A stretch of DNA of 64,000 nucleotides from NCBI RefSeq assembly GCF_021559775.1, contig NZ_CP056047.1:248001-312000 (forward strand). Direction: 5' to 3'. Within the stretch, counting starts at the first letter, position 1, and every line of letters starts with the position of its first letter. This DNA is from Gillisella vitis (GTDB lineage Bacteria; Pseudomonadota; Alphaproteobacteria; Rhizobiales; Rhizobiaceae). The notes beneath the pieces are model-generated. The model made no database searches. It was given only the letters and a program-made list of their open reading frames with translations, and was not told the DNA's origin. Shown here one piece after another: positions 1-64,000 of the stretch. The translations under genes and the position numbers were made by a program.

Positions 1-72
1 GCGGGCTACTTAAGTCGGATTTTATGCCTGCCTGCTAGTTTGGGCTTGGTTTCAATCTGGCTCGTCATATTT

Positions 73-1002
73 ATGAACACCGTTACCAAGCGCAAAGCCC
101 CGGTCGCAGATGCTGATGAGCAGATCAGCACGGCGCGCCTTATTCATAGGGTTCGCCAGGATCTGGCTGGAGACTGGGGTCGCCTCCATCATGATGATGA
201 GTTCCACCCGATGAACCTGATTTCAACAGCAGAGCAGATTGCCCCAAAAAAGATCCTGTTCGGCATGCCGATCTTTGATCTCTCCTGGGTTTCAGGCCTC
301 AGCCTGATCGCCCAATATGCGGCAACGCCTGGTGCGCATGCGCAGGTCTCCTTCCTCAATGCCAATAATATCAATATCATGCTCAAGGACTCCGCCTATC
401 GCGATGTCCTTAAAGGACATATCGTCCTGCCGGATGGGATCGGCATGGACCTGGCGGCGAGCATCATCGACGGCGAGCCCTTTGCGGCCAATCTGAATGG
501 CACGGATTTCGTGCCAGCGCTCTTTACCTATATGGAAGAGCCGCGCCGCATCGGCCTGATTGGCGCAAAGCCCGGTGTGCTGGCAGGTGCTGTCGCCCGC
601 TTCCGCAAACATGCGCCATGGCACGAATTCGTACCGGTGGCCGACGGCTTTTTCGATAGCGAGGAGCTGCCGATCATTCTCGAACGGCTTGAGGACGCCA
701 AGATCGACGTGCTGCTGGTCGGCATGGGCACCCCCTTGCAGGAAAAATGGATTGCCCAGCATATCAAGCCGCAGCATGCGCGTGTGGTGTTCGGCGTCGG
801 CGCTCTGTTCGATTTTGTCTCCGGCACCATGCCACGCGCACCGCAATGGATGCGCAAGATCCGCTGTGAGTGGCTCTACCGTTTGACACGGGAGCCGAGC
901 CGGTTGTGGCGCCGCTATCTAATCGGAATTCCGGTCTTCCTCTTGCATGTGCTACGCTTCAAGCTGTCGGCCCGCCGCGACAAGGCGGCCGCGCAACAAT
1001 AA
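73..1002 (+). CDS. WecB/TagA/CpsF-family glycosyltransferase
   Basis: A cytoplasmic or membrane-associated glycosyltransferase that would add an N-acetylmannosamine-type or uronic sugar to a lipid-linked intermediate during exopolysaccharide or surface polysaccharide synthesis. The family hallmarks are visible: LPDGIGM near residue 120, VLLVGMGTPLQEKW near 213-226, and a basic C-terminal RAPQWMRKIRCEWLYRLTREP block near 255-275 followed by a hydrophobic tail. The ATG at 73 gives 309 residues. A TTG at 40 in the same frame would add 11 residues, and the family is usually about 250, so a later start (ATG near 212) is also possible. It stands alone upstream of folD, so the acceptor and exact sugar cannot be read from context. 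Confidence 0.85.
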   Translation: MNTVTKRKAPVADADEQISTARLIHRVRQDLAGDWGRLHHDDEFHPMNLISTAEQIAPKKILFGMPIFDLSWVSGLSLIAQYAATPGAHAQVSFLNANNINIMLKDSAYRDVLKGHIVLPDGIGMDLAASIIDGEPFAANLNGTDFVPALFTYMEEPRRIGLIGAKPGVLAGAVARFRKHAPWHEFVPVADGFFDSEELPIILERLEDAKIDVLLVGMGTPLQEKWIAQHIKPQHARVVFGVGALFDFVSGTMPRAPQWMRKIRCEWLYRLTREPSRLWRRYLIGIPVFLLHVLRFKLSARRDKAAAQQ

Positions 1003-1155
1003 CTGCACTTCAACCCGCCTTCACGGATCACGATGATTTTTTAACGCCAGCCCGTGTTTTTGCGTTTGAAAGCGCTGATGGCAGTGGTAGCTAACGTTGT
1101 CCCATGAGCCAGATTTGAGATGGCTCGTAAGCCTTTCAGCGAGAGGAAATCCAGC

Positions 1156-2055
1156 GTGGCAACGGTGATTGACGGAAAACAGGTTGCGGCATCGGTAATT
1201 GAGGCCGTCAAGATCAGTTCCGAGACATTTGAAAGAGACAGCGGCCAGAAGGTCGGTCTTGCCGTGATCATCGTCGGCGATGATCCGGCCAGTCACGCCT
1301 ATGTCGGTTCCAAGGGCCGGATGGCCAAGCAATGCGGTTTTAATTCGGTTCAGCATACCTTACCGGAAGAGACCAGCCAGCAGCAATTGCTGGATCTGGT
1401 GGCGAGCCTCAATGCCTATCCCGCCATTCATGGCATCCTCGTCCAATTGCCGCTGCCCAAGCATTTCGACAGCGAGGCGGTCATCCAGTCCATCCTGCCG
1501 GAAAAGGACGTGGATGGTCTGCATGTGGTCAATGCCGGCAAGCTGGCGACCGGCGATCTCGAGACCGGGCTGATTTCCTGCACACCGGCAGGTGCCATGC
1601 TGCTGGTGCGCCAAATCCATGGGGCTGATCTTTCCGGCCTGAACGCGCTGGTGATTGGCCGTTCCAACTTGTTCGGCAAGCCGATGGGGCAATTGCTGCT
1701 CAACGCCAATGCCACCGTGACCATGGCCCATTCCCGCAGCCGCGATTTGGCGTCCCTGGCCCGCCAGGCCGATATTCTGGTGGCAGCGGTCGGTCGGGCT
1801 GAAATGGTCAAGGCCGATTGGGTGAAAGAGGGGGCGACCGTGATCGACGTCGGCATCAACCGCGTCGCAGCCCCTGAAAAAGGCGAGGGCAAGACCAAGC
1901 TGGTCGGCGATGTCGCCTTTACAGACTGCGCACAAAAGCCGGGTGCCATCACCCCCGTTCCCGGTGGTGTCGGACCAATGACCATCGCCATGCTGATGGC
2001 CAATACGGTGATTGCGGCCTATCGCAGCGCAGGCAAGCAGCCGCCGAAATTTTGA
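1156..2055 (+). CDS. folD: Bifunctional methylenetetrahydrofolate dehydrogenase / methenyltetrahydrofolate cyclohydrolase
   Basis: Interconverts 5,10-methylene-, methenyl- and 10-formyl-tetrahydrofolate with NADP(H), supplying one-carbon units in the cytoplasm. The 299-residue length is typical. [13 protein letters not shown] (near 50) holds the catalytic lysine region, QLPLP is near 98, [16 protein letters not shown] (near 166) forms the nucleotide-binding part, and [16 protein letters not shown] (near 268) is the C-terminal signature. The GTG at 1156 was chosen because GAGAGGAAA lies just upstream and the protein then starts MATVIDGKQ, as in relatives. The in-frame ATG at 1120 lacks this support. 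Its stop lies one base from the end of the convergent aglR gene. Confidence 0.96.
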
Positions 2056-2056
2056 G

Positions 2057-3085
2057 TCATTTTCCAGGTGCCGGGCCGGTCGAGGCCCGGATCACCAGTT
2101 CGGCCTGCCAAATTTCCTGGAGGGGCGGCCCGTTCGGGGGCTGGGCAATGTCGGCGATCAGCCGTTGCGCCATCCGCCTTCCAGCGTCCCTCAGCGACGA
2201 GCGTGTCGTGGTGAGCGGCACCCGGAAATGCTCCGGCTTTAGCAGCGGTAGGTCATCGTCATGGGCGACCAGTGAAATATCCTGACCCACCGTCAGCCCG
2301 GCATCGTTGATGGCTCGCACAGCCCCCAGCGCCAGCACTGTACTGGCGCAGAGGACGGCGGTCGGACGCTCTGGCTGATGGAGTAGGGCGCTCATTTTCC
2401 GGTAGCCCCATTCGTCAGTCATCAGCGTATGGGAGATCGCCTCCGGCGCGAGGGTAAGGCCTACGGCTGCAAGTGCCTTTTGCGTGCCTTGCAATCGGCG
2501 CAGGGCGAAATCGAGGTCTGCCGGGCCGTTCAAAAGCGCAAATCGGCGGTGGCCAAGCCCGATCATCAGCTCCGTCGCCTGCCGGAAAGCGCCTTCATTG
2601 TCGATATCAAGATAGGGATAGTCCTCGGCAATGCCTTGAGAGCGGCCATGGATGATGAAGGGCACCGAAAGCGATTTCGCCATGGCAATGCGAGGGTCAC
2701 TGGCCCTAAGATAGGCAAGATAGAATGCATCCACCGCGCCGCTGCCGACCAGGCCGCGAATGGCCTGCTCTTCCGCCTGGGGATGGGCCGGAATGATCAC
2801 GAAGTGAAATTCATGCTGAAGACAGGTTTCGGCAAGCCCGCTCTGGAATTCCGCGAAGTGGATGTCAGAGCTGCGATCCGGGGAAATCGGCATGACCAGT
2901 CCGAGCGAACCGGCCTTGCCGGTTGCCAGCCGCAGGGCTGCGCGGTTTGGCCGGTAGCCGGTCTCAGCAGCGGCCTTGGCAACGCGCTGGCGGGTCTCTT
3001 CGTTGACCTCCGGATAGCCGTTCAATGCTCGGCTGATCGTCGTCTGCGACAGGCCGAGCATTTGCGACAATTGCTTCAAATTCAC
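2057..3085 (-). CDS. aglR: LacI-family repressor of the alpha-glucoside (agl) operon
   Basis: A 342-residue LacI/GalR regulator. The N-terminal helix-turn-helix is MNLKQLSQMLGLSQTTISRALNGYPEV with the hinge near 45-60 (GYRPNRAAL), followed by a periplasmic-binding-protein-like sugar domain (LVMPISPDRSSDIHF, FIIHGRS, YLDIDNEGAFRQA). It is divergent from aglE, and two LacI-type operators lie in the shared promoter region. This makes it the expected repressor of aglEFGAK, relieved by an alpha-glucoside such as sucrose, maltose or trehalose. Family and position support the name, but the inducer is not shown by sequence. It runs tail to tail into folD with no room for a separate terminator. Confidence 0.9.
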   Translation of the reverse strand: MNLKQLSQMLGLSQTTISRALNGYPEVNEETRQRVAKAAAETGYRPNRAALRLATGKAGSLGLVMPISPDRSSDIHFAEFQSGLAETCLQHEFHFVIIPAHPQAEEQAIRGLVGSGAVDAFYLAYLRASDPRIAMAKSLSVPFIIHGRSQGIAEDYPYLDIDNEGAFRQATELMIGLGHRRFALLNGPADLDFALRRLQGTQKALAAVGLTLAPEAISHTLMTDEWGYRKMSALLHQPERPTAVLCASTVLALGAVRAINDAGLTVGQDISLVAHDDDLPLLKPEHFRVPLTTTRSSLRDAGRRMAQRLIADIAQPPNGPPLQEIWQAELVIRASTGPAPGK

Positions 3086-3121
3086 GAGGCTTCTCTCTCC
3101 CTATGCCTGGGTCTCCCGCGC

Positions 3122-3135
3122 CCAAAGCGCTTGCA
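3122..3135. promoter_or_regulatory. Candidate AglR operator, aglR-proximal
   Basis: CCAAAGCGCTTGCA has the central AARCGCTT core typical of LacI-family operators. It lies about 37 bases upstream of the aglR start, so it could mediate autoregulation. It is an imperfect version of the perfect palindrome at 3292-3305. Confidence 0.6.
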
Positions 3136-3291
3136 AATTATCAGCAGGGGCGGGCGGTGCAAATCGAAAATCTATTTTTAAAGCTGATCCCTTTCCCAAA
3201 CCGGTCGCTGCTCCATTTTTAACGGGACAGAATGGCTCGGTCTTTTTTGAAAAGGCTTGACTCTGTCGCGAGCAATAGAGATGTTTGCCCA

Positions 3292-3305
3292 CCAAAGCGC
3301 TTTGG
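3292..3305. promoter_or_regulatory. Candidate AglR operator in front of aglE
   Basis: CCAAAGCGCTTTGG is a perfect 14-base palindrome with the LacI-family CG centre. It lies 30 bases downstream of a TTGACT hexamer (3257-3262) and 70 bases before the aglE start, where a bound repressor would block transcription start. The link to AglR is inferred from its neighbouring gene. Confidence 0.7.
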
Positions 3306-3375
3306 ACGCTGGATAAAGGTGATGGCAGGATCGCCCCAGCGCGGGAAACAGGCATTGGATAAAGGGAGGAATTTT

Positions 3376-4734
3376 GTGAAAAAACATCTGCTTATGGGAG
3401 TGGCCGCTCTGTGCTTGATCGCAGGCGTGGCAAATGGCGCCGAATTGAAGTTCAAGCCCGGCGAAGATTCCAAGTTCAACTGGAAGAGCTATGAGGAGTT
3501 TTCAAAGTCTCACCAATTGAAGGGCCAGACCATTACGATTTTCGGGCCTTGGCGTGGTGAAGACCAGGCGCTGTTTGAAAGCGTGCTTGAGTATTTCCGC
3601 CAGGCGACCGGTGCCGACGTTAAATATTCCTCCTCGGAAAATTACGAGCAGCAGATCGTTATCGACACCCAGGCGGGCAGCCCGCCCAATGTCGCCATTC
3701 TCGCCCAGCCCGGTCTGGTCGCCGATCTCGCCTCCAAGGGTGCTTTGACGCCGTTGGGTGAGGAGAATGGGCCGTGGCTGAAGGACAATTTCTCCGCCGG
3801 TCAGTCCTGGGTCGATCTTTCCACCTTCAAGGGCAAGGACGGCAAGCCGCAGATCTATGGCTTCCCCTACAAGATCGATATCAAGTCGCTGATCTGGTAT
3901 GTGCCTGAGAATTTCGAGGATGCGGGCTATGACGTGCCCAAGTCGATGGAAGAGTTGAAGGCACTGACCGAAAAGATCGCTGCCGATGGCGGCACGCCGT
4001 GGTGCATCGGGCTCGGGTCCGGCGGTGCGACCGGCTGGCCTGCGACCGACTGGGTCGAAGACATGATGCTGCGGCTCTATCCCGCTGATGTCTACGATAA
4101 GTGGGTGAAGAACGAGATCAAGTTTGACGATCCGCAAGTGGTGAAGGCCATCGAGGATTATGGCTGGTTCTCGCGCAATCCGAAATTCGTCGATGGCGGC
4201 GCAGCGGGCGTGGCGTCCACCGATTTCCGCGATAGCCCGAAGGGGCTGTTTACCTCTCCGCCGAAATGCTACCTGCATCATCAGGCATCCTTCATTCCAT
4301 CCTTCTTCCCGCAGGGCACGGTCGTTGGTCAGGATGTCGACTTCTTTCCGACCCCGAATTATGCCAGCAAGCCTGAACTCGGCAATCCGGTAGAGGGTGC
4401 TGGCACCCTGGCGATGATCACCAAGGATTCGCCCGGTGCGCGCGCCTTTATCGACTTCATCAAGACCCCGATCGCCCATGAGGTCTGGATGGCGCAATCT
4501 GGCTTCCTGACCGCCTTCAAGGCGGCCAACCAGGACACCTATGCCAACGACCCCCTAAAGAAACAGGGCAAGATCCTGCTCGACGCCACGACGTTCCGGT
4601 TTGATGGTTCCGACCTGATGCCGGGCAAGATCGGTGCGGGCGCGTTCTGGACCGCCATGGTCGATTATGCCGGTGGAAAATCCGCCGACGAGGTCGCCAA
4701 GGGCATCCAGAAATCCTGGGACGGCCTGAAATAA
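3376..4734 (+). CDS. aglE: Alpha-glucoside ABC transporter, periplasmic binding protein
   Basis: Extracellular solute-binding protein (family 1) that captures alpha-glucosides for the AglFGK transporter. The GTG start has the strong ribosome site AAAGGGAGGA immediately upstream. It is followed by a clear signal peptide, MKKHLLMGVAALCLIAGVANGAE, with cleavage expected after residue 22-23. The mature part carries the usual family-1 features: TITIFGPWRGED, NYEQQIVIDTQAGSPPNVAILAQPG and the C-terminal IDFIKTP region. At 452 residues it matches the known AglE family. It is the first gene of the operon and sits directly behind the operator at 3292. An upstream in-frame ATG (3232) would bury the signal peptide and is not used. 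Confidence 0.93.
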   Translation: MKKHLLMGVAALCLIAGVANGAELKFKPGEDSKFNWKSYEEFSKSHQLKGQTITIFGPWRGEDQALFESVLEYFRQATGADVKYSSSENYEQQIVIDTQAGSPPNVAILAQPGLVADLASKGALTPLGEENGPWLKDNFSAGQSWVDLSTFKGKDGKPQIYGFPYKIDIKSLIWYVPENFEDAGYDVPKSMEELKALTEKIAADGGTPWCIGLGSGGATGWPATDWVEDMMLRLYPADVYDKWVKNEIKFDDPQVVKAIEDYGWFSRNPKFVDGGAAGVASTDFRDSPKGLFTSPPKCYLHHQASFIPSFFPQGTVVGQDVDFFPTPNYASKPELGNPVEGAGTLAMITKDSPGARAFIDFIKTPIAHEVWMAQSGFLTAFKAANQDTYANDPLKKQGKILLDATTFRFDGSDLMPGKIGAGAFWTAMVDYAGGKSADEVAKGIQKSWDGLK

Positions 4735-4820
4735 CGCTGCAATCGCCCGGGTATCGCAGCCTCAATCAGCTGCGATACTTGGGCATCCATATCGATAAGA
4801 CGGGTTGGGAGGCCGGGTCC

Positions 4821-5831
4821 GTGGAACAGCTTTTATACGCATCTATTACCATCGTTATCGGCGTGGGTGCGGCGCTGGCCTATTTCTTCGGGTCGAACTT
4901 CATTCTCGACCGGCTGTTTCCCGCCAATATCCCGGATCTTCCCCGCGCCTCCCGTAATCTGCGGATCGCAGGTCAGATCCGGCCCTGGCTGTTCCTCGGT
5001 CCGGCACTTCTGTCGCTCGGCATCTATCTGGTCTATCCGCTGTTTTCGTCGATTGCCTATTCGGTCTATGACCGGTCCGGCACCCAGTTCGTCGGTCTGG
5101 ACAATTACCGCTGGATGATTTTCGACCGTGAATTCCGGGAATCGATCTTCAACAATATCCTCTGGTTGATCGTGGTGCCGACCGGCGCCACCCTGTTCGG
5201 TCTGGTTATCGCCGCGCTCACCGACCGGATCTGGTGGGGCAATATCGCCAAGTCGCTGATCTTCATGCCGATGGCGATTTCCTTTGTCGGCGCCTCGGTC
5301 ATCTGGAAATTCGTCTATGATTACCGCGATGCCAATGCCGAGCAGATCGGCCTTCTCAACGCCATTGTCGTCTGGTTCGGTGGCACGCCGCAGGTGTGGA
5401 TTTCCCTGCCGTTCTGGAACAATTTCTTCCTGATGGTCATCCTGATCTGGATTCAGACCGGCTTTGCCATGGTACTGCTGTCGGCGGCCCTGCGCGGTAT
5501 TCCCGAGGAAACCATCGAGGCTGCGGTGATCGATGGCGCCAATCCCTGGCAGATTTTCATGAAGATCAAGGTGCCGCAGATCTGGGGTACGATTGCCGTG
5601 GTCTGGACGACGATTACCATTCTGGTGCTGAAGGTTTTCGATATCGTGCTGGCCATGACCAATGGCCAATGGCAGACCCAGGTTCTCGCCAACCTGATGT
5701 TTGACTGGATGTTCCGAGGCGGCGGGGATTTCGGGCGAGGGGCTGCCATTGCCGTTGTCATCATGCTGATGGTGGTGCCGATCATGATCTGGAATATCCG
5801 CAATGCACGCCGGGAAATGGGAGGCCATTGA
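4821..5831 (+). CDS. aglF: Alpha-glucoside ABC transporter permease AglF
   Basis: Inner-membrane permease of the MalF type, pairing with AglG. Starting from the GTG at 4821 (GGGAGG about ten bases upstream) the protein has 336 residues. An N-terminal membrane helix (LLYASITIVIGVGAALAYFFG) is followed by the six-helix transporter core. The EAA loop that contacts the ATPase is seen as ETIEAAVIDGANPWQIFMKIKVPQIWG. The extra first helix is a feature of this AglF group. The stop is one base before the aglG start, so the two permeases are probably translated together. Confidence 0.92.
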   Translation: MEQLLYASITIVIGVGAALAYFFGSNFILDRLFPANIPDLPRASRNLRIAGQIRPWLFLGPALLSLGIYLVYPLFSSIAYSVYDRSGTQFVGLDNYRWMIFDREFRESIFNNILWLIVVPTGATLFGLVIAALTDRIWWGNIAKSLIFMPMAISFVGASVIWKFVYDYRDANAEQIGLLNAIVVWFGGTPQVWISLPFWNNFFLMVILIWIQTGFAMVLLSAALRGIPEETIEAAVIDGANPWQIFMKIKVPQIWGTIAVVWTTITILVLKVFDIVLAMTNGQWQTQVLANLMFDWMFRGGGDFGRGAAIAVVIMLMVVPIMIWNIRNARREMGGH

Positions 5832-5832
5832 G

Positions 5833-6978
5833 ATGCGCACACGGGTTCTCTCACCGCTGAATATTGCGGTTCATACGACGGTGCTGCTGCTGGTTCTGGT
5901 CTGGACCATCCCAACCATCGGCCTGCTGGTGACGTCCCTGCGCGACAAGAACCAGATCGTCGCCTCCGGCTGGTGGACGGCGCTGACCAGTTCCAGCCAG
6001 AAAGGCATTTTTCGCGCCCCCGGTGGCGAAGCGCAACGTCAGGAAGGTGCAGCTTACGTGATATCCGGCAATGTGCTGGAGGGCGGGTCCGGCACGGTCA
6101 GTGCCTTCGGCACATCCAGCTTGAAGCCGGAGGAATTTGAAGCGGGTTCGACGGCCCAGCTCAAGGACGGCCAAACGTTGACTGTGGCCGCAGATGGCAC
6201 CTTCAAGCTGAGCTCGAATGCGTCCTTCGAGGGATCACGCGGCCAGCGGGTTTTCTTCACCTCCCAGCAGCCGCCACGTTTCAGTCTCGATAATTACCGA
6301 ACGGTGTTGAATGCCGAGGGCATCGGCAAGTCCTTCTTCAATTCGCTGACGGTTGCCGTTCCCGCGACAATTATTCCCATTCTTGTGGCGGCCTTTGCCG
6401 CCTATGCGCTGGCCTGGATGCCGTTTCCAGGGCGCTCGCTGCTGCTCGCCGGCATTGTTGGCCTGCTGGTTGTGCCGCTGCAAATGTCGCTGATCCCGCT
6501 TCTGCGGATCTATAATGATGTCGGGGCGTTTTTCGGGGTGCCGTCCAAGACCTATCTTGGCATCTGGCTGGCGCATATGGGTTTTGGCCTGCCACTCGCC
6601 ATCTATCTCTTGCGCAATTACATCGCCGGATTGCCGCGTGAAATTATGGAATCAGCGCGGGTCGATGGCGCCAGTGATTTCGAGATCTTCATCAAGATCG
6701 TGCTGCCGCTGTCCTATCCGGCGCTGGCGTCCTTCGCGATCTTCCAGTTTCTATGGACCTGGAACGACCTGCTGGTCGCCATGGTGTTTCTGGGGACCGG
6801 TAACGAGGAACTGGTGCTGACCGGCCGCCTCGTCAACCTGCTCGGCTCGCGTGGCGCCAATTGGGAAATTCTCACGGCCTCTGCCTTCATCACCATTATC
6901 GTGCCGCTTTTGGTGTTTTTCGTGCTGCAACGCTATCTGGTGCGCGGTCTGCTGGCCGGCTCCGTCAAGGGTGGCTGA
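5833..6978 (+). CDS. aglG: Alpha-glucoside ABC transporter permease AglG, with a large periplasmic insertion
   Basis: MalG-type inner-membrane permease. The C-terminal two thirds show the normal core and EAA loop (EIMESARVDGASDFEIFIKIVLPLSYPALASF). Between the first helix (VHTTVLLLVLVWTIPTIGLLVTSL, residues 12-36) and the second there is an insertion of roughly 100 residues. It is rich in Gly, Ser and Thr (GGEAQRQEGAAYVISGNVLEGG, DGQTLTVAADGTFKLS) and should be periplasmic, making the protein 381 residues rather than the usual 280 or so. The insertion looks like a small beta domain, perhaps helping to dock AglE. It keeps frame and good codon use, so it is not an assembly artefact. Confidence 0.92.
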   Translation: MRTRVLSPLNIAVHTTVLLLVLVWTIPTIGLLVTSLRDKNQIVASGWWTALTSSSQKGIFRAPGGEAQRQEGAAYVISGNVLEGGSGTVSAFGTSSLKPEEFEAGSTAQLKDGQTLTVAADGTFKLSSNASFEGSRGQRVFFTSQQPPRFSLDNYRTVLNAEGIGKSFFNSLTVAVPATIIPILVAAFAAYALAWMPFPGRSLLLAGIVGLLVVPLQMSLIPLLRIYNDVGAFFGVPSKTYLGIWLAHMGFGLPLAIYLLRNYIAGLPREIMESARVDGASDFEIFIKIVLPLSYPALASFAIFQFLWTWNDLLVAMVFLGTGNEELVLTGRLVNLLGSRGANWEILTASAFITIIVPLLVFFVLQRYLVRGLLAGSVKGG

Positions 6979-7054
6979 TCGCGTTTTCGACGGCTTGTTT
7001 TCCCTCCCTCCCTAAATCCCCAACAGGCCAAAATTTCCAAGAGGACAGATATTC

Positions 7055-8707
7055 ATGACTGCTGCTTCCGATAGTGTCGCAATGCCGGACAAGGACTGGT
7101 GGCGCGGCGCGGTCATCTATCAGATTTATCCCCGCTCTTTCCAGGATTCCAACGGCGATGGTATTGGCGACCTGAAAGGCATTACCGCCCGCCTGCCGCA
7201 TGTGGCAGGCCTCGGTGCCGATGCCATCTGGATTTCGCCGTTCTTTACCTCGCCGATGAAGGACTTTGGTTATGACGTGTCCAATTACGTCGATGTCGAT
7301 CCGATGTTCGGCACGCTCAACGATTTCGACGCGCTGATTGCCGAAGCCCACCGCCTCGGCATCAAGGTGATGATCGACCTGGTGATCTCCCACACGTCAG
7401 ACCAGCATGCATGGTTCTTCGAAAGCCGTTCCAGCCGCTTCAATGCCAGGTCCGACTGGTATGTCTGGTCCGATCCGAAGCCGGATGGCACGCCGCCGAA
7501 CAATTGGCTGTCGATTTTCGGTGGGTCCGCGTGGCAATGGGACCCGAGCCGGATGCAGTATTACCTGCACAACTTCCTGACCTCGCAGCCCGATCTCAAC
7601 ATGCATAATCCGCATGTGCAGGAGGCGGTGCTGGATGCTGTCCGGTTCTGGCTGAAGCGTGGCGTGGACGGGTTCCGTCTGGACACCATCAATTTCTACT
7701 TTCATGACTTGGCCTTGCGCGACAATCCGGCGCTCGACCCCGAACGGCGCAATGCGGCGACGGCACCGGCGGTCAATCCCTATAATTTCCAGGAGCATAT
7801 CTACGACAAGAACCAGGCGGAAAACCTGGAATTCCTCAAGCGCTTTCGCTCCGTCCTGGATGAGTTTCCAGCGATTGCCGCCGTTGGCGAAGTCGGCGAC
7901 AGCCAATACGGGCTGCAAATCGCCGGGCAGTACACGTCCGGCGGCGACAAGATGCAGATGTGCTATGCCTTCGAATTCCTCGCGCCCGATCCGGTCACAC
8001 CGGCGCTGGTCGCCAATACCCAGAAGGCCTTCCAGGAAGCCGCGCCTGAGGGCTGGGCTTGCTGGGCCTTTTCCAACCATGATGTTGTGCGCCATGTCAG
8101 CCGCTGGGGCGCCAACGTTGCCGACCGTGCCGCCTTCGCCAAGCAGATGGCCGCATTGTTGATGACCCAGCGTGGCTCGGTCTGCATCTATCAGGGCGAG
8201 GAACTGGGGCTGACCGAAGCCGATATCTCCTTTGAGGACCTGCAGGACCCTTACGGCATCCAGTTCTGGCCGGAATTCAAGGGGCGCGACGGTTGCCGCA
8301 CGCCGATGGTCTGGGATACGCTGGCCAAGCAGTCCGGTTTCAGCGCCGCCGACAAAACCTGGTTGCCGATCCCGGTCGAGCACAGCCTCAATGCTGTCCA
8401 TGTCCAGGAAGGGCATGACGATAGCGTGCTGGAACACTATCGGCGTTTCCTGCATTTCCGCAGAGCGCAGCCAGCGCTGATCAAGGGCGAGATCGCCTTC
8501 CATACGGTGACGGAGACCGACCTCGTCTATTCCCGCCGCCTTGATGGAGAGACAGTCTTGTGCGGCTTCAACATGTCTGCCGAACCGGCAGAACTGTCTT
8601 TGCCGGATGGAAATTGGCAGGCTCTGGAGGGCCATGGTTTTGCCGGGAGTGTCGCAGGTGGCAAGATCAGCCTTCCAGCCTGGGGCGCCTGGTTCGGTCG
8701 CGGTTAA
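7055..8707 (+). CDS. aglA: Alpha-glucosidase, glycoside hydrolase family 13
   Basis: Cytoplasmic exo-alpha-glucosidase that hydrolyses imported disaccharides to glucose. The four GH13 regions are present: VMIDLVISHTSDQHAWF (region I), GVDGFRLDTINFYFHD (region II, nucleophile Asp), AVGEVGD (region III, acid/base Glu) and CWAFSNHDVVRH (region IV, Asp). The N-terminal DWWRGAVIYQIYPRSFQDSNGDGIGDLKGI is typical of bacterial alpha-glucosidases of this family. No signal peptide is seen, consistent with action after uptake. The ATG at 7055 has AAGAGGACAG upstream. At 550 residues it has the usual length. It lies inside the transporter operon between the permeases and the ATPase. Confidence 0.95.
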   Translation: MTAASDSVAMPDKDWWRGAVIYQIYPRSFQDSNGDGIGDLKGITARLPHVAGLGADAIWISPFFTSPMKDFGYDVSNYVDVDPMFGTLNDFDALIAEAHRLGIKVMIDLVISHTSDQHAWFFESRSSRFNARSDWYVWSDPKPDGTPPNNWLSIFGGSAWQWDPSRMQYYLHNFLTSQPDLNMHNPHVQEAVLDAVRFWLKRGVDGFRLDTINFYFHDLALRDNPALDPERRNAATAPAVNPYNFQEHIYDKNQAENLEFLKRFRSVLDEFPAIAAVGEVGDSQYGLQIAGQYTSGGDKMQMCYAFEFLAPDPVTPALVANTQKAFQEAAPEGWACWAFSNHDVVRHVSRWGANVADRAAFAKQMAALLMTQRGSVCIYQGEELGLTEADISFEDLQDPYGIQFWPEFKGRDGCRTPMVWDTLAKQSGFSAADKTWLPIPVEHSLNAVHVQEGHDDSVLEHYRRFLHFRRAQPALIKGEIAFHTVTETDLVYSRRLDGETVLCGFNMSAEPAELSLPDGNWQALEGHGFAGSVAGGKISLPAWGAWFGRG

Positions 8708-8784
8708 ACGCTGAAACTAACAAACGGTCATCTGTCCGGCTCATGGCGAGCTGGGCAGATCCAAAAACGAGGAGGGGGAGGACA

Positions 8785-9873
8785 ATGGCAAGCTTGGTCC
8801 TGAAAGACATTCGCAAGGCCTATGGACAGGTCAAGGTGCTGCACGGCATCGACCTAGACATCGCCAAGGGCGAGTTCGTGGTGTTTGTCGGTCCGTCCGG
8901 CTGCGGTAAATCCACGCTTTTGCGGATGATTGCCGGGCTGGAGGACATTACCAGCGGCGAGATGCGCATTGACGACCAGATCGTCAATGACGTGCCGCCC
9001 TCCAAGCGCGGCATTGCCATGGTCTTCCAGTCCTATGCGCTCTACCCGCATATGACCGTCTATGACAATATGGCCTTCGGCATGCGGATCGCCGGTGAAA
9101 ACAAACAGGAAATCGAACGGCGGGTGCGCGCCGCCGCCGCTATCCTGCAATTGGAGCCCTATCTCGACCGACTGCCCAAGGCACTGTCGGGCGGCCAGCG
9201 CCAGCGTGTGGCCATCGGACGGGCGATCTGCCGTGATCCGAAAGTCTTTCTGTTCGACGAACCGCTCTCCAATCTCGATGCCGCATTGCGGGTCGCAACC
9301 CGGATTGAAATCGCCCGTCTGCACGAACAGATGTCCGATACCACGATGATCTATGTCACACATGATCAGGTCGAGGCGATGACGCTGGCCGACCGGATTG
9401 TCGTGTTGTCGGCGGGCCGGATCGAACAGGTCGGCGCGCCGCTGGAGCTTTACGAGCGCCCCGCCAATCTGTTCGTTGCCCAGTTCATCGGTTCGCCCGC
9501 CATGAACATCCTGCCGGCCACTATCGTCGAGGCCGGGTCTGAAACGCGCATCGCGCTCAAGGATCGCTCAACCCTGTCGGTGCCGATTGCTGTGCCTACA
9601 GAAGATGCAGGCAAGGCGGCCAGTTTCGGGGTAAGGCCGGAGGATTTGACCATTGCCGCCGAAGGCCCAGCGCTGTTTGAAGGCACCGTTTCCCTGGTCG
9701 AGGCCCTGGGCGAGGTGACAATGCTCTATGTCGACGGCCCGGTCGAGGGGCAGCCGGTGGTGGTGAAACTGCCGGGCATTGCCAAGGTTGCCAGGGGCGA
9801 ACGGCTGCGCTTTGCCGCAGAGGGTGAAAAGCTACATCTTTTTGATGCGCAGGGGCAAAGCTACAAGCGTTGA
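8785..9873 (+). CDS. aglK: Alpha-glucoside ABC transporter ATP-binding protein
   Basis: MalK/MsmK-type ATPase that energises AglFG. Walker A GPSGCGKST (near residue 37), signature LSGGQRQRVAIGRAI (near 134) and Walker B VFLFDEPLSNLD (near 154) are intact, followed by the switch histidine in YVTHDQVEAMTLADR. The C-terminal TOBE-like regulatory domain (FGVRPEDLTIAAEGPALFEGTVSLVEALGE) is present, so it could respond to sugar-phosphotransferase or regulator contacts as MalK does. The ATG at 8785 follows GGAGGGGGAGG. At 362 residues it is complete. It is the last gene of the agl operon. Confidence 0.95.
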   Translation: MASLVLKDIRKAYGQVKVLHGIDLDIAKGEFVVFVGPSGCGKSTLLRMIAGLEDITSGEMRIDDQIVNDVPPSKRGIAMVFQSYALYPHMTVYDNMAFGMRIAGENKQEIERRVRAAAAILQLEPYLDRLPKALSGGQRQRVAIGRAICRDPKVFLFDEPLSNLDAALRVATRIEIARLHEQMSDTTMIYVTHDQVEAMTLADRIVVLSAGRIEQVGAPLELYERPANLFVAQFIGSPAMNILPATIVEAGSETRIALKDRSTLSVPIAVPTEDAGKAASFGVRPEDLTIAAEGPALFEGTVSLVEALGEVTMLYVDGPVEGQPVVVKLPGIAKVARGERLRFAAEGEKLHLFDAQGQSYKR

Positions 9874-10011
9874 TCGGGTTTGATTTCCCATGCATTAACT
9901 ATGGTAAAAAAGGCAGGCTCGCCAAGGGGGCGGGCAGGCCGGTTTATCCATTTTCTGTTAAGTTCGTTCCCCTAGCCTGTGTCCAGTGAGGGCGTGAATG
10001 GGGTAGGCGTT

Positions 10012-10419
10012 ATGAATACGGCAGCTGGTCAATCAAATTACCTGCGCAGGGAAGAGTCCTTCATGTATGACCGGGAAGGCCGGTTTCGCATGGAAGACAC
10101 CATGAATTCCGGGCGCCTGGAATATACCGAAAAAGGCATGAGCCATATGGCGTCGCGCCGATGCGACATCATCCGTATTTCTCAGAGTGGCGCCGTCATT
10201 TCCCTGCTGACGCAGTTCAACCTTCCCAAGCAATTCTATCTTGACATTCCCGATGCCCGCATCAACAAGGTGGGCGGGTTGTTGATGAAGACCTTCCCCA
10301 ACAATACTGCCGAGATTCGTTTCTTGCGGTTGTTGACCCAGAAGGAACTGGATCGGATCTTCGTGTTCAGCACCCATCCGGCCCACCGTGACCGCGTTCT
10401 GGATGTCCGCACCTGGTAA
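10012..10419 (+). CDS. Small PilZ-like protein (possible cyclic-di-GMP receptor)
   Basis: A soluble protein of 135 residues from the ATG at 10012 (an in-frame GTG at 9979 would add 11). The central part, SHMASRRCDIIRISQSGAVISLLTQFNLPKQFYLDIP, resembles the PilZ fold with its double-arginine entry and a degenerate (D/N)xSxxG strand. The canonical cyclic-di-GMP motif is incomplete (SQSGAV), so ligand binding is uncertain. It is a single-gene unit ended by the strong hairpin at 10499. Small PilZ proteins are common in Rhizobiaceae. The assignment rests on pattern resemblance only. Confidence 0.6.
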   Translation: MNTAAGQSNYLRREESFMYDREGRFRMEDTMNSGRLEYTEKGMSHMASRRCDIIRISQSGAVISLLTQFNLPKQFYLDIPDARINKVGGLLMKTFPNNTAEIRFLRLLTQKELDRIFVFSTHPAHRDRVLDVRTW

Positions 10420-10498
10420 TGACAGCAGGCGAGGCAATTGTGGCCAGCCAGCGCTTTGTACGGTAGCGTACCAAACATTAAATATCAGACGCATTGGC

Positions 10499-10522
10499 GG
10501 GGAGCATCAAGCTCCCCGTTTT
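10499..10522 (+). terminator. Rho-independent terminator after the PilZ-like gene
   Basis: GGGGAGC ATCAA GCTCCCC is a perfect 7-base-pair stem with a 5-base loop, followed by GTTTTG. It is 80 bases after the stop at 10419. Confidence 0.75.
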
Positions 10523-11027
10523 GCTGTTCGCCGGGGAGCTGCTTTGGGCCGTTGGATGGTGTATCCCTTCCTTTTCTTATCTTGCAAATATTTGATAATA
10601 TTGAAGATCAGGCGCAGGTCCATGTCGATGCGCTGGGCGTCCTGACGTTTTGGTCCTACGCCTTATCCGGTAGTTTCGGGCAGTTCCGTCTGAAAGGCTT
10701 GCGCCTGCGCGCAGTGCTAAAAATGCCGTAAATCCGTGGCGTTTCCTCTATTCGCGTGAATATGAGACATTGCGATGATAAAAACCGGGTTTTGTAAACC
10801 CTTTGGTTACCAAGTTTCTTCATCCTTTAAAGACAGTCGGCGCTTGTTGCCGATGGACTGGGTCTTCTGGACCGGATCTTCAGGGCAATTGTCTCAGGCG
10901 CGGCATGCATTTGGGACAGTTGCACTCTCTTGAAGGCGGGGATGCTTGGATATCCTCCAGCCTTGGTAAAAAGTTGCGGCGTTGAGCCGCCAGCCGCTGA
11001 CCGGCTGTTTGGGTACGAGTTGTGAGT
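10523..11027 (+). other. Intergenic stretch with no supported gene
   Basis: Open frames here are short and lack ribosome sites or recognisable protein features. The 3' half must carry the promoter of the DUF2778 gene. It includes AT-rich stretches such as 10586-10602 and a GGGTTTTGTAAACCC near 10788-10802, which may be operator-like. No further assignment is made. Confidence 0.4.
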
Positions 11028-12413
11028 ATGGCGTTCGCGGTCGATTTCTTTCCCAGCACTGGCAGAACCGTTACTGGTAGGCCCGGGCGCGCAAAATCCG
11101 TCCTGGTTCCCAGGCTGATGTCCGGCGCGGCGCTCGTCGGCGGTAGCCTTGCCGCCGGTCTTTGGGTCGCCGTCACATTCAGCACTCTGCACGGTGTCGG
11201 GTTTTCACAAGCCTCTGTCTCCTCTCCCTTTTCGAGGGATATGGCCGCGGAATTCCGCAACAGCCTGGTCTTGCCAAAGCCGCCTGTCGCGGCTGTAAGG
11301 CGGGACGAAGTCCGATCTGCCCAGGTGGTGAAGGAAAAGATGGCGCAGGTCCGCCACGAGATCGCGGCCCTTTCCACTCCGGTTTCCAGGCCACTTGACC
11401 TCGCAGGACGCGCTATCCTCGAACAGGCACTGGCCGTCTCCATTGCCGAACGGGCGTTGGCGCAGCGCTGGAGCAACGACACCGGCAGCCAGGTCGCCGA
11501 GGCCGTGGCGGCAAAGCCGCAGCCAGTTCAAGCAACCGCGATGCCGCCGCAGCAGGTTGCTGAGGCGATCTTGAAGACGGCGCCGCCACTTGGCCAGATA
11601 AACCAGCCCTTGTCCGCGCAATTGCAGCCGGTCGCTACCGCCCTGGTCGCAGACCGTGGTCGCGATCCTGTCGCTCCGTCACAAGCTGGCCCCGTGACGA
11701 TTGCTTCGGCTGAACCGCCAGCCGCCGCCAAGCCAATGCAGGTGGCCATGCTGCCGGATGTGGTGCCAGCGCCGATCAACCGGCCCAAGAGCGATCCTTT
11801 CCGTGAAGTCCTGGTTGCACCCAAGCCTGAAACAGATGCTGACACAGACACCTCTGCCCGGCCGCAGCCGAAGACCATTCCGTTGAAATCCGCGCCGGAA
11901 AAAACCGCGCCGAAGACAGTGATGGCCTATGCCCGCTCACAAGAGGTGATGGACGACGATGAAAGCCCGTCGATCTTCCGCAAGCGCGCCTCATTGCCCG
12001 GTCGCGGCAGCGGTGTTGCCGTCTATGATATTTCCAGCGCCACGGTCTATATGCCCAATGGCGAAAAGCTGGTGGCACATTCCGGCCGCGGCGAAAATCG
12101 CGATAATCCACGCTCCGTCCATATCAAGAACCGTGGTGCGACTCCGCCGAATATCTATCGGCTGACCCTGCGCGAAAGCTTGTTCCATGGTGTCGAGGCC
12201 TTACGCATGACGCCGGTTGGCGGCAACAATATGTATGGCCGCGATGGCTTCCTCACCCACACATTCCTGCTACGGGTGCGCGGCGATTCCAGTGGCTGCG
12301 TGGTGTTCCAGGAATATCCGCGCTTCCTGGCCGCCTACAAGCGCGGCGATATCAAGACGCTGATCGTTGTGCCGACAGTGGCTGAACTGCCGAAATACAT
12401 GGCAAAGCTGTAA
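11028..12413 (+). CDS. Membrane-anchored DUF2778 (Tlde1-type L,D-transpeptidase-fold) protein
   Basis: A protein of 461 residues (ATG 11028, or GTG 11022 two codons earlier). A membrane segment near residues 26-52 (VLVPRLMSGAALVGGSLAAGLWVAVTF) is followed by a long Pro/Ala/Lys-rich linker to about residue 320. The C-terminal domain, VAVYDISSATVYMPNGEKLVAHSGRGENRDNPR...YRLTLRES...GGNNMYGRDGFLTHTFLLRVRGDSSGCVVF, matches DUF2778, now associated with the Tlde1 type VI effector that cuts or exchanges D-amino acids in peptidoglycan. The catalytic pair would be the His of THTFL and the Cys of SSGC, both present. No secretion genes or immunity protein lie nearby, so a chromosomal wall-modifying role is as likely as an effector role. 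Confidence 0.8.
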   Translation: MAFAVDFFPSTGRTVTGRPGRAKSVLVPRLMSGAALVGGSLAAGLWVAVTFSTLHGVGFSQASVSSPFSRDMAAEFRNSLVLPKPPVAAVRRDEVRSAQVVKEKMAQVRHEIAALSTPVSRPLDLAGRAILEQALAVSIAERALAQRWSNDTGSQVAEAVAAKPQPVQATAMPPQQVAEAILKTAPPLGQINQPLSAQLQPVATALVADRGRDPVAPSQAGPVTIASAEPPAAAKPMQVAMLPDVVPAPINRPKSDPFREVLVAPKPETDADTDTSARPQPKTIPLKSAPEKTAPKTVMAYARSQEVMDDDESPSIFRKRASLPGRGSGVAVYDISSATVYMPNGEKLVAHSGRGENRDNPRSVHIKNRGATPPNIYRLTLRESLFHGVEALRMTPVGGNNMYGRDGFLTHTFLLRVRGDSSGCVVFQEYPRFLAAYKRGDIKTLIVVPTVAELPKYMAKL

Positions 12414-12437
12414 CACGAAGAAATCTCGATATGATCA

Positions 12438-12465
12438 CGCCGCGCTGGCAACAGCGCGGCGTTTT
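12438..12465 (+). terminator. Rho-independent terminator after the DUF2778 gene
   Basis: CGCCGCGCTG GCAA CAGCGCGGCG forms a perfect 10-base-pair stem with a GCAA tetraloop followed by TTTTCG. It sits between two convergent genes, so it may also hinder read-through from the minus strand. Confidence 0.85.
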
Positions 12466-12470
12466 CGTGT

Positions 12471-13868
12471 TTAAACCAGATGCTGGAAAGCCAGGATGGC
12501 GCAGGTGACTGTGATGGCGCCGCCGATGCGGGTGGCAATCTGTGAAAAGGGCATCAGGCTCATCCGGTTGGCGGCGGTCAGAATGGCGATATCGCCGGTG
12601 CCGCCCTGGCCGCTGTGACAGCCGACCACAACGGCGACATCGATGGGAAACATCTTGACGAGCCGGGCGGACAGAAATCCGGTGCCGATCAATGTCAGCA
12701 CGGTGCTGACCACCGTGACCACCGTTTGCAGGGTAAAGGCGCTGATAAAGGATTGCCACGGCGTGTAGGAAATGCCCATGGCAAACAGCAGGGGCCAGGT
12801 CACGATGCGCGAGAAAAACGCGTAAACTTCCCGTCCGCCGTCTTCCAGGCTTGGCGAGACCAATTGACCCAGTTTGGCAATCACCACCAGAAACAGCATG
12901 GTGATTGGGGCTGGAAAATCCAGAAGCCGCTGGGCGAGAACACCTACCAGATAGAAGGTGACGATGGTGACGCCTGCCGTGGCAATCATCGCGCGGTCCA
13001 CCGGCTGTTCACCCGGCTTTTTGCCGTTAATGTCGATATTCAGCAGGCCCGCCTGCAACCGGCCTTCACCAGTAAGGTGAGGATAGCGTTTGCCGAGCAC
13101 ATTCAGCAGGCCACAGATCACCACGGCTGTGAAGCTGCCCAGCATGACGACGGGAATAATCTGCGCGAAAATCTCGTTCTGCGGCTGAGATAGAACGCCG
13201 GAATAGCCCATGGATAGAGGGATTGCGCCTTCGCCCAGGCCTCCGGCCATGATGGGCAGCACGACGAAAAACAGGCTATGCTCGAAGGTCATTCCCATGA
13301 CGACACCAACCAGGGTGCCAACCAGCATGGCGGTTATCGAGCTGATTGCCAAAGGCACGAAAATCTTGAAAAACCCGGCAATCAGCACGCTACGATCCAT
13401 GCTGAGGATGCTGCCGACAATGATGGCGGCAATATACATGTAGAGGAAATTGGAGCTCTTGACGAAACTGTCGATCGCTTCAGCGACCGGCGGCGGGATG
13501 AGGCCATAAAAAACCATGGCAGACGGCACGACAAAACACAGGATCGCCGCTCCCCCCATCATGCCCAGCCATGGCAGCCAGCGACCCAGCTGCATGAAGA
13601 AGAAGCCACCAAAGGACAGAATGGCAATCGACATGGTCAGGTCGGAGGGCACCTTGCCGGTGGCGGCGAAGGCGGCAATCAGCACGAAGAGAAGAATATA
13701 AATTGGAACGGGAACGACGCCGATCTTCATATCGACGATCCGCCACCATTGTTCACGCCAGCCATTGGCCGAGCCTGGTTGAAGAGGCGTGTTATCTTGC
13801 AATCGTTCGTTTTTTTGACCGGTCTGTGAAGACCCTGAATGATGATCGCTATCTGAAATTGATGACAC
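12471..13868 (-). CDS. 2-hydroxycarboxylate transporter family (CitS/CimH-like) citrate/malate carrier
   Basis: Inner-membrane secondary transporter of citrate, malate or a related 2-hydroxycarboxylate. About eleven hydrophobic segments are seen after a hydrophilic N-terminus of some 45 residues. Both GGxG reentrant-loop motifs of this family are present: GGLGEGAIPLS near 208 and GGTGDIAIL near 422. The C-terminal RMSLMPFSQIATRIGGAITVT also fits. The start is GTG with AGGAG six bases upstream. Unlike the enterobacterial and Gram-positive examples there is no adjacent citrate lyase, malolactic enzyme or sensor kinase, so the physiological substrate is open. A palindromic mosaic element begins five bases beyond its ribosome site. 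Confidence 0.88.
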   Translation of the reverse strand: MSSISDSDHHSGSSQTGQKNERLQDNTPLQPGSANGWREQWWRIVDMKIGVVPVPIYILLFVLIAAFAATGKVPSDLTMSIAILSFGGFFFMQLGRWLPWLGMMGGAAILCFVVPSAMVFYGLIPPPVAEAIDSFVKSSNFLYMYIAAIIVGSILSMDRSVLIAGFFKIFVPLAISSITAMLVGTLVGVVMGMTFEHSLFFVVLPIMAGGLGEGAIPLSMGYSGVLSQPQNEIFAQIIPVVMLGSFTAVVICGLLNVLGKRYPHLTGEGRLQAGLLNIDINGKKPGEQPVDRAMIATAGVTIVTFYLVGVLAQRLLDFPAPITMLFLVVIAKLGQLVSPSLEDGGREVYAFFSRIVTWPLLFAMGISYTPWQSFISAFTLQTVVTVVSTVLTLIGTGFLSARLVKMFPIDVAVVVGCHSGQGGTGDIAILTAANRMSLMPFSQIATRIGGAITVTCAILAFQHLV

Positions 13869-13884
13869 TATGAACTCCTGTCTA

Positions 13885-13986
13885 CTGCATAATTCCTTCA
13901 GTCGAAATCGATTTAAGGAGAAAATTATGCAGAAAATTTAATGTGTTACAGCATCGTGTGGTTGATAAAATGCACGACCCTGTAAC
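13885..13986. repeat. Two-palindrome mosaic intergenic element, diverged copy
   Basis: Palindrome one has arms CTGCATAAT (13885-) and ATTATGCAG (13924-13932). Palindrome two has GTTACAG (13945-13951) and CTGTAAC (13980-13986) around a GATAAAATGCAC core. The same layout, spacing and core words occur at 63770-63873, so this is a second, older copy of a roughly 102-base element. Rhizobium-specific intergenic mosaic elements (RIME) are described as about 108 bases with two large palindromes, so this is probably one of them. It occupies the 5' leader of the 2HCT transporter gene. Confidence 0.75.
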
Positions 13987-14054
13987 GTCTGGGGTCCGTT
14001 TTATAGGAGCTGGCACAAAGGTAAATTAAAAAAAACCGGAGGTGTGAAGGGCGT

Positions 14055-14094
14055 TTATTCCAACGGAATAACCGGGGAGCGCTTGTCCCCCCGG
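14055..14094 (-). terminator. Probable terminator hairpins after the chemoreceptor gene
   Basis: Read on the minus strand there is a CCGGGG/CCCCGG stem (14072-14094, 11-base loop), followed directly by a perfect TTATTCC-GTT-GGAATAA hairpin (14055-14071). They begin 26 bases after the stop at 14120. The uridine tract is weak. Confidence 0.45.
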
Positions 14095-14119
14095 CATATC
14101 CTTTGAACATATCTCCTGA

Positions 14120-16342
14120 TCAGGCGGCGCGACGCATGCCGTGGTCGGCCTTGTGGACCTTGAACTGCGAGATCAGATTGAGCAGGTTGACGGTTTCCTC
14201 GGCCAGTTTCGATGTGCTGGCAGCAGCCTCCTCGACCATGGCGGCATTTTGCTGGGTCATCTGGTCCATCTGGTTGACGGCGGTGTTGACCTCGCTGAGA
14301 CCGGTCGATTGCTCGTTTGCAGCCGTGGCAATCGATGTCACCTGGCTGGAAATACCAATCACCTTTTGCTGGATTTCCTTCAGGGCTTCCCCGGTGCCGG
14401 TTACAAGTCTCACGCCCGTCTCCACTTCATTTGAGGACTTGGTGATCAGGGCCTTGATATCCTTGGCAGCGGTTGCCGAGCGTTGGGCCAGTTCACGCAC
14501 TTCCTGGGCCACGACCGCAAATCCCTTGCCGGCCTCGCCAGCACGGGCAGCTTCTACCCCGGCATTGAGGGCCAGAAGGTTGGTCTGGAAAGCAATCTCG
14601 TCAATCACATTGATGATCTGGGTGATTTCGTTGGAGGCTTGCTCGATGCGGCTCATGGCGGCTGTCGCGTCCTGGACGACATTGGCGGATTGCTCGGCAA
14701 ATTGACGGGCTTCGGAGACCATTTTGCTGGATTCCTGCGCCCTTTCGGTCGAGGTTTTGACCGCCACGGTGATTTCTTCCAGGGCTGACGAGGTTTCTTC
14801 CAGCGAGGCCGCCTGGGTCTCTGTCCGGCGAGACAGATCGTTGGAGGCCTGGCGGATTTCATCGGCACCGCCATTGATGACATCGGCGGATTGGCGCACC
14901 TGCTCCATCAGCAGCCGCAGCTTGGTCATGGTGTCATTGACATTGGTTTGCAGCTCGGCAAACACACCTTGATACTTGCCGCTCATGGCTTCCGTCAGGT
15001 CGCCATTGGAAAGGGCGGACACAACGCGCCTGGTTTCCGCTATGCCCTTGTCCACGGAGTCGACCAGCGTGTTGACGTTATGGGCAAAGGCGTCCAGATC
15101 CGGGTTGTCGTAGTGCTTGGTGATGCGGCTGGTGAAGTCACCGGCCACTGCTGCCGAAACGACTGTGGCAATATCGGATTGCAGATCGGCATTCTTCTGC
15201 TGCAAAGCGGCTTCCTGGGACGCCAACTGGCGAATTTTGAGGGCATTCTGCTTGAAGACATTGACGGCCTTGGCCATCAGCCCGACCTCGTTATTGTAGG
15301 CGAGGCCTGGAATATCCGTTTCCAGCTGGTTGTCGGCCAGCTTGCCCATGGCCGAGGTGATCGCAAAGATCGGGCGGCTGATGCTGCGGGCGATTATGAA
15401 AGCCAGCACGGTGGCGACGACAAGGGCGAGTGCGGCGACAATAATGGCGGTGGTGATCGCATCGCGCATTGTCTCATCGATGCGAGGGCCGAGCGTGTCC
15501 TGCTCTTTTTTCAGAACCAGCTTCAAATCCTCGGCTTCCTTGCCCAGTTTGGGGCCAACGGCATTCATGACATTGTTGACGATGGAATCGCGCTTGGCGA
15601 TGATCGCCTGCGTCTTGGTGAGATCTCTGATATAGGCGTTGAGATCATCCAGAGTGGCGTTGAACCGTTGAGCGCGCTCGGGAATGACGATGGCGGCGCT
15701 AACCTCTGTGCTGCGGGCCAGCGCATCCTGTGCCGCTGCCATCGCGGCTTCGAAATCCTTACTCTCGTTGTTCAGCAGATATTTGGTGGCCGACAAGCGC
15801 ATCACGAAGGTCGAGATTTGGAACAGGGTGGCTTTGTACGCTGCGACATTATTGCCACTGCTGTCGAAATCAGCGAGCAATTGTGAGGTGGATTTTTGAA
15901 TTCCGGGTCCAAGCCGGTCGAGGCTTTCACTGACGAGTTTGTCGCGTTCCGTCTGTGCCGCAACGACGGCCTTGAAGCCATTTTCATAGTCTGCAACGGC
16001 TGTCGTGAACCCTGCGGACGCGGATTTTTCGGCATCGGTGCGGGCCATGGACGAAAGATTGGCAGCACTCTCCTTGGTCGTTGCTATTCGCTTTTCAAAA
16101 CTGGCAAGATTATCGGCAGAATGATTGTCTTGATACTTCAGGTAGGCCAGCCTGGCCTCCAGCATATTCGCCTGCACGCGGCCCGCTTCGTTGGTCAGCC
16201 GGGCAATGCTGCGATAATCCGAGAAATCGGATTGATTGCCGGTGTTCGAGTACACCGACATCCCTGCAATTGTAATGAGTATGGCAATGATGATGCCAAA
16301 ACCACCATAAATCTTGTGGTTAAGTTTCATATTGTCGAGCAT
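14120..16342 (-). CDS. Methyl-accepting chemotaxis protein
   Basis: Transmembrane chemoreceptor of 740 residues. TM1 lies near residues 10-30 ([20 protein letters not shown]), with an all-helical periplasmic sensor to about 290. TM2 lies near 294-315 ([19 protein letters not shown]), then a HAMP domain from [19 protein letters not shown] and a second HAMP-like stretch near 400-460. The signalling hairpin tip [41 protein letters not shown] is near 577-617. Methylation-helix segments flank the tip ([16 protein letters not shown]). No C-terminal NWE(T/S)F-type CheR tether is seen; the protein ends [11 protein letters not shown]. No che genes are adjacent, so it is an orphan receptor and its ligand is unknown. 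Confidence 0.93.
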
Positions 16343-17189
16343 GGCTCAGTGTCCTCGTTTCGTTTCAAGATCATTTCCCATCATTTTGGGTTGTAAATTA
16401 ATAAAACCTAATGTAGAGAAAAATGAATTAAATAATTGTGAAGCAATCAGGCATCGAGATTTATCGGCAAGTAAAACCGGCCGATAAATAGAAATACTGT
16501 CATTGCCGTTCCGGCTTGGAATATGGGATGAAATCAATTCTGGCCGTTCGAATGGCGAATATTTGTATTTCTTTCTAATAATCTAATAAAAAAACTAAAA
16601 ATTTATGAATAATAAAAAAAGGAAAGCAAAATATGAAGCTTAACGAAAAATTGCAATTTTTATATTCAATTTTCGATTGAAAATTGAAGATGAAATTGAA
16701 ATGATTTTCGTAATGCAAACACTATTAAAAGCCGGGTTTTGTATTCCATTTGCGAAAAAATCTAGTCTATTTTGAAACTGAGATAGCCAGTGTTTTCAAC
16801 GAGAGGATGCAGCACATCTTCGAGCTTTCGTATAATATAGGTGGCAGTAACGCTCTCGCATTCTAATCGACGCGATTGCATCGCAATTGCCATGGCTCTT
16901 TGCCAAGAGCAGCATGGCATATATCATTATTGGTTGAATTGACTGCCTATGAAAATCACCTAGGGTTGTGAAGTCATTCGGCCTATAGAACATGATGCTA
17001 TGAGTTCGCCGATCATGCTCCCGTGATGTTCGCCCACAGGGTCATTGCTTCTGAATGCTATTCGCGATGATGGCTGCTGCGCATAAAGTGCACGGTGCTG
17101 TCGAGTCTGTCAGGTTCAGGTTGAACCAGGCAGACTCTAACGTCTCTTGTTTTCGGAAAGCGAGGTTTCCCCTTTTCCTAAGATAAATT
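16343..17189. other. AT-rich intergenic region with palindromes and no supported gene
   Basis: About 850 bases, strongly AT-rich between 16380 and 16790, unlike the flanking DNA. It contains AAAAATTGCAATTTTT (16646-16661, perfect 16-base palindrome), then the hairpin TTCAATTTTC-GATT-GAAAATTGAA (16665-16688). It also holds an ATG with a purine-rich leader at 16633 that is open for only 15 codons. The promoter of the chemoreceptor lies at the left end. No RNA family was recognised. Confidence 0.5.
17103..17137 (-). terminator. Imperfect hairpin downstream of edd, possible terminator
   Basis: GAGTCTG pairs with CAGACTC and an inner GGTTC pairs with GAACC around a 5-base loop. It lies about 50 bases past the edd stop (17190) but has no uridine run, so it may be an mRNA 3'-end stabiliser rather than a terminator. 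Confidence 0.35.
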
Positions 17190-19007
17190 CTAGAACAGCA
17201 CGCTGGCGCCCTGGTCTGCCGGGCCTGCAATGCGGCGCAGCGGGGCAAACAGTTCACGTCCCATGCCGAAGTCATTATCCGCCAAGTCGATGACTTCAGG
17301 GCTGCGTGCGGCAAATTCCGCCGCATCGACAAGCACTTCCAGCGTTCCGGCCACAGCATCGAGGCGGATCATGTCACCATCGCGGATCTTGGCAATTGGT
17401 CCGCCGTCGACGGCTTCCGGTGTGACGTGAATGGCGGCTGGCACCTTGCCCGACGCGCCGGACATGCGTCCGTCCGTCACCAGTGCCACCTTGAGGCCAC
17501 GGTCCTGAAGCACGCCGAGCGATGGGGTCAATTTGTGCAGTTCCGGCATGCCATTGGCTTTTGGGCCTTGAAAGCGCACCACGGCGATGAAGTCGTGGTT
17601 CATCTTGCCGGCCTTGAAGGCATCCTGCATGTCCTGCTGGCTGTGGAACACCATGGCAGGCGCCTCGACAATGTGGCGTTCCGGCTTGACGGCGGAGATC
17701 TTGATCACGGCCTTGCCCATATTGCCAGTCAGCATTTTCAAGCCGCCATTCGCCTGGAACGGCGCTTCGATCCGCGACAACACTTTCGGATCGGCGCTGT
17801 CTTCGGGCGAGGGCTGGCGGTCTACGGTGCCGTCGGCGTTCAGATGTGGCTCGATCGTGTAGGCAGCAAGCCCCTGGCCATAGACGGTCCGCACATCGTC
17901 ATGCACAAAACCGGCGCGCAGCAATTGCTTGATCAGGAAGCCCATGCCACCGGCGGCGTGAAAATGGTTCACATCCGCAGAGCCGTTCGGATAGACGCGG
18001 GCGAGAAGCGGAATGATGTCGGAGAGGTCGGAAATATCCTGCCAGCTGAGCAGAATGCCCGCCGCCCGTGCCATGGCGATCAGATGCATGGTGTGATTGG
18101 TGGAGCCGCCCGTGGCATGCAGGCCGACCACGCCATTGACGATGGAGCGCTCGTCGATCATCTCGCCTGACGGCGTATAGTCATTGCCAAGCGCGGTAAT
18201 CGCCAGCGCCCGCTTGGCGGCTTCACGGGTCAACGCATCGCGCAGCGGCGTGCCGGGATTGATGAAGGAAGCACCGGGCATATGAAAGCCCATGATTTCC
18301 ATCAGCATCTGGTTGGAATTGGCCGTGCCGTAGAAGGTACAGGTGCCGGGGCCGTGATAGGATTTGGATTCAGCTTCCAGCAGTTCGGCCCGGCCCACCT
18401 TGCCCTCGGCATAGAGCTGGCGAATGCGGGTCTTTTCGTCATTCGGCAGGCCCGTGGTCATCGGCCCGGCCGGAATAAACACGGAAGGGAGATGACCGAA
18501 TGTCAACGCAGCAATCATCAGGCCGGGGACGATCTTGTCGCAGACGCCGAGAAACACCGCCGCGTCGAACATGTTATGCGACAGGCCGATGCCAGCCGCC
18601 ATGGCGATCACATCGCGGGAAAACAGCGAAAGCTCCATGCCGGGCTGGCCCTGCGTGACGCCATCGCACATGGCGGGTACACCGCCTGCCACCTGGGCGA
18701 CGCCGCCCACTTCGCTGGCCGCCTGACGGATCAGGGCCGGATAGGTCTCAAACGGCTGATGCGCCGAGAGCATGTCGTTATAGGCGGTGATGATACCGAG
18801 ATTGGGGACGGTGTCGCCAGCAAGTGCGGCCTTGTCCCCGGGGGAACAGACCGCAAAGCCGTGGGCGAGATTGCCACAGGCCAAAGAGCCACGGTTGACG
18901 CCCTTGCCAGCGGCCCGGCGAACGCGATCCAGATAGGCTTCGCGGGTTGGCTTGGAGCGCTCGACAATGCGCTTGGTGATGGCTTCGATACGGTGATCGG
19001 CACTCAT
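17190..19007 (-). CDS. edd: 6-phosphogluconate dehydratase (Entner-Doudoroff)
   Basis: Dehydrates 6-phosphogluconate to 2-keto-3-deoxy-6-phosphogluconate. At 605 residues it is an IlvD/Edd-family iron-sulfur enzyme: [41 protein letters not shown] (cluster-ligand Cys), [11 protein letters not shown] (Cys), [20 protein letters not shown] (Cys) and [24 protein letters not shown]. The second ATG (19007) was chosen over the one three codons earlier because GGAAGG lies nine bases before it. It is the last gene of the minus-strand order zwf, pgl, edd, known as an operon in Sinorhizobium. The matching aldolase eda is not in the window. Confidence 0.95.
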
Positions 19008-19150
19008 GGAAAGCATCCTTCCTGAAAAGGGCAGGGGCGGCGACCTTGGCGCTTGCTAGAGCGCTGCGGTCGCCCGCGCTATTGGGCCTCGTTCGTCAAG
19101 GCCGCATCGCTTTTGATACCAGCCTGGCTCTCAGGGCGTTCTGATCGAGA

Positions 19151-19849
19151 TCAGGGCGCCCAGTAAATATCGACAGGTGTTTCAGCCCGGGCCAGTACGG
19201 CGCGAACAGGCATTTCGGTCTCGTCCGTCCCCGCCAGCGCCTTGTCCAGCACCGCCTGCTTTTCCGCGCCCTCGATATGGACGATCAACAGACCGGCATC
19301 GGCGAGGCTGGAGAAAGACAAGGTCAGGCGCGGCTCGCCAGCACCCGGCGCTTGCATGGTGATCACTCGGGGCGGGAGCGTCAGGTCAAGCGCGTCTTCG
19401 AGATTGTCGCCACCGGGAAAGAACGAGGCGGTGTGGCCATCGGTTCCCATACCGAGGATAACCACGTCGAGCGGCGTGCCAAGGTCGGACACCGCATCGC
19501 TCGCCACCGCAGCCGCAGCCTCGATGGTCTCTTCCGGCGCATAGAGCGGCACGAATTCGGCCTCGGCGGCCTGATTCTTCAACAGATGCGTGGCAACCAG
19601 CAAATGGTTGGAGCGTGGATTATCCTCAGGCACGAAGCGCTCATCGACCAGTGTTACCGAGACCTTGTCCCACTCCAATTCCTTTTGCGACAGGGCCTCG
19701 AAGAAGGCCTTGGGCGTGGACCCGCCGGAGACGGCCAGCGAAGCAGCACCGGAGGCAGCAATCGCCTCCGTCAGCGCTGCGGCCACCCGGTCGGCCAGCG
19801 CTGTTGCCAGCGCTGCGCCATTGTCAAAGCTATGCAGTGTATGCGCCAT
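19151..19849 (-). CDS. pgl: 6-phosphogluconolactonase
   Basis: Hydrolyses 6-phosphogluconolactone to 6-phosphogluconate, between Zwf and Edd. SVSGGSTPKAFFEAL, VTLVDERFVPEDNPRSN and ILGMGTDGHTASFFPG are the family signatures (the last two hold the catalytic residues). The ATG at 19849 lies 11 bases beyond the zwf stop with GAGGG upstream and gives 232 residues, the usual rhizobial length. Longer in-frame starts at 19870 or 19894 would overlap zwf. The short spacing indicates co-transcription with zwf. Confidence 0.95.
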   Translation of the reverse strand: MAHTLHSFDNGAALATALADRVAAALTEAIAASGAASLAVSGGSTPKAFFEALSQKELEWDKVSVTLVDERFVPEDNPRSNHLLVATHLLKNQAAEAEFVPLYAPEETIEAAAAVASDAVSDLGTPLDVVILGMGTDGHTASFFPGGDNLEDALDLTLPPRVITMQAPGAGEPRLTLSFSSLADAGLLIVHIEGAEKQAVLDKALAGTDETEMPVRAVLARAETPVDIYWAP

Positions 19850-19862
19850 GATGCCGTTGCCC

Positions 19863-21332
19863 TCAGTCATTCTCGTGCCAGGTGCGACCGTCACGCTCGA
19901 TCAGCGCGATGGCCTGGCTTGGACCCCAGGTGCCCGATGTATAGCCCTGTGCCCGCTGGCCGATCTCTTCCCAGCTCTTCAGGATCGGATCGACCCAGTT
20001 CCAGGCCGCTTCCACTTCGTCGCGGCGCATGAACAGCGTCTGGTTGGAGCGGATCACGTCCATCAACAGGCGCTCATAGGCGTCGGGATTGCGCACGCCG
20101 AAGGATTCGGCAAAGCTCATATCCAGTGGCACATGGCGCAGGCGCATGCCGCCCGGACCTGGATCCTTGATCATCAACCATTGCTTGACGCCCTCATCCG
20201 GTTGCAGTCGGATGACCAGCTGATTGGCCTCGATGCGACCGACATCGCCAAAAATCGAATGCGGGATCGGCTTGAACTGGATGACGATTTCCGAAACGCG
20301 GCCTGCCAGCCGTTTGCCGGTGCGCAGATAGAACGGCACGCCCGCCCAGCGCCAATTGTTGATCTCGGCCTTGATGGCGACGAAGGTTTCCGTGTCGGAA
20401 CTGTCGCCCAGCTCTTCCGTGTAGCCCTTGACCGCACCACCCGCCGAAGCACCGGCCTTGTACTGGCCGCGAACGGTCATTTTTTCGACATTGGAGGCGT
20501 CGATTGGCTTCAGTGCCCGCAGCACTTTCAGCTTTTCATCACGCAAAGCCTCTGAGTTCATTGAGGACGGGGCTTCCATGGCAACGAGGCACAGCAATTG
20601 CAGGATATGGTTCTGCACCATGTCGCGCAGCGCGCCCGCCTTGTCGTAATAGGTGACGCGGCCTTCCAGCCCGACGGATTCGGCCACGGTGATCTGCACA
20701 TGGTCGATATGGGCGGAATTCCACAGCGGCTCATAAAGCGCATTGGCAAAGCGCAGGGCCATCAGGTTCTGCACGGTTTCCTTGCCGAGATAATGGTCGA
20801 TACGGAAGATCTGCTCTTCCTTGAACACCTTGCCGATCGTGTCGTTCAGCGCCTGCGCCGAGGCGAGATCGCGGCCAATCGGCTTTTCCACCACGATGCG
20901 GGTGGATTTGGTGATCAGCTTGTGATCGCGGATCTTGTCGGCAATATCGCCGAAAATCGACGGGGACACGGCGAGATAAAAGGCGCGCACGATGTCCTTG
21001 CCGGTATCCAGCAGCTTTTTCAGCGTATCCCAGCCCTTGTCATCCTTGGCATCGACCGAGACGTAATGCAGCCGGTCGAGAAAGCGCTTGACCTGGCTCT
21101 CTTCCAATTCATCGGGCTTCAGAAATTCCTTCAGGGCCTTATGAGCGAATTCGCGGTATTCCGCATCCGTCATCGGTGAGCGGGACGCCCCGATGATCCG
21201 GGTCGGCTCGGTGAGCTGGCCGGCCAACTGGCGGTGATAAAGGGCCGGCAGAAGCTTGCGCTCGGCAAGATCCCCGGTGCCGCCAAAGACGACATAGTCA
21301 AAGGGTTCGACAGGAATAATCTGGCTGCTCAT
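19863..21332 (-). CDS. zwf: Glucose-6-phosphate 1-dehydrogenase
   Basis: Oxidises glucose-6-phosphate to the lactone with NAD(P)+. This is the entry to both the Entner-Doudoroff and pentose-phosphate routes. The N-terminal FGGTGDLAERKLLPALYHRQ is the nucleotide-binding site, and RIDHYLGKETVQNLMALRFAN (near 175-195) holds the substrate-binding His and Lys. The protein is 489 residues from the ATG giving MSSQIIPVEPFDY, the form seen in relatives; an ATG five codons upstream is also in frame. It heads the zwf-pgl-edd unit. The 145-base leader contains a TATAAA-like -10 on the minus strand and a CGTTTTAGAA direct repeat at 21430-21457. Confidence 0.96.
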   Translation of the reverse strand: MSSQIIPVEPFDYVVFGGTGDLAERKLLPALYHRQLAGQLTEPTRIIGASRSPMTDAEYREFAHKALKEFLKPDELEESQVKRFLDRLHYVSVDAKDDKGWDTLKKLLDTGKDIVRAFYLAVSPSIFGDIADKIRDHKLITKSTRIVVEKPIGRDLASAQALNDTIGKVFKEEQIFRIDHYLGKETVQNLMALRFANALYEPLWNSAHIDHVQITVAESVGLEGRVTYYDKAGALRDMVQNHILQLLCLVAMEAPSSMNSEALRDEKLKVLRALKPIDASNVEKMTVRGQYKAGASAGGAVKGYTEELGDSSDTETFVAIKAEINNWRWAGVPFYLRTGKRLAGRVSEIVIQFKPIPHSIFGDVGRIEANQLVIRLQPDEGVKQWLMIKDPGPGGMRLRHVPLDMSFAESFGVRNPDAYERLLMDVIRSNQTLFMRRDEVEAAWNWVDPILKSWEEIGQRAQGYTSGTWGPSQAIALIERDGRTWHEND

Positions 21333-21429
21333 ACGGGCATCTCTCATTCATGGCCATCGGCTAGGCTAATGGGCAAGGCTGTTGGCACGGTTTATAATTC
21401 AATCGATTTAAAAAAGCCAGTCCTAGCGT

Positions 21430-21457
21430 TTCTAAAACGGCCGACCCTTCTAAAACG
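21430..21457. promoter_or_regulatory. Direct repeat upstream of zwf
   Basis: TTCTAAAACG occurs at 21430-21439 and again at 21448-21457, an 18-base period (roughly two helical turns, same face of DNA). It lies about 100 bases before the zwf start and could bind a regulator of the operon. No known site was recognised. Confidence 0.35.
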
Positions 21458-21477
21458 AAAGCGTGAATAGCGTTCCT

Positions 21478-22761
21478 TCAAAAACGGTCGCGCAGGGCAT
21501 ACCAGCTGAGCGCCAGGAACAGAAGCGGCGAGCGCAGCCGGGACCCGCCTGGAAAAGCTGGAACCTTTAACTCCTTCAACAGGTCCAACTCGCTGGTTTC
21601 TCCCAGAACCGATTTGGCAAACAGCGTACCGCAATAGTTTGACAACATCACGCCATGGCCGGAATAACCCGCGACGGAAATCACCCCGGGCATCACCTCG
21701 CGGGCAAAGGGCTGGCGGTTCAGGGTGATGCCGACCGAGCCGCCCCAGGCATGGGTCATTTCGATGCCATCAAGGGCCGGATAGATCTCGGTGATCTGGC
21801 GGCGGATATGGTCGGAAATGTCGCGCGGGCTGTCGGCGGTATAGGCTTCGCGTCCGCCAAACAGCAATTGTCCGTCGCGGGTCTTGCGGAAATAGCGCAC
21901 CACGAACCGGCTGTCGGCGACTGCTTCCGAACCCGGCAGGATGTCCGGGAAATCCTTGAGCGGCACGGTGGCACCAATGAAGGAGCGGATCGGCATGACA
22001 TGGGCCGCCGTCACCGGCTCCAGATTGCCGATATAGGCATTGGTGGCGATCAGCACATGGCGGGCGGTAATCGTACCCTTCGGCGTTTCGATCATGGTTT
22101 TGCCGCCGCTTTGGGCAATTGATGTGGCCTTGGTCATTTCATGCAGGCGGGCTCCGGCGTTCTTTGCCACTTTCGCCAGTCCCACCAGCAGTTTCAGCGG
22201 GTGGATATGGCCGGTGCCGATATCGCGGATGCCGCAGTAATAGGCGGAAGAGCCAAGCCGCGCCGCCGTTTCCTCGCGGTCCATGAAATGCATATGCGAA
22301 TAGCCGAACCGGGTCGCGGCAATCTCGACGCTCTTGCGATACTCCTTGTCCTTGCCGCGCTTATGCTCGACATTCAGCTGGCCGGGCATGAATTCCATGT
22401 CGATCTGGTGTTCGCGAGCAAAGTCGAGAATATAGGCCTTGGCGTGCTCCGCCATATCGAACAGCGCCTTGGCGCGCTCGAGGCCAAATTCGGCTTCCAG
22501 CTCCTCCGGCCATGCTCGCTGGCCGGTGCCGAACTGGCCGCCATTGCGCCCTGAGCCGCCATCACCAAACCGCCCGCCCTCAATCAGCACTACACTGACA
22601 CCGGCGCGCGCCAGCGTGTAGGCTGCCTGCAAGCCGGTATAGCCGCCGCCGACAATGGCGACATCTGTCGTGGTCGAGCCGTCCAGCGGATCGTATTCCG
22701 GGCGCTCGCCCACGGTGGCTTGATACCAGGAAAGGCCGGGTGCAATCGGGCTTTGCCACAT
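21478..22761 (-). CDS. puuB: FAD-dependent amine oxidoreductase, PuuB-like (gamma-glutamylputrescine oxidase)
   Basis: DAO-family flavoprotein of 427 residues that probably oxidises gamma-glutamylputrescine, or a related amine, to the aldehyde. VAIVGGGYTGLQAAYTLARAGVSVVLIEGGRFGDGGSGRNGGQFG (residues 31-75) is the FAD-binding fold with the GSGRNGG motif of the PuuB/OrdL group. The C-terminal WGGSVGITLNRQPFAREVMPGVISVAGYSGHGVMLSNYCG is also typical. AAAAAGGAGC lies before the ATG. It follows the glutamine-synthetase-like gene by 69 bases on the same strand, the pairing expected for PuuA and PuuB. Substrate is inferred from this pairing, not from residues. Confidence 0.8.
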   Translation of the reverse strand: MWQSPIAPGLSWYQATVGERPEYDPLDGSTTTDVAIVGGGYTGLQAAYTLARAGVSVVLIEGGRFGDGGSGRNGGQFGTGQRAWPEELEAEFGLERAKALFDMAEHAKAYILDFAREHQIDMEFMPGQLNVEHKRGKDKEYRKSVEIAATRFGYSHMHFMDREETAARLGSSAYYCGIRDIGTGHIHPLKLLVGLAKVAKNAGARLHEMTKATSIAQSGGKTMIETPKGTITARHVLIATNAYIGNLEPVTAAHVMPIRSFIGATVPLKDFPDILPGSEAVADSRFVVRYFRKTRDGQLLFGGREAYTADSPRDISDHIRRQITEIYPALDGIEMTHAWGGSVGITLNRQPFAREVMPGVISVAGYSGHGVMLSNYCGTLFAKSVLGETSELDLLKELKVPAFPGGSRLRSPLLFLALSWYALRDRF

Positions 22762-22830
22762 GCGAAGCTCCTTTTTGAATGCTGCAAGGCAGCCCGACCG
22801 GAACGGTGGGCGCCATGACAGCTGTATGGA

Positions 22831-24267
22831 TCAGACGTTCAGCAGCAGGAATTCACGCTCCCAGGGGCTGATCACCTGCATGAAGGTCTCGAACTCGCCG
22901 CGCTTGACGCCTGCATAGATATCGATGAAGGCACGGCCAAACACGGTTTCGAAATCCGGCTCGCTCTCCAACAGGGCGACGGCTTCCAGCAGGCCGCGTG
23001 GCAGCTCGATCGAGCCTTCATTGGCGGTATCTGCTGTCGGCGCGGTTGGCTCGATGGCCTTGCAGATGCCGAGATAGCCGCAGCCAAGCGAGGCGGCCAG
23101 CGCCAGGTAGGGATTGGCATCCGAGCTTGGCAGCCGGTTTTCCACCCGCCGCGCCGCTGCATCGGAAATCGGCACCCGGAAGGCCGTGGTGCGATTGTCG
23201 TAGCCCCATGCATTGTTGACCGGGCAGGCCATATCGGGTGTCAGGCGGCGATAGGAATTGACATAGGGCGCCATCATCACAAGCGCAGTCGGCACGTATT
23301 TCTGCATGCCGCCGATGAAGTGGAAAAATTCTGACGACGGCGAACCATCAGCCTTTGAAAAGATATTGCGCCCAGTTTCAATATCCACCACCGATTGGTG
23401 GATATGCATGGCAGAACCCGGCTGGCCCTGCATCGGTTTTGCCATGAAAGTCGCAAAGATCCCGTGCTTCAGCGCCGCTTCACGAATGGTGCGCTTGAAC
23501 AGGAAGACCTGGTCGGCAAGCTCAATCGGATCGCCGTGTCGCAGGTTGATTTCCAGCTGGGCCGGGCCTTCCTCATGAATCAGCGTGTCGATTTCCAGGC
23601 CCTGCTTGGCCGAGAAATGATAGATATCGTCGATCAACTCGTCGAATTCGTTGATCCCGGCGATGGAATAGCCCTGGCCGCCGATGATCGACCGGCCCGA
23701 CCGGCCTTTCGGCGGATGCAGCGGGTAATCCGGGTCTTCGTTCTTGGCGACCAGATAGAATTCGATTTCCGGGGCGACAACCGCCTTCCAGCCCTTTTTC
23801 TCGTAGAGGCTGAGGACGTTTTTAAGCACGTTGCGCGGCGTATAGCTGACATCCTCGCCTTCGGTGCCGACGATATCACAGATCACCTGCGCGGTCGGAT
23901 CGGTCTCCCAGGGCACGACCGAGAGCGTGGAGAGATCCGGCAAGAGCTTGATGTCGCTATCGCGGCTATCATAGCGGAAATTGCCGGTTTCATCGGGATA
24001 TTCGCCTGAGATCGTGTGGCGATACAGCGCTGACGGCAGGGCAAGCGAGGTATTGCTGGTGAATTTCGAGCTCGGCATCATCTTGCCGCGCGGCACACCG
24101 GCCAGATCCGGCGTGATGCATTCGATATCCTCGATACCGCGGGAGCGCAGCCAGGAGGCCGCTTCTTTCCAGGTCTTGACCCCACGCGTCGGGCTGATAT
24201 CTGGGGGAATGCCTGCTTTTTTGGACGCTGCGCCCTTGGGTCTGAGCATTGTCTTTTTTGCAGGCAT
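22831..24267 (-). CDS. puuA: Glutamine synthetase family enzyme, PuuA-like (gamma-glutamylputrescine synthetase)
   Basis: A 478-residue class I glutamine-synthetase-fold ligase. APEIEFYLV (near 164) and PMQGQPGSAMHIHQSVVD (near 275-292) give metal- and glutamate-binding residues, and ENRLPSSDANPYLALAASLGCGYLG (near 375) is the ATP-site region. Its long charged N-terminus and its neighbour (a DAO oxidase) place it with gamma-glutamylamine ligases rather than GlnA. With PuuB it would convert putrescine to gamma-glutamyl-aminobutyraldehyde. It is divergent from the YhiN-like gene across about 130 bases, which hold a TTGACA (24341-24346) on the opposite strand. Confidence 0.82.
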   Translation of the reverse strand: MPAKKTMLRPKGAASKKAGIPPDISPTRGVKTWKEAASWLRSRGIEDIECITPDLAGVPRGKMMPSSKFTSNTSLALPSALYRHTISGEYPDETGNFRYDSRDSDIKLLPDLSTLSVVPWETDPTAQVICDIVGTEGEDVSYTPRNVLKNVLSLYEKKGWKAVVAPEIEFYLVAKNEDPDYPLHPPKGRSGRSIIGGQGYSIAGINEFDELIDDIYHFSAKQGLEIDTLIHEEGPAQLEINLRHGDPIELADQVFLFKRTIREAALKHGIFATFMAKPMQGQPGSAMHIHQSVVDIETGRNIFSKADGSPSSEFFHFIGGMQKYVPTALVMMAPYVNSYRRLTPDMACPVNNAWGYDNRTTAFRVPISDAAARRVENRLPSSDANPYLALAASLGCGYLGICKAIEPTAPTADTANEGSIELPRGLLEAVALLESEPDFETVFGRAFIDIYAGVKRGEFETFMQVISPWEREFLLLNV

Positions 24268-24395
24268 GTCTCACCGGATCTGTGTTGATAATGATGCCAT
24301 CATATCCGCCTCGCTGGAATTGGCGAGGGTGAATATGCAATTGACATCGCTTTGCCGATCGAAAACACAACAGACATGGCGATGATGACGAGGAC

Positions 24396-25583
24396 ATGAC
24401 ATTGGACAAGCGGGTGGATGTGGTGGTGATCGGGGCAGGGGCCGCCGGCATGATGGCGGCGATCCGGGCTGGCCAGCGGGGCCGGACTGTCGCCGTGCTC
24501 GATCATGCCAAGGCACCGGGCGAAAAGATCCGCATTTCCGGCGGTGGGCGCTGCAATTTCACCAATATTCATGCCGGACCAAAGAACTATATCAGCGCCA
24601 ATCCGCATTTTGCCAAATCGGCGCTGGCCCGGTTCACCCCTGCCGATTTCATCGCCATGGTCGAGCGCCACCGGATTGGCTGGCATGAAAAGACCCTTGG
24701 GCAATTGTTCTGCGATGACAGCGCCAAGGACATTATCCGCATGTTGCTGGAAGAGATGCGCGCCGCCGGTGCAAAGCTGCATATGCAGACCGACATCCGG
24801 GCTGTCGAGAAGACGCTGGACGGTTTCCGGGTCGAAACTTCTGAAGGTGCCATCGCCTGCCAATCGCTGATCGTCGCCACCGGCGGCAAATCCATCCCGA
24901 AAATGGGTGCGACCGGCTTTGCCTATCGGCTTGCCGAGCAATTCGGGCTTGGCCTGGTCGAGACCCGCCCGGCATTGGTGCCGTTGACGCTGGAGCCGGG
25001 GCTGCTGGAGGAACTGGCACCGCTATCCGGCATGGCCGTCGATGCGCTGGTGCGTCATGGCAAGACCGAGTTTCGTGAGGCGCTGCTGTTTACCCATCGC
25101 GGTCTGAGCGGCCCGGCCATTCTGCAAATCTCCTCCTATTGGCGCGAAGGCGATGCGATTTCTCTTTCGCTGCAACCGGAACTGGACTGTCTGGATCTGT
25201 TGAAAACCGCCCGCCGCGACAATGGCCGCCAGGCGGTGCAGACGGTGCTGGGCCAATATCTGCCGAAGCGGCTGGCGCAATACTGGACCGAGCGCCACGG
25301 TTTGGAAAAGCCGCTGGCCGACCTGTCCGACAAGGTCCTGGCGGGCATTGCTGATGCCTTGCGCAACTGGCAGATCAAACCGGCGGGATCGGAAGGCTAT
25401 CGCACCGCCGAAGTAACCCTTGGTGGCATCGATACCCAGGTGCTGGACTCCAAGACCATGCAGGTCAAGACGGTGCCGGGTCTCTATTTTATTGGCGAGG
25501 CCGTCGATGTCACGGGATGGCTGGGCGGCTATAATTTCCAGTGGGCCTGGGCGTCGGGCCATGCGGCGGGCCATGCGGCGTAA
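24396..25583 (+). CDS. HI0933/YhiN-family NAD(P)/FAD-dependent oxidoreductase
   Basis: Flavoprotein of 395 residues. The N-terminal VVVIGAGAAGMMAAIRAGQRGRTVAVLDHAKAPGEKIRISGGGRCNFTN (residues 8-57) is the FAD fold with the GGGRCN(F/V)TN signature of this family. The C-terminal VPGLYFIGEAVDVTGWLGGYNFQWAWASGHAAGHAA completes it. The family has no settled substrate (some members are called aminoacetone oxidases). It has its own promoter region and is divergent from puuA, which may be coincidental. Complete and of usual length. Confidence 0.88.
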   Translation: MTLDKRVDVVVIGAGAAGMMAAIRAGQRGRTVAVLDHAKAPGEKIRISGGGRCNFTNIHAGPKNYISANPHFAKSALARFTPADFIAMVERHRIGWHEKTLGQLFCDDSAKDIIRMLLEEMRAAGAKLHMQTDIRAVEKTLDGFRVETSEGAIACQSLIVATGGKSIPKMGATGFAYRLAEQFGLGLVETRPALVPLTLEPGLLEELAPLSGMAVDALVRHGKTEFREALLFTHRGLSGPAILQISSYWREGDAISLSLQPELDCLDLLKTARRDNGRQAVQTVLGQYLPKRLAQYWTERHGLEKPLADLSDKVLAGIADALRNWQIKPAGSEGYRTAEVTLGGIDTQVLDSKTMQVKTVPGLYFIGEAVDVTGWLGGYNFQWAWASGHAAGHAA

Positions 25584-25806
25584 TGTTTTCCTTCCAAGAG
25601 CGACGATACGATTTGTTTACCGCAATTGTGTCCTGCAGGGGCAAGTCTCGCGTCATGCCGCATTCCCGCCACCATCTTTCAATAGTTGTTAATATACCTC
25701 AGTCATCGTGATCTTCCGCCTCGTTGTTTTGCTGTTTTTCGGGACGGGTTAGGGTTACGATCAAGGTCGGGGTGATTCCCCGCTTAACTTTTGGAAAGTG
25801 CTGCCA

Positions 25807-25953
25807 ATGAACAGACCCATCCGGAAGGCCCGCGCCATTGCTATTGCCAAGGCGCGTGACGATCAGAACAAGCTTATTCTTCGCAGCGCGGGTCTCGGCC
25901 TGATGGCCTGCTTCATGGTCTATGGCCTGATGCTGATCGGCGTTATCGGCTGA
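25807..25953 (+). CDS. Small single-span membrane protein, 48 residues
   Basis: ATG with GGAAAG eight bases upstream. The product has a basic N-terminus (MNRPIRKARAIAIAKARDDQNK) and one hydrophobic helix (SAGLGLMACFMVYGLMLIGVIG), ending at the TGA at 25951. The charge pattern predicts a cytoplasmic N-terminus. Function is unknown. Its last 34 bases overlap, antisense, the end of the small gene at 25920-26201, so the two would form convergent overlapping messages. Confidence 0.55.
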   Translation: MNRPIRKARAIAIAKARDDQNKLILRSAGLGLMACFMVYGLMLIGVIG

Positions 25954-26201
25954 TCAGACCTTGGCGCCTGCGGCAAAGCGGCGATTGTCGCTTCCGCCTG
26001 CGCATCCATATCCTCCGGCGCGCACCTGCGGCGCTTTCGCGTGCCGAACAGTCTGGAAACGATCCGGCTTAGGCGCGGCCAGGATGGCTCACTGTAAAAC
26101 GTGTAAAACGCATCCTCTTGCTGGGCTGGCGTCAATGCATGGCGGTTGATCGCCTCTCGTCGTATGGTCTCCTGAAAGGCAAGCAATCCGATAAAGTCCA
26201 T
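25920..26201 (-). CDS. Hypothetical small basic protein
   Basis: Starts MDFIGLLAFQETIRREAINRHALTPAQQEDAF, with GGAG nine bases before the ATG at 26201 (an ATG at 26210 is an alternative). The middle is basic (RIVSRLFGTRKRRRC). 93 residues, no recognised domain and no signal peptide. It is divergent from the LysR gene at 26286 with an inverted repeat between them, the usual arrangement of a LysR regulator and its target. That arrangement is the main support for it being a real gene. Confidence 0.5.
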   Translation of the reverse strand: MDFIGLLAFQETIRREAINRHALTPAQQEDAFYTFYSEPSWPRLSRIVSRLFGTRKRRRCAPEDMDAQAEATIAALPQAPRSDQPITPISIRP

Positions 26202-26250
26202 GACCGTCATCTCCAGTGTTCTGGAGAAGGCTAGCGTTTCATGGATGATG

Positions 26251-26277
26251 GATATATCGCCGAGTTTGCGCTATATC
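26251..26277. promoter_or_regulatory. Inverted repeat in the LysR divergent promoter
   Basis: GATATATCGC (26251-26260) and GCGCTATATC (26268-26277) are 10-base arms with one mismatch and a 7-base spacer, nine bases before the LysR start. A LysR-type autoregulatory site fits both geometry and position. Confidence 0.5.
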
Positions 26278-26285
26278 ATTCACTC

Positions 26286-27146
26286 ATGAAAAACCTGCCC
26301 TGGGATACCTACCAGCTCTTCATTGATGTGGCGCGCAATGGCGGGCTGACGGGTGCTGTCCAGTCCACCGGCCTCAGTGCTGCCACCCTTGGCCGGCGGA
26401 TGGTGGAGCTGGAGCAAAAGCTGGGCCGGATTCTGTTTCATCGCGCCCAGACGGGGTATACGTTAACGGTGGATGGCCGTGCCCTGCTCGATCACCTGAA
26501 ATCCTTTGAGGCGGCGGAGCGCGGCATTGATCTCTGGCGCCAGCAGACGTCGCAGCCAGCACTGGTGCGGGTGACAGCGGGAACATGGATTTCCTGGCTG
26601 ATCGCCCAGAACCTGCCGAAGCTGTGCCGGAGCAATGATCGCTTTCGGCTCGATCTGCATATTACCGAAGAGCGCGCTGCCCTTGCGCATCGCGAAACCG
26701 ATATCGGTATCCGGGCTTTTGAGCCGCAGGAGAGCAATCTTGCCAGGGTCCCGCTCGGCGAGGTTGCTTACGCGGCCTATCGCCACCGCCTTGCTGACGA
26801 ACTGGAAGTGCAGCCCTGGATCGCGGTCGCGCAAGATACGGCAATCTCGGCCTATTTGAAATGGCCGCATCAGCATAAGGCCGAACAGATCTTGATCACC
26901 GTCAACCGCCCGCGCTCCCTCAAGGATATGGCGGTTTCAGGCATGGGCCTTGCGGTCCTGCCGTGTTTTGTCGGTGATAGCCATCCGCAGCTTCAGCGGG
27001 TCGGTGATGAGATTACCGAATTGCGCCATCGGCAATGGCTGGTCACCAATAATGACGACCGGCACAGAAGCGAGATCCGCGATTGCGCCGGGCGTTTGGT
27101 GACCCTGATGAGAGACTTCTCTGATGCTTTCGCAGGTCGGCGATAG
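26286..27146 (+). CDS. LysR-family transcriptional regulator
   Basis: 286 residues from the ATG giving MKNLPWDTYQLFIDVARNGGLTGAVQSTGLSAATLGRRMVELEQKLGRILFHR, the N-terminal winged helix-turn-helix. The substrate-binding region is somewhat short and ends RLVTLMRDFSDAFAGRR. The effector domain shows ETDIGIRAFEPQESNLARVPLG and KDMAVSGMGLAVLPCFVGD, as in the family. An in-frame upstream ATG (26241) would place the inverted repeat inside the coding region and is not preferred. The target is probably the small divergent gene and/or itself. Confidence 0.85.
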   Translation: MKNLPWDTYQLFIDVARNGGLTGAVQSTGLSAATLGRRMVELEQKLGRILFHRAQTGYTLTVDGRALLDHLKSFEAAERGIDLWRQQTSQPALVRVTAGTWISWLIAQNLPKLCRSNDRFRLDLHITEERAALAHRETDIGIRAFEPQESNLARVPLGEVAYAAYRHRLADELEVQPWIAVAQDTAISAYLKWPHQHKAEQILITVNRPRSLKDMAVSGMGLAVLPCFVGDSHPQLQRVGDEITELRHRQWLVTNNDDRHRSEIRDCAGRLVTLMRDFSDAFAGRR

Positions 27147-27402
27147 AGGGCAAGCCACATGCTTCGAATAAACGCATAGGGGTTTGCGTCAACAAAAGCA
27201 ACTTAAGGTTTATTTTCTTGTGTCGAAAATAGAATCTTATACAGAGTCCGTTGCTTTTTAGAACGAAGTGATCGTGGATCACTATAAGTCGAAATAGAAT
27301 ATTCAGAGTTTCTTCAGACCCACATGCAAGAAAAGAAAGGCGATATTTATATTCGTTTATTCGAATTAATTAATTTCGCCCTTTGTTTTCGGGGGTTTGG
27401 CT

Positions 27403-29931
27403 ATGCTATTTGATCGTCTACTTTCTCGCTGCAAGATTCAGACCAAGGTTCTGGTCTTCATCGTTCCGTTTGTTCTCAGTATTTCGGCCGTTGGTCTGAC
27501 CGGCTACTACGCATCGCGTATCCTGCAAGGGCAGATGGACGTCACCAATAGTGTGGTCAACACGCTGAGTGGTTTCAAGAATGTCTATGCGGCGATGACG
27601 GCTTTCCTGCAAAAGACCACGGATGCATCGAAAACGGCGCTGGATCAGGAGCTGGATGCACAGTTGACGAGTTTGAAGGCCATGCGCACCTCGCTTGACG
27701 GTCTGGGCGGCGCTGCCCAGGTCGATGCGGCGATTGCCGGAACGGAATCGATTGCCGGCCAGGTCAAGCGCCTGTGGGATCTGGATCATGGCGCGGCGGA
27801 TCTGCGTGCGGCCCTGGAGGCCGATACTCAGCAATTGTCCAGCCAGCAGAGCGATCTGCTCACCTATTCCACCCATGTCCGTGAGGCGCTGGCCAAGGAT
27901 GAAGGCCAAGCCAAGACCATGCTGCGCGATTCCGACCGGTTGACGCGCGGCGCCAACCTGATTGCCGATCTCGTCACAGATTTCAACAGCGCCACCGCCC
28001 CGGAGGCGAAGATGGAGCTGGTCAAGACGCGGATGCCGGAGCTGAAAAAGGCCGTTGCCGATATTGCCGCCGCGCTGCCAGCGGAACAGGCCGTGCTTGG
28101 CACATCGCTGACAGACAATATTCAGCAGTTGGCCGCCCAGATCGAGATCGGTGTGATCAATGACACGACAGTCAGTGCGACTGAACAGGCGATCAACCTG
28201 ATGCGGCCGGTGTCCATCCGCTTGCAGGGGGCGTCTACTCTCAAATCCCGGCAGGCGACGGCAGTGTTTGGTACCCTTGATCAGCCGATTGCCGAATCGA
28301 CCGCTTTGCTCACTGCCACACGTCAGCTGGTGGATATCAGCAATGGGGTTGAACTGCGCAGTTCACGCTTCATGGCGGCGGCATCGGCGGATGGCCTGCA
28401 AAAATTGCAGGCGTCGCTCGGCACCCTGAAACGCCGTGCCGCAGCCATGGCCAAGGACCCCAATGTTAGCGCCGACATCAAGGCAAAGCTGTCGCAGATC
28501 GCCCCATTGACCGACGCTATGGCCGATAAGGCGACTCGGCTGGTGGCCATGGATGGCCAGAAAACCGCCGCCTTCCTGGCCGCTGCCCGCGATATCGACA
28601 CCATCTGGTCGCAACTCAGCGATTTTGCCGCCTCCCAGCGCCAGGTGGCCGATGAACAGAGCGCCTCTGCCGATACCATGTCGGCGCTGGCTCTGCTGGC
28701 TGGTGTCGTTATCGCCATTGTCGCTGGTATCGGCTTGATCGCCACCTTCAAGGGGCCGATCAATCAGATCACCGCTGCCATGCGGCGTCTGGCATCCGGC
28801 GATCTCGAGATCGAGATTACTGGCGGCACGCGCCCTGATGAGATCGGCGATATGGCCCGCGCCCTTGGCGTGTTCAAGGACAATGCCGAGGCAAAGATTC
28901 GCGCCGAGGCCGAGGGGGCGCGGGTTCGCGCTGAAAGCGAAGCCGAGCGCGCCCGCAATGATGCTGAAAAGCAGCAGGCCGACCAGGACGTGCAATTTGC
29001 GGTGACGGAACTGGCGGCCGGGCTGGAGCGCCTCGCCAATGGCGATGTCTCCGCCACGCTGGACCATCCCTTTGCCGGACGCATGGAACAGTTGCGCAGC
29101 GACTTCAACCGCTCGCTGACCCGGCTGAAGGAAACCATCGGCCTGATCCAGGGCAATGTCACGGCCATTCAGGGTAATGTGCAGCAAATGGCCCATTCCA
29201 CCGACGACCTGTCGCGCCGCACGGAAACCCAGGCTGCCTCGTTGGAAGAAACTGCTGCCGCCGTCAACGAAGTCACCTCCAATGTTCGCCAGGCCGCTGA
29301 CAGGGCGCGTGAGGTCAATGACATCGTGGGCGAAACCCGGGGGAATGCCGAGAAATCGGCTGTCGTGGTCGGCAATGCCGTCTCCGCCATGGCCCGGATC
29401 GAGGATGCCTCAAAGAAGATCGAGCAGATCATCAGCGTCATCGAGGAAATCGCCTTCCAGACCAATCTGTTGGCGCTGAATGCCGGTGTCGAGGCCGCCC
29501 GTGCGGGCGAGGCGGGCAAGGGCTTTGCCGTCGTTGCCCAGGAAGTGCGCGAGCTGGCCCAACGCTCTGGCCGCGCCGCAAAAGACATCAAGACGCTGAT
29601 CAACACCTCCACCGAAGAGGTCAATGCCGGAGCAAGGCTGGTGCAGGAAACCGGTGCGGCGCTGACCGTCATCAGCCAGCAGATCGCCACGATCAGCACC
29701 CATGTCGAAGGCATCGCTAGCGCCAGCCGCGACCAATCGGCAGCCCTTGGCGAAGTCAACAGCGCCGTCGGCCAGATGGACAGCCTGACCCAGCAAAACG
29801 CCGCCATGGTCGAAGAAACCTCCGCCGCCAGCCGCCAGCTGGCCGACGAGGCCGATCAATTGGTGGGGCTGTTACAGCAGTTCAAGCTGGAAAGCGGGTC
29901 GCAGCCGGGGCGTTGGGATCGGGCAGCTTGA
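27403..29931 (+). CDS. Methyl-accepting chemotaxis protein with large periplasmic sensor
   Basis: 842-residue chemoreceptor. TM1 is at residues 13-36 ([22 protein letters not shown]). A long helical periplasmic domain of about 390 residues follows. TM2 is near 427-449 ([22 protein letters not shown]), then HAMP and a coiled stretch ([34 protein letters not shown]). The signalling tip [41 protein letters not shown] is near 681-721. The paired helical sensor resembles the bimodular (HBM) type that binds organic acids, but this is only a shape argument. It ends QPGRWDRAA with no CheR tether. Single-gene unit closed by the terminator at 29955. Confidence 0.92.
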
Positions 29932-29954
29932 TGGATATGGTATGAGGTGAGAGG

Positions 29955-29982
29955 CGCCCGGTTGAGAGACCGGGCGTTTTTT
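29955..29982 (+). terminator. Rho-independent terminator after the chemoreceptor
   Basis: CGCCCGGT TGAGAG ACCGGGCG followed by TTTTTT: a perfect 8-base-pair stem, 24 bases past the stop. Confidence 0.92.
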
Positions 29983-30042
29983 ATAAGCGTCATATCTGAG
30001 AGCAAGAGCCGTTATTGATTACGTTCGCCGTTTTGGCTCCGT

Positions 30043-30140
30043 CCCCCCTCATCCGGCTGCCGCCACCTTCTCCCCGATGGGGAGAAGAGGGAAAGAGCCG
30101 CAGCGCCTGTTGTTTCCTCGCCCCAGCGGGGTGAGGGGGC
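30043..30140. repeat. Palindromic intergenic repeat of the CTTCTCCCC type
   Basis: Two hairpins, CTTCTCCCC-GAT-GGGGAGAAG (30067-30087) and CCTCGCCCC-AGC-GGGGTGAGG (30116-30136), lie inside outer arms of type CCCCCTCAT/GTGAGGGGG. Elements containing this CCCCTCATCC...CTTCTCCCC text are frequent between rhizobial genes. It is intergenic here, between a terminator and the LysR gene. Confidence 0.75.
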
Positions 30141-30466
30141 GAGCGGGCACTTACGTTTACTGTATGCGGGGATACTCTTGCCCGTCGGTGCAAAGGGGCT
30201 GAACCGGCTGTGAATGCGATTGCTTTGCGCCAATGGCGGAAGCATTTTGGCCAACCATGTCAGACGGTACAATTTTGTCACCAACGGTTGAAGCTTTGCC
30301 AATGGGCCTTCTCAAAGGGAAGCTCAAGGCCGACATCACGATAGAGGGTTATTGGAGGTTCCGCGCACCGGCGACTTCTCCAGCGCCGTATCAATCGATA
30401 GATAATCTTCATGATTTTCTCCAAAACCTGTTAGGTTCCGTCAATGATCACGGGAGTTTGCGGGAA
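30141..30466 (+). other. Upstream region of the LysR gene, no separate gene seen
   Basis: Moderately AT-rich, with an open frame continuous with the LysR gene from 30233, but the translated part shows no domain. It presumably carries the LysR promoter. Confidence 0.4.
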
Positions 30467-31417
30467 ATGGAAACAAAGTCTGATCATGTTTATCATGATG
30501 AATTTCGATGGATGCGTCGTGGAATACCATCGTGGTCGATCCTGTTATCATTCGTCGAGGTCGTACAGTCTGGAAGTGTAACGAAGACGGCAGCTCGGCT
30601 TCATTTGACGCAAAGCGCCGTTAGCCACCATATTTCTCAGTTGGAAGGCTTTGTTGAGCAACGACTGTTCGAGCGGTCGGGTAAAACCATGAAACCAACG
30701 GCGAACGCGCGAGCGCTTGCCTTCCAGCTGCAAAGTCAGCTTCGCGGTGTCTCAGACGCATTGGAAGCCGCCCGCCCGCAGTCCCGGCATAATGATTTGC
30801 ATGTGGTCGTTGCTCCCGAGCTTTATCGCTATTGGCTTGCCCGTCGGCTTGACGCCTTCCTGGCATTGCATCCGGAAATTTCGCTTCGGCTTAGCCAAGA
30901 CTATCGACGCGATGTTTTTTCCGATGGAGGCGCAGACGTCCAGATTCGCTTGGCTCAACCTGTGCAAGGTCAAGGCGGGTTTGCGCTCTCCGCCGACGAG
31001 GAATTTGCAGTGTGTTCGCCGACGCTTTCCGAACGACTTCCCCCGCGAAACGCTTTTGCCGCCGCTCCGTTTTTAACTCATGCGGACGCCTATCACACCA
31101 GGCTGGACTGGCGACGCTGGATGCTGGAACTCTTCGGCATCGAAGGCGCAGATTGGATTTCCGAATATCTTGCGAAAATGGTGGTCTTCCCCACTTTCGA
31201 CGAGATGTTAGAGGCGTGTCGGCGGGGAGAAGGCTTTGCTCTGGTGCGGTCCATACTTGCGGTCGATGAGATCTCCTCTGGCCAATTGGTCAAGGCCGTC
31301 ACCGAAAGTCTCTCCGCGGAAATGAACTACCATGTGGTCTATCCAGGCAACGGAACCCTCCATCCACCAGCAACGCTTTTTGTAAAGTGGTTGCACGGTC
31401 AGACGCGGACTTCCTGA
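30467..31417 (+). CDS. LysR-family regulator, GcvA-like
   Basis: 316 residues from the ATG at 30467 (GGGAG about ten bases upstream), or 301 from the ATG at 30512. The DNA-binding part is WSILLSFVEVVQSGSVTKTAARLHLTQSAVSHHISQLEGFVEQRLFERSGKTMKPT. The effector domain has DLHVVVAPELYRYWLARRLDAFLALHPEISLRLSQ, typical of the GcvA/AmpR subgroup. It precedes the MATE exporter by 400 bases on the same strand and could control it, though nothing in the sequence proves this. Base composition is slightly lower in GC than the core genes around it, hinting at accessory origin. Confidence 0.85.
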   Translation: METKSDHVYHDEFRWMRRGIPSWSILLSFVEVVQSGSVTKTAARLHLTQSAVSHHISQLEGFVEQRLFERSGKTMKPTANARALAFQLQSQLRGVSDALEAARPQSRHNDLHVVVAPELYRYWLARRLDAFLALHPEISLRLSQDYRRDVFSDGGADVQIRLAQPVQGQGGFALSADEEFAVCSPTLSERLPPRNAFAAAPFLTHADAYHTRLDWRRWMLELFGIEGADWISEYLAKMVVFPTFDEMLEACRRGEGFALVRSILAVDEISSGQLVKAVTESLSAEMNYHVVYPGNGTLHPPATLFVKWLHGQTRTS

Positions 31418-31816
31418 ATGCTGCATGCAAGGCTATCGCATCGTAGCTCGCAAGGCATAAAGTAATTTAGAATCGAGAGACGATGGGAGCTTGGCTGTTA
31501 AGCGCAAAAGCCGACGATGCCTCATCGCAAATGGTCGATCTAAGACGCTTCAGAAGGCGGGAAAACCAGCGTCGCTTCAACGAGACTTTTGGGAAGAACG
31601 GCTTCTCCCGAACGTTTGCAGATTTCTGACGCACACTTCTATTGACAAAATTTGGCTTTAGTGGTTGTTTCCGCGAAGGTTCCGAGCACCTGCCGCCTGC
31701 AGACGTAAGTCATGGTGAAGCCCGGTATATACAGATTGTCCTCACCCTCGAAGCATTTCGTCGGTGGCAATGCAGGCTCCCATCCCACATGAAATGCCTC
31801 TTTGGAGGAGTGAGTG
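31418..31816 (+). other. Long leader region of the MATE/glyoxalase-like pair
   Basis: About 400 bases without a plausible gene. A TTGACA at about 31642-31647 could be a -35 box, but no good -10 follows. If used, it would give a leader of roughly 150 bases ending in GGAGGAG at 31804. No riboswitch family was recognised. Confidence 0.35.
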
Positions 31817-33211
31817 ATGTCTTTGCGACCATCGCCCGAAAACTGTTTTCTAACTGCCTCGCCGGGCAGGATTTTTGTTTCCACCGCACTGCCTATGATC
31901 GCCATCATGGTGATGAACGGAATGCTGGGTATTATTGACGCCGTCTTTCTTGGGCATTTCGTCGGTGCGCAAGCCATGGCGGCCGTCGGTATGGCCTTCC
32001 CAGTCCTGATGTTGACGATTGCGCTTTCGACACTTGTCAGCGGAGGAATGTCAAGCCTTCTCGCCCGCCAGCTTGGCGCCAACGACCGCAACGCGGCTAA
32101 AGCGACCTTCGCTTGTGCTCATGGACTTGCGATGACGATCACGTCACTGCTGATCGTCATCTTCTGTGCGGTCGGGTGGAATTTCGCCCTGCACATTGCC
32201 GGCTCCAATGGTGCCGTTGCCGAAATGGTCTGGGTCTTCCTGGCAATCACCTTATTCGGAACACCGATACAATTTTTGCTGAGTGTTCATGCCGATGCCT
32301 GGAGAAATGAGGGAAAGGCAGGGTTGATGGCGCTCATGTCGCTTGGGGTCACGCTCATCAACATTTTGCTGAATTCCATCCTGGTTGTGGTGCTGGAGTT
32401 GGGCGTTGCGGGTTCAGCCATGGGCACCGTGCTGGCACAGGCGCTGGGACTGGTGATCCTGGCCGGACTGCGCCCGTTTCTTGTGGGAATGATGCCGCTC
32501 AACAGCCTGTGGCGGAACCGATGGACCGGCAACTGGAAGCGTATTATTGCGCTTGGCGCACCCGTCAGTCTGGGCTTTATCGGTATGGCGCTTTCGTCCG
32601 CCAGCGTGGTTCTCGCCATACGTCTTGCAGGCAGCACCGATTACGCCAGCACCATTGCCGCCTACGGAATCGTGACACGCATTTTCGGCTTTGCCTTCCT
32701 GCCAATCATGGCAATCGCGATGGCGATGCAGGCCATCGTCGGCAACAATGTCGGTGCGCGTCTCTACGCCCGCTCGGATGCGGTCCTGCGGATCGCCGCA
32801 GCAACAGCACTGCTTTACTGTCTTTCTGTCGAGGTTTTGCTGTTGAGCGAGGGCACCGTTGTCGGAGCAGTTTTTGTCGCTGATCCACATGTTAGCGGCG
32901 AGGTTGGTTGCATGATTCGACCAATGGCTGCAATCTATCTTTTCTCCGGCCCCGTTCTCGTACTTGGGCTTTATTTTCAGGCCATTGGCCAACCCGCCCG
33001 CACGGTTCTGCTGACCATGATCAAGCCTTTTGCACTCTTGCCTGCCCTAGTCGCGGTGACTCCGGCACTGCTGGGTGCCGACGCTATCTGGTTCGCCTTT
33101 CCGCTGGCCGATGGCATGGCCGCAATCATCGCAACTCTTGTGCTTGCCGCAGCCCTGAGGGAACGGAGAGACGCCGGTATCGGGCTCAGGGCTGTGGAGA
33201 ATCTGTCATGA
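31817..33211 (+). CDS. MATE-family multidrug/sodium antiporter
   Basis: Inner-membrane exporter with about twelve hydrophobic segments in two halves, of usual length (464 residues). Both halves show MATE features: TALPMIAIMVMNGMLGIIDAVFLGHFVGAQAMAAVGMAFP at the N-terminus, and LGAPVSLGFIGMALSSASVVLAIRLAGSTDYASTIAAYGIVTRI at the start of the second half. GGAGGAG lies six bases before the ATG; a GTG one codon upstream is possible. The stop overlaps the next start as ATGA, so the small downstream protein is translated with it. Substrate unknown; efflux of a drug or metabolite by H+ or Na+ exchange is the family role. Confidence 0.9.
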   Translation: MSLRPSPENCFLTASPGRIFVSTALPMIAIMVMNGMLGIIDAVFLGHFVGAQAMAAVGMAFPVLMLTIALSTLVSGGMSSLLARQLGANDRNAAKATFACAHGLAMTITSLLIVIFCAVGWNFALHIAGSNGAVAEMVWVFLAITLFGTPIQFLLSVHADAWRNEGKAGLMALMSLGVTLINILLNSILVVVLELGVAGSAMGTVLAQALGLVILAGLRPFLVGMMPLNSLWRNRWTGNWKRIIALGAPVSLGFIGMALSSASVVLAIRLAGSTDYASTIAAYGIVTRIFGFAFLPIMAIAMAMQAIVGNNVGARLYARSDAVLRIAAATALLYCLSVEVLLLSEGTVVGAVFVADPHVSGEVGCMIRPMAAIYLFSGPVLVLGLYFQAIGQPARTVLLTMIKPFALLPALVAVTPALLGADAIWFAFPLADGMAAIIATLVLAAALRERRDAGIGLRAVENLS

Positions 33212-33630
33212 CAGTCAGAACCATTGCAGAAGCCAAGGCACACGCAAAATCTCTGAGAAACGCACTTGCCGCCGACGGCACCATGTTGGGCCATGCCCAG
33301 GCACTAGAGCTTGTCGCCCGGCAGAACGGTGCGCGCGACTGGAACACGCTGTCTGCCAGATTGGCCAAGGCTGATCCCCCGCCGTTCCATTTGCACCAAA
33401 GGGTGCAGGGGCGGTATCTTGGGCAGCCCTTCAAGGGTGAAATCACCGCTTTGTCGTGCTCAGGCTCGCACTGTTCAGTCTCTGTCCGTTTCGATGAGCC
33501 GGTGGACACTGTTACCTTCGACAGCTTTTCGAACATGCGCCGAGTGGTAAGGGCTACAGTGGATATCAACGGAGATTCCGTCCGTAAGACGTCAAATGGC
33601 TCACCGCATCTGATACTAAGCGCATTATGA
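33208..33630 (+). CDS. Small glyoxalase-superfamily-like protein coupled to the MATE exporter
   Basis: 140 residues. The N-terminal TIAEAKAHAKSLRNALAADGTMLGHAQALELVARQNGARDWNTLSARL is the short helical module often annotated as glyoxalase-related or toxin-antitoxin-related in proteobacteria. The C-terminal FHLHQRVQGRYLGQPFKGEITALSCSGSHCSVSVRFDEPVDTVTFDSFSNMRRVVRATV looks like a small beta domain. The ATGA overlap with the MATE gene implies translational coupling. No catalytic metal ligands of true glyoxalases are evident, so an enzymatic role is not claimed. Confidence 0.65.
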   Translation: MTVRTIAEAKAHAKSLRNALAADGTMLGHAQALELVARQNGARDWNTLSARLAKADPPPFHLHQRVQGRYLGQPFKGEITALSCSGSHCSVSVRFDEPVDTVTFDSFSNMRRVVRATVDINGDSVRKTSNGSPHLILSAL

Positions 33631-33782
33631 GCCTCAGTGAGTTGAGGGGTCGCCTCCGATTTTTGCGGTGGCGAATGAACGCTTAGGGTCTATAGCGGAC
33701 GAGACCTGAACGCATGTGCGAACCTTATAAGGTCAAGACGCCAGCCATCAGTGCCTTCTCTGAACCATCAACCTGTTCACTC

Positions 33783-33847
33783 TCCGGTTACGCACATTTC
33801 CGGTCACAAAACTACATCGCACTTCTGCCTAAAATGCTGTAACCGGA
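33783..33847 (+). promoter_or_regulatory. Repeated arms around the tetA ribosome-binding site
   Basis: TCCGGTTAC (33783-33791) and TTCCGGTCAC (33798-33807) are direct near-repeats. Both can pair with GTAACCGGAA (33839-33848), which contains the presumed Shine-Dalgarno GGA of the gene starting at 33855. They could be regulator half-sites or alternative RNA pairings that hide the ribosome site. Confidence 0.45.
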
Positions 33848-33854
33848 ATGCGCT

Positions 33855-35048
33855 ATGAACAAAGCTCTCGTCGTCATTTTCGCCACCGTCGCTCTCGATG
33901 CGGTCGGGTTTGGTCTTATCTTTCCCATTTTGCCGGCTTTGTTGCGGGAGGTGACGCATATCCAGAATGTGGCGCCCTATATTGGTCTGTTGGTGGCGCT
34001 TCATGCTGTCATTCAGTTTATCTTTGCACCGATCCTGGGATCGCTCAGTGATCGGCTCGGTCGTCGTCCGATCCTGTTGATTTCGCTGGCGGGGGCGGCG
34101 GTCAATTATCTGTTTCTTGCCTTTGCCGACAATCTCTGGCTGCTGCTGCTGGGGCGTGCCATTACCGGGTTGACCAGCGCCAATATGTCGGTGGCGACGG
34201 CCTATGTGACGGATATTTCGCGGGAAGATCAGCGGGCGCGGCGCTTTGGGCTGTTTAATGCGATGTTCGGCCTGGGCTTCATCTTCGGGCCGATTATCGG
34301 TGGGGCGCTTGGGGATTATTGGTTGCGGCTGCCCTTCATTGCCGCTGCCGTGCTGAATGGCGGCAATCTGCTGCTGGCGTTTTTCGTCCTGCCGGAATCC
34401 CGCATTCCGACGCGGGAGAAGATCGATCTGGCGGCCATCAATCCGCTGCGGCCTTTGAAATGGGCGTTGTCGCTGAAAAATCTGCTGCCGATGGTCATCC
34501 TGTTTTTCATCTTCAGCTTGACGGGTGAGGCCTATGCCACCTGCTGGGCGCTGTGGGGTGGCGATGCGTTTCAGTGGAACGGGCTGTGGATCGGCCTGTC
34601 GCTCGGCGCGTTCGGCATCTGTCAGGCGCTTGCCCAGACCTTTCTTCCCGGCCCGGCGGTCAAGCTGTTTGGCGAGCGGATCGCCATTCTGATCGGCGTT
34701 TCCAGCGCCTGCTTTTCGTTGACCGTCATTGCCTTTGCAACCGAAAGCTGGATGGTGTTTGCGATCATGCCGGTTTTTTCCCTGAGCGGCATCGGCGTTC
34801 CGGCCCTGCAATCGCTCGCAACCGCCCAGGTCGAAGCGGACAAGCAAGGCCAATTCCAGGGCGTGCTGGCTTCCGCCCTCAGCCTTGCCGCCATTATCGG
34901 CCCCCTGATGTTTTCAAGCGTCTACTTTCTCATCCGGGACTATTGGCCGGGCGGCATCTGGATGGCGGTCATTGCCGTTTATGCTATCAGCGTCCCCTTG
35001 GTTCTGGGCCTGCGTCTCAAGGCTAAAACCAGCGGGAAAGCCGTTTAG
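33855..35048 (+). CDS. TetA-like MFS tetracycline/multidrug efflux protein
   Basis: 397 residues with twelve predicted membrane segments. Motif A is GSLSDRLGRRPILL (near 62-75). ALDAVGFGLIFPILPALLRE (N-terminus) and LGFIFGPIIGGALGDYWLRLPF (near 139-160) are shared with the TetA(A/C/30) group of proton antiporters. Agrobacterium is known to carry a chromosomal tetA(30) under TetR control. Here no tetR flanks the gene, so drug specificity and regulation are uncertain. The neighbours are unrelated. It is ended by a strong hairpin that includes its stop codon. Confidence 0.82.
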   Translation: MNKALVVIFATVALDAVGFGLIFPILPALLREVTHIQNVAPYIGLLVALHAVIQFIFAPILGSLSDRLGRRPILLISLAGAAVNYLFLAFADNLWLLLLGRAITGLTSANMSVATAYVTDISREDQRARRFGLFNAMFGLGFIFGPIIGGALGDYWLRLPFIAAAVLNGGNLLLAFFVLPESRIPTREKIDLAAINPLRPLKWALSLKNLLPMVILFFIFSLTGEAYATCWALWGGDAFQWNGLWIGLSLGAFGICQALAQTFLPGPAVKLFGERIAILIGVSSACFSLTVIAFATESWMVFAIMPVFSLSGIGVPALQSLATAQVEADKQGQFQGVLASALSLAAIIGPLMFSSVYFLIRDYWPGGIWMAVIAVYAISVPLVLGLRLKAKTSGKAV

Positions 35049-35071
35049 CCCGGCCTCCCAGCCGGGCTAAA
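35044..35071. terminator. Bidirectional terminator between tetA-like and the convergent gene
   Basis: TTTAGCCCGGC CTCCCA GCCGGGCTAAA is a perfect 11-base-pair stem with a 6-base loop. It overlaps the tetA-like stop (35046-35048). A-T pairs at the base give short uridine tracts on both strands. Confidence 0.8.
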
Positions 35072-35090
35072 CATGCTCGTCATTTGCATA

Positions 35091-35351
35091 TCAGGCGGCC
35101 TTGATGCCCTGAGCCGCAATCCCTTGCGTAACCACGACCGGGATCAGCAGATCGCCCCAGTTTCCATCGCCGCCATGGTGACGGGCGGAGCGGACCAGCT
35201 CGACGGAAACACCGGCCTCGACGGCTTTCATGACGGAATGGTTCAGCCGATGCAGATCATTGGCCAGCATCCGAATCAGCGCCTGCTGGTCGGCATTCAT
35301 GGCGGTTGCCTGCTCTTCGGCACGTTCTTTAACGCGGGTCTGGGGTGTCAT
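35091..35351 (-). CDS. Conserved-looking hypothetical protein downstream of aceA
   Basis: 86 residues: a helical N-terminal part (RVKERAEEQATAMNADQQALIRMLANDLHRLNHSVMKAVEAG), then a short C-terminal segment (WGDLLIPVVVTQGIAAQGIKAA). It follows aceA on the same strand, 134 bases after its stop. Its ribosome-site leader, AAGAGGAGAAATGCC, is nearly identical to that of aceA. No known family was recognised; co-expression with isocitrate lyase is inferred from position and leader. Confidence 0.65.
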   Translation of the reverse strand: MTPQTRVKERAEEQATAMNADQQALIRMLANDLHRLNHSVMKAVEAGVSVELVRSARHHGGDGNWGDLLIPVVVTQGIAAQGIKAA

Positions 35352-35485
35352 GGCATTTCTCCTCTTATCTCTGGGGTTCTTGAAAGGGACGCCTCGCCCG
35401 AGACCGGGCGGGAATTGCGATAAAGGCAGTCGTCAATTTTCGACTGGCCAAGGCGGTGGATATCAGCAGGGCAACGGCCCAAAAC

Positions 35486-36775
35486 TCATTCAGCAGCAGG
35501 GCGGAACTGGTCATGTTCGGTCGACTCCTTCATGGCCGTGGTTGAGGACGTGCCGCCGGAAATTGCCATGGAAACCGCGTCGAAATAGCCGGTGCCGACT
35601 TCGCGCTGATGCTTGGTGGCGGTGTAGCCATTGGCTTCTGCGGCAAATTCTGCCTGTTGCAGCTCGGAATAGGCGGACATCTGCCGGTCCTTGTAGCCGC
35701 GCGCCAGTTCGAACATGCCGTAGTTCAGCTGATGGAAGCCCGCCAGGGTGATGAACTGGAACTTGTAGCCCATGGCGCCCAGTTCCTTCTGGTACTTGGC
35801 AATCGTTGCGTCATCGAGGTTCTTCTTCCAGTTGAACGATGGCGAGCAATTATAGGCCAGCTTCTTGCCCGGATGCACTTTATGCACGGCCTCCGCGAAT
35901 TTGCGGGCCTGTTCCAGGTCCGGCTTGGAGGTCTCCATCCAGATCAGATCGCAATAGGGCGCATAGGAAATGGCGCGGGCAATGCAGGGCTCGATGCCAT
36001 TTCGTACCTGGTAGAAGCCTTCGGCGGTGCGGCCCGCATCGTAATCAACAAAAGGCTGGTCGCGCTCATCGATATCAGAGGTCAACAGCTTGGCGGCCTC
36101 CGCATCGGTGCGGGCGATGATCAGCGTTGGCGTGCCCATCACGTCGGCGGCAAGCCGGGCGGCGGTCAGATTGCGGATATGGGCGGCGGTCGGGATCAGC
36201 ACCTTGCCGCCCAGATGGCCGCACTTCTTCTCAGATGCTAGCTGGTCCTCATAATGCACGCCCGCCGCACCCGCTTCGATAAAGGCCTTCATGATCTCGA
36301 AAGCGTTGAGCGGCCCACCAAAACCGGCTTCCGCATCGGCAACAATCGGCGCAAACCAGGTTTCGACCGACAGGCCCTTGCCTTCCTGGGTTTCGATCTG
36401 GTCGGCGCGTTGCAGGGTCTTGTTGATCCGCTTGGCCAGTTCCGGGGCCGCATTGGCGGGGTAGAGCGATTGGTCGGGATACATGGAGGACGCGGTATTG
36501 GCGTCCGCCGCCACCTGCCAGCCGGAAAGGTAGATGGCCTTCAACCCGGCGCGGACCATCTGCATGGCCTGATTGCCCGATAGCGCCCCCAGCGCATTGA
36601 CGAAATCCTCCTGGCCGATCAGCTGCCACAACCGGTTCGCCCCCATTTCTGCCAGCGAATAGCGGATATCCACGGAGCCACGCAGCCGCTTGACATCCTC
36701 TGCCGAATAGGTCCGCTCAACGCCATCGAAACGGCCTTGTGGCGCGGAGGGAACGAGTTTGTAAAAATCAGTCAT
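35486..36775 (-). CDS. aceA: Isocitrate lyase
   Basis: Cleaves isocitrate to glyoxylate and succinate, the first committed step of the glyoxylate shunt, needed for growth on acetate, fatty acids or stored polyhydroxybutyrate. The catalytic signature KKCGHLGGK is at residues 181-189, with [17 protein letters not shown] and [15 protein letters not shown] as further conserved blocks. At 429 residues it has the usual length. AAGAGGAG precedes the ATG. It is divergent from the XRE/ScfR-type regulator at 37024 across 248 bases carrying five TTTACAA/TTGTAAA words. Malate synthase is not in the window. Confidence 0.97.
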
Positions 36776-36853
36776 GGCATTCTCCTCTTGTCGTTTTCAT
36801 GCAGGAATACCGCGCTCCTCTTGCTGCTTTCCTGCTGGTCTGATGTGACTTGT

Positions 36854-37003
36854 TTTACAATGCGCTGCAAAATTTCCCAAGAAAAAACGATAAAACAACG
36901 GCTTGAAAGAGGTTAAGATGTCTTGTTGTTTACAAAAGAGCGATGTAATATTGTAAAAATTGTAAATTACCGGTTTGATGCGATGAGATGTAAGTTTTGT
37001 AAA
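36854..37003. promoter_or_regulatory. Cluster of five TTTACAA/TTGTAAA words between aceA and its likely regulator
   Basis: TTTACAA occurs at 36854-36860 and 36929-36935, and its complement TTGTAAA at 36951-36957, 36960-36966 and 36997-37003. The middle pairs (36929 with 36951, and 36929 with 36960) form inverted repeats. RamB/ScfR-type regulators of isocitrate lyase bind short A/T-flanked CAA/TTG words in other bacteria, so these are the candidate operators for the protein starting at 37024. Confidence 0.65.
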
Positions 37004-37023
37004 TTTCTGTCGGAGGGACTGAC

Positions 37024-38433
37024 ATGGCCGACCACAAGATCTTTGCCGGGCCGCGGGTGCGGAGGGTGCGCAATGGCCTGGGCCTGACCCAGACGGCGAT
37101 GGCCGAGGCGCTGGGCATTTCGCCCTCCTACCTCAATCTGATCGAGCGCAACCAGCGACCGCTGACCGTGCAATTGCTGCTGAAACTGGCCTCGGTCTAC
37201 AAGGTTGATCTGGAGGAATTGCAGGGCGATGCGGGCAGTGGCTTGGTGCCGCTGCGCGAAGTGTTTGCCGATCCGCTGCTGGCGGGCGAAATTCCCGGCG
37301 ATCAGGAATTGATCGAATTTGCCGAGGCGGCCCCCAATGCCGCCAGCGGTGTGGTCAAGCTTTACCGGGCCTACCGGGAACAGGCGAAGCGCTTGTCGGA
37401 CCTTGCGGAATTGCTGGCACGCGAGGGGCATGAAACGGCGCTGGCCGGGGCGCGGCTGCCGATGGATGAAGTGCGCGACGTGCTGGAGCGCCGCAGCCTG
37501 CATTTTCCCCTCATCGAGGCGGCAGCGGAAGCTTTTCATGCGGCGCTCGACCCAGGCGATGGGCTGGAAGCGGCGCTGAAAACCTGGCTGCGCACCCAGC
37601 ACGGCATCGTCGTGCGGGCGCTGCCCGTGCATGTCATGCCGCATCTCGGACGCCGCTACGACCGCCATTCCATGCGGCTGTTCCTGTCGGAACGGCTGTC
37701 GCCGTTCGACCAATTGCGGGAAATGGCCATGGAAGCCTGCCTGCTTGTCATGGGCGAGGAAATCCGCGCCGAGCTGGAAACCTTGGCACTGACCTCCAAC
37801 GAAGCACGCCGCATTGCCCGGTTTGAACTGGCGCGCTACGCCGCCCACGCGCTGATCATGCCCTACGGTGCTTTTCTGGCGGCGGCGCAGCGGGCGCGTT
37901 ATGACGTGGATGTGCTGCGCGCCCGGTTCCGGGTGTCATTCGAGCAGGCGGCGTCGCGGCTGGTCACATTGCAGAGGCCGGGCGCTGCGGGCATCGGCTT
38001 TTTCCTGATGGAAATCGATCACGCCGGCAATATCATCCGCCGGGCCGGGGCGCAGGGTTTCCCCCGCGCCACGTTCGGTGGCCAATGTCCGAAGCTGAAC
38101 ATTCATGCGGCCTTTTCAGAGCCGGGACAGGTTCTGGTCGAGCCGGTTATTGCCCCGGATGGCGCCGGTTTTCTCACCGTGTCGCGCACGTTGGAAGGGC
38201 CACAGGCGGGCTTTCAACAGCGGGTCCGCCGCACAGCCTTGCTGATCGGCTGCGATCTCGCTCACGCACAGGACACCGTCTACGGCGAGGCGCGGATGGC
38301 GCCGGTGGAGATCGGCCAGGCCTGCCGGATCTGCGAGCGGCAGGCCTGTCTTTCCAGGGCCGAACCGCCAATGACCCGGCCACTGGGACTGGACGAAATG
38401 ACGGCGGGATTAAGCGCCTTCGACTTCCAGTAA
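37024..38433 (+). CDS. XRE-family short-chain fatty acyl regulator (RamB/ScfR-like)
   Basis: 469 residues. The helix-turn-helix is KIFAGPRVRRVRNGLGLTQTAMAEALGISPSYLNLIERNQRPLTVQLLLKLASVY. A central ImmA/IrrE-like region has a degenerate zinc motif (FELARYAAHAL instead of an HExxH). The C-terminal DUF2083-type domain ends in a CRICERQAC cysteine cluster. This architecture is shared by RamB, MccR and related regulators that sense acyl-CoA state and control aceA or the methylcitrate cycle. Position opposite aceA strongly suggests it controls isocitrate lyase and itself. Activator or repressor cannot be decided from sequence. Confidence 0.85.
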   Translation: MADHKIFAGPRVRRVRNGLGLTQTAMAEALGISPSYLNLIERNQRPLTVQLLLKLASVYKVDLEELQGDAGSGLVPLREVFADPLLAGEIPGDQELIEFAEAAPNAASGVVKLYRAYREQAKRLSDLAELLAREGHETALAGARLPMDEVRDVLERRSLHFPLIEAAAEAFHAALDPGDGLEAALKTWLRTQHGIVVRALPVHVMPHLGRRYDRHSMRLFLSERLSPFDQLREMAMEACLLVMGEEIRAELETLALTSNEARRIARFELARYAAHALIMPYGAFLAAAQRARYDVDVLRARFRVSFEQAASRLVTLQRPGAAGIGFFLMEIDHAGNIIRRAGAQGFPRATFGGQCPKLNIHAAFSEPGQVLVEPVIAPDGAGFLTVSRTLEGPQAGFQQRVRRTALLIGCDLAHAQDTVYGEARMAPVEIGQACRICERQACLSRAEPPMTRPLGLDEMTAGLSAFDFQ

Positions 38434-38555
38434 AACAAGTCTTTGCTGTGCTGCGGAAAATTACGCTTGTCGCCCGCATTTTTCCTTTCTAGTCTGGTGA
38501 AAAATAATGGGAACGTCGGGCCGTGTCCCCCAACGGCCTGGAAACAGGAGACGTG

Positions 38556-39671
38556 ATGACATCCACCGGGATTCGCTTTGCTGCCGCCGCCTTTGCGGCC
38601 ATGTCCATCACTGCATCGACGGCCGCGCTGCCTGCCGGTGCTGCCGACCGGGAAGTGCATGTCTATAACTGGTCGGACTATATCGATCCGCAGATTCTTG
38701 AGGATTTTACCAAGGAAACCGGCATCAAGGTCGTCTATGACGTCTTCGACAACAACGACCTGTTGGAAACCAAGCTTTTGGCCGGTGGTTCCGGCTATGA
38801 TGTGGTGGTGCCGACCGGTCCGTTCCTGGCGCGGCAGATCCAGGCAGGCGTGTTCCAGAAGCTCGACAAGTCGAAACTGCCGAACCTTGCCAATATGTGG
38901 CCGATGGTTATGGAGCGGCTCGCCAATTACGACCCCGGCAACCAATATGCCGTCAACTATATGTGGGGCACGACTGGCATCGGTTACAATGTCAAGAAGA
39001 TCAAGGCGATCTTCGGCGATGACGTCAAGGTCGATAGCTGGGACTTCATCTTCAAGCCGGAAAACGCCAAGAAGTTGAAACAATGCGGCTTGAACATCCT
39101 TGATGCCTCGGATGAAACCTTCGCGATTGCCATGAACTATATCGGCAAGCCTGCCGACAGCAAGAAAACAGCCGATCTGGAAGCAGGCGCCAAGGTCTAC
39201 CAGGCGATCCGGCCGAATGCCAAGACCTTCAACTCCTCCTCCTACCTGAACGATCTCGCCAATGGCGATATCTGCGCCACCATCGGCTGGTCCGGCGACG
39301 TGATCCAGGCCAAGAAGCGGGCGGAAGAGGCCAAGAATGGCGTGGAAATCGCCTATGTGATCCCCAAGGAAGGAACCTATATGTGGTTCGACAACCTGGC
39401 GATCCCGGCGGATGCCAAGAATGTCGAGGAAGCCCATGCCTTCATCAATTACCTGATGAAGCCCGAGGTGATCGCCAAGGCGTCTGATTTCGTTTCCTAT
39501 GCCAATGGCAATCTGGCCTCGCAAAAAATGGTCAGCGCCGATGTGCTGAACAATCCCTCCGTCTATCCCGACGAGGCGACTATGAAGCGGCTGTTCACCA
39601 TCTCACCTTACGATCCCAAATCGCAGCGCGTCCTGAACCGGCTCTGGACCCAGGTCAAGACCGGCAAGTAA
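38556..39671 (+). CDS. potF: Polyamine ABC transporter, periplasmic binding protein (PotF-like)
   Basis: 371 residues from the ATG at 38556 (ACAGGAG upstream). The signal peptide is MTSTGIRFAAAAFAAMSITASTAALPAGAA. The mature protein begins DREVHVYNWSDYIDPQILEDFTKETGIKVVYDVFDNNDLLETKLLAGGSGYDVVVPTGPFLARQI, the PotD/PotF signature. WSGDVIQAKKRAEEA and YVIPKEGTYMWFDNLAIPADAKN are further family blocks with aromatic and acidic residues that grip the polyamine amines. It heads a four-gene transporter. The similarity to PotF suggests putrescine, which matches the puuA/puuB-like genes 15 kb away. Confidence 0.9.
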   Translation: MTSTGIRFAAAAFAAMSITASTAALPAGAADREVHVYNWSDYIDPQILEDFTKETGIKVVYDVFDNNDLLETKLLAGGSGYDVVVPTGPFLARQIQAGVFQKLDKSKLPNLANMWPMVMERLANYDPGNQYAVNYMWGTTGIGYNVKKIKAIFGDDVKVDSWDFIFKPENAKKLKQCGLNILDASDETFAIAMNYIGKPADSKKTADLEAGAKVYQAIRPNAKTFNSSSYLNDLANGDICATIGWSGDVIQAKKRAEEAKNGVEIAYVIPKEGTYMWFDNLAIPADAKNVEEAHAFINYLMKPEVIAKASDFVSYANGNLASQKMVSADVLNNPSVYPDEATMKRLFTISPYDPKSQRVLNRLWTQVKTGK

Positions 39672-39682
39672 ACGAGATGAAG

Positions 39683-39704
39683 CGGGGCAGAAATGCCCCG
39701 TTTT
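39683..39704 (+). terminator. Hairpin between potF and potG, possible partial terminator
   Basis: CGGGGCA GAAA TGCCCCG followed by TTTTC: a perfect 7-base-pair stem with a GAAA tetraloop, 12 bases past the potF stop. It would lower transporter-subunit expression relative to the binding protein, a common pattern. Confidence 0.75.
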
Positions 39705-39773
39705 CTATTGATGGGATGTAGCAAAAGCACCGCTGAACCTTGCAAAACAAGAGGTAGGCGGGAAAGGGGACCG

Positions 39774-40922
39774 ATGGCGAAGACTTTGGGGCCGGTGAAA
39801 CGCAAATTCGCACCTTGGACGGAGCGGGGGCAATTGCCCTTCATCCGGTTTGAAAATGTCACTAAACGCTTTGGGCCGTTCACGGCGGTCGATAACCTTA
39901 CTCTGAACATTTACGAGCGGGAGTTCTTCTCGCTTCTGGGGCCATCGGGCTGCGGCAAGACCACGCTGATGCGGATGCTGGCCGGTTTCGAGGAGCCGAC
40001 CGAGGGTCGCATCCTGTTGCAGGGCCGCGATCTCGCCGGTGTGCCACCCTATCGTCGTCCGACCAATATGATGTTCCAGTCCTATGCGTTGTTTCCGCAT
40101 ATGTCGGTGGAAAAGAACATCGCCTTCGGTCTGGAACAGGACAATCTGCCCAAGGCCGAAATCAAGGCGAGGGTCGAGGAAATGCTGAAACTGGTCAAGC
40201 TGGAGGAGTTTGCCAGGCGAAAGCCCAATCAGCTTTCCGGCGGCCAGCGCCAGCGTGTCGCCCTAGCTCGGTCGCTCGCCAAACGTCCGAAAGTGCTGCT
40301 GCTGGATGAACCGCTCGGCGCGCTGGACCGCAAGCTGCGCGAGGAAACCCAGTTCGAGCTGATGGATCTCCAGACAGAGCTTGGCCTGACCTTCCTGATC
40401 GTCACCCATGACCAAGAAGAGGCGATGACGGTGTCGGACCGGATCGCTGTCATGGACAAGGGCGAAATCGTCCAGGTGGCGACGCCCGCCGAAATCTATG
40501 AGGCGCCGAATTGCCGTTACGTGGCGGATTTCATTGGCGATATCAATATTGTCGAAGGCCGGTTGCTGCGAAGCGATAGCGCTGGCGGCCCTGTGGCCAT
40601 CGCCTGTGACGGCTTCACCAGCATCGTCGATCAGCCCTGCGATCTCGCTGACGGCGCCGAGGTTGCCTTTGCTATCCGCCCGGAAAAGGTTCGTATCTCC
40701 ATCGATCCTCCCGCCGATACCAGCGTCAATGCGCTTTCCGGTGAGGTCTGGGATATCGGCTATCTCGGCGATTTTTCGGTGTTCATCATCCGGCGCGAGG
40801 ATGGCTTCACCTTCCGGGCAGCGCAGGCCAATGTCGCGCGCCTGGTAGACCGGCCGATCACGTTCGGCGATCAGGTCTGGTTTTCCTGGACGCCGGATGC
40901 CGGCCTGTTGTTGACGAGGTAG
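39774..40922 (+). CDS. potG: Polyamine ABC transporter ATP-binding protein (PotG-like)
   Basis: 382 residues. Walker A is GPSGCGKTT (near residue 59). LSGGQRQRVALARSLAKRPKVLLLDEPLGALDRKLRE covers the ABC signature and Walker B (near 155-190), and VTHDQEEAMTVSDRIAVMDKGEI holds the switch histidine. The C-terminal TOBE domain is SGEVWDIGYLGDFSVFIIRR. The ATG at 39774 has AAGGGG upstream, and the extended in-frame start (39693) would place coding over the terminator hairpin. Follows potF and precedes the permeases with a 4-base gap to potH. Confidence 0.93.
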   Translation: MAKTLGPVKRKFAPWTERGQLPFIRFENVTKRFGPFTAVDNLTLNIYEREFFSLLGPSGCGKTTLMRMLAGFEEPTEGRILLQGRDLAGVPPYRRPTNMMFQSYALFPHMSVEKNIAFGLEQDNLPKAEIKARVEEMLKLVKLEEFARRKPNQLSGGQRQRVALARSLAKRPKVLLLDEPLGALDRKLREETQFELMDLQTELGLTFLIVTHDQEEAMTVSDRIAVMDKGEIVQVATPAEIYEAPNCRYVADFIGDINIVEGRLLRSDSAGGPVAIACDGFTSIVDQPCDLADGAEVAFAIRPEKVRISIDPPADTSVNALSGEVWDIGYLGDFSVFIIRREDGFTFRAAQANVARLVDRPITFGDQVWFSWTPDAGLLLTR

Positions 40923-40926
40923 CGCC

Positions 40927-41868
40927 ATGGCAGAGCCCGCAACCCTTCCGCAAGCCGTTCCTCCGGCACTTCCCCCAGCGCTTTCCAAGGCAAGCTGGGC
41001 TCGATGGCTGATTGTCGTCCTCCCCTACCTCTGGCTGGGTTTGTTTTTCCTGGCGCCGTTCTTCATCATCGTGAAGATCGCGCTGTCGGATACGGCCAGC
41101 GCCATGCCGCCCTATACGCCGGTCTTCCAGGGCTTTTCGCAGCTGGGCGATTTCCTGTCGCAGTTGGATTTCGAGAGTTTCCAGATCCTCGGTGAAGATC
41201 CGCTCTATATCGAATCCTATCTGTCGTCGCTGAGGATCGCGGCGATCTCCACCCTGCTGCTGCTGTTGATCGGCTACCCGATGGCGCTGGCCATGGCACG
41301 GGCAAAGGCGGAACTGCGCCCAACCCTTGTGATGATGGTGATCCTGCCGTTTTGGACCTCGTTCCTGATCCGCGTCTATGCGTGGATCGGCATCTTGAAG
41401 CCGGAAGGGCTTTTGACGCTGCTGCTGCAAAGCTTGCATATCTACGGTCCAGACCAGCAGGTGCATATCTACCAGACCGATATCGCCGTCTTTATCGGCA
41501 TCGTCTATTCCTACCTGCCCTTCATGGTCCTGCCGCTCTATTCGGCTCTGGAAAAGATGGATGGCTCGCTTCTGGAAGCGGCAAGCGATCTCGGTTGCCC
41601 GCCAATCACGGCCTTTTGGCGGATTACCTTTCCGCTGTCCCTGCCGGGGGTGATTGCCGGTTCAATGATCTGCTTCATTCCGATCACAGGCGAATTCGTC
41701 ATTCCCGACCTGCTGGGCGGTGCCGATACGTTGATGATCGGCAAGACCATGTGGACGGAGTTTTTCGGCAATCGAGACTGGCCCGTCGCCTCCGCCGTTG
41801 CCATCGTGCTGCTGCTCCTGCTGGTGGTGCCGATCGTGATTTTCCAGAATCAGCAAAGCAAAGTGTGA
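40927..41868 (+). CDS. potH: Polyamine ABC transporter permease (PotH-like)
   Basis: Inner-membrane permease of 313 residues with six predicted helices after a Pro-rich cytoplasmic N-terminus. The EAA loop contacting PotG is SLLEAASDLGCPPITAFWRITFPLSLPGVIAG. WTSFLIRVYAWIGIL and ITGEFVIPDLLGG are typical PotB/PotH text. Tight spacing on both sides indicates one transcript with potG and potI. Confidence 0.92.
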   Translation: MAEPATLPQAVPPALPPALSKASWARWLIVVLPYLWLGLFFLAPFFIIVKIALSDTASAMPPYTPVFQGFSQLGDFLSQLDFESFQILGEDPLYIESYLSSLRIAAISTLLLLLIGYPMALAMARAKAELRPTLVMMVILPFWTSFLIRVYAWIGILKPEGLLTLLLQSLHIYGPDQQVHIYQTDIAVFIGIVYSYLPFMVLPLYSALEKMDGSLLEAASDLGCPPITAFWRITFPLSLPGVIAGSMICFIPITGEFVIPDLLGGADTLMIGKTMWTEFFGNRDWPVASAVAIVLLLLLVVPIVIFQNQQSKV

Positions 41869-41877
41869 GGGACCGTC

Positions 41878-42693
41878 ATGAAATCTGGCCGTTTCGATCC
41901 TGTTTTTCTCACCTTCGGTTTCGCTTTTCTCTATGTGCCGATCCTGATTCTGGTGATCTTCTCGTTCAACGCGTCGAAGCTGGTGACGGTCTGGGGCGGG
42001 TTTTCGCTGCGCTGGTACCGCGAGATCTGGCAGAACGACAGCCTGATGGATGCCGCCTGGGTCACGCTCCGGGTTGGCGTCATTTCGGCCAGCCTCGGCA
42101 CAGTGCTTGGCACCATGGCGGCGCTGGCGCTGGTGCGGTTCGGGCGGTTTCGTGGCCGTATGCTGTTTTCCGGCATGGTCTATGCGCCGCTGGTCATGCC
42201 CGATGTCATCACCGGCCTGTCGCTGCTTTTGCTGTTCGTTGCGCTGAATGTCGATCGCGGCTTGATGACCATTACGCTGGCCCATACCAGCTTTACCATG
42301 TGCTATGTGGCCATCGTCGTGCAATCGCGGCTGGTGACGTTTGATCGCAGTCTGGAAGAGGCGGCGCTCGATCTGGGTTGCCCGCCGGTCAAGACCTTCT
42401 TCCGCATCACCCTGCCGCTAATCCTGCCAGCCGTCGTTTCCGGCTGGATGCTGGCCTTTACCCTGTCGTTGGACGATCTGGTGATTGCCAGCTTCACCAC
42501 CGGGCCGGGCGCGACGACGCTGCCGATCAAGATCTATTCGCAGGTGCGGCTGGGTGTGACCCCGGAAATCAACGCGGTCTGCACCATATTGATTGCCGTT
42601 GTGACGCTTGGTGTGATCATCGCCTCCATCGGCACCAAGCGGCGGGAGTTGCAGCGCCAGCGCGATGAGCACATTGCCGCCGCCGGGCGGTGA
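41878..42693 (+). CDS. potI: Polyamine ABC transporter permease (PotI-like)
   Basis: 271 residues, six helices. The EAA loop is SLEEAALDLGCPPVKTFFRITLPLILPAVVSGWMLAF, followed by SLDDLVIASFTTGPGATTLPIKIYSQVRLGVTPEINA, characteristic of PotC/PotI. Nine bases separate it from potH. It is the last gene of the unit and converges on the AsmA-like gene with 10 bases between stops. Confidence 0.92.
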   Translation: MKSGRFDPVFLTFGFAFLYVPILILVIFSFNASKLVTVWGGFSLRWYREIWQNDSLMDAAWVTLRVGVISASLGTVLGTMAALALVRFGRFRGRMLFSGMVYAPLVMPDVITGLSLLLLFVALNVDRGLMTITLAHTSFTMCYVAIVVQSRLVTFDRSLEEAALDLGCPPVKTFFRITLPLILPAVVSGWMLAFTLSLDDLVIASFTTGPGATTLPIKIYSQVRLGVTPEINAVCTILIAVVTLGVIIASIGTKRRELQRQRDEHIAAAGR

Positions 42694-42703
42694 ATGCGAA
42701 AGG

Positions 42704-44599
42704 TCAAGGTCGGGCTGACGACAGGATCAGATCCGGCCAGGAACCGCCGATGAACATCCGCAGTGGCGCAAAATTGCCTGCGGCATCATTGGCGCTGCTG
42801 GCATAGGCAGTGCCGGGGCGGACTTCCGTCGAGAGGGCCAATCCCTTGAAATTATAGGGAATGACACCGGAGAAAGAGGAGGACTGCACACTGCCCAGCA
42901 GATCACCCTTGCCAATATTGATACTGCCATCATCAAGCGTTGCTGAGACAGTCAGACTGTCAAACGGCAATTCACCAGTGCCAGCATCCTGCAATCGGAA
43001 AAACTTCTGTTCCGCCGCCTTGCGCCGGATGCCCTCCGGGTTGACGCCGGTGATCCGCCCCGGTCCGGCACTGAGGTCCAATGTGCCGGTAATATCCGCT
43101 GCACGGGTCTCCCACAGCGCCCGACTGGTCGCGGCCGAGACCGTCAGGGAGCCTGGTCCCAGCGGCAGGGGGCCATTCAGCGCCAGTTTGCCCTCGATAT
43201 CGGAAAGATCTGCATTGGTCAGCGACAAATCGAGATGGCCGCCTTCGTCAAAGCCGCCATTGCGACCTTCGAGATGGGCAATCAATGTTCCATCGGCCAG
43301 CGTGCTGTCGGCAATGTCGAAGACCACGGTGCCATCGGTGGCCAGAATGCTGGCACCCATATCGGTGAGGGTGAAGGGCGCATAGGTCGCCTTGCGGGCC
43401 GAAAGCGTAAGGTCGAATTCTAGCCAGTCCAGCAGTCCACTTTTCCCGTTATTATGACTGGTGTCGGGCGCCGAGAGCGAGAAGGCACCAAGAAAGGTCG
43501 GAATATCCATCTGCTCAAAGGCCAGTGTGCCACTCAGCTTCGGCTTGCCGCTTTTCGCCTGGGCCATTTCCATCAGTCCGGTTGCACTGGTATCGTTGGC
43601 CGTAAAGGACAAGCTGTCCAGCCTCACCTTGTCGGTCTCTGCCGTCACTGTGGCGTTGACAGAGACTGTGTGCAGCGCTTCCGTGCCCGGTAGTGTCGCG
43701 CCTGTCCAAGCCAGAAGCCCCGGCACGTTGGAAATCGTTAAGCTGAGCTGGCCGGAGGCAAAACGGGCGGGCGCAAGCCCTGTCTTGCCGCTGAAACTAC
43801 CCTTCAGGGTCGGTGCGGTCAGCGAAAACTCCGCTTGACCAACCCCGCCGCCCAGCAGGATCAAGGGCTGGGTGGAGGCAAAATCCAGCTGGGTGGCAAC
43901 ACCGCCGATGATCATATTGGCATTGCCGATCGCGGGTGCCGACATCACTGGCCAGAACAGATGGGAAAAGATGCTGTCGATCACCACCCGGCGCTGTAAC
44001 GGTTGATCCTCGATGTCGATCCGGCCGTTTTCAATGGTGATCGATCCGATCCGGGCATCATAGGCCTTGTCCAGGCTTTGTCCGCCCTTGATGCTCTCCT
44101 GGACATGAGAAATGGCATCGGAGAGCAGGCCTTGTCCCGCCCAATCGAGATGGCCTTGCGTGTTGCGCCGCATGTAGATGTGGGGCCGGCTGAGATGGAA
44201 ATCGTCAAAGACCGGATTGCCCATGGCTGCATGGACCAGTCCGAACGAAGCCGACAGCACGTCGATATGGGCAAGAACGCGCTTGGCCTTGCCAGCCGTC
44301 CCACCAGATTGAGCGGGATCTCGGTCGGTAATGGTAACATCGGGCAGGGTAATGCGCGGCTCTGGCCAGAATTGCAGGCTGGGCGTTCCTGCGATCTCTA
44401 CGTCATGGCCGCTCCAGCGGCTGATGGCTTTTTCGATGCTGCCCCGCACCAGGCTGCTGGACACGATATAGGGTGCCGCCAGCCGGGATGCGACAAAAAC
44501 GCAAAGTGCAACCGCGATGACGGCAATCGCTGTGCGGGCCAGCCGGGGACCGCGCCAACGCCCGGGCCCTGACCATTTCCGTTTTGAACCGAGCGTCAC
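42704..44599 (-). CDS. AsmA-family envelope protein
   Basis: A membrane-anchored protein with one N-terminal helix (RTAIAVIAVALCVFVASRLAAPYIV) and a long periplasmic part. The ISRWSGHDVEIAGTPSLQFWPEPRITLPDVTITDRDPA segment matches the AsmA N-terminal domain, and the remainder shows alternating beta-strand text with DGTLIAHLEGRNGGFDEGG and GPGRITGVNPEGIRRKA near the C-terminus. AsmA-like proteins are linked to outer-membrane assembly or lipid transport. I prefer the GTG at 44599 (AAAGG six bases upstream, 631 residues); a TTG at 44689 would add 30 residues with no ribosome site. It converges with potI. Confidence 0.82.
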   Translation of the reverse strand: MTLGSKRKWSGPGRWRGPRLARTAIAVIAVALCVFVASRLAAPYIVSSSLVRGSIEKAISRWSGHDVEIAGTPSLQFWPEPRITLPDVTITDRDPAQSGGTAGKAKRVLAHIDVLSASFGLVHAAMGNPVFDDFHLSRPHIYMRRNTQGHLDWAGQGLLSDAISHVQESIKGGQSLDKAYDARIGSITIENGRIDIEDQPLQRRVVIDSIFSHLFWPVMSAPAIGNANMIIGGVATQLDFASTQPLILLGGGVGQAEFSLTAPTLKGSFSGKTGLAPARFASGQLSLTISNVPGLLAWTGATLPGTEALHTVSVNATVTAETDKVRLDSLSFTANDTSATGLMEMAQAKSGKPKLSGTLAFEQMDIPTFLGAFSLSAPDTSHNNGKSGLLDWLEFDLTLSARKATYAPFTLTDMGASILATDGTVVFDIADSTLADGTLIAHLEGRNGGFDEGGHLDLSLTNADLSDIEGKLALNGPLPLGPGSLTVSAATSRALWETRAADITGTLDLSAGPGRITGVNPEGIRRKAAEQKFFRLQDAGTGELPFDSLTVSATLDDGSINIGKGDLLGSVQSSSFSGVIPYNFKGLALSTEVRPGTAYASSANDAAGNFAPLRMFIGGSWPDLILSSARP

Positions 44600-44756
44600 A
44601 TCAGGCCTTTCACATCCGGTGCGAAGAATAAGTCCACTGCCGCCGTTCCGATACAGCAAAGGTCTTTGCCTGGCAATTTCCTTGGCCAATCATCGAGTAG
44701 CAATCATGGGGAGGCTACGCAGGATAGGAAATGTCCGGACTGGGATGCCTTGCTGA

Positions 44757-47700
44757 TCATCCCGCCAGAACTCTTGGCGATGGGAAGGTGATTTCCACCA
44801 GCGTTCCCTCGTTCGGTGTCGATTGAATGGCAAAGCTGGCGCGATTGGCATCCACCATGGCCTTGGTCAGCGGCAATCCAAGACCGGTGCCGTCGCCGCG
44901 CAGCCGTGCGCCGCCGGGAGACACTTGCCGGAACGGCTTCATGGCCTGTTCCAGTTCCGCCCGCGTCATGCCGATCCCGGTATCGCGGATGCGCAGGGTT
45001 ACGCTGCCATTTGGCTCGTAATTGGTGGAAACGATGATCTGCCCACCTGAAGGCGTGAACCGGATGGCATTCGACAGGATGTTGAGCACGATCTGCTTGA
45101 TCGACCGCATGTCGGCCACGACATTCGGCACCGATTGCGACAGCGCCGTGCGGATGATCACCCGCTGGCCATTTGCCTGCGGCTGAACGATAGCCACGGC
45201 TTCGGACACCGTTTCGTTCAAGCCGACCGCGATGAAGTCGAGATCCATTTCGCCCGCCTCGATCTTGGAAATATCCAGGAGATCGTTGACGATATCCAGC
45301 ACATGCCGGCCGGAACGGCCGATATCCGCGGCATATTCGGCGTAGCGACCATGGCCAATCGGCCCGAAGCGCTCATCCGCCATGATGTCGGCAAAGCCGA
45401 TAATGGCATTCAGCGGCGTGCGGATTTCATGGCTGACCCGTGCCAGGAAGTCTGTCTTATGGGCATTGGCGGTTTCTGCGGCGCGTTTGGCGCTGCGCAA
45501 TTCCTCTTCGGTGCGCTTCCATTGGGTGATGTCGCGGATAACAGCGCAAAAGCCGTTGGAAGAGGAGAGGCGACCAATGGTCATGAACAGCGGAATGAAG
45601 CCGCCGGAGGATTCCCGGCCGATCACTTCGCGTCCGTCGTTGAGCACGCTGGCAACGCCATGGCCGGTCAGCCCGCCCAGATAATCGAGGATCGCTCGCT
45701 GGCTCTCATGGGCAAACAGCGTCACGAACGGCTTACCGCGAATATCGTCTTCGTCATAGTTGAACAGCGCGCTGGCCGCGCCGTTCACCGTGCGGATCTC
45801 GCCATCGGTGCTGATGGTCACCACGCCATCGGTTGCCGTTTCCAGGATGGAGCGCAGCTCCTCCACCTCGATGCGCAGGCCGGTATGCTCCACCGCGTCA
45901 AGCCGGGTCGGATGGTCCAATCCAGGCTGTGAGCTGTCACCCGCATCGGCAACCGGACGAGGCGTATGATCCACAATGACCGCCTCGGCAGGCTTTGTCG
46001 CAGCCTGCGGCACCAGCGCCAGCAGCAAGGCGCTTGCCTCCTCCCAGCGGATCGATTGCAGCCGCGCCGAGACCGGCACCAGCGCATCATCGGCCCTGAC
46101 CACGACGAGCCTGCCATCCCGGCGCGCGTCGCCCGTTCCAGGCTGATCGTCTTGCGGGTTATCACCCTGCACCCTGTCGTCGCGCTGTAAAAGTGCGTCC
46201 AGCCCACCGGACTGAGCCAATGCGTCGAGATCGGCATAGCCGGTCAGCGCCAGAAATTCCGGATTGGCATGGATCAGGGTATCACCGCGATGAGCAAGCA
46301 ATGCCACGGGCAGCATGTCCAGCACATCAGGCGAAAACACCACATCACGTGGCGGACGTGGCAGGAGAGCGCCAGGCACGGATGCGAACGGCAGGATCAT
46401 CTCGTCCGCAGCGTTTTTTACATCCTCTGCGTCATCGTTTGTATTGGCGAAAACCTCATCACCAGCAGAGGGAGCAGGGAAATCGACGACGGTCTCATCC
46501 AGCTCGTCTCCTTCCTGTTCAGAAACGACGTCAGCCGGCTGGTCGCCATCTTCGGCGCTTGTTGACTCGTCGCTTACCTCCGCATTGGCCTCTGCATTGA
46601 CCTCTTCACTGGCCTGCGATGCCGATAGATCGGTGTCTGGATCTGGTTTTGTATTGTCATTCTCAGGCAGGCTGTCGCGCTCGGCACGTGGCGAAGGCAC
46701 TGTTGTATCCGTTGCTTCGGGTGTCGCATGGTCGGCGTTGGCATCCGGCGTCTGCGTTTCGGCATCTGCTGCGGCAACAGGGGATGGGTTTTGGTCTTCG
46801 ACAGTGGCTTTGTCGTCACGCCCCGTGTCGGTATGCCCCTTCTTGGACGATAGATCGCGGCTGCCGTCAGCGGATTTTGCGCCGAGTGCGTCCAATCTGC
46901 GGGCAATTTCCTGAAAGGTCGCATGTTCGGCGGGGCTCAAGCCTTCGCGGCCGAAATGGCGAGGCTTGAGTTGCACGATGTTTTCCGCCTGAGGAAGGGG
47001 GGCTGGGGCGCTGATGACCAAGGCCGGCACCTCTTCGCGTTCCGGCTCCTGTTCTTCCACCCGCTCTGGCGCAGAGATGGTATCAGCCTTTTCGACCTCT
47101 GCCGGAGCGGCCGAGGCATCGTCACGCATGTTTTCCTGAGGATCGGCTTGCGCCGCTTGCTCGGTCGTGCCGGTCTGATCGAGAGGGGTGCTTAAGGTCA
47201 GTCCCACCTTGTCGGTATCTTCGATGCAATCGGCCAGCCGCACGACGCCAAAGCCCCGGAAGCCATCAAAATCTCGATTGCGGGTATAGGTCGGCAAGGC
47301 GGCCAGATCGACCGGCACTTTCAAGCTGGTGCCTTCAATCGGCCAGTAGATCGTTTTGCCGGACCAGGTATCGCGCTTTTTCAGCAATTCGACGATTTTG
47401 CCATCGGGATCGAGATTGAACAGGGCAGCCAGATCGGCAAAGGTCTGGCCTTCGATGGCCGCCGACCGCGGGCCGACCGCCTTGGCAAATTCCGGCGAGA
47501 CTTCGCTGAAACAGCCGAGTGCATCGACCTTCCACACGAACCGCGCCGCCCGCATGGTCGGTGCGAAGGCAAAATCCTCCTGGGTGTTCTCCTGTTGCCA
47601 TGCGGTCTGTCCGCTGGCGGTCTCCGGCAATTCGGGCGTTTCTTCCTCGGAATGCGGCGCGGAGTCCGTCTCGCCCTCTTCCTGCTCAAAAGCGTCCGAA

Positions 47701-48977
47701 GAGGATGTGCTGGTCTCGGCTTGGCTCTCCTCAGACTGATCAGCGGGGTCAGCTGCGGCGGCGATGGCCTCCGGTTCTGCGGGTTCCTCTAGGCGGGCAT
47801 CGTCCTTGGCTTCGATCTCATCCTGTTCGACACCGGCATTTAGATCCGAATCTGGCAGATCCGTGCTGGCTTGATGATCCTCGGTCAATGTCGCGTCGGA
47901 CGTGTCACGCTGTTCCGTGTCAGCGGGGCTTTCCTCGGGAACGGACAGTTCTTCAGGCAAGTTCTCGTCTTCAGGCGCGGGCTCGCCAATGGCATGATCG
48001 TCCGGCTGCGGGCTCAGCGCATCCGCTTGGGACAGGTCTTCCGGCTCAGGTTCCAACTCGTGGATGCTGCCCAGGGCTTCGACCACATCCTCGAAAGTCT
48101 CTGGGGGCGTTGTTTCCTCGGACTTGGCTTCCTCGTGCTCCGCCTCTTCAACCTCAACAGCGATTGTATCTGCGGCTGGAAAAGTCTCTGACTGTGGAGA
48201 CTCAGCAGCGGTCGCTGCTGGTTCTATCGAAACCTGCGGTTCGTGGACCTGTGGAGCGGTTACGGAAGCCGGGGTGGGCTGCTCCTCAGTAAACCCATCC
48301 GACGCATCCAGCGTTCCCAGCAGGGTTTCCACTGCAAACAGTAGGAACATCGCAGGGTCGTCGGCAATTCTGCCCAGCGCTGCGGGCAGGTTGCCGCGTG
48401 CTGTCGGAATAGGCCGCTTCATCAGGCCGCCGGGCTGGACTTGCGCCATCTGCACGATGGTTTCAATGGTGCGTGGCGTAATGCCGAGCCGGTCGAAATT
48501 GCCGGATGCACGGATCACTGCGCCCTTGCTGTCCAGAAGAGCCATATGGGTATCAGGGTCCTCGAAGCCGCGCAGCAGTGCTTCGCTGCGGGCCGAGGCG
48601 TCCCGGTAGCTGACCGGCATGGAAAACAGGATGACCACTTCGCCGGGGCGGATCTCGAGCCGTTCCAGCTGGGCTTCGACAGGCACAAGACGAAAGCCCG
48701 AACCGGCCCGCACCACCAACCGGCGCGCTTCGCCCGTTGTCTTCAATTGCCGGGCCATGGCGGCGATCTGCCGGAAGGTGACATCCTGGCGCGGTGGCCC
48801 CTGGTCGAGGAAATCGTAAACAGAAGCCGTTCCGAAGAAACCCGCTCCGGCGCCATTGGCCCAAAGCACCCGCTCCAGATCCAGTGAAAACAGCGCAAGT
48901 GCATCTCCACGCGCAAACCTGGCCCTGACCGCGCTGTGCACGGCGATATCAATGAAAGGGTATTGGATAGCGGGCAT
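44757..48977 (-). CDS. pdhS1: Large PAS-domain sensor histidine kinase, PdhS1-like
   Basis: A 1,406-residue cytoplasmic kinase (no membrane segment seen). The N-terminus (AIQYPFIDIAVHSAVRARFARGDALALFSLDLERVLWANGAGAG) is a PAS-like input module as in PdhS proteins. Long acidic, Glu/Ser/Pro-rich low-complexity segments follow at about residues 240-470 and 610-890, flanking another PAS-like stretch (WKVDALGCFSEVSPEFAKAVG). Two PAS domains lie near 890-1000 and 1090-1190. HisKA is FLARVSHEIRTPLNAIIGFADIMADERFGPIG with the phospho-His, then HATPase (NILSNAIRFTPSGG, DTGIGM, GTGLGLPL). This HisKA text is that of the DivJ/PleC/PdhS kinases acting on DivK. The name rests on memory of A. tumefaciens gene order near zwf and aceA. 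The start was chosen at the ATG ten codons after a GTG at 49007. Confidence 0.8.
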   Translation of the reverse strand: MPAIQYPFIDIAVHSAVRARFARGDALALFSLDLERVLWANGAGAGFFGTASVYDFLDQGPPRQDVTFRQIAAMARQLKTTGEARRLVVRAGSGFRLVPVEAQLERLEIRPGEVVILFSMPVSYRDASARSEALLRGFEDPDTHMALLDSKGAVIRASGNFDRLGITPRTIETIVQMAQVQPGGLMKRPIPTARGNLPAALGRIADDPAMFLLFAVETLLGTLDASDGFTEEQPTPASVTAPQVHEPQVSIEPAATAAESPQSETFPAADTIAVEVEEAEHEEAKSEETTPPETFEDVVEALGSIHELEPEPEDLSQADALSPQPDDHAIGEPAPEDENLPEELSVPEESPADTEQRDTSDATLTEDHQASTDLPDSDLNAGVEQDEIEAKDDARLEEPAEPEAIAAAADPADQSEESQAETSTSSSDAFEQEEGETDSAPHSEEETPELPETASGQTAWQQENTQEDFAFAPTMRAARFVWKVDALGCFSEVSPEFAKAVGPRSAAIEGQTFADLAALFNLDPDGKIVELLKKRDTWSGKTIYWPIEGTSLKVPVDLAALPTYTRNRDFDGFRGFGVVRLADCIEDTDKVGLTLSTPLDQTGTTEQAAQADPQENMRDDASAAPAEVEKADTISAPERVEEQEPEREEVPALVISAPAPLPQAENIVQLKPRHFGREGLSPAEHATFQEIARRLDALGAKSADGSRDLSSKKGHTDTGRDDKATVEDQNPSPVAAADAETQTPDANADHATPEATDTTVPSPRAERDSLPENDNTKPDPDTDLSASQASEEVNAEANAEVSDESTSAEDGDQPADVVSEQEGDELDETVVDFPAPSAGDEVFANTNDDAEDVKNAADEMILPFASVPGALLPRPPRDVVFSPDVLDMLPVALLAHRGDTLIHANPEFLALTGYADLDALAQSGGLDALLQRDDRVQGDNPQDDQPGTGDARRDGRLVVVRADDALVPVSARLQSIRWEEASALLLALVPQAATKPAEAVIVDHTPRPVADAGDSSQPGLDHPTRLDAVEHTGLRIEVEELRSILETATDGVVTISTDGEIRTVNGAASALFNYDEDDIRGKPFVTLFAHESQRAILDYLGGLTGHGVASVLNDGREVIGRESSGGFIPLFMTIGRLSSSNGFCAVIRDITQWKRTEEELRSAKRAAETANAHKTDFLARVSHEIRTPLNAIIGFADIMADERFGPIGHGRYAEYAADIGRSGRHVLDIVNDLLDISKIEAGEMDLDFIAVGLNETVSEAVAIVQPQANGQRVIIRTALSQSVPNVVADMRSIKQIVLNILSNAIRFTPSGGQIIVSTNYEPNGSVTLRIRDTGIGMTRAELEQAMKPFRQVSPGGARLRGDGTGLGLPLTKAMVDANRASFAIQSTPNEGTLVEITFPSPRVLAG

Positions 48978-49103
48978 GGTCAACCTGTCGAGCTTTTTCG
49001 CCGGCACTGTTCTGAATTAACAGATTTTTAATAACTTCGCACCCCCTTCGGGTCCAGCGAAGAGCGCCTCTATCGCTAAACAGGGTTAATCTCGACAATT
49101 ATT

Positions 49104-49142
49104 TTATTGTGCATCGCAACATAATATTGCAATGCACAATAA
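49104..49142. promoter_or_regulatory. 39-base inverted repeat upstream of the phasin gene
   Basis: Arms TTATTGTGCAT (49104-49114) and ATGCACAATAA (49132-49142) are perfect, and the arms extend inward (GCAA / TTGC) with two mismatches to a 5-base centre. It is TGC-rich, as are described PhaR/AniA sites in front of phasin genes, and it lies 70 bases before the phasin start. It could instead serve the divergent kinase gene. Confidence 0.6.
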
Positions 49143-49211
49143 ACGCTGTTATATGGCCTTTATCGAAAAACACCGGGCTGCAACGATCGGCCCCTTCCAA
49201 GGAGTTCCATC

Positions 49212-49661
49212 ATGGCTACCAATTCGAAATCCACCCCTTTCTCTGCTGCTGCCTTCGACCCTGCAAAGATTTCCGACAGCCTGCGCGACTTCACCGAGAA
49301 GGGCGCTGCTCAGTCCAAGGAAGCCTATGCCAAGATGAAGACCGCTGCCGAAGACGCCACCAAGACGGTTGAAGCCACCTTGCAGAGCGCCCAGAGCGGC
49401 GGCATGGAACTTGGCCTCAAGGCAATCGACGCCCTGCGCACCAATGCCGAGCTGTCCCTGTCGCACATGGAAGCCCTGATGGGCGTCAAGTCTGTTGCTG
49501 AGCTGGTCGAATTGCAGACCGCCTTCATCCGCAAGCAGGCTGAAGTCACCGTCGAGCAGGCCAAGGCCATGCAGGAAACTGTCAAGAAGGTTGCCGAAAC
49601 CGTGGCAAAGCCCGGCAAGGAAGCCGCTGAAAAGGCAATGTCCACCTTCAAGGTCTCCTGA
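49212..49661 (+). CDS. Phasin family protein
   Basis: 149 residues, soluble and almost wholly helical with repeated Ala/Lys/Glu heptads (DSLRDFTEKGAAQSKEAYAKMKTAAEDATKTVEATLQSAQSGGMELGLKAIDAL...MGVKSVAELVELQTAFIRKQAEVTVEQAKAMQETVKKVAETV). This is the Phasin_2 pattern. Phasins coat polyhydroxybutyrate granules and limit their size. AAGGAG precedes the ATG. Monocistronic, with a TGC-rich palindrome upstream and a terminator 31 bases downstream. It could alternatively be a phasin-like stress or chaperone protein, as the genome may hold several paralogues. Confidence 0.9.
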   Translation: MATNSKSTPFSAAAFDPAKISDSLRDFTEKGAAQSKEAYAKMKTAAEDATKTVEATLQSAQSGGMELGLKAIDALRTNAELSLSHMEALMGVKSVAELVELQTAFIRKQAEVTVEQAKAMQETVKKVAETVAKPGKEAAEKAMSTFKVS

Positions 49662-49691
49662 TCTTTTCGGTCACATATTGATGAAGATGAG

Positions 49692-49716
49692 AGGGTCGGT
49701 TCGTCCGGCCCTTTTT
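49692..49716 (+). terminator. Rho-independent terminator after the phasin gene
   Basis: AGGGTCGG TTCGT CCGGCCCT forms an 8-base-pair stem with one G-U pair, followed by TTTTT. Confidence 0.88.
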
Positions 49717-49826
49717 ATTGCCGTCGCGGCCAGTGATCTGTAAATAAATGGGGAAGCGCAAAAAGGGGCTTGAAAAATTCTCCCACGCCCCGTATGTGAC
49801 CCCTCGAAAGCGCTAGCGCTTGATGT

Positions 49827-49903
49827 GCGGTTGTAGCTCAGTTGGTTAGAGCGCAGGTTTGTGGCACCTGAGGTCGGAGGTTCGAGACCCCCCAACCGTA
49901 CCA
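49827..49903 (+). tRNA. tRNA-His (GTG)
   Basis: 77 bases with encoded CCA. Acceptor GCGGTTG pairs with CAACCGT (G1-U72 wobble), D arm GCTCAGTTGGTTAGAGC, anticodon stem CAGGT/ACCTG with anticodon GTG, T arm GGAGG-TTCGAGA-CCCCC. The discriminator is A73 and the base before G1 is T, so the usual G-1:C73 pair of tRNA-His is not encoded. This form is known from a clade of alphaproteobacteria with a matching divergent HisRS. Confidence 0.96.
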
Positions 49904-49966
49904 TTTCTTCCACAATATTTTCAGATCATCTGCTTGCGGACCGTTTGTTCGGTTTCGTTTTGAATA

Positions 49967-50635
49967 TTACATCTGTCCCGTCACCAGATAATACACGCCC
50001 GCGACCACGATAAGGCCGCCCAGTGCGCGCACCACCATGCCGTTATAGAGACGGCCCAGCCCGTAGCCGATGGCGATGCCGAGGATGTGGATCATGCCGG
50101 TGGCGACGACGAAGCCGACAGTGTAGGCGGCGGGGTCGGTGGCGTTGGGGGCCATTTTGCCATGTGGATAGCCATGGAACAGCGCAAACAGCGCGATGAT
50201 CGAAAGCGAGGCGAATTCGGGGGCTTTCCAGTTGGCGGCGATGGCAGCACCCAGTGCCAGTAGCGAGAGCGCTATGCCACCAGAAATCACCGGGTCGGGA
50301 ATGTCGGCCAACATACCAATCACGCCGCCGATGCACATGATCAGCGGGAAGGTGGCGGGCAGGGTCCAGACAGAGCGTCCCCCCATTTGCGCGCCCCAGA
50401 GACCGACGGCCAGCATGGCCAGGAAGTGATCGGCCCCCAGTAGCGGATGTTCAAAACCACTGCCGAAGCCGCCCATGGGGCCACCCAGAACATGGGCAAA
50501 GGCCGGTGCGGCGCTGCCTGCAAAACCCAGGAACGTGACGGCCAGGCGCAGGGGTAATCCGTTGATCGTGCTGGAACGTTTCAGAAAATACCCTTGGAAA
50601 TGGTCCGGGATTCTCCTTGGATGAAATGGGGTCAT
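49967..50635 (-). CDS. HupE/UreJ-family metal permease
   Basis: 222 residues (ATG at 50635; the first 20 or so residues may not be translated in vivo). A signal-like first helix (LAVTFLGFAGSAAPAFAHV) is followed by the family core GFGSGFEHPLLGADHFLAMLAVGLWGAQMGG, with the His and Asp ligands of the HPxxGxDH motif. Six helices are predicted. LFHGYPHGKMAPNATDPAAYTVGFVVATGMIHILGIAIGYGLG carries the second His cluster. HupE and UreJ members import nickel or cobalt. It is divergent from a paralogue at 50922. Confidence 0.88.
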   Translation of the reverse strand: MTPFHPRRIPDHFQGYFLKRSSTINGLPLRLAVTFLGFAGSAAPAFAHVLGGPMGGFGSGFEHPLLGADHFLAMLAVGLWGAQMGGRSVWTLPATFPLIMCIGGVIGMLADIPDPVISGGIALSLLALGAAIAANWKAPEFASLSIIALFALFHGYPHGKMAPNATDPAAYTVGFVVATGMIHILGIAIGYGLGRLYNGMVVRALGGLIVVAGVYYLVTGQM

Positions 50636-50672
50636 TGTCGCTTTGCCCTTGCCGTTTTTCTCGAAGACTTTT

Positions 50673-50700
50673 TGGAAGCCCGTTTTTGGGAAGCCCGTTT
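50673..50700. repeat. Short tandem repeat between the divergent hupE genes
   Basis: GGAAGCCCGTTT occurs twice with a period of about 16 bases, followed by a partial third word (AGGAAG). It lies 38-65 bases upstream of the minus-strand hupE start and could hold regulator half-sites. Confidence 0.35.
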
Positions 50701-50829
50701 ATAGGAAGATTGGCCTGTAGCTGTAAAATATGGGGTATAAGTGACGGCCTGAGCGCTGACAACGTCCGGCTGTTATCGTCGAAGCTTTCTTTCTGGCTTG
50801 ATCAGGTGCAAACAGGTTCCATGCATTTC

Positions 50830-50848
50830 GCGACCACAATTTGGTCGC
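50830..50848. promoter_or_regulatory. Inverted repeat upstream of the plus-strand hupE operon
   Basis: GCGACCA CAATT TGGTCGC is a perfect 7-base inverted repeat with a 5-base centre, 73 bases before the start at 50922. A metal-responsive operator or a leader hairpin are both possible. Confidence 0.4.
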
Positions 50849-50921
50849 AGAAACAGTCTGCATAAGGTGGCAGCCAAGGCAGGGCTGAAGCAGCACAGCC
50901 ATTCAATTCGGGAGATCGGAT

Positions 50922-51530
50922 ATGCAAGAAAACTTTAAACGTCAGATCGTCGGGGCGGGGCGGCTTGCTGCTGTCGCAGCCCTTGTCGCCTTGATGCCGG
51001 GCATTGCCGAGGCGCATATCGTCCAGGGCGGTGCCGGTGGGTTCCTGCAAGGCTTCGAGCATCCCCTGTCGGGTGCCGATCATCTTCTGGCGATGTTTTC
51101 CGTCGGTCTCTGGGGCGCGCAACTGGGTGGCCGCAATGTCTGGGCGCTGCCAATCACCTTTCCGCTGATCATGGTCCTGGGTGGCATTCTCGGCATTGCT
51201 GGCGTGCCGCTGCCGGCGATTGAAACCGGAATCGCGCTCTCCATCGTCGTGCTCGGCGCAGCGATTGCGCTGGTCTGGCGGCCGCCGGAATGGCTGGCGC
51301 TGACGGTCATCGGCCTGTTTGCCATCTGCCACGGCTATGCCCACGGCGCCGAATTGCCAATTGCCGCCGATCCCGCCGATTTTGCCATCGGCTTCGTGAT
51401 TGCCACCGGCCTGATCCATCTGGCTGGTATTGCCGTTGGGCTTGGTGTGTCGCGGGCCTTGGGCGAGCGCATGGTTCGTATTCCCGGCGGGCTAATCGCC
51501 ATCGGCGGCCTTTATTTCCTTGTGACCTGA
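50922..51530 (+). CDS. HupE/UreJ-family metal permease (second copy)
   Basis: 202 residues. Signal-like helix LAAVAALVALMPGIAEAHI, then GFLQGFEHPLSGADHLLAMFSVGLWGAQLGGRNVWALP with the HPxxGADH ligand motif, six helices, and LFAICHGYAHGAELPIAADPADFAIGFVIATGLIHLAGIAVGLGVS near the C-terminus. It is closely similar to the divergent hupE at 49967 but with many substitutions, so the duplication is old. GGGAG lies upstream of the ATG. Its stop overlaps the next start (ATGA), beginning a run of three coupled genes. Confidence 0.88.
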   Translation: MQENFKRQIVGAGRLAAVAALVALMPGIAEAHIVQGGAGGFLQGFEHPLSGADHLLAMFSVGLWGAQLGGRNVWALPITFPLIMVLGGILGIAGVPLPAIETGIALSIVVLGAAIALVWRPPEWLALTVIGLFAICHGYAHGAELPIAADPADFAIGFVIATGLIHLAGIAVGLGVSRALGERMVRIPGGLIAIGGLYFLVT

Positions 51531-52321
51531 TGGCAAAGCCGGGCACGCCCCTTGCTGGTCATCTGACGACGGGTCTAGCCCTTGTGGCGCTGCTCGGAGC
51601 AATTGGGATAGGCGCGTCGGCAGTGTGGACCTGGCTTGACCAGGAGACGCTGGACCAGTGGCTGCTATCGACCACGTTTACCATTGAACGCCTGCTGCCC
51701 TTGATCGGCACAGGCTTCATTCTGGGGCAATTGCCGAGACGGCGATTGCCGCTGGCTCTACTGGTGCTGGCGGCAGGCTTTGTCGCCGGTTTTGTCTGGC
51801 GCGATATGTGGATGCAGCTTCTGGCGCCTTTGCCCGCAGCGCCCAGCCATTTCTTTCTGGTTGGCCCCTTGGCCTGTCTGTTGGCGGGCGCAATTCTGGT
51901 CTTACCATTGCCGCTGCGGTTCTGGTCCGGTCTGGCGCTGTTGCCGGTGCTTGGGATCGCTCTTTCGCTGGCGATCTCTTTTTCCGATCCAAGCCTGCAT
52001 GACCGGCTCTATCTGCCCTTGGCGCTGTCTGCCGCGCTTTGGCTGTTGCTGGTGTCCGGTCTTGTCGCTGGTATCGTCACCGCTGCCTGGACCAGGATTG
52101 CCTCGCGGGTTTATGGCAGCTGGTTGCTTGCCATCGGCATGCTGTACGGCGGTGCTTACATGGCCTCGAAACAGACCACACTCACCCCGCCGCCCTTCGC
52201 GGACCCTCCGGCGGCCAGCGATGATTTTTCAGGTTTTGAGCCTCTGTTCAAATCCCTGGACCGCTATGGTCCCCAGAGACCGGTGCTGGGGCCGGATGCG
52301 GGTGAGGGGAGGTTGCCATGA
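51530..52321 (+). CDS. Polytopic membrane protein, possibly a diverged HupE-like partner
   Basis: 263 residues with six or seven hydrophobic segments. The stretch IERLLPLIGTGFILGQLPRRRLPLALLVLAAGFVAGFV can be laid over the HupE core (LLAMFSVGLWGAQLGGRNVWALPITFPLIM) but lacks the HPxxGADH metal ligands. The C-terminus is a Pro-rich soluble tail. It overlaps both neighbours as ATGA (start inside the hupE stop, stop inside the DUF1007 start), so it is clearly part of the same unit. No named family was recognised with confidence. Confidence 0.72.
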   Translation: MAKPGTPLAGHLTTGLALVALLGAIGIGASAVWTWLDQETLDQWLLSTTFTIERLLPLIGTGFILGQLPRRRLPLALLVLAAGFVAGFVWRDMWMQLLAPLPAAPSHFFLVGPLACLLAGAILVLPLPLRFWSGLALLPVLGIALSLAISFSDPSLHDRLYLPLALSAALWLLLVSGLVAGIVTAAWTRIASRVYGSWLLAIGMLYGGAYMASKQTTLTPPPFADPPAASDDFSGFEPLFKSLDRYGPQRPVLGPDAGEGRLP

Positions 52322-52938
52322 GCCGTTTGCCACTTGCCTTTCGCCGGAAGACCGCGCTTGCAGCCACGCTGGCTTTCAGTCTGCTGTCTGCTTCTCCCGT
52401 GCTGGCGCATCCCGACATCGCCATCACGCTGAGGGTGCTTTTTGACATGCATCATGGGGTGTTGACGGGGGTCGGGGAAAGCTGGTCCTTCGATGCGGCC
52501 TATAGCCGTGTTCTGCTGGATCGCTATGACCGGGACCGCAACAGCCAGTTTACCGCCGAGGAGGCCTCGGCCCTGCGCGACAAGCTGATTGCCGATCTTG
52601 GCCGCAAGCGGTTTTTCACGGAATTGTCGGTGGATGGCAGGCAGGCGGCGCGGTTGCAGCCGGTGGGCTTTACCGCTGAGATCCATGGGAATGTCGTGAC
52701 TGTCACCTTTGCTTTCAGCCTGGCCGGACCGGTGGATCTGCGCGGTAAAAGCCTTGATCTGGAGGTCAAGGACAAGGACTATGTCGCCGCTTTCCGTCTG
52801 GCCGAGGCCGGTGGGCTTCAGATTCGCGGCGATGGTGGCCAGTGCCGGACCAGCCGCGTGCCGAACCCGGCCCATGCCTATTTCGCCGGGCTGGTCGTGC
52901 CGGAGCGGATAACCTTGACCTGCGGTCCTCCCTTATAA
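52318..52938 (+). CDS. DUF1007 periplasmic protein of a metal-uptake cluster
   Basis: 206 residues. Signal peptide KTALAATLAFSLLSASPVLAHP, then AHPDIAITLRVLFDMHHGVLTGVGESWSFD, the DUF1007 start. An EF-hand-like loop DRYDRDRNSQFTAEE appears near residue 64. DUF1007 proteins usually sit next to nickel/cobalt permeases and are thought to be periplasmic accessory or metal-handing proteins; here the partner is HupE instead of NicO/RcnA. The ATGA overlap with the preceding gene shows translational coupling. The new N-terminal His left after signal cleavage could be a metal ligand. Confidence 0.82.
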   Translation: MSRLPLAFRRKTALAATLAFSLLSASPVLAHPDIAITLRVLFDMHHGVLTGVGESWSFDAAYSRVLLDRYDRDRNSQFTAEEASALRDKLIADLGRKRFFTELSVDGRQAARLQPVGFTAEIHGNVVTVTFAFSLAGPVDLRGKSLDLEVKDKDYVAAFRLAEAGGLQIRGDGGQCRTSRVPNPAHAYFAGLVVPERITLTCGPPL

Positions 52939-52947
52939 ATAACCAGT

Positions 52948-53376
52948 TTACGCAAGCACTGTGGTTACAAATTCCGGGCTGCCGGAAAGGGTGTTGCTGA
53001 CGGTGCAGATCTCGTGCTCGGCCCGGTCGGCAATCGCCTTGCGGGTCTCGGCGTCAATCTCGCCCTGGATGGTCAGGGTGATGTCGAAACGCTCAACCCG
53101 AGACAGGCCGTCTTTTGCCTTTTCTCCGGTGACGGAGGCGGTAATGCCGGTAATCTTGTCCATCACCCCCATCTCGCTGGCGGCAAGGCGCGCGCTAATC
53201 GTCAGGCAACCGGCCAGCGAGGCGTAGAGCAGGTCCAGCGGGTTGAAGCCCGGTTGTGACGGGCCGGTGACGATGGCCAGCTCACCGCCGGTGGCCGAGG
53301 TGATTTGCGGAAAACCGGTGCGGCCAATTACGGCGGTGGCGCCCACCGGGCGGGTTTTCATCTTGATCTCGGCCAT
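52948..53376 (-). CDS. OsmC/Ohr-family peroxide-reducing protein
   Basis: 142 residues. The two reactive cysteines are in LYASLAGCLTISARLAASEMG (near 57) and HEICTVSNTLSG (near 126), as in OsmC thiol peroxidases that reduce organic hydroperoxides. At the N-terminus GRTGFPQITSATGGELAIVTGPSQPGFNPLDLL matches. It converges with the DUF1007 gene and follows the LysR gene by 14 bases on the same strand, so it may be co-transcribed with the regulator. Confidence 0.88.
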   Translation of the reverse strand: MAEIKMKTRPVGATAVIGRTGFPQITSATGGELAIVTGPSQPGFNPLDLLYASLAGCLTISARLAASEMGVMDKITGITASVTGEKAKDGLSRVERFDITLTIQGEIDAETRKAIADRAEHEICTVSNTLSGSPEFVTTVLA

Positions 53377-53390
53377 GGTGCTTATCCTGG

Positions 53391-54272
53391 TTATAAAAAG
53401 ATACCGCGATCCTGATCGACCCGCTCGCGTAGGTAATCCACCACGGTGCGAATGCGGGCCAGATCGCGCAGGCTCTCATGATAGGTGGTCCAATAGGCGC
53501 GGTGCAAGGTGATGTCGGGCAGAATGCGGACCAGGTCACGATGCTGTCGCGCGATGTAGCTGTGCAAAATACCGATGCCAGCGCCTGCCAGCACCGCTTC
53601 CGTCTGGCCGATGGCGGAGGAAATCTCAAAACTGGCGTTCCAGTTGCGCATGATTTCGCCGGTAAAATTCAGCGATGGCGTGAAGATCAGGTCTTCCACA
53701 TAGCCGATGCGGTGATGATCCTTGAGGGCTTCCACCGTCTCCGGCAACCCGTGGCGCTCAATATACTGGCGGGAGGCATAAAGCGCCAAGCTGTAATCGG
53801 TCAGATGCGCCGAGACGAGGCGCCCCTGATCGGGCCGCTCCAGTGTTACGGCAATATCGGCCTCGCGTTGCGACAGCGAAAACGAGCGTGGCACCGGCAC
53901 CAGCTGGATTTTCAGTTCCGGGTGTCGCTCGATCAATCCGCCAAGCCGGGAGGCCAGAAAGAACACTCCAAACCCATCCGGCGCACCAATGCGCACCGTG
54001 CCTGCCACCTTGGCATCGGTGCGGCCAAGGCGGGCTTGGACTTCCAGCATTTCGGTTTCCATCCGCTCGGCAGAAGTGAGAAACGTCTCGCCCTCGGCGG
54101 TCAGTTCGCAGCCATTGGTGCGGCGAATGAACAGCCGTGTTTTCAGCGCATCTTCCAGCGCCGTCAAACGGCGTGAGAGCGTGGCGTGGTTCAGCCCCAA
54201 CCGTTTTGAGGCGGCCAGAATTTGCCCCGTGCGGGCAATGGCCAGAAAAATGCGAACGTCATCCCAATTCAT
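53391..54272 (-). CDS. LysR-family regulator divergent from mmsA
   Basis: 293 residues from the ATG giving MNWDDVRIFLAIARTGQILAASKRLGLNHATLSRRLTALEDALKTRLFIRRTNGCELTAEGE. A slightly earlier ATG (54284) is possible. The effector domain shows VRIGAPDGFGVFFLASRLGGLIERHPELKIQLVPVPRSFSLSQREADIAV. It lies back to back with mmsA around a 9-base inverted repeat, so control of methylmalonate-semialdehyde dehydrogenase is likely. OsmC follows it on the same strand. Confidence 0.88.
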   Translation of the reverse strand: MNWDDVRIFLAIARTGQILAASKRLGLNHATLSRRLTALEDALKTRLFIRRTNGCELTAEGETFLTSAERMETEMLEVQARLGRTDAKVAGTVRIGAPDGFGVFFLASRLGGLIERHPELKIQLVPVPRSFSLSQREADIAVTLERPDQGRLVSAHLTDYSLALYASRQYIERHGLPETVEALKDHHRIGYVEDLIFTPSLNFTGEIMRNWNASFEISSAIGQTEAVLAGAGIGILHSYIARQHRDLVRILPDITLHRAYWTTYHESLRDLARIRTVVDYLRERVDQDRGIFL

Positions 54273-54287
54273 AGCAGCATCCATTTA

Positions 54288-54326
54288 TGCACAACGGATG
54301 CGTAAATCATCGCGTTGCGTTGTGCA
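54288..54326. promoter_or_regulatory. Inverted repeat in the lysR-mmsA intergenic region
   Basis: TGCACAACG (54288-54296) and CGTTGTGCA (54318-54326) are perfect 9-base arms 21 bases apart, between the LysR start and the mmsA start at 54375. Candidate site for the LysR protein. Confidence 0.5.
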
Positions 54327-54374
54327 AATTAAAGCGCGATAGTGGCCTATCAAAAACACTCAGGAGGATCACCC

Positions 54375-55871
54375 ATGTATCAGATCGGGCATTTTATTGG
54401 CGGCAAGGCCGTGGCTGGCACTTCTGGTCGCAAGCAGCCGATTTTCAATCCGGCCACGGGCGATATTCAGGGCGAAGTGGCTCTGGCCAGCGCAGACGAG
54501 CTGAATGCAGCGGTGGCAGATGCCAAGGCCGCCCAGCCAAAATGGGCCGCCACCAATCCGCAGCGCCGCGCCCGCGTGTTCATGAAATTCGTGGAATTGC
54601 TCAATACCCATATGGATGAGCTGGCCGAAATGCTGTCGCGCGAGCATGGCAAGACCATTGAAGACGCCAAGGGCGATATCGTCCGTGGTCTGGAAGTTTG
54701 TGAATTCGTCATCGGCATTCCGCATCTGTCGAAGAGCGAGTTTACCGAAGGCGCAGGCCCGAACATTGATATGTATTCGATCCGTCAGGCCGTGGGCATC
54801 GGCGCTGGCATTACCCCGTTCAATTTCCCGGCGATGATTCCGATGTGGATGTTTGCCCCGGCCATCGCTTGCGGCAATGCCTTTATCCTCAAGCCTTCCG
54901 AGCGCGATCCGTCCGTGCCGATGCGCCTCGCCGAATTGATGATCGAAGCGGGCCTGCCTGCTGGCATTCTCAACGTCGTCAATGGCGACAAATCAGCTGT
55001 CGATGGCCTGCTGACTCATCCCGATATCGGTGCAATTTCCTTCGTGGGCTCCACCCCGATTGCCCGTTACGTTTATGGCACGGCAGCAGCCAACGGCAAG
55101 CGCGCCCAATGCTTTGGCGGCGCCAAGAACCACATGATCATCATGCCCGATGCCGATCTGGATCAGGCCGCCAATGCGCTGATGGGCGCAGGCTATGGCT
55201 CGGCTGGGGAACGCTGCATGGCGATTTCCGTGGCCGTTCCTGTTGGTGATGAAACCGCCGACCGGTTGATCGCCAAGCTGACCCCGATGATCGAGAGCCT
55301 TCGCATCGGACCCTATACCGATGACAAGGCTGACATGGGCCCTGTCATTACCAAGGAAGCGCGCGATCGTATTCTGGGCCTGATTGATGGCGGCGTGGAC
55401 GCCGGTGCCAAGCTGGTCGTCGATGGCCGAGATTTCAAGCTTCAGGGCTATGAAAACGGCAATTTTGTCGGCGGCTGCCTGTTCGACAACGTGACCCCTG
55501 ATATGGACATCTACAAGACCGAGATTTTTGGACCGGTTCTTTCGGTGGTGCGCGCCAAAAACTATGAGGACGCCCTCGATCTGCCGATGAAGCATGAATA
55601 TGGCAATGGCGTTGCGATCTATACCCGCGATGGCGATGCGGCCCGTGATTTTGCCAGCCGCATCAATATCGGCATGGTCGGCATCAATGTGCCGATTCCG
55701 GTGCCGCTGGCCTATCACTCCTTCGGTGGCTGGAAGGCGTCTTCCTTCGGCGACCTCAACCAGCATGGCACGGACTCGATCAAGTTCTGGACCCGCACCA
55801 AGACCGTTACCAGCCGCTGGCCCTCCGGCATTAAGGACGGCGCTGAATTCGTTATGCCGACGATGAAATGA
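54375..55871 (+). CDS. mmsA: Methylmalonate-semialdehyde dehydrogenase (CoA-acylating)
   Basis: 498 residues, the family's usual length, from the ATG with AGGAGG upstream. Oxidises (methyl)malonate semialdehyde from valine, beta-alanine or inositol breakdown to propionyl- or acetyl-CoA. ITPFNFPAMIPMWMFAPAIACGNAFILKPSERDPS and GAISFVGSTPIARYVY form the NAD site, and YGSAGERCMAISVAV (near 280) holds the catalytic Cys. The C-terminus is TSRWPSGIKDGAEFVMPTMK. A second, diverged copy of the last 15 codons lies 107 bases downstream. Divergent LysR is its likely regulator. No mmsB or iol genes flank it. Confidence 0.95.
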   Translation: MYQIGHFIGGKAVAGTSGRKQPIFNPATGDIQGEVALASADELNAAVADAKAAQPKWAATNPQRRARVFMKFVELLNTHMDELAEMLSREHGKTIEDAKGDIVRGLEVCEFVIGIPHLSKSEFTEGAGPNIDMYSIRQAVGIGAGITPFNFPAMIPMWMFAPAIACGNAFILKPSERDPSVPMRLAELMIEAGLPAGILNVVNGDKSAVDGLLTHPDIGAISFVGSTPIARYVYGTAAANGKRAQCFGGAKNHMIIMPDADLDQAANALMGAGYGSAGERCMAISVAVPVGDETADRLIAKLTPMIESLRIGPYTDDKADMGPVITKEARDRILGLIDGGVDAGAKLVVDGRDFKLQGYENGNFVGGCLFDNVTPDMDIYKTEIFGPVLSVVRAKNYEDALDLPMKHEYGNGVAIYTRDGDAARDFASRINIGMVGINVPIPVPLAYHSFGGWKASSFGDLNQHGTDSIKFWTRTKTVTSRWPSGIKDGAEFVMPTMK

Positions 55872-55933
55872 TGCCTGCGGTTTTTCTGTCTGCGCGTCCT
55901 CGCGGCACTCCGTTTGCTGCGGTTGCGCGGGCT

Positions 55934-55978
55934 GGCATCAAAGACGGTGCCGAGTTCGTCATGCCAACGATGAAGTGA
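55934..55978 (+). pseudogene. Remnant of a second mmsA 3' end
   Basis: These 45 bases encode GIKDGAEFVMPTMK and a stop, identical at protein level to the end of the intact mmsA at 55827-55871. The DNA differs at eight positions, all third codon positions. It is in another frame from mmsA and has no start or ribosome site. It looks like the tail of an older or foreign mmsA left behind when the gene was replaced or duplicated. Confidence 0.85.
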
Positions 55979-56010
55979 TGACGTAAGACGTCGTACCAAA
56001 AATTATCACC

Positions 56011-56040
56011 AAGGCGGGTCTCCAGCGGCCCGCCTTTTTT
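56011..56040 (+). terminator. Rho-independent terminator after mmsA and its remnant
   Basis: AAGGCGGG / CCCGCCTT stem of 8 base pairs with a 10-base loop, followed by a T run. Located 33 bases after the remnant stop, the position expected for the original mmsA. Confidence 0.88.
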
Positions 56041-56233
56041 CGTGATAAAAAGCCAAAATCAACACTCCAAGCATGAAAATCTTTTCTGGAGAAACACGCT
56101 CAAAAAATGTTAATTTGGAATTGTTCAAAAGTACAAAAGCCATTATATATGCCGATATGGACGGACAAAATTGGCGCTTTGCCAAGGACCGCCAAGCGGC
56201 TAAGGTTCGCTGGACCAGCTTAAGGAGTGGCGC

Positions 56234-56704
56234 ATGCGCTTGACGAAGCAGACCAATTACGCGGTACGCATTCTGATGTATTGCGCGGCGAACAAGGACC
56301 ACCTGAGCCGTATTCCGGAAATTGCCAAGGCCTATGGTGTCTCCGAACTGTTCCTGTTCAAAATCCTTCAGCCGCTCAACAAGGCGGGTCTGGTGGAAAC
56401 CGTGCGTGGCCGCAATGGCGGCGTGCGCCTGGGCCGTGCGCCTGAAAAGATCAGCCTGTTTGACGTGGTCAAGGTGACGGAAGACAGTTTTGCGATGGCT
56501 GAATGCTTCGAGGACGATGGCGAGGTCGATTGCCCGTTGATCGACAGCTGCGGCCTGAATTCGGCGCTGCGCAAGGCGCTCAACGCTTTCTTTGCGGTGC
56601 TGGCGGAATATTCCATCGATGATCTGGTCAAGGCCCGCCCGCAGATCAATTTTCTGCTGGGTATCGAGGATCTGCCCCGTCTGGCAGCTGCACCGGCTGC
56701 CTGA
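56234..56704 (+). CDS. rirA: Iron-responsive Rrf2-family regulator RirA
   Basis: 156 residues. MRLTKQTNYAVRILMYCAANKDHLSRIPEIAKAYGVSELFLFKILQPLNKAGLVETVRGRNGGVRLGR is the winged helix of RirA and is nearly invariant in rhizobia. The cysteines in AECFEDDGEVDCPLIDSCGL (near 91-106) hold the iron-sulfur cluster that lets it repress iron-uptake genes in iron-replete cells. Monocistronic with its own terminator. The A/T-rich 5' region was searched for an IRO box and no clear one was seen. Confidence 0.95.
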   Translation: MRLTKQTNYAVRILMYCAANKDHLSRIPEIAKAYGVSELFLFKILQPLNKAGLVETVRGRNGGVRLGRAPEKISLFDVVKVTEDSFAMAECFEDDGEVDCPLIDSCGLNSALRKALNAFFAVLAEYSIDDLVKARPQINFLLGIEDLPRLAAAPAA

Positions 56705-56735
56705 GCCTGTTTGTTTTAAAAGTGGTGATATAGAG

Positions 56736-56763
56736 CGCCCTGACCTCCGGTCCGGGCGTTTTT
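56736..56763 (+). terminator. Rho-independent terminator after rirA
   Basis: CGCCCTGACC TCC GGTCCGGGCG with one mismatch, then TTTTT, 32 bases after the stop. Confidence 0.88.
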
Positions 56764-56853
56764 CGTTTGTGGAGAGGCTGGGATGAGGCGGTTGACCAGG
56801 GACGGCAATACGCTACTTGAAAGTAAGTGACGTATCCGCCCGGAGAGATCAGC

Positions 56854-57399
56854 ATGACCGCCCATCAGACAGCCAACACCGTTCCTACCAGACCTTGGGC
56901 GATCATCGTCATGGGGGTCAGCGGCTGCGGCAAAAGCTCGATTGGCGAGGGCCTGGCGAAAAAGCTTGACGTCCCCTTCCTGGAAGGAGACGGCCTGCAT
57001 CCAGCCGCCAATGTCGAGAAAATGGCCAAGGGCACGCCGCTGACCGATGAAGACCGTTGGCCCTGGTTGCAAGCGATCGGCGATAAAATGGCCGCCGCCT
57101 TGCAGGAGGGCCAGACCATCATCGTCTCCTGCTCGTCGTTGAAGAAAAGCTATCGCGACCTGCTGCGCGAAGCGACCGGCAATCGCACCGCGTTCATTTA
57201 TCTGGAAGGCTCGAAAGAGCTGCTGACCCGCCGCATGGGTGAACGCACCGGACATTTCATGCCGGTCAGCCTACTGGAAAGCCAGCTTGCGACACTGGAA
57301 AGCCCGAAAGATGAGCCTTGTGTGGTGACAGTCGATATCGATCGCAGCATTGACGCCATTGTCGAGGCCGCAGCAGTCGGGCTGTCGGAGCTGGAATAA
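56854..57399 (+). CDS. gntK: Gluconokinase
   Basis: Phosphorylates gluconate to 6-phosphogluconate, which Edd can take directly. 181 residues from the ATG with GGAGAG upstream. The P-loop is VMGVSGCGKSSIGEGLAKKL, followed by FLEGDGLHPAANVEKMAKGTPLTDEDRWPWL, the gluconate-kinase signature. SCSSLKKSYRDLLRE and FIYLEGSKELLTRRMGERTGHFMPVSLLESQ complete the fold. Stands alone between terminators; the gluconate permease is not in the window. Confidence 0.95.
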   Translation: MTAHQTANTVPTRPWAIIVMGVSGCGKSSIGEGLAKKLDVPFLEGDGLHPAANVEKMAKGTPLTDEDRWPWLQAIGDKMAAALQEGQTIIVSCSSLKKSYRDLLREATGNRTAFIYLEGSKELLTRRMGERTGHFMPVSLLESQLATLESPKDEPCVVTVDIDRSIDAIVEAAAVGLSELE

Positions 57400-57415
57400 C
57401 AACGATTTGCGGTGA

Positions 57416-58153
57416 TCAGACCGGATCGATCCGGCAGCTGTGATCCTGCACATCTTCACCGCCGGAAAAACCGATGGTCGCGGCAGGGACAACATCGGTG
57501 AGAATCATGAAGCCAGGGCCGCTGGCAAAGCTCGCGCCAACCACCACCAGATTGTGGCTTGCCATCTCCGTTGACGGGTCTTTCAAGATCTTGGCCAGCG
57601 CCAGAAACGGATTGTAGCCCGCCAGCGTATCGCTCTCGACCTTCATGGCGATGAAATGGTGTCCGGCCACCGCGACCGGCAGGGACGCCCAGTCGGTGCC
57701 GATGTCATAGGCCATCTTGGTCAAAAGCGCATGGGCATCCGGGCTGAGGCAATCGATATGGATATGCAACTGGTTCTGCGAGCGGGCGTTTTGTGCGTTG
57801 ACCGCCAGGCTGAGCATATCGCGCGCCAAGGGATGCGGCAGTTTGGCATTGACGGCGGCCCGTTCGTTCCAGGCATCGGCAAAGAAATTCGGCGTCTTGG
57901 CATCCAGCAGGGCAGGGCTTTCGATGCCGGTGATCTTGTCGGTCGGGATCAGCAGATGTTGCGCCACGCCGCGCTGGTCCTTCAGCAGCGCGTAATGTTC
58001 GCCGGCATTGACGCTGACGCAAGGCGCTGTCGCGACAACACATTTGTCGTGAACGATCTTCCACAGCGCGTCGGGATCGGCATGGGCAATCGCGCTGGCG
58101 GCAAGCAGGCCGATGAGACCAAGGGCGAGGGAGGAAAGCGGGCGGCTGGTCAT
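57416..58153 (-). CDS. cdh: CDP-diacylglycerol diphosphatase
   Basis: 245 residues. Signal peptide SSLALGLIGLLAASAIAHA, then a HIT-like core with QNQLHIHIDCLSPD (near 133-146), whose histidine pair is the active site of the Cdh family. LWKIVHDKCV and VSVNAGEHYALLKDQRGVAQHLLIPTDKITGIESPALLD are conserved in CDP-diacylglycerol pyrophosphatases, which cleave CDP-diacylglycerol to phosphatidate and CMP in the envelope. A cysteine pair (C38/C45 region) may form a disulfide. It converges with gntK with no shared function. Confidence 0.88.
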   Translation of the reverse strand: MTSRPLSSLALGLIGLLAASAIAHADPDALWKIVHDKCVVATAPCVSVNAGEHYALLKDQRGVAQHLLIPTDKITGIESPALLDAKTPNFFADAWNERAAVNAKLPHPLARDMLSLAVNAQNARSQNQLHIHIDCLSPDAHALLTKMAYDIGTDWASLPVAVAGHHFIAMKVESDTLAGYNPFLALAKILKDPSTEMASHNLVVVGASFASGPGFMILTDVVPAATIGFSGGEDVQDHSCRIDPV

Positions 58154-58261
58154 AGTGATCCCTTGAGCAAATCATTGACTTCAAGCACCCGACTGTAAGG
58201 CCCGTCTGCCGATTTCCTGTGACGCCCGGTTTGTCCGCAGATCACATTTTCGGGATCTTTA

Positions 58262-59509
58262 TCAGGCCCTGAACCGCTCTGGGCGAAAGGCCGAGATATC
58301 CAGAAACGGCGTTTCGCCGCTCATCGCTTCTGCCAGCAACCGCCCCGTCACCGGACCCAGTGTCAAGCCATGATGGGCATGGCCAAAAGCCAGCCACAGG
58401 CCCTTGTGGCGCGGCGCCTGGCCAATCACCGGCATCATATCCGGCGTGCAGGGCCGCGCGCCCATCCAGGGTTCCGCGTCCAGCCGCTCGGCCAGCGGAA
58501 AAATGGTGCGGGCGACTTTTTCGGCCCGCGCCAATTGTACCGGGGTTTTCGGCGCATCACGCAAGGCGAATTCCGCCCCGGTCGTCAGCCGGATGCCCTG
58601 GGTCATTGGCGCTAGGAAATAGCCGCGCTCCTTGTCCATCATCCAGTTGTTCAGCACTGCATTGCCGGTGCTGGCATAGTGCATGTGGTAGCCGCGCTTG
58701 ACGCCGAGCAGGAACCGGTAGCCGAGCTTGGCCGTCACCCCATCCGACCACGGGCCGAGGGCCACCACGACCTGTTTGCCATCGATCACACCATCGTCGG
58801 TGGCGACTTGCCAGCCGCTGCCTGCCTGTTTCAGGCTCATGGCATCACCGTGCATGAAGCGTCCGCCGAGGCTTTCGAACGTGGCGAGATAGGCCTTGGT
58901 CAGCCCAAGCGGATCGAGCACCGACCAGGGATCGCTCCATTTCAGCCCGCCGATGAAATCCTGGCTCAGATGCGGCTCTTCGCGGGCCAGATCCGCTGCC
59001 GTCAGGGTTTGAAATTGAATACCGTATTCACGCCCCAGCCGTTCGGCCTCAGCCACTTCCTTGTCGCGCACGGCCTGGGTGCGAAACGCCTCGACCCAAC
59101 CGTCCTTGCGGATCAGCGCTTCGGCCCCCGATGCCTCGATCAGCTCTTTGTGTTCGGTGATTGAATGCTCGATCAGCGGCGCATAGGCCCTGGCGATCAC
59201 CTCATGGCGCGGCTTGTTGGAATGCCACCAATAGGAGGAGAGGAACGCGGCAAGCTTCGGCAGGGCTTTCAGATGATAATGCGCATCGATCCGGTTGTTG
59301 AGACCGTAGCGCAGGATCAAGCCAAGATCCTGCGGAAAGCCGTAGGGCACGACGCCTTCGCGCTGGATCAGCCCGGCATTGCCGTAGGAGGTTTCTTCGC
59401 CTGCGCCCCGCCTGTCCACCAGCACCACAGATTTGCCGCGCCGCGCCAGCTGAACAGCGGTGGACACGCCGATAATACCGGCGCCAAGAACAATTGCATC
59501 GACAGACAT
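58262..59509 (-). CDS. FAD-dependent D-amino acid dehydrogenase-like protein
   Basis: 415 residues. MSVDAIVLGAGIIGVSTAVQLARRGKSVVLVDRRGAGEETSYGNAGLIQREGVVPYGFP is the DAO-family FAD fold of DadA. GVKRGYHMHYASTGNAVLNNWMMDKERGYFLAPMTQGIRLTTGAEFALRDAPKTP and GARPCTPDMMPVIGQAPRHKGLWLAFGHAHHGLTLGPVTGRLLAEAMSG are also DadA-like. The ATG after the LTVGLF segment is preferred; an ATG 14 codons upstream has no ribosome site. No alr or ald gene is adjacent, so the amino acid acted on (D-alanine, D-hydroxyproline or other) is not fixed. Confidence 0.85.
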   Translation of the reverse strand: MSVDAIVLGAGIIGVSTAVQLARRGKSVVLVDRRGAGEETSYGNAGLIQREGVVPYGFPQDLGLILRYGLNNRIDAHYHLKALPKLAAFLSSYWWHSNKPRHEVIARAYAPLIEHSITEHKELIEASGAEALIRKDGWVEAFRTQAVRDKEVAEAERLGREYGIQFQTLTAADLAREEPHLSQDFIGGLKWSDPWSVLDPLGLTKAYLATFESLGGRFMHGDAMSLKQAGSGWQVATDDGVIDGKQVVVALGPWSDGVTAKLGYRFLLGVKRGYHMHYASTGNAVLNNWMMDKERGYFLAPMTQGIRLTTGAEFALRDAPKTPVQLARAEKVARTIFPLAERLDAEPWMGARPCTPDMMPVIGQAPRHKGLWLAFGHAHHGLTLGPVTGRLLAEAMSGETPFLDISAFRPERFRA

Positions 59510-59643
59510 GAAAAGACCCACGGTCAAGGATTGACTGCCACGACCATGCAAAAGCGCTGGGAAATGCGCAAATGAAAACTTTCTGAAATGGCAGGATTTT
59601 TATCCTGCCATTGCGGTGCTTCGGTCTTTCTCTACTCCCGGTT

Positions 59644-60768
59644 TCAAATAAAGGATCTCAGATATTCCGAAAGGCACAGAATGGCCATCGCCTGCCCATA
59701 GGGCATCGAGGTCAGCTTGATAGTGCGATAGAAATCAAGATCCGAACCCATGGCGGTGCCGAAGGACACCTGGTTCAACTCGCCCTTGGCGTCGATATTG
59801 GCAATGACACCGCGCACCGCGCGTTCCGCCACGTGCCGATAGTCCGCGCTGATATACCGTTTGCGCACCGCCTTCATCAGTCCATAGGCAAAACCGGCGG
59901 TGGCCGAGGCTTCCAGATAGCTGCCCTCGTCATCGACCAGCGTGTGCCAGAGGCCGGAAGGGTCCTGATATTTGGCAAGGGCTGCGGCCTGACGGTCGAG
60001 CGTCGAGAGCAGATGACGCCGCACCGCGTCGCCTTCCGGCAATTGCAAGAGATCGATGAATTCCGGAATGGCAATGGTCACCCAGGAATTGCCACGGGCC
60101 CAGAGTGCGCGGGCAAAATTATGATTGCCATCGAAGGTCCAGCCATGGAACCACAGGCCGGAGGCGCGGTCGGCGAGATATTGGCTATGGATCAGAAACT
60201 GATACTTCGCCTCTTCCACATAGTCCGGGCGGTTCAACAGCAGGCCGATCTTGGCGAGCGGCATGACGCTCATCATCAGCGTATCGTCCCACATTTGCTG
60301 ATCGTTGACGCTGTTATAGACGATATGCTGCAAACCGCCTTCGCGCGTGCGCGGCATCTCATGCATCACCCACTCGGCCCAGGTTTCCAGATAGGGGATA
60401 AAGGCCGGGTTGGGCGCATGTTCATATAGGCAGGCGAGCGTCAGGAACGGGCAGACCGTGTTGATATTCTTGGTCGGCGTGCCCTCGGCAAGCCGTGCCG
60501 AAAACCAGTCGGTGATAACAGCCATCGCCTTGGCATCGCCGGTCTGCTGCCAATATTTGAACAGGCCGTAAAGCCCGATACCATGGGTCCATTCCCACCC
60601 GGCCCAGCCCTTGGTGTCGATCACCCGCCCATCGTCCAGCCGCAGCAGGAATTCCCCTGTGGTGTCCGTGATGTTGATCAGATTGTCCGTCAACCGGCTA
60701 ATCAGCCCGACAACCTCATTGCGCGTCACAAAACGCTCCGGCTGCGCCAGCAAAGGATGCATGGTCAT
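59644..60768 (-). CDS. Glycoside hydrolase family 88/105 (unsaturated glucuronyl/rhamnogalacturonyl hydrolase)
   Basis: 374 residues with no signal peptide, so cytoplasmic. Removes the unsaturated uronate from the end of oligosaccharides made by pectate or rhamnogalacturonan lyases. DTKGWAGWEWTHGIGLYGLFKYWQQTGD, INTVCPFLTLACLYEH, ARALWARGNSWVTIAIPEFIDLL and SGLWHTLVDDEGSYLEASATAGFAYGLMKAV are family blocks lining the (alpha/alpha)6 barrel. An excellent ribosome site (GAGGAGGAGT) precedes the ATG at 60768, ruling out the 50-residue longer frame. Unlike many bacteria no lyase or transporter is adjacent. Confidence 0.9.
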   Translation of the reverse strand: MTMHPLLAQPERFVTRNEVVGLISRLTDNLINITDTTGEFLLRLDDGRVIDTKGWAGWEWTHGIGLYGLFKYWQQTGDAKAMAVITDWFSARLAEGTPTKNINTVCPFLTLACLYEHAPNPAFIPYLETWAEWVMHEMPRTREGGLQHIVYNSVNDQQMWDDTLMMSVMPLAKIGLLLNRPDYVEEAKYQFLIHSQYLADRASGLWFHGWTFDGNHNFARALWARGNSWVTIAIPEFIDLLQLPEGDAVRRHLLSTLDRQAAALAKYQDPSGLWHTLVDDEGSYLEASATAGFAYGLMKAVRKRYISADYRHVAERAVRGVIANIDAKGELNQVSFGTAMGSDLDFYRTIKLTSMPYGQAMAILCLSEYLRSFI

Positions 60769-60950
60769 GGTTACTCCTCCTCGACGCCCTCCACAGCGTC
60801 GGGGTGAAGGGAGCATAGACAGGAGGGGATTGCAAGAGTGGGGGAGATTGGTGGCTTGAGAGTACTGACCTAAACAGACCGCGCTATTATCATTGCTATA
60901 CTGACGTTCGTACACCATTTAGTTTGCAGTAGCGGAAAATCGAAAGGCTC

Positions 60951-61355
60951 ATGTCCATGGACATCAAAAGAAACGGCACCCAGCCGTCTACCAAAGGTCC
61001 ATCGGACTGGTTTTCCGGCACGGTCCGCATCGATCCGTTGTTTTCGCCCAACAATGCCCGCCGCGCCGCCGCAGCCAGCGTGACATTCGAGCCCGGCGCA
61101 CGCACCGCCTGGCACACCCATCCCCTCGGCCAGACGCTGATCGTCACCGCCGGCCTCGGCCTCGTGCAGCGCGAGGGCGGCCCGATCGAAACCATTAATC
61201 CGGGTGACGTCGTCTGGTTCGAACCCGGCGAAAAGCACTGGCATGGTGCCTCCGCGACCACAGCCATGACCCATATCGCCATTCAGGAGCAATTGGATGG
61301 AAAGGTGGTCGACTGGCTGGAGCAGGTGACGGACGAGCAGTATCGATCCGTGTGA
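60951..61355 (+). CDS. Cupin-domain protein
   Basis: 134 residues (the ATG two codons later, giving MDIKRNG, is an alternative). A single cupin barrel: motif 1 is [20 protein letters not shown] and motif 2 is [17 protein letters not shown], with the metal-binding histidines in place. The HTHPxGQTLIV form is found in the group often annotated as carboxymuconolactone-decarboxylase-associated or mandelonitrile-lyase-like cupins. Divergent from the GH88/105 gene; substrate unknown. Confidence 0.85.
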
Positions 61356-61452
61356 TCGGGTTTACGCTCCGCCACAACAATGCGCTGCATTCGAGACGCC
61401 CGGGCGCATACCTGCGCCAGACCGCATGCCTGTGACGGCGACGTCATTGGTC

Positions 61453-62850
61453 CTAGTCGGTTGCATTTTGTGGAAAGGTGATCTCTGTCGTGAAGCCCTT
61501 GGTTGGCAGCACGTCGAACCGGAAGCCATGCAATTTGGTAATCGCGGCCACCAAGGTCAATCCCAACCCCAACCCTCTTGTGTGGCGGCTTCGGTCTGAG
61601 CGGTAAAAGCGCTGAACAAGGAGATTTCTCTCGCTCTCAGGCACGCCTGGGCCAGTGTCGCTCACGCGGAGCGCTTTTCGCTCGTCTTCCACGACAAGGC
61701 AAACATCGATCCTGCCGCCCTCGGGCGTGAATTTTATAGCGTTATCAACGAGATTGGCGACGGCCTCGAAAATCAGATCCCGATCTCCGTGAACGACAAT
61801 GTCGACATTTGCCCTCACTGTCAGTGTCAGCAGCTTCTCTTCAGCAATGGGCTCATAGAGGTCCCCGACTTCCAGCACGAGCTCCGCGAGTTCCACTTTG
61901 TCAAATGCCTGAAGTCTGCGCGCTTGTTCAATCTCTCGAACACGCAAAATGGCTGTGACGATGGAGATCGCGTGGTCAATTCCTGAAATCGCCCGATCCA
62001 TGGCGAGCTGCATGTCCTCAACGGAGGTCGCATTGCGCCGAGCCCTTTCCAGGCCGAGGCGCACTCTGGCCAGAGGTGTTCTCAAATCGTGGGCTATATC
62101 GTCACCGACGGCTGCGAGGTCCTCAATGAAGGCCTGCATCTCGTCGAGCATGCCGTTGACGATTTGGGCAAGGTTGTCGAGGGGGTCCTGCACATTGCGG
62201 TAGGGCAGGCGCTGTTTCAAATCGCCCGCAACAATCTGTGCGATCCGGATTTGCATTTCGTTGACACGCCTGTGAGCGTTCAAGCCAAAAAACACCGCCG
62301 CCGCCAGGCCAAACGTCAGCACCGGAACCAGGCCAAACAGCAGGCCCCTTTCCACCATGGATGCGGCCTGCTCATTATCGGCCGTACTCCAGCCAACGAA
62401 CAGAATATTGCCATCTGGCAGGCGTCGCGCAACCGCGCGCGCCCGCTGTTGTCGCGGTGGTGTTTGATCCGTGCGAACAATGGAGACCTGTCTGGGCGGC
62501 ATATCCAGCGCCAGTCCCGACGGAAATTCCTGGACATTTCCCGACACACGGTGGCCATTGGCTGTGAAAATACCCGTTGGCTTCACCCGTCGCGGGTCTT
62601 GTCTTACGCGTTCCTCATAGGCATCCATCCGCCCCAGAAGAGCACCTTGCGTGATGACGCTTGCTTCTTGCAAAACCAGCTCATCCAGTTGATTGATCAA
62701 CTCGCGGCCAGTGGTCTGGACATAGGCAAAGCTAAAGCTCAGCACCATGGGAACGGTTATCGCCGTCACCAACACCACCACATAGCGGAAACGGGATTGC
62801 CGGACCCATTCAATCGGGCGCGCGAAGTACAAAACCTTCTCCACGAACAT
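61453..62850 (-). CDS. Sensor histidine kinase (EnvZ-type)
   Basis: 465 residues. TM1 near 22-45 (YVVVLVTAITVPMVLSFSFAYV), a periplasmic sensor of roughly 130 residues, TM2 near 168-190 (LLFGLVPVLTFGLAAAVFFGL), HAMP from NAHRRVNEMQIRIAQIVAGDLKQRLP, HisKA DDIAHDLRTPLARVRLGLERAR with the phospho-His, and HATPase NLVDNAIKFTPEGG, DTGPGVPESERNLL and GLGLGLTLVAAI. Its ATG lies 41 bases inside the 3' end of the response-regulator gene, in another frame, so translation is coupled. The signal sensed is unknown. Confidence 0.92.
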   Translation of the reverse strand: MFVEKVLYFARPIEWVRQSRFRYVVVLVTAITVPMVLSFSFAYVQTTGRELINQLDELVLQEASVITQGALLGRMDAYEERVRQDPRRVKPTGIFTANGHRVSGNVQEFPSGLALDMPPRQVSIVRTDQTPPRQQRARAVARRLPDGNILFVGWSTADNEQAASMVERGLLFGLVPVLTFGLAAAVFFGLNAHRRVNEMQIRIAQIVAGDLKQRLPYRNVQDPLDNLAQIVNGMLDEMQAFIEDLAAVGDDIAHDLRTPLARVRLGLERARRNATSVEDMQLAMDRAISGIDHAISIVTAILRVREIEQARRLQAFDKVELAELVLEVGDLYEPIAEEKLLTLTVRANVDIVVHGDRDLIFEAVANLVDNAIKFTPEGGRIDVCLVVEDERKALRVSDTGPGVPESERNLLVQRFYRSDRSRHTRGLGLGLTLVAAITKLHGFRFDVLPTKGFTTEITFPQNATD

Positions 62851-63487
62851 TCGAGATCATGGGGTGATCTCCCGGATGATCAATTTTTCGCCTGAGCCGA
62901 CCCATATGCACATCGATGAGGTTTGAATCGGGAACGAATTTATATTTCCAGACTTCCTCAAACAGCATTCCGCGCGTCAGAAGCTGTTCGCAATGGCGCA
63001 TCATATATTCGAGCAGCTTGAATTCTCGGGGAAGAAGCTCAATCTCTCTTTCGCCGCGGCAAGCGCTGCGCTCCAGAAGGTCAAGCTCAAGCGGTCCAAC
63101 CCGCAGCACTTTTGCCGACATGTCAGCGGGGCGGCGAAGAAGGGCTTCTACGCGGGCGACAAGTTCGAGGATCGCAAAGGGCTTGGTGAGATAGTCGTCG
63201 CCACCGGCCCGCAGGCCGCGCACACGGTCATTGACGGCGCTGAGGGCACTGATGACAAGCACAGGCGTGCGGACTTGTTCGCGCCGCAGTGTATCAATCA
63301 CAGCAAGGCCATCCATACCAGGCAGCATACGGTCAACGATCAGGATGTCAGCCCCGCCATTCCTTGCGCGTTCAAGGCCCCTGGCACCATCGGATTCCCA
63401 GTCAACGGCGTATCCGTAATCTTTCAGCTCAGCGCAGATATCTTGTGCCGTATCTTCATCATCCTCAATAAGGATAACTTTCGCCAT
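62810..63487 (-). CDS. OmpR-family response regulator
   Basis: 225 residues. Receiver domain VILIEDDEDTAQDICAEL with the acidic pair, phospho-Asp in ILIVDRMLPGMDGLAVIDTL (near 52), Thr/Ser in VLVISALSA and Lys in DDYLTKPFAILELVARVEALLRR. The C-terminal winged helix is LLPREFKLLEYMMRHCEQLLTRGMLFEEVWKYKFVPDSNLIDVHMGRLRRKID. It precedes its kinase with a 41-base overlap. Spacing and pairing indicate a single two-gene operon with its promoter in the 63488-63769 gap. Confidence 0.93.
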   Translation of the reverse strand: MAKVILIEDDEDTAQDICAELKDYGYAVDWESDGARGLERARNGGADILIVDRMLPGMDGLAVIDTLRREQVRTPVLVISALSAVNDRVRGLRAGGDDYLTKPFAILELVARVEALLRRPADMSAKVLRVGPLELDLLERSACRGEREIELLPREFKLLEYMMRHCEQLLTRGMLFEEVWKYKFVPDSNLIDVHMGRLRRKIDHPGDHPMISNVRGEGFVLRAPD

Positions 63488-63769
63488 GGCCTATTCCTTG
63501 GTGCGTCGGTCCCTCCATAGATGTTGCAGGTCATCCATTATTGCCAGAGCACACGCGTTTCAAATGCCGATTTACTGTTTCAATCCTACGGTTTTTCAAA
63601 AAATAGCGCAATTGTGCGGTGTGTGATTCAACGCACGCCCGCCATAGCCAGGCTTGCCGTCAGGGACCGTGACGACCGTTCTTAAATTTCTATTTAATGG
63701 CTTTTGTCATGTCACTGCGTCAAACCCCAGCAACTGCGCGACAGAAAGTCGCGTGCTGACTTGTCACAA
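63488..63769 (-). other. Promoter region of the two-component operon
   Basis: No gene is supported in this stretch. It is moderately AT-rich around 63590-63720 and must contain the minus-strand promoter for the response-regulator gene. A mosaic repeat begins at 63770. Confidence 0.45.
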
Positions 63770-63873
63770 TGCTGCATAATCCTCCCTCAAACCGGAATCG
63801 GTTCAGGGATTATGCAGCACATTTAAAACGTTACAGCGTCCTTTGTGCGTTTTATAAAACGCACGGCGCTGTA
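63770..63873. repeat. Two-palindrome mosaic intergenic element, well-preserved copy
   Basis: Palindrome one has 13-base arms TGCTGCATAATCC (63770-63782) and GGATTATGCAGCA (63807-63819). Palindrome two is TACAGCG (63832-63838) / CGCTGTA (63867-63873) around the perfect GTGCGTTTTATAAAACGCAC (63845-63864). The roughly 104-base layout fits the Rhizobium intergenic mosaic (RIME) type and recurs at 13885-13986. Confidence 0.82.
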
Positions 63874-63927
63874 GGGTGCGATCGTCAAAGGTCATGGCAG
63901 TCGCCCTTAACCTCAATTAGGTGCCAG

Positions 63928-64000
63928 ATGCCCGTTCATCGTAAAGACAACCCATCCATTGCCGCAGGCATTCAAGGCCCGGTTTTGAGCCGCCGTCAGC
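63928..64000 (+). CDS. Possible start of a gene cut by the window edge
   Basis: ATG at 63928 with AGGTG a few bases before it opens a frame (MPVHRKDNPSIAAGIQGPV) that runs to the end of the window. Too short to recognise. It could be a chance frame beyond the mosaic repeat. Confidence 0.35.
   Translation, partial: MPVHRKDNPSIAAGIQGPVLSRRQ

Follow-up and report, generated by a model that had tools for sequence, protein, structure and literature searches.

Here, we report that the gene mmsA in the analysed window, a stretch of 64,000 nucleotides from Gillisella vitis (contig NZ_CP056047.1), is followed by a second copy of its own 3' end. We consider it probable, at roughly 0.58, that this second tail is the resident mmsA 3' end, which was displaced by a site-specific mobile unit of 107 bp. 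Such a unit would be made up of its own version of the gene end, a guide arm (about 8-14 nt, complementary to the target across the left joint, hereafter q), a short T-rich run and a hairpin of some 45 nt, and its size across the family of units would be about 100-124 bp. It would have entered inside the mmsA coding sequence, 42 nt before the stop codon. The gene end of the unit would then complete the reading frame, and the old end would remain beyond the hairpin, on its right side, and decay. The features of the locus are as follows.

54375..55871, + strand: mmsA, CoA-acylating methylmalonate-semialdehyde dehydrogenase, the intact target gene (open reading frame; TIGR01722, 655.7 bits against a cut-off of 448.5)
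55827..55933, + strand: proposed inserted unit of 107 bp, comprising gene end, guide arm and hairpin (period 107; without counterpart in G012, G015, G033, G083, G085 and G086; flank beyond the right copy with 3/378 differences from G015)
55826/55827 and 55933/55934: left joint (q) and right joint of the proposed unit
55827..55871, + strand: present coding end of mmsA, proposed to have arrived with the unit (7/42 differences from L009, the right copy having 1/42)
55869..55880, + strand: putative guide arm TGATGCCTGCGG, whose first 7 bases pair with 55934-55940 and which folds with a 7-bp outer stem
55881..55887, + strand: short T-rich stretch (from the sequence and the 25-sequence alignment A1)
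55888..55932, + strand: conserved hairpin that forms the core of model R1 (match to R1 at 55871-55932, 64.1 bits, from a member of the 25 sequences on which the model was trained; pair covariation over 131 distinct elements)
55934..55978, + strand: putative relic, the displaced resident end of mmsA (from comparison with element-free relatives)
56011..56040, + strand: probable original transcription terminator 3' of the resident end (inverted repeat followed by a T run, by eye; also 3' of mmsA in L009-L011)

The last 14 codons of mmsA with the stop codon (55827-55871) and the second copy (55934-55978) each read GIKDGAEFVMPTMK followed by a stop. As the first-pass annotation of this DNA had stated, the same protein sequence is encoded by a 45-base repeat with eight differences, every one of them synonymous and at a third codon position, and our recount in the sequence gave the same figures. 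The eight differences are not specific to adenines, towards which the changes made by a diversity-generating retroelement are directed. The pair is missing from the output of a repeat finder, and by eye the two tails have no exact 9-base run in common, which is the seed length. The same layout was observed in G063, a genome of the same species, where nine of the differing codons are synonymous and none is otherwise. The gene after mmsA is rirA (NF008886). On the other side of mmsA, the 300 bases 5' of the gene (54075-54374) differ from L009-L011 at 201-218 positions in an ungapped comparison, which indels could account for.

The 62 bases between the two tails, to which the first-pass annotation had pointed as worth a check, are occupied by a hairpin element that recurs across genomes. 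A search with a 13-base hairpin arm revealed the same layout at ilvC (L156) and glyS (L160, L208 and L209), and a covariance model, R1, was built from 25 elements (alignment A1). Matches to R1 were present in 115 of 394 genomes of the family (54 of 109 genera), as well as in 25 of 397 genomes of an order sample (17 of 142 genera, with eleven family labels including that of the window). Copy number was 2 in the window's own genome and 1-5 per positive genome (E 0.001, strict filters), and a search of the own genome with the spacer gave one real match. Within the genus, the full-length mmsA gene end plus spacer unit was found in 13 of 63 genomes and, cut by a contig end, in a fourteenth, G027, whose contig (C11, L026) breaks inside the unit, as expected if an assembler halts at tandem copies. 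At E 0.01, 27 of the 63 genomes matched, those beyond the full units through short stretches. The mmsA loci of the genus contain 2-4 successive gene ends with a period of 100-109, and arrays in general reach up to 4 gene ends with a period of 100-124. An exact-pattern scan of 84,980 named species genomes returned 10 stretches from records titled Agrobacterium, Allorhizobium, Rhizobium or Ciceribacter, on which basis we take the family to be Rhizobiaceae. In the family sample (394 genomes), other genera too contain longer relatives of the unit.

The hairpin itself covaries. Over 131 distinct elements, 8 of the 12 pairs were altered on both sides and 95.7% of the cells pair; double-sided changes were seen in 141 cells, compared with 42.7 in shuffles, and the signal was destroyed by sliding the partners, although these counts lean towards the model because the alignment was fitted to R1. 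The variable pairs are mainly Watson-Crick and seldom G-U, a pattern compatible with selection on RNA and equally with selection on a palindrome in DNA. In one order-sample genome (L324, G490:C10, 1501-1881), four hairpin matches are spaced 92, 92 and 138 bases apart with no right-hand copy of a gene end.

Elements were located at the ends of mmsA, ilvC, glyS, hisF and citramalate synthase genes, as well as at tRNAs. The gene names are based on one profile-tested example per gene: that of ilvC exceeded its cut-off, and hisF, citramalate synthase and glyS were the best matches of fragments that scored below the cut-offs. Target names for the remaining loci were taken from the gene-end sequence. 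Duplicated flanks, with 28-65 nt shared and a score more than 4 points above the best of 100 shuffles, were present at 52 of the 61 element positions scored, which came from 60 regions fetched around the family R1 matches, among the matches listed. The nine other places were read singly. Three of them (L271, L289 and L291) are at tRNA-Ile genes beside tRNA-Ala; L271 and L289 share 10-11 bases on the right side and L291 none beyond chance. The elements of these three loci lie between the two tRNA genes, perhaps in rRNA operon spacers, and in L289 a further, weaker match follows tRNA-Ala. The left sides of L266 and L303 are masked, with tRNA-like ends by eye and none by ARAGORN, L269 is a weak glyS case, and L293 at ilvC shares 12 bases. 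Only L283 and L311, both ilvC elements without a right copy, look like an element without an extra end. In the order sample, 17 of 21 places, which partly repeat family genomes already scored, had both-sided ends of hisF, glyS, citramalate synthase or tRNA-Gln; the exceptions at the element tested were L324, L329, L335 and L339, of which L329 and L339 are in arrays beside tRNA-Gln.

In assignable loci, the orientation of the element is constant: the gene interior lies to the left of the GCGTCC arm of the hairpin and the extra end to its right, both for 3' ends (mmsA, ilvC and tRNA) and for 5' ends (glyS, hisF and citramalate synthase). Because the interior is always on the left and the extra end on the right, the target gene is complete. 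The end of the target gene is regenerated at the assignable loci, as it would be by insertion of a unit. At 30 mmsA loci, the distance from the stop codon (inclusive) to the next gene end is 45-67 nt, which leaves no room for an integrase gene.

The differences between intact and extra ends carry a strong coding mark. In 78 pairs from mmsA, glyS and hisF (one per locus, the extra end being the last copy at mmsA loci with several), 283 differences were counted, 76% of them at third positions, and the differing codons were synonymous in 202 cases and not in 55 (78.6% synonymous). With neutral change throughout, the simulated synonymous share was 21.8%; with one coding and one neutral copy it was 35.3%, and the highest value in 100 simulations reached 42.4%. 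Because the observed share lies so far above the 35.3%, both gene ends seem, until recently, to have coded for protein. The same set of pairs agrees with the earlier proposal that the two tails diverged under selection at the protein level.

A different part of the element is informative at glyS. The coding parts of 25 glyS loci are 92% identical on average, whereas the linker of 10-29 nt between the start codon and the hairpin is 36% identical to the sequence beyond the right copy. It is uncopied on the right in 23 of the 25 loci; the exceptions are an array locus, L275 (12/12), and L279 (8/10). Of the eleven loci whose coding parts are 95% identical or more, L275 alone shows a copied linker, and in L208, L286, L290 and L299 it is uncopied despite an identical coding part. 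Since the linker is so rarely copied beside near-identical coding parts, it mostly arrived with the hairpin.

Comparison with relatives suggests which of the two mmsA ends is resident. The right tail of the window has 1/42 differences from the element-free G012 (L009) and 3/42 from G015 (L011), and the intact left tail has 7/42 from each of them; the flank beyond the right tail differs from G015 as little as listed above. The first-pass annotation had held that the old tail was left behind between the new stop codon and the original terminator, and the greater similarity of the right copy to element-free tails speaks for this part of its proposal. Its authoring model had also regarded presence of the relic in all close relatives as an argument against that proposal; the relic is present in G063 and absent from G012, G015, G033, G083, G085 and G086. 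In another comparison, G082 (L098) and G025 (L017) are identical over the 48 nt left of q and over the 70 nt that follow the right end, with 3/42 differences in the left end and 1/42 in the right. Compared with G069 (L110), both ends of L098 are equally distant, at 2/42 each. Among 13 element-bearing mmsA loci compared at third positions with their five nearest element-free relatives, the right end was nearer in 9, farther in 3 and equal in 1 (p 0.035), L093 having been dropped after inspection showed a left-type tail, and L014 (unit-like sequence after the stop codon) and L026 (contig end) having been kept out of the element-free set, as they were in the pooled comparison and in that of the 150 nt left of q. 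When mmsA loci were pooled, divergence of the left end exceeded that of the preceding 84 nt where the gene bodies diverged by less than 10%, with no excess at 10-13%; right ends were also raised (0.085, 0.072 and 0.123, compared with 0.058, 0.047 and 0.107 in element-free pairs). The mmsA tails of near genomes are mosaic. As a separate observation, the mmsA gene of G086 (L093) has 33/1452 differences from G033 in its body, yet its tail differs at 7/42 positions and about 30 nt after the stop codon are unlike, with the element absent; this tail may be either a tail patch or the trace of a lost unit.

The own genome contains its second element at hisF (G000:C1:3436593-3436652). The left end of this gene has 10/44 differences from the element-free G083 and the right end 4/44, with 13/150 in the 150 nt left of q. 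Taken together, the sequence evidence that the right end is resident at mmsA and hisF is moderate. In G063, hisF has no element; its end is identical to the left end of the own-genome locus (0/44 differences) and has 6/44 differences from the right one. This end (L342) joins a left-type gene end to the other type of flank; because its flank belongs to the other type, we read it as a hybrid, suggesting loss of the element by recombination between the two ends, although in the reverse reading the left type might be the resident one. Neither an excised form nor a new jump was seen in the genomes compared.

The 5' bases of the element tend to complement the target across q. Examples are the hisF arm GGACGGCC with the target GGC/CGTCC (the slash marks q), the glyS arm CCCGCATGC with GCATGC/GGG, the ilvC arm CGATCCACGG with CCGTG/GATCG and the tRNA-Gln arm GGGCGGTAG with CTACC/GCCC. 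In 67 loci with a readable joint, the longest stretch of reverse complementarity between arm and target at q was 8.24 on average, compared with 4.43 in 1902 control draws; matches of at least 8 were found in 47 of the 67 loci and in 15 of the 1902 draws, and matches of 6 or less in 12 of the 67. At a small number of array loci, L264, L265, L290, L308 and L309 among them, the sequence left of q belongs to the element before. At mmsA, arms fit their own targets better than those of other loci: own upstream pairs scored 8.32 and pairs with other loci 5.93, and none of 2000 permutations reached the observed mean (37 loci), in a test that ignores relatedness, near relatives sharing both arm and target. 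No signal of own-target fit was detected at glyS (187/300), hisF (51/300) or ilvC (300/300, L265 skipped), where the upstream bases show little or no variation. These patterns suggest that the arm acts as a guide. The arm of the window, TGATGCCTGCGG, pairs with the start of the right-hand end and not with the bases left of q, giving a guide score of 5 at q; as the half of the arm that faces the bases left of q is mismatched, the window copy may no longer be able to re-target.

If units are indeed inserted at q, joining would be carried out by a nuclease or recombinase encoded elsewhere and acting in trans, possibly on single-stranded DNA, and tandem arrays could arise by repeated insertion or by slippage. 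A more general model is offered tentatively, as somewhat less probable than not: protein-free units might find conserved ends of genes and tRNAs by 8-14 nt of base pairing across the joint, be moved in trans by a host or phage enzyme on the folded strand, and be harmless through the working gene end that they carry. No association with Y1 transposase (PF01797), the obvious candidate, was found when both family samples were taken as the same 394 genomes: it occurs in 32 of them, including 13 of the 115 carriers (9.3 expected), is absent from 102 of the 115 and has no copy in the own genome. This lack of a linked enzyme and the mismatched half of the arm in the window speak against unit insertion, and the comparison with L110, the G063 hisF end and the raised right ends shift some weight from it to plain recombination.

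Among other explanations, an unlikely one is that the element had a rare origin and that ordinary homologous recombination, acting between related genes, has been its sole means of spread since. Since the flanks differ, the right crossover of such an exchange must fall in the shared gene end, which leaves the tail of the recipient on the right, and both the synonymous differences and the uncopied glyS linker are thereby accounted for. Over the 150 nt left of q, the window sequence is nearer to G086 (3/150 differences) than it is over the gene body (98/1440), tails are mosaic in near genomes and the pooled evidence for an edge at q is only moderate, all of which agree with this explanation. On the other hand, the 48 nt left of q are without any difference between L098 and L017, and homologous spread explains neither how one hairpin came to be common to unrelated gene ends and tRNAs nor why the arm is complementary across q for each target type. 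Tandem duplication by replication slippage at a hairpin beside the gene end, followed by conversion between the copies, appears very unlikely. Palindromes favour slippage, and arrays of up to 4 gene ends with their regular period would be expected of it, whereas single-unit loci end in a gene end and then the other flank, with no second hairpin, and slippage would leave unexplained that several gene families share one hairpin and that both ends carry the coding mark.

Transposition of a 60-bp hairpin with a long target-site duplication of 45-65 bp is highly improbable, although flanks are duplicated, some pairs are identical over 43-46 nt (L208, L278, L290, L299, L305 and L317) and the linker is also copied at L275 and L279. 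Because the ends differ mostly synonymously (0.786 of differing codons, compared with 0.353 expected) and the glyS linker is mostly uncopied on the right (23 of 25 loci, even beside an identical coding part), the duplicated ends are not a target-site duplication. By the same evidence, the duplication of target bases on both sides that typifies MITEs was not observed (36% identity in the glyS linker and 92% in the coding part, two of the 25 loci excepted, with the synonymous bias). Even less credit can be given to the proposal of the first-pass annotation that an mmsA from a related strain took the place of the entire resident gene and spared its old tail. The right copy does resemble the resident tail, but the body of mmsA has 33-137 differences in 1452 among eight near genomes (G000, G063, G012, G033, G015, G083, G085 and G086) and 89/1452 within the species of the window, so the 8% divergence from the neighbour is ordinary for the group. 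Import of the whole gene, which we had suspected from 8% in the gene against 0.8%, was dropped on the table of divergence for all pairs, and that part of the earlier proposal is unsupported. As a general explanation it is contradicted, the same layout being found at many genes and genera, while a longer import at the window locus alone is possible.

The displaced-end reading has parallels in known systems. Phages and ICEs integrate into the 3' ends of genes or tRNAs and regenerate the end, as e14 and phage 21 do in icd. Like them, the proposed unit carries a synonymously different gene end, displaces the resident one and has tRNA 3' ends among its targets; unlike them, it has about 100-124 bp and no room for an integrase gene, 5' gene ends are also used, and a complementary arm spans the joint. 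Integron gene cassettes are small units that end in a folded site and are found in arrays, all of which the unit resembles, but its targets are ordinary genes. REPs are treated as usually high-copy (PMC6006769, PMC3733652) and carry a tetranucleotide guide, GT[AG]G, at the foot of the hairpin (PMC6006769). A hairpin with a guide sequence 5' of it is shared with REP/RAYT and IS200/IS605 single-strand systems as outlined there (PMC6006769, PMC3733652), whereas the guide of our unit is 8-14 nt long, target-specific and not GT[AG]G, matches number 1-5 per positive genome, and a Y1 transposase is not associated. By eye, no conserved GT[AG]G columns were present beside the hairpin in the 25 sequences of A1. 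Short, non-coding, palindromic and dispersed, the unit is also similar to MITEs and to small palindromic repeats such as CGTC REPs (PMC3733652), RIME and RPE, but what is duplicated here is a gene end once coding on both sides, and the targets are fixed gene ends. According to PMC3715440, ICEBs1 uses Bacillus mmsA as a secondary site, which we take as a coincidence.

Searches of existing collections returned little. An Rfam search of positions 54300-56700 gave four matches, all below gathering scores; the spacer had no match in plasmid and phage collections, and two exact hairpin patterns had none in IMG/VR. Short matches to a 36-nt hairpin query turned up in 64 plasmid and 6 phage records; of two Sinorhizobium plasmid matches inspected, one had a weak R1 match and the other none, and by eye neither had duplicated flanks. 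A 15-mer of the right arm of the hairpin, with one mismatch allowed, was about as common as its reversed control. Among the matches listed from open-licence papers, no description of such gene-end units was found.

If the displaced-end reading is true, very small site-specific mobile units would exist that choose their targets by complementarity and keep the host genes intact by means of the gene end they carry. They would form a new class of mobile element and point to an enzyme with guide-directed joining activity, and they would account for puzzling partial gene duplications whose differences are all synonymous. As both targets and guides are readable from the sequence, these ideas are directly testable.
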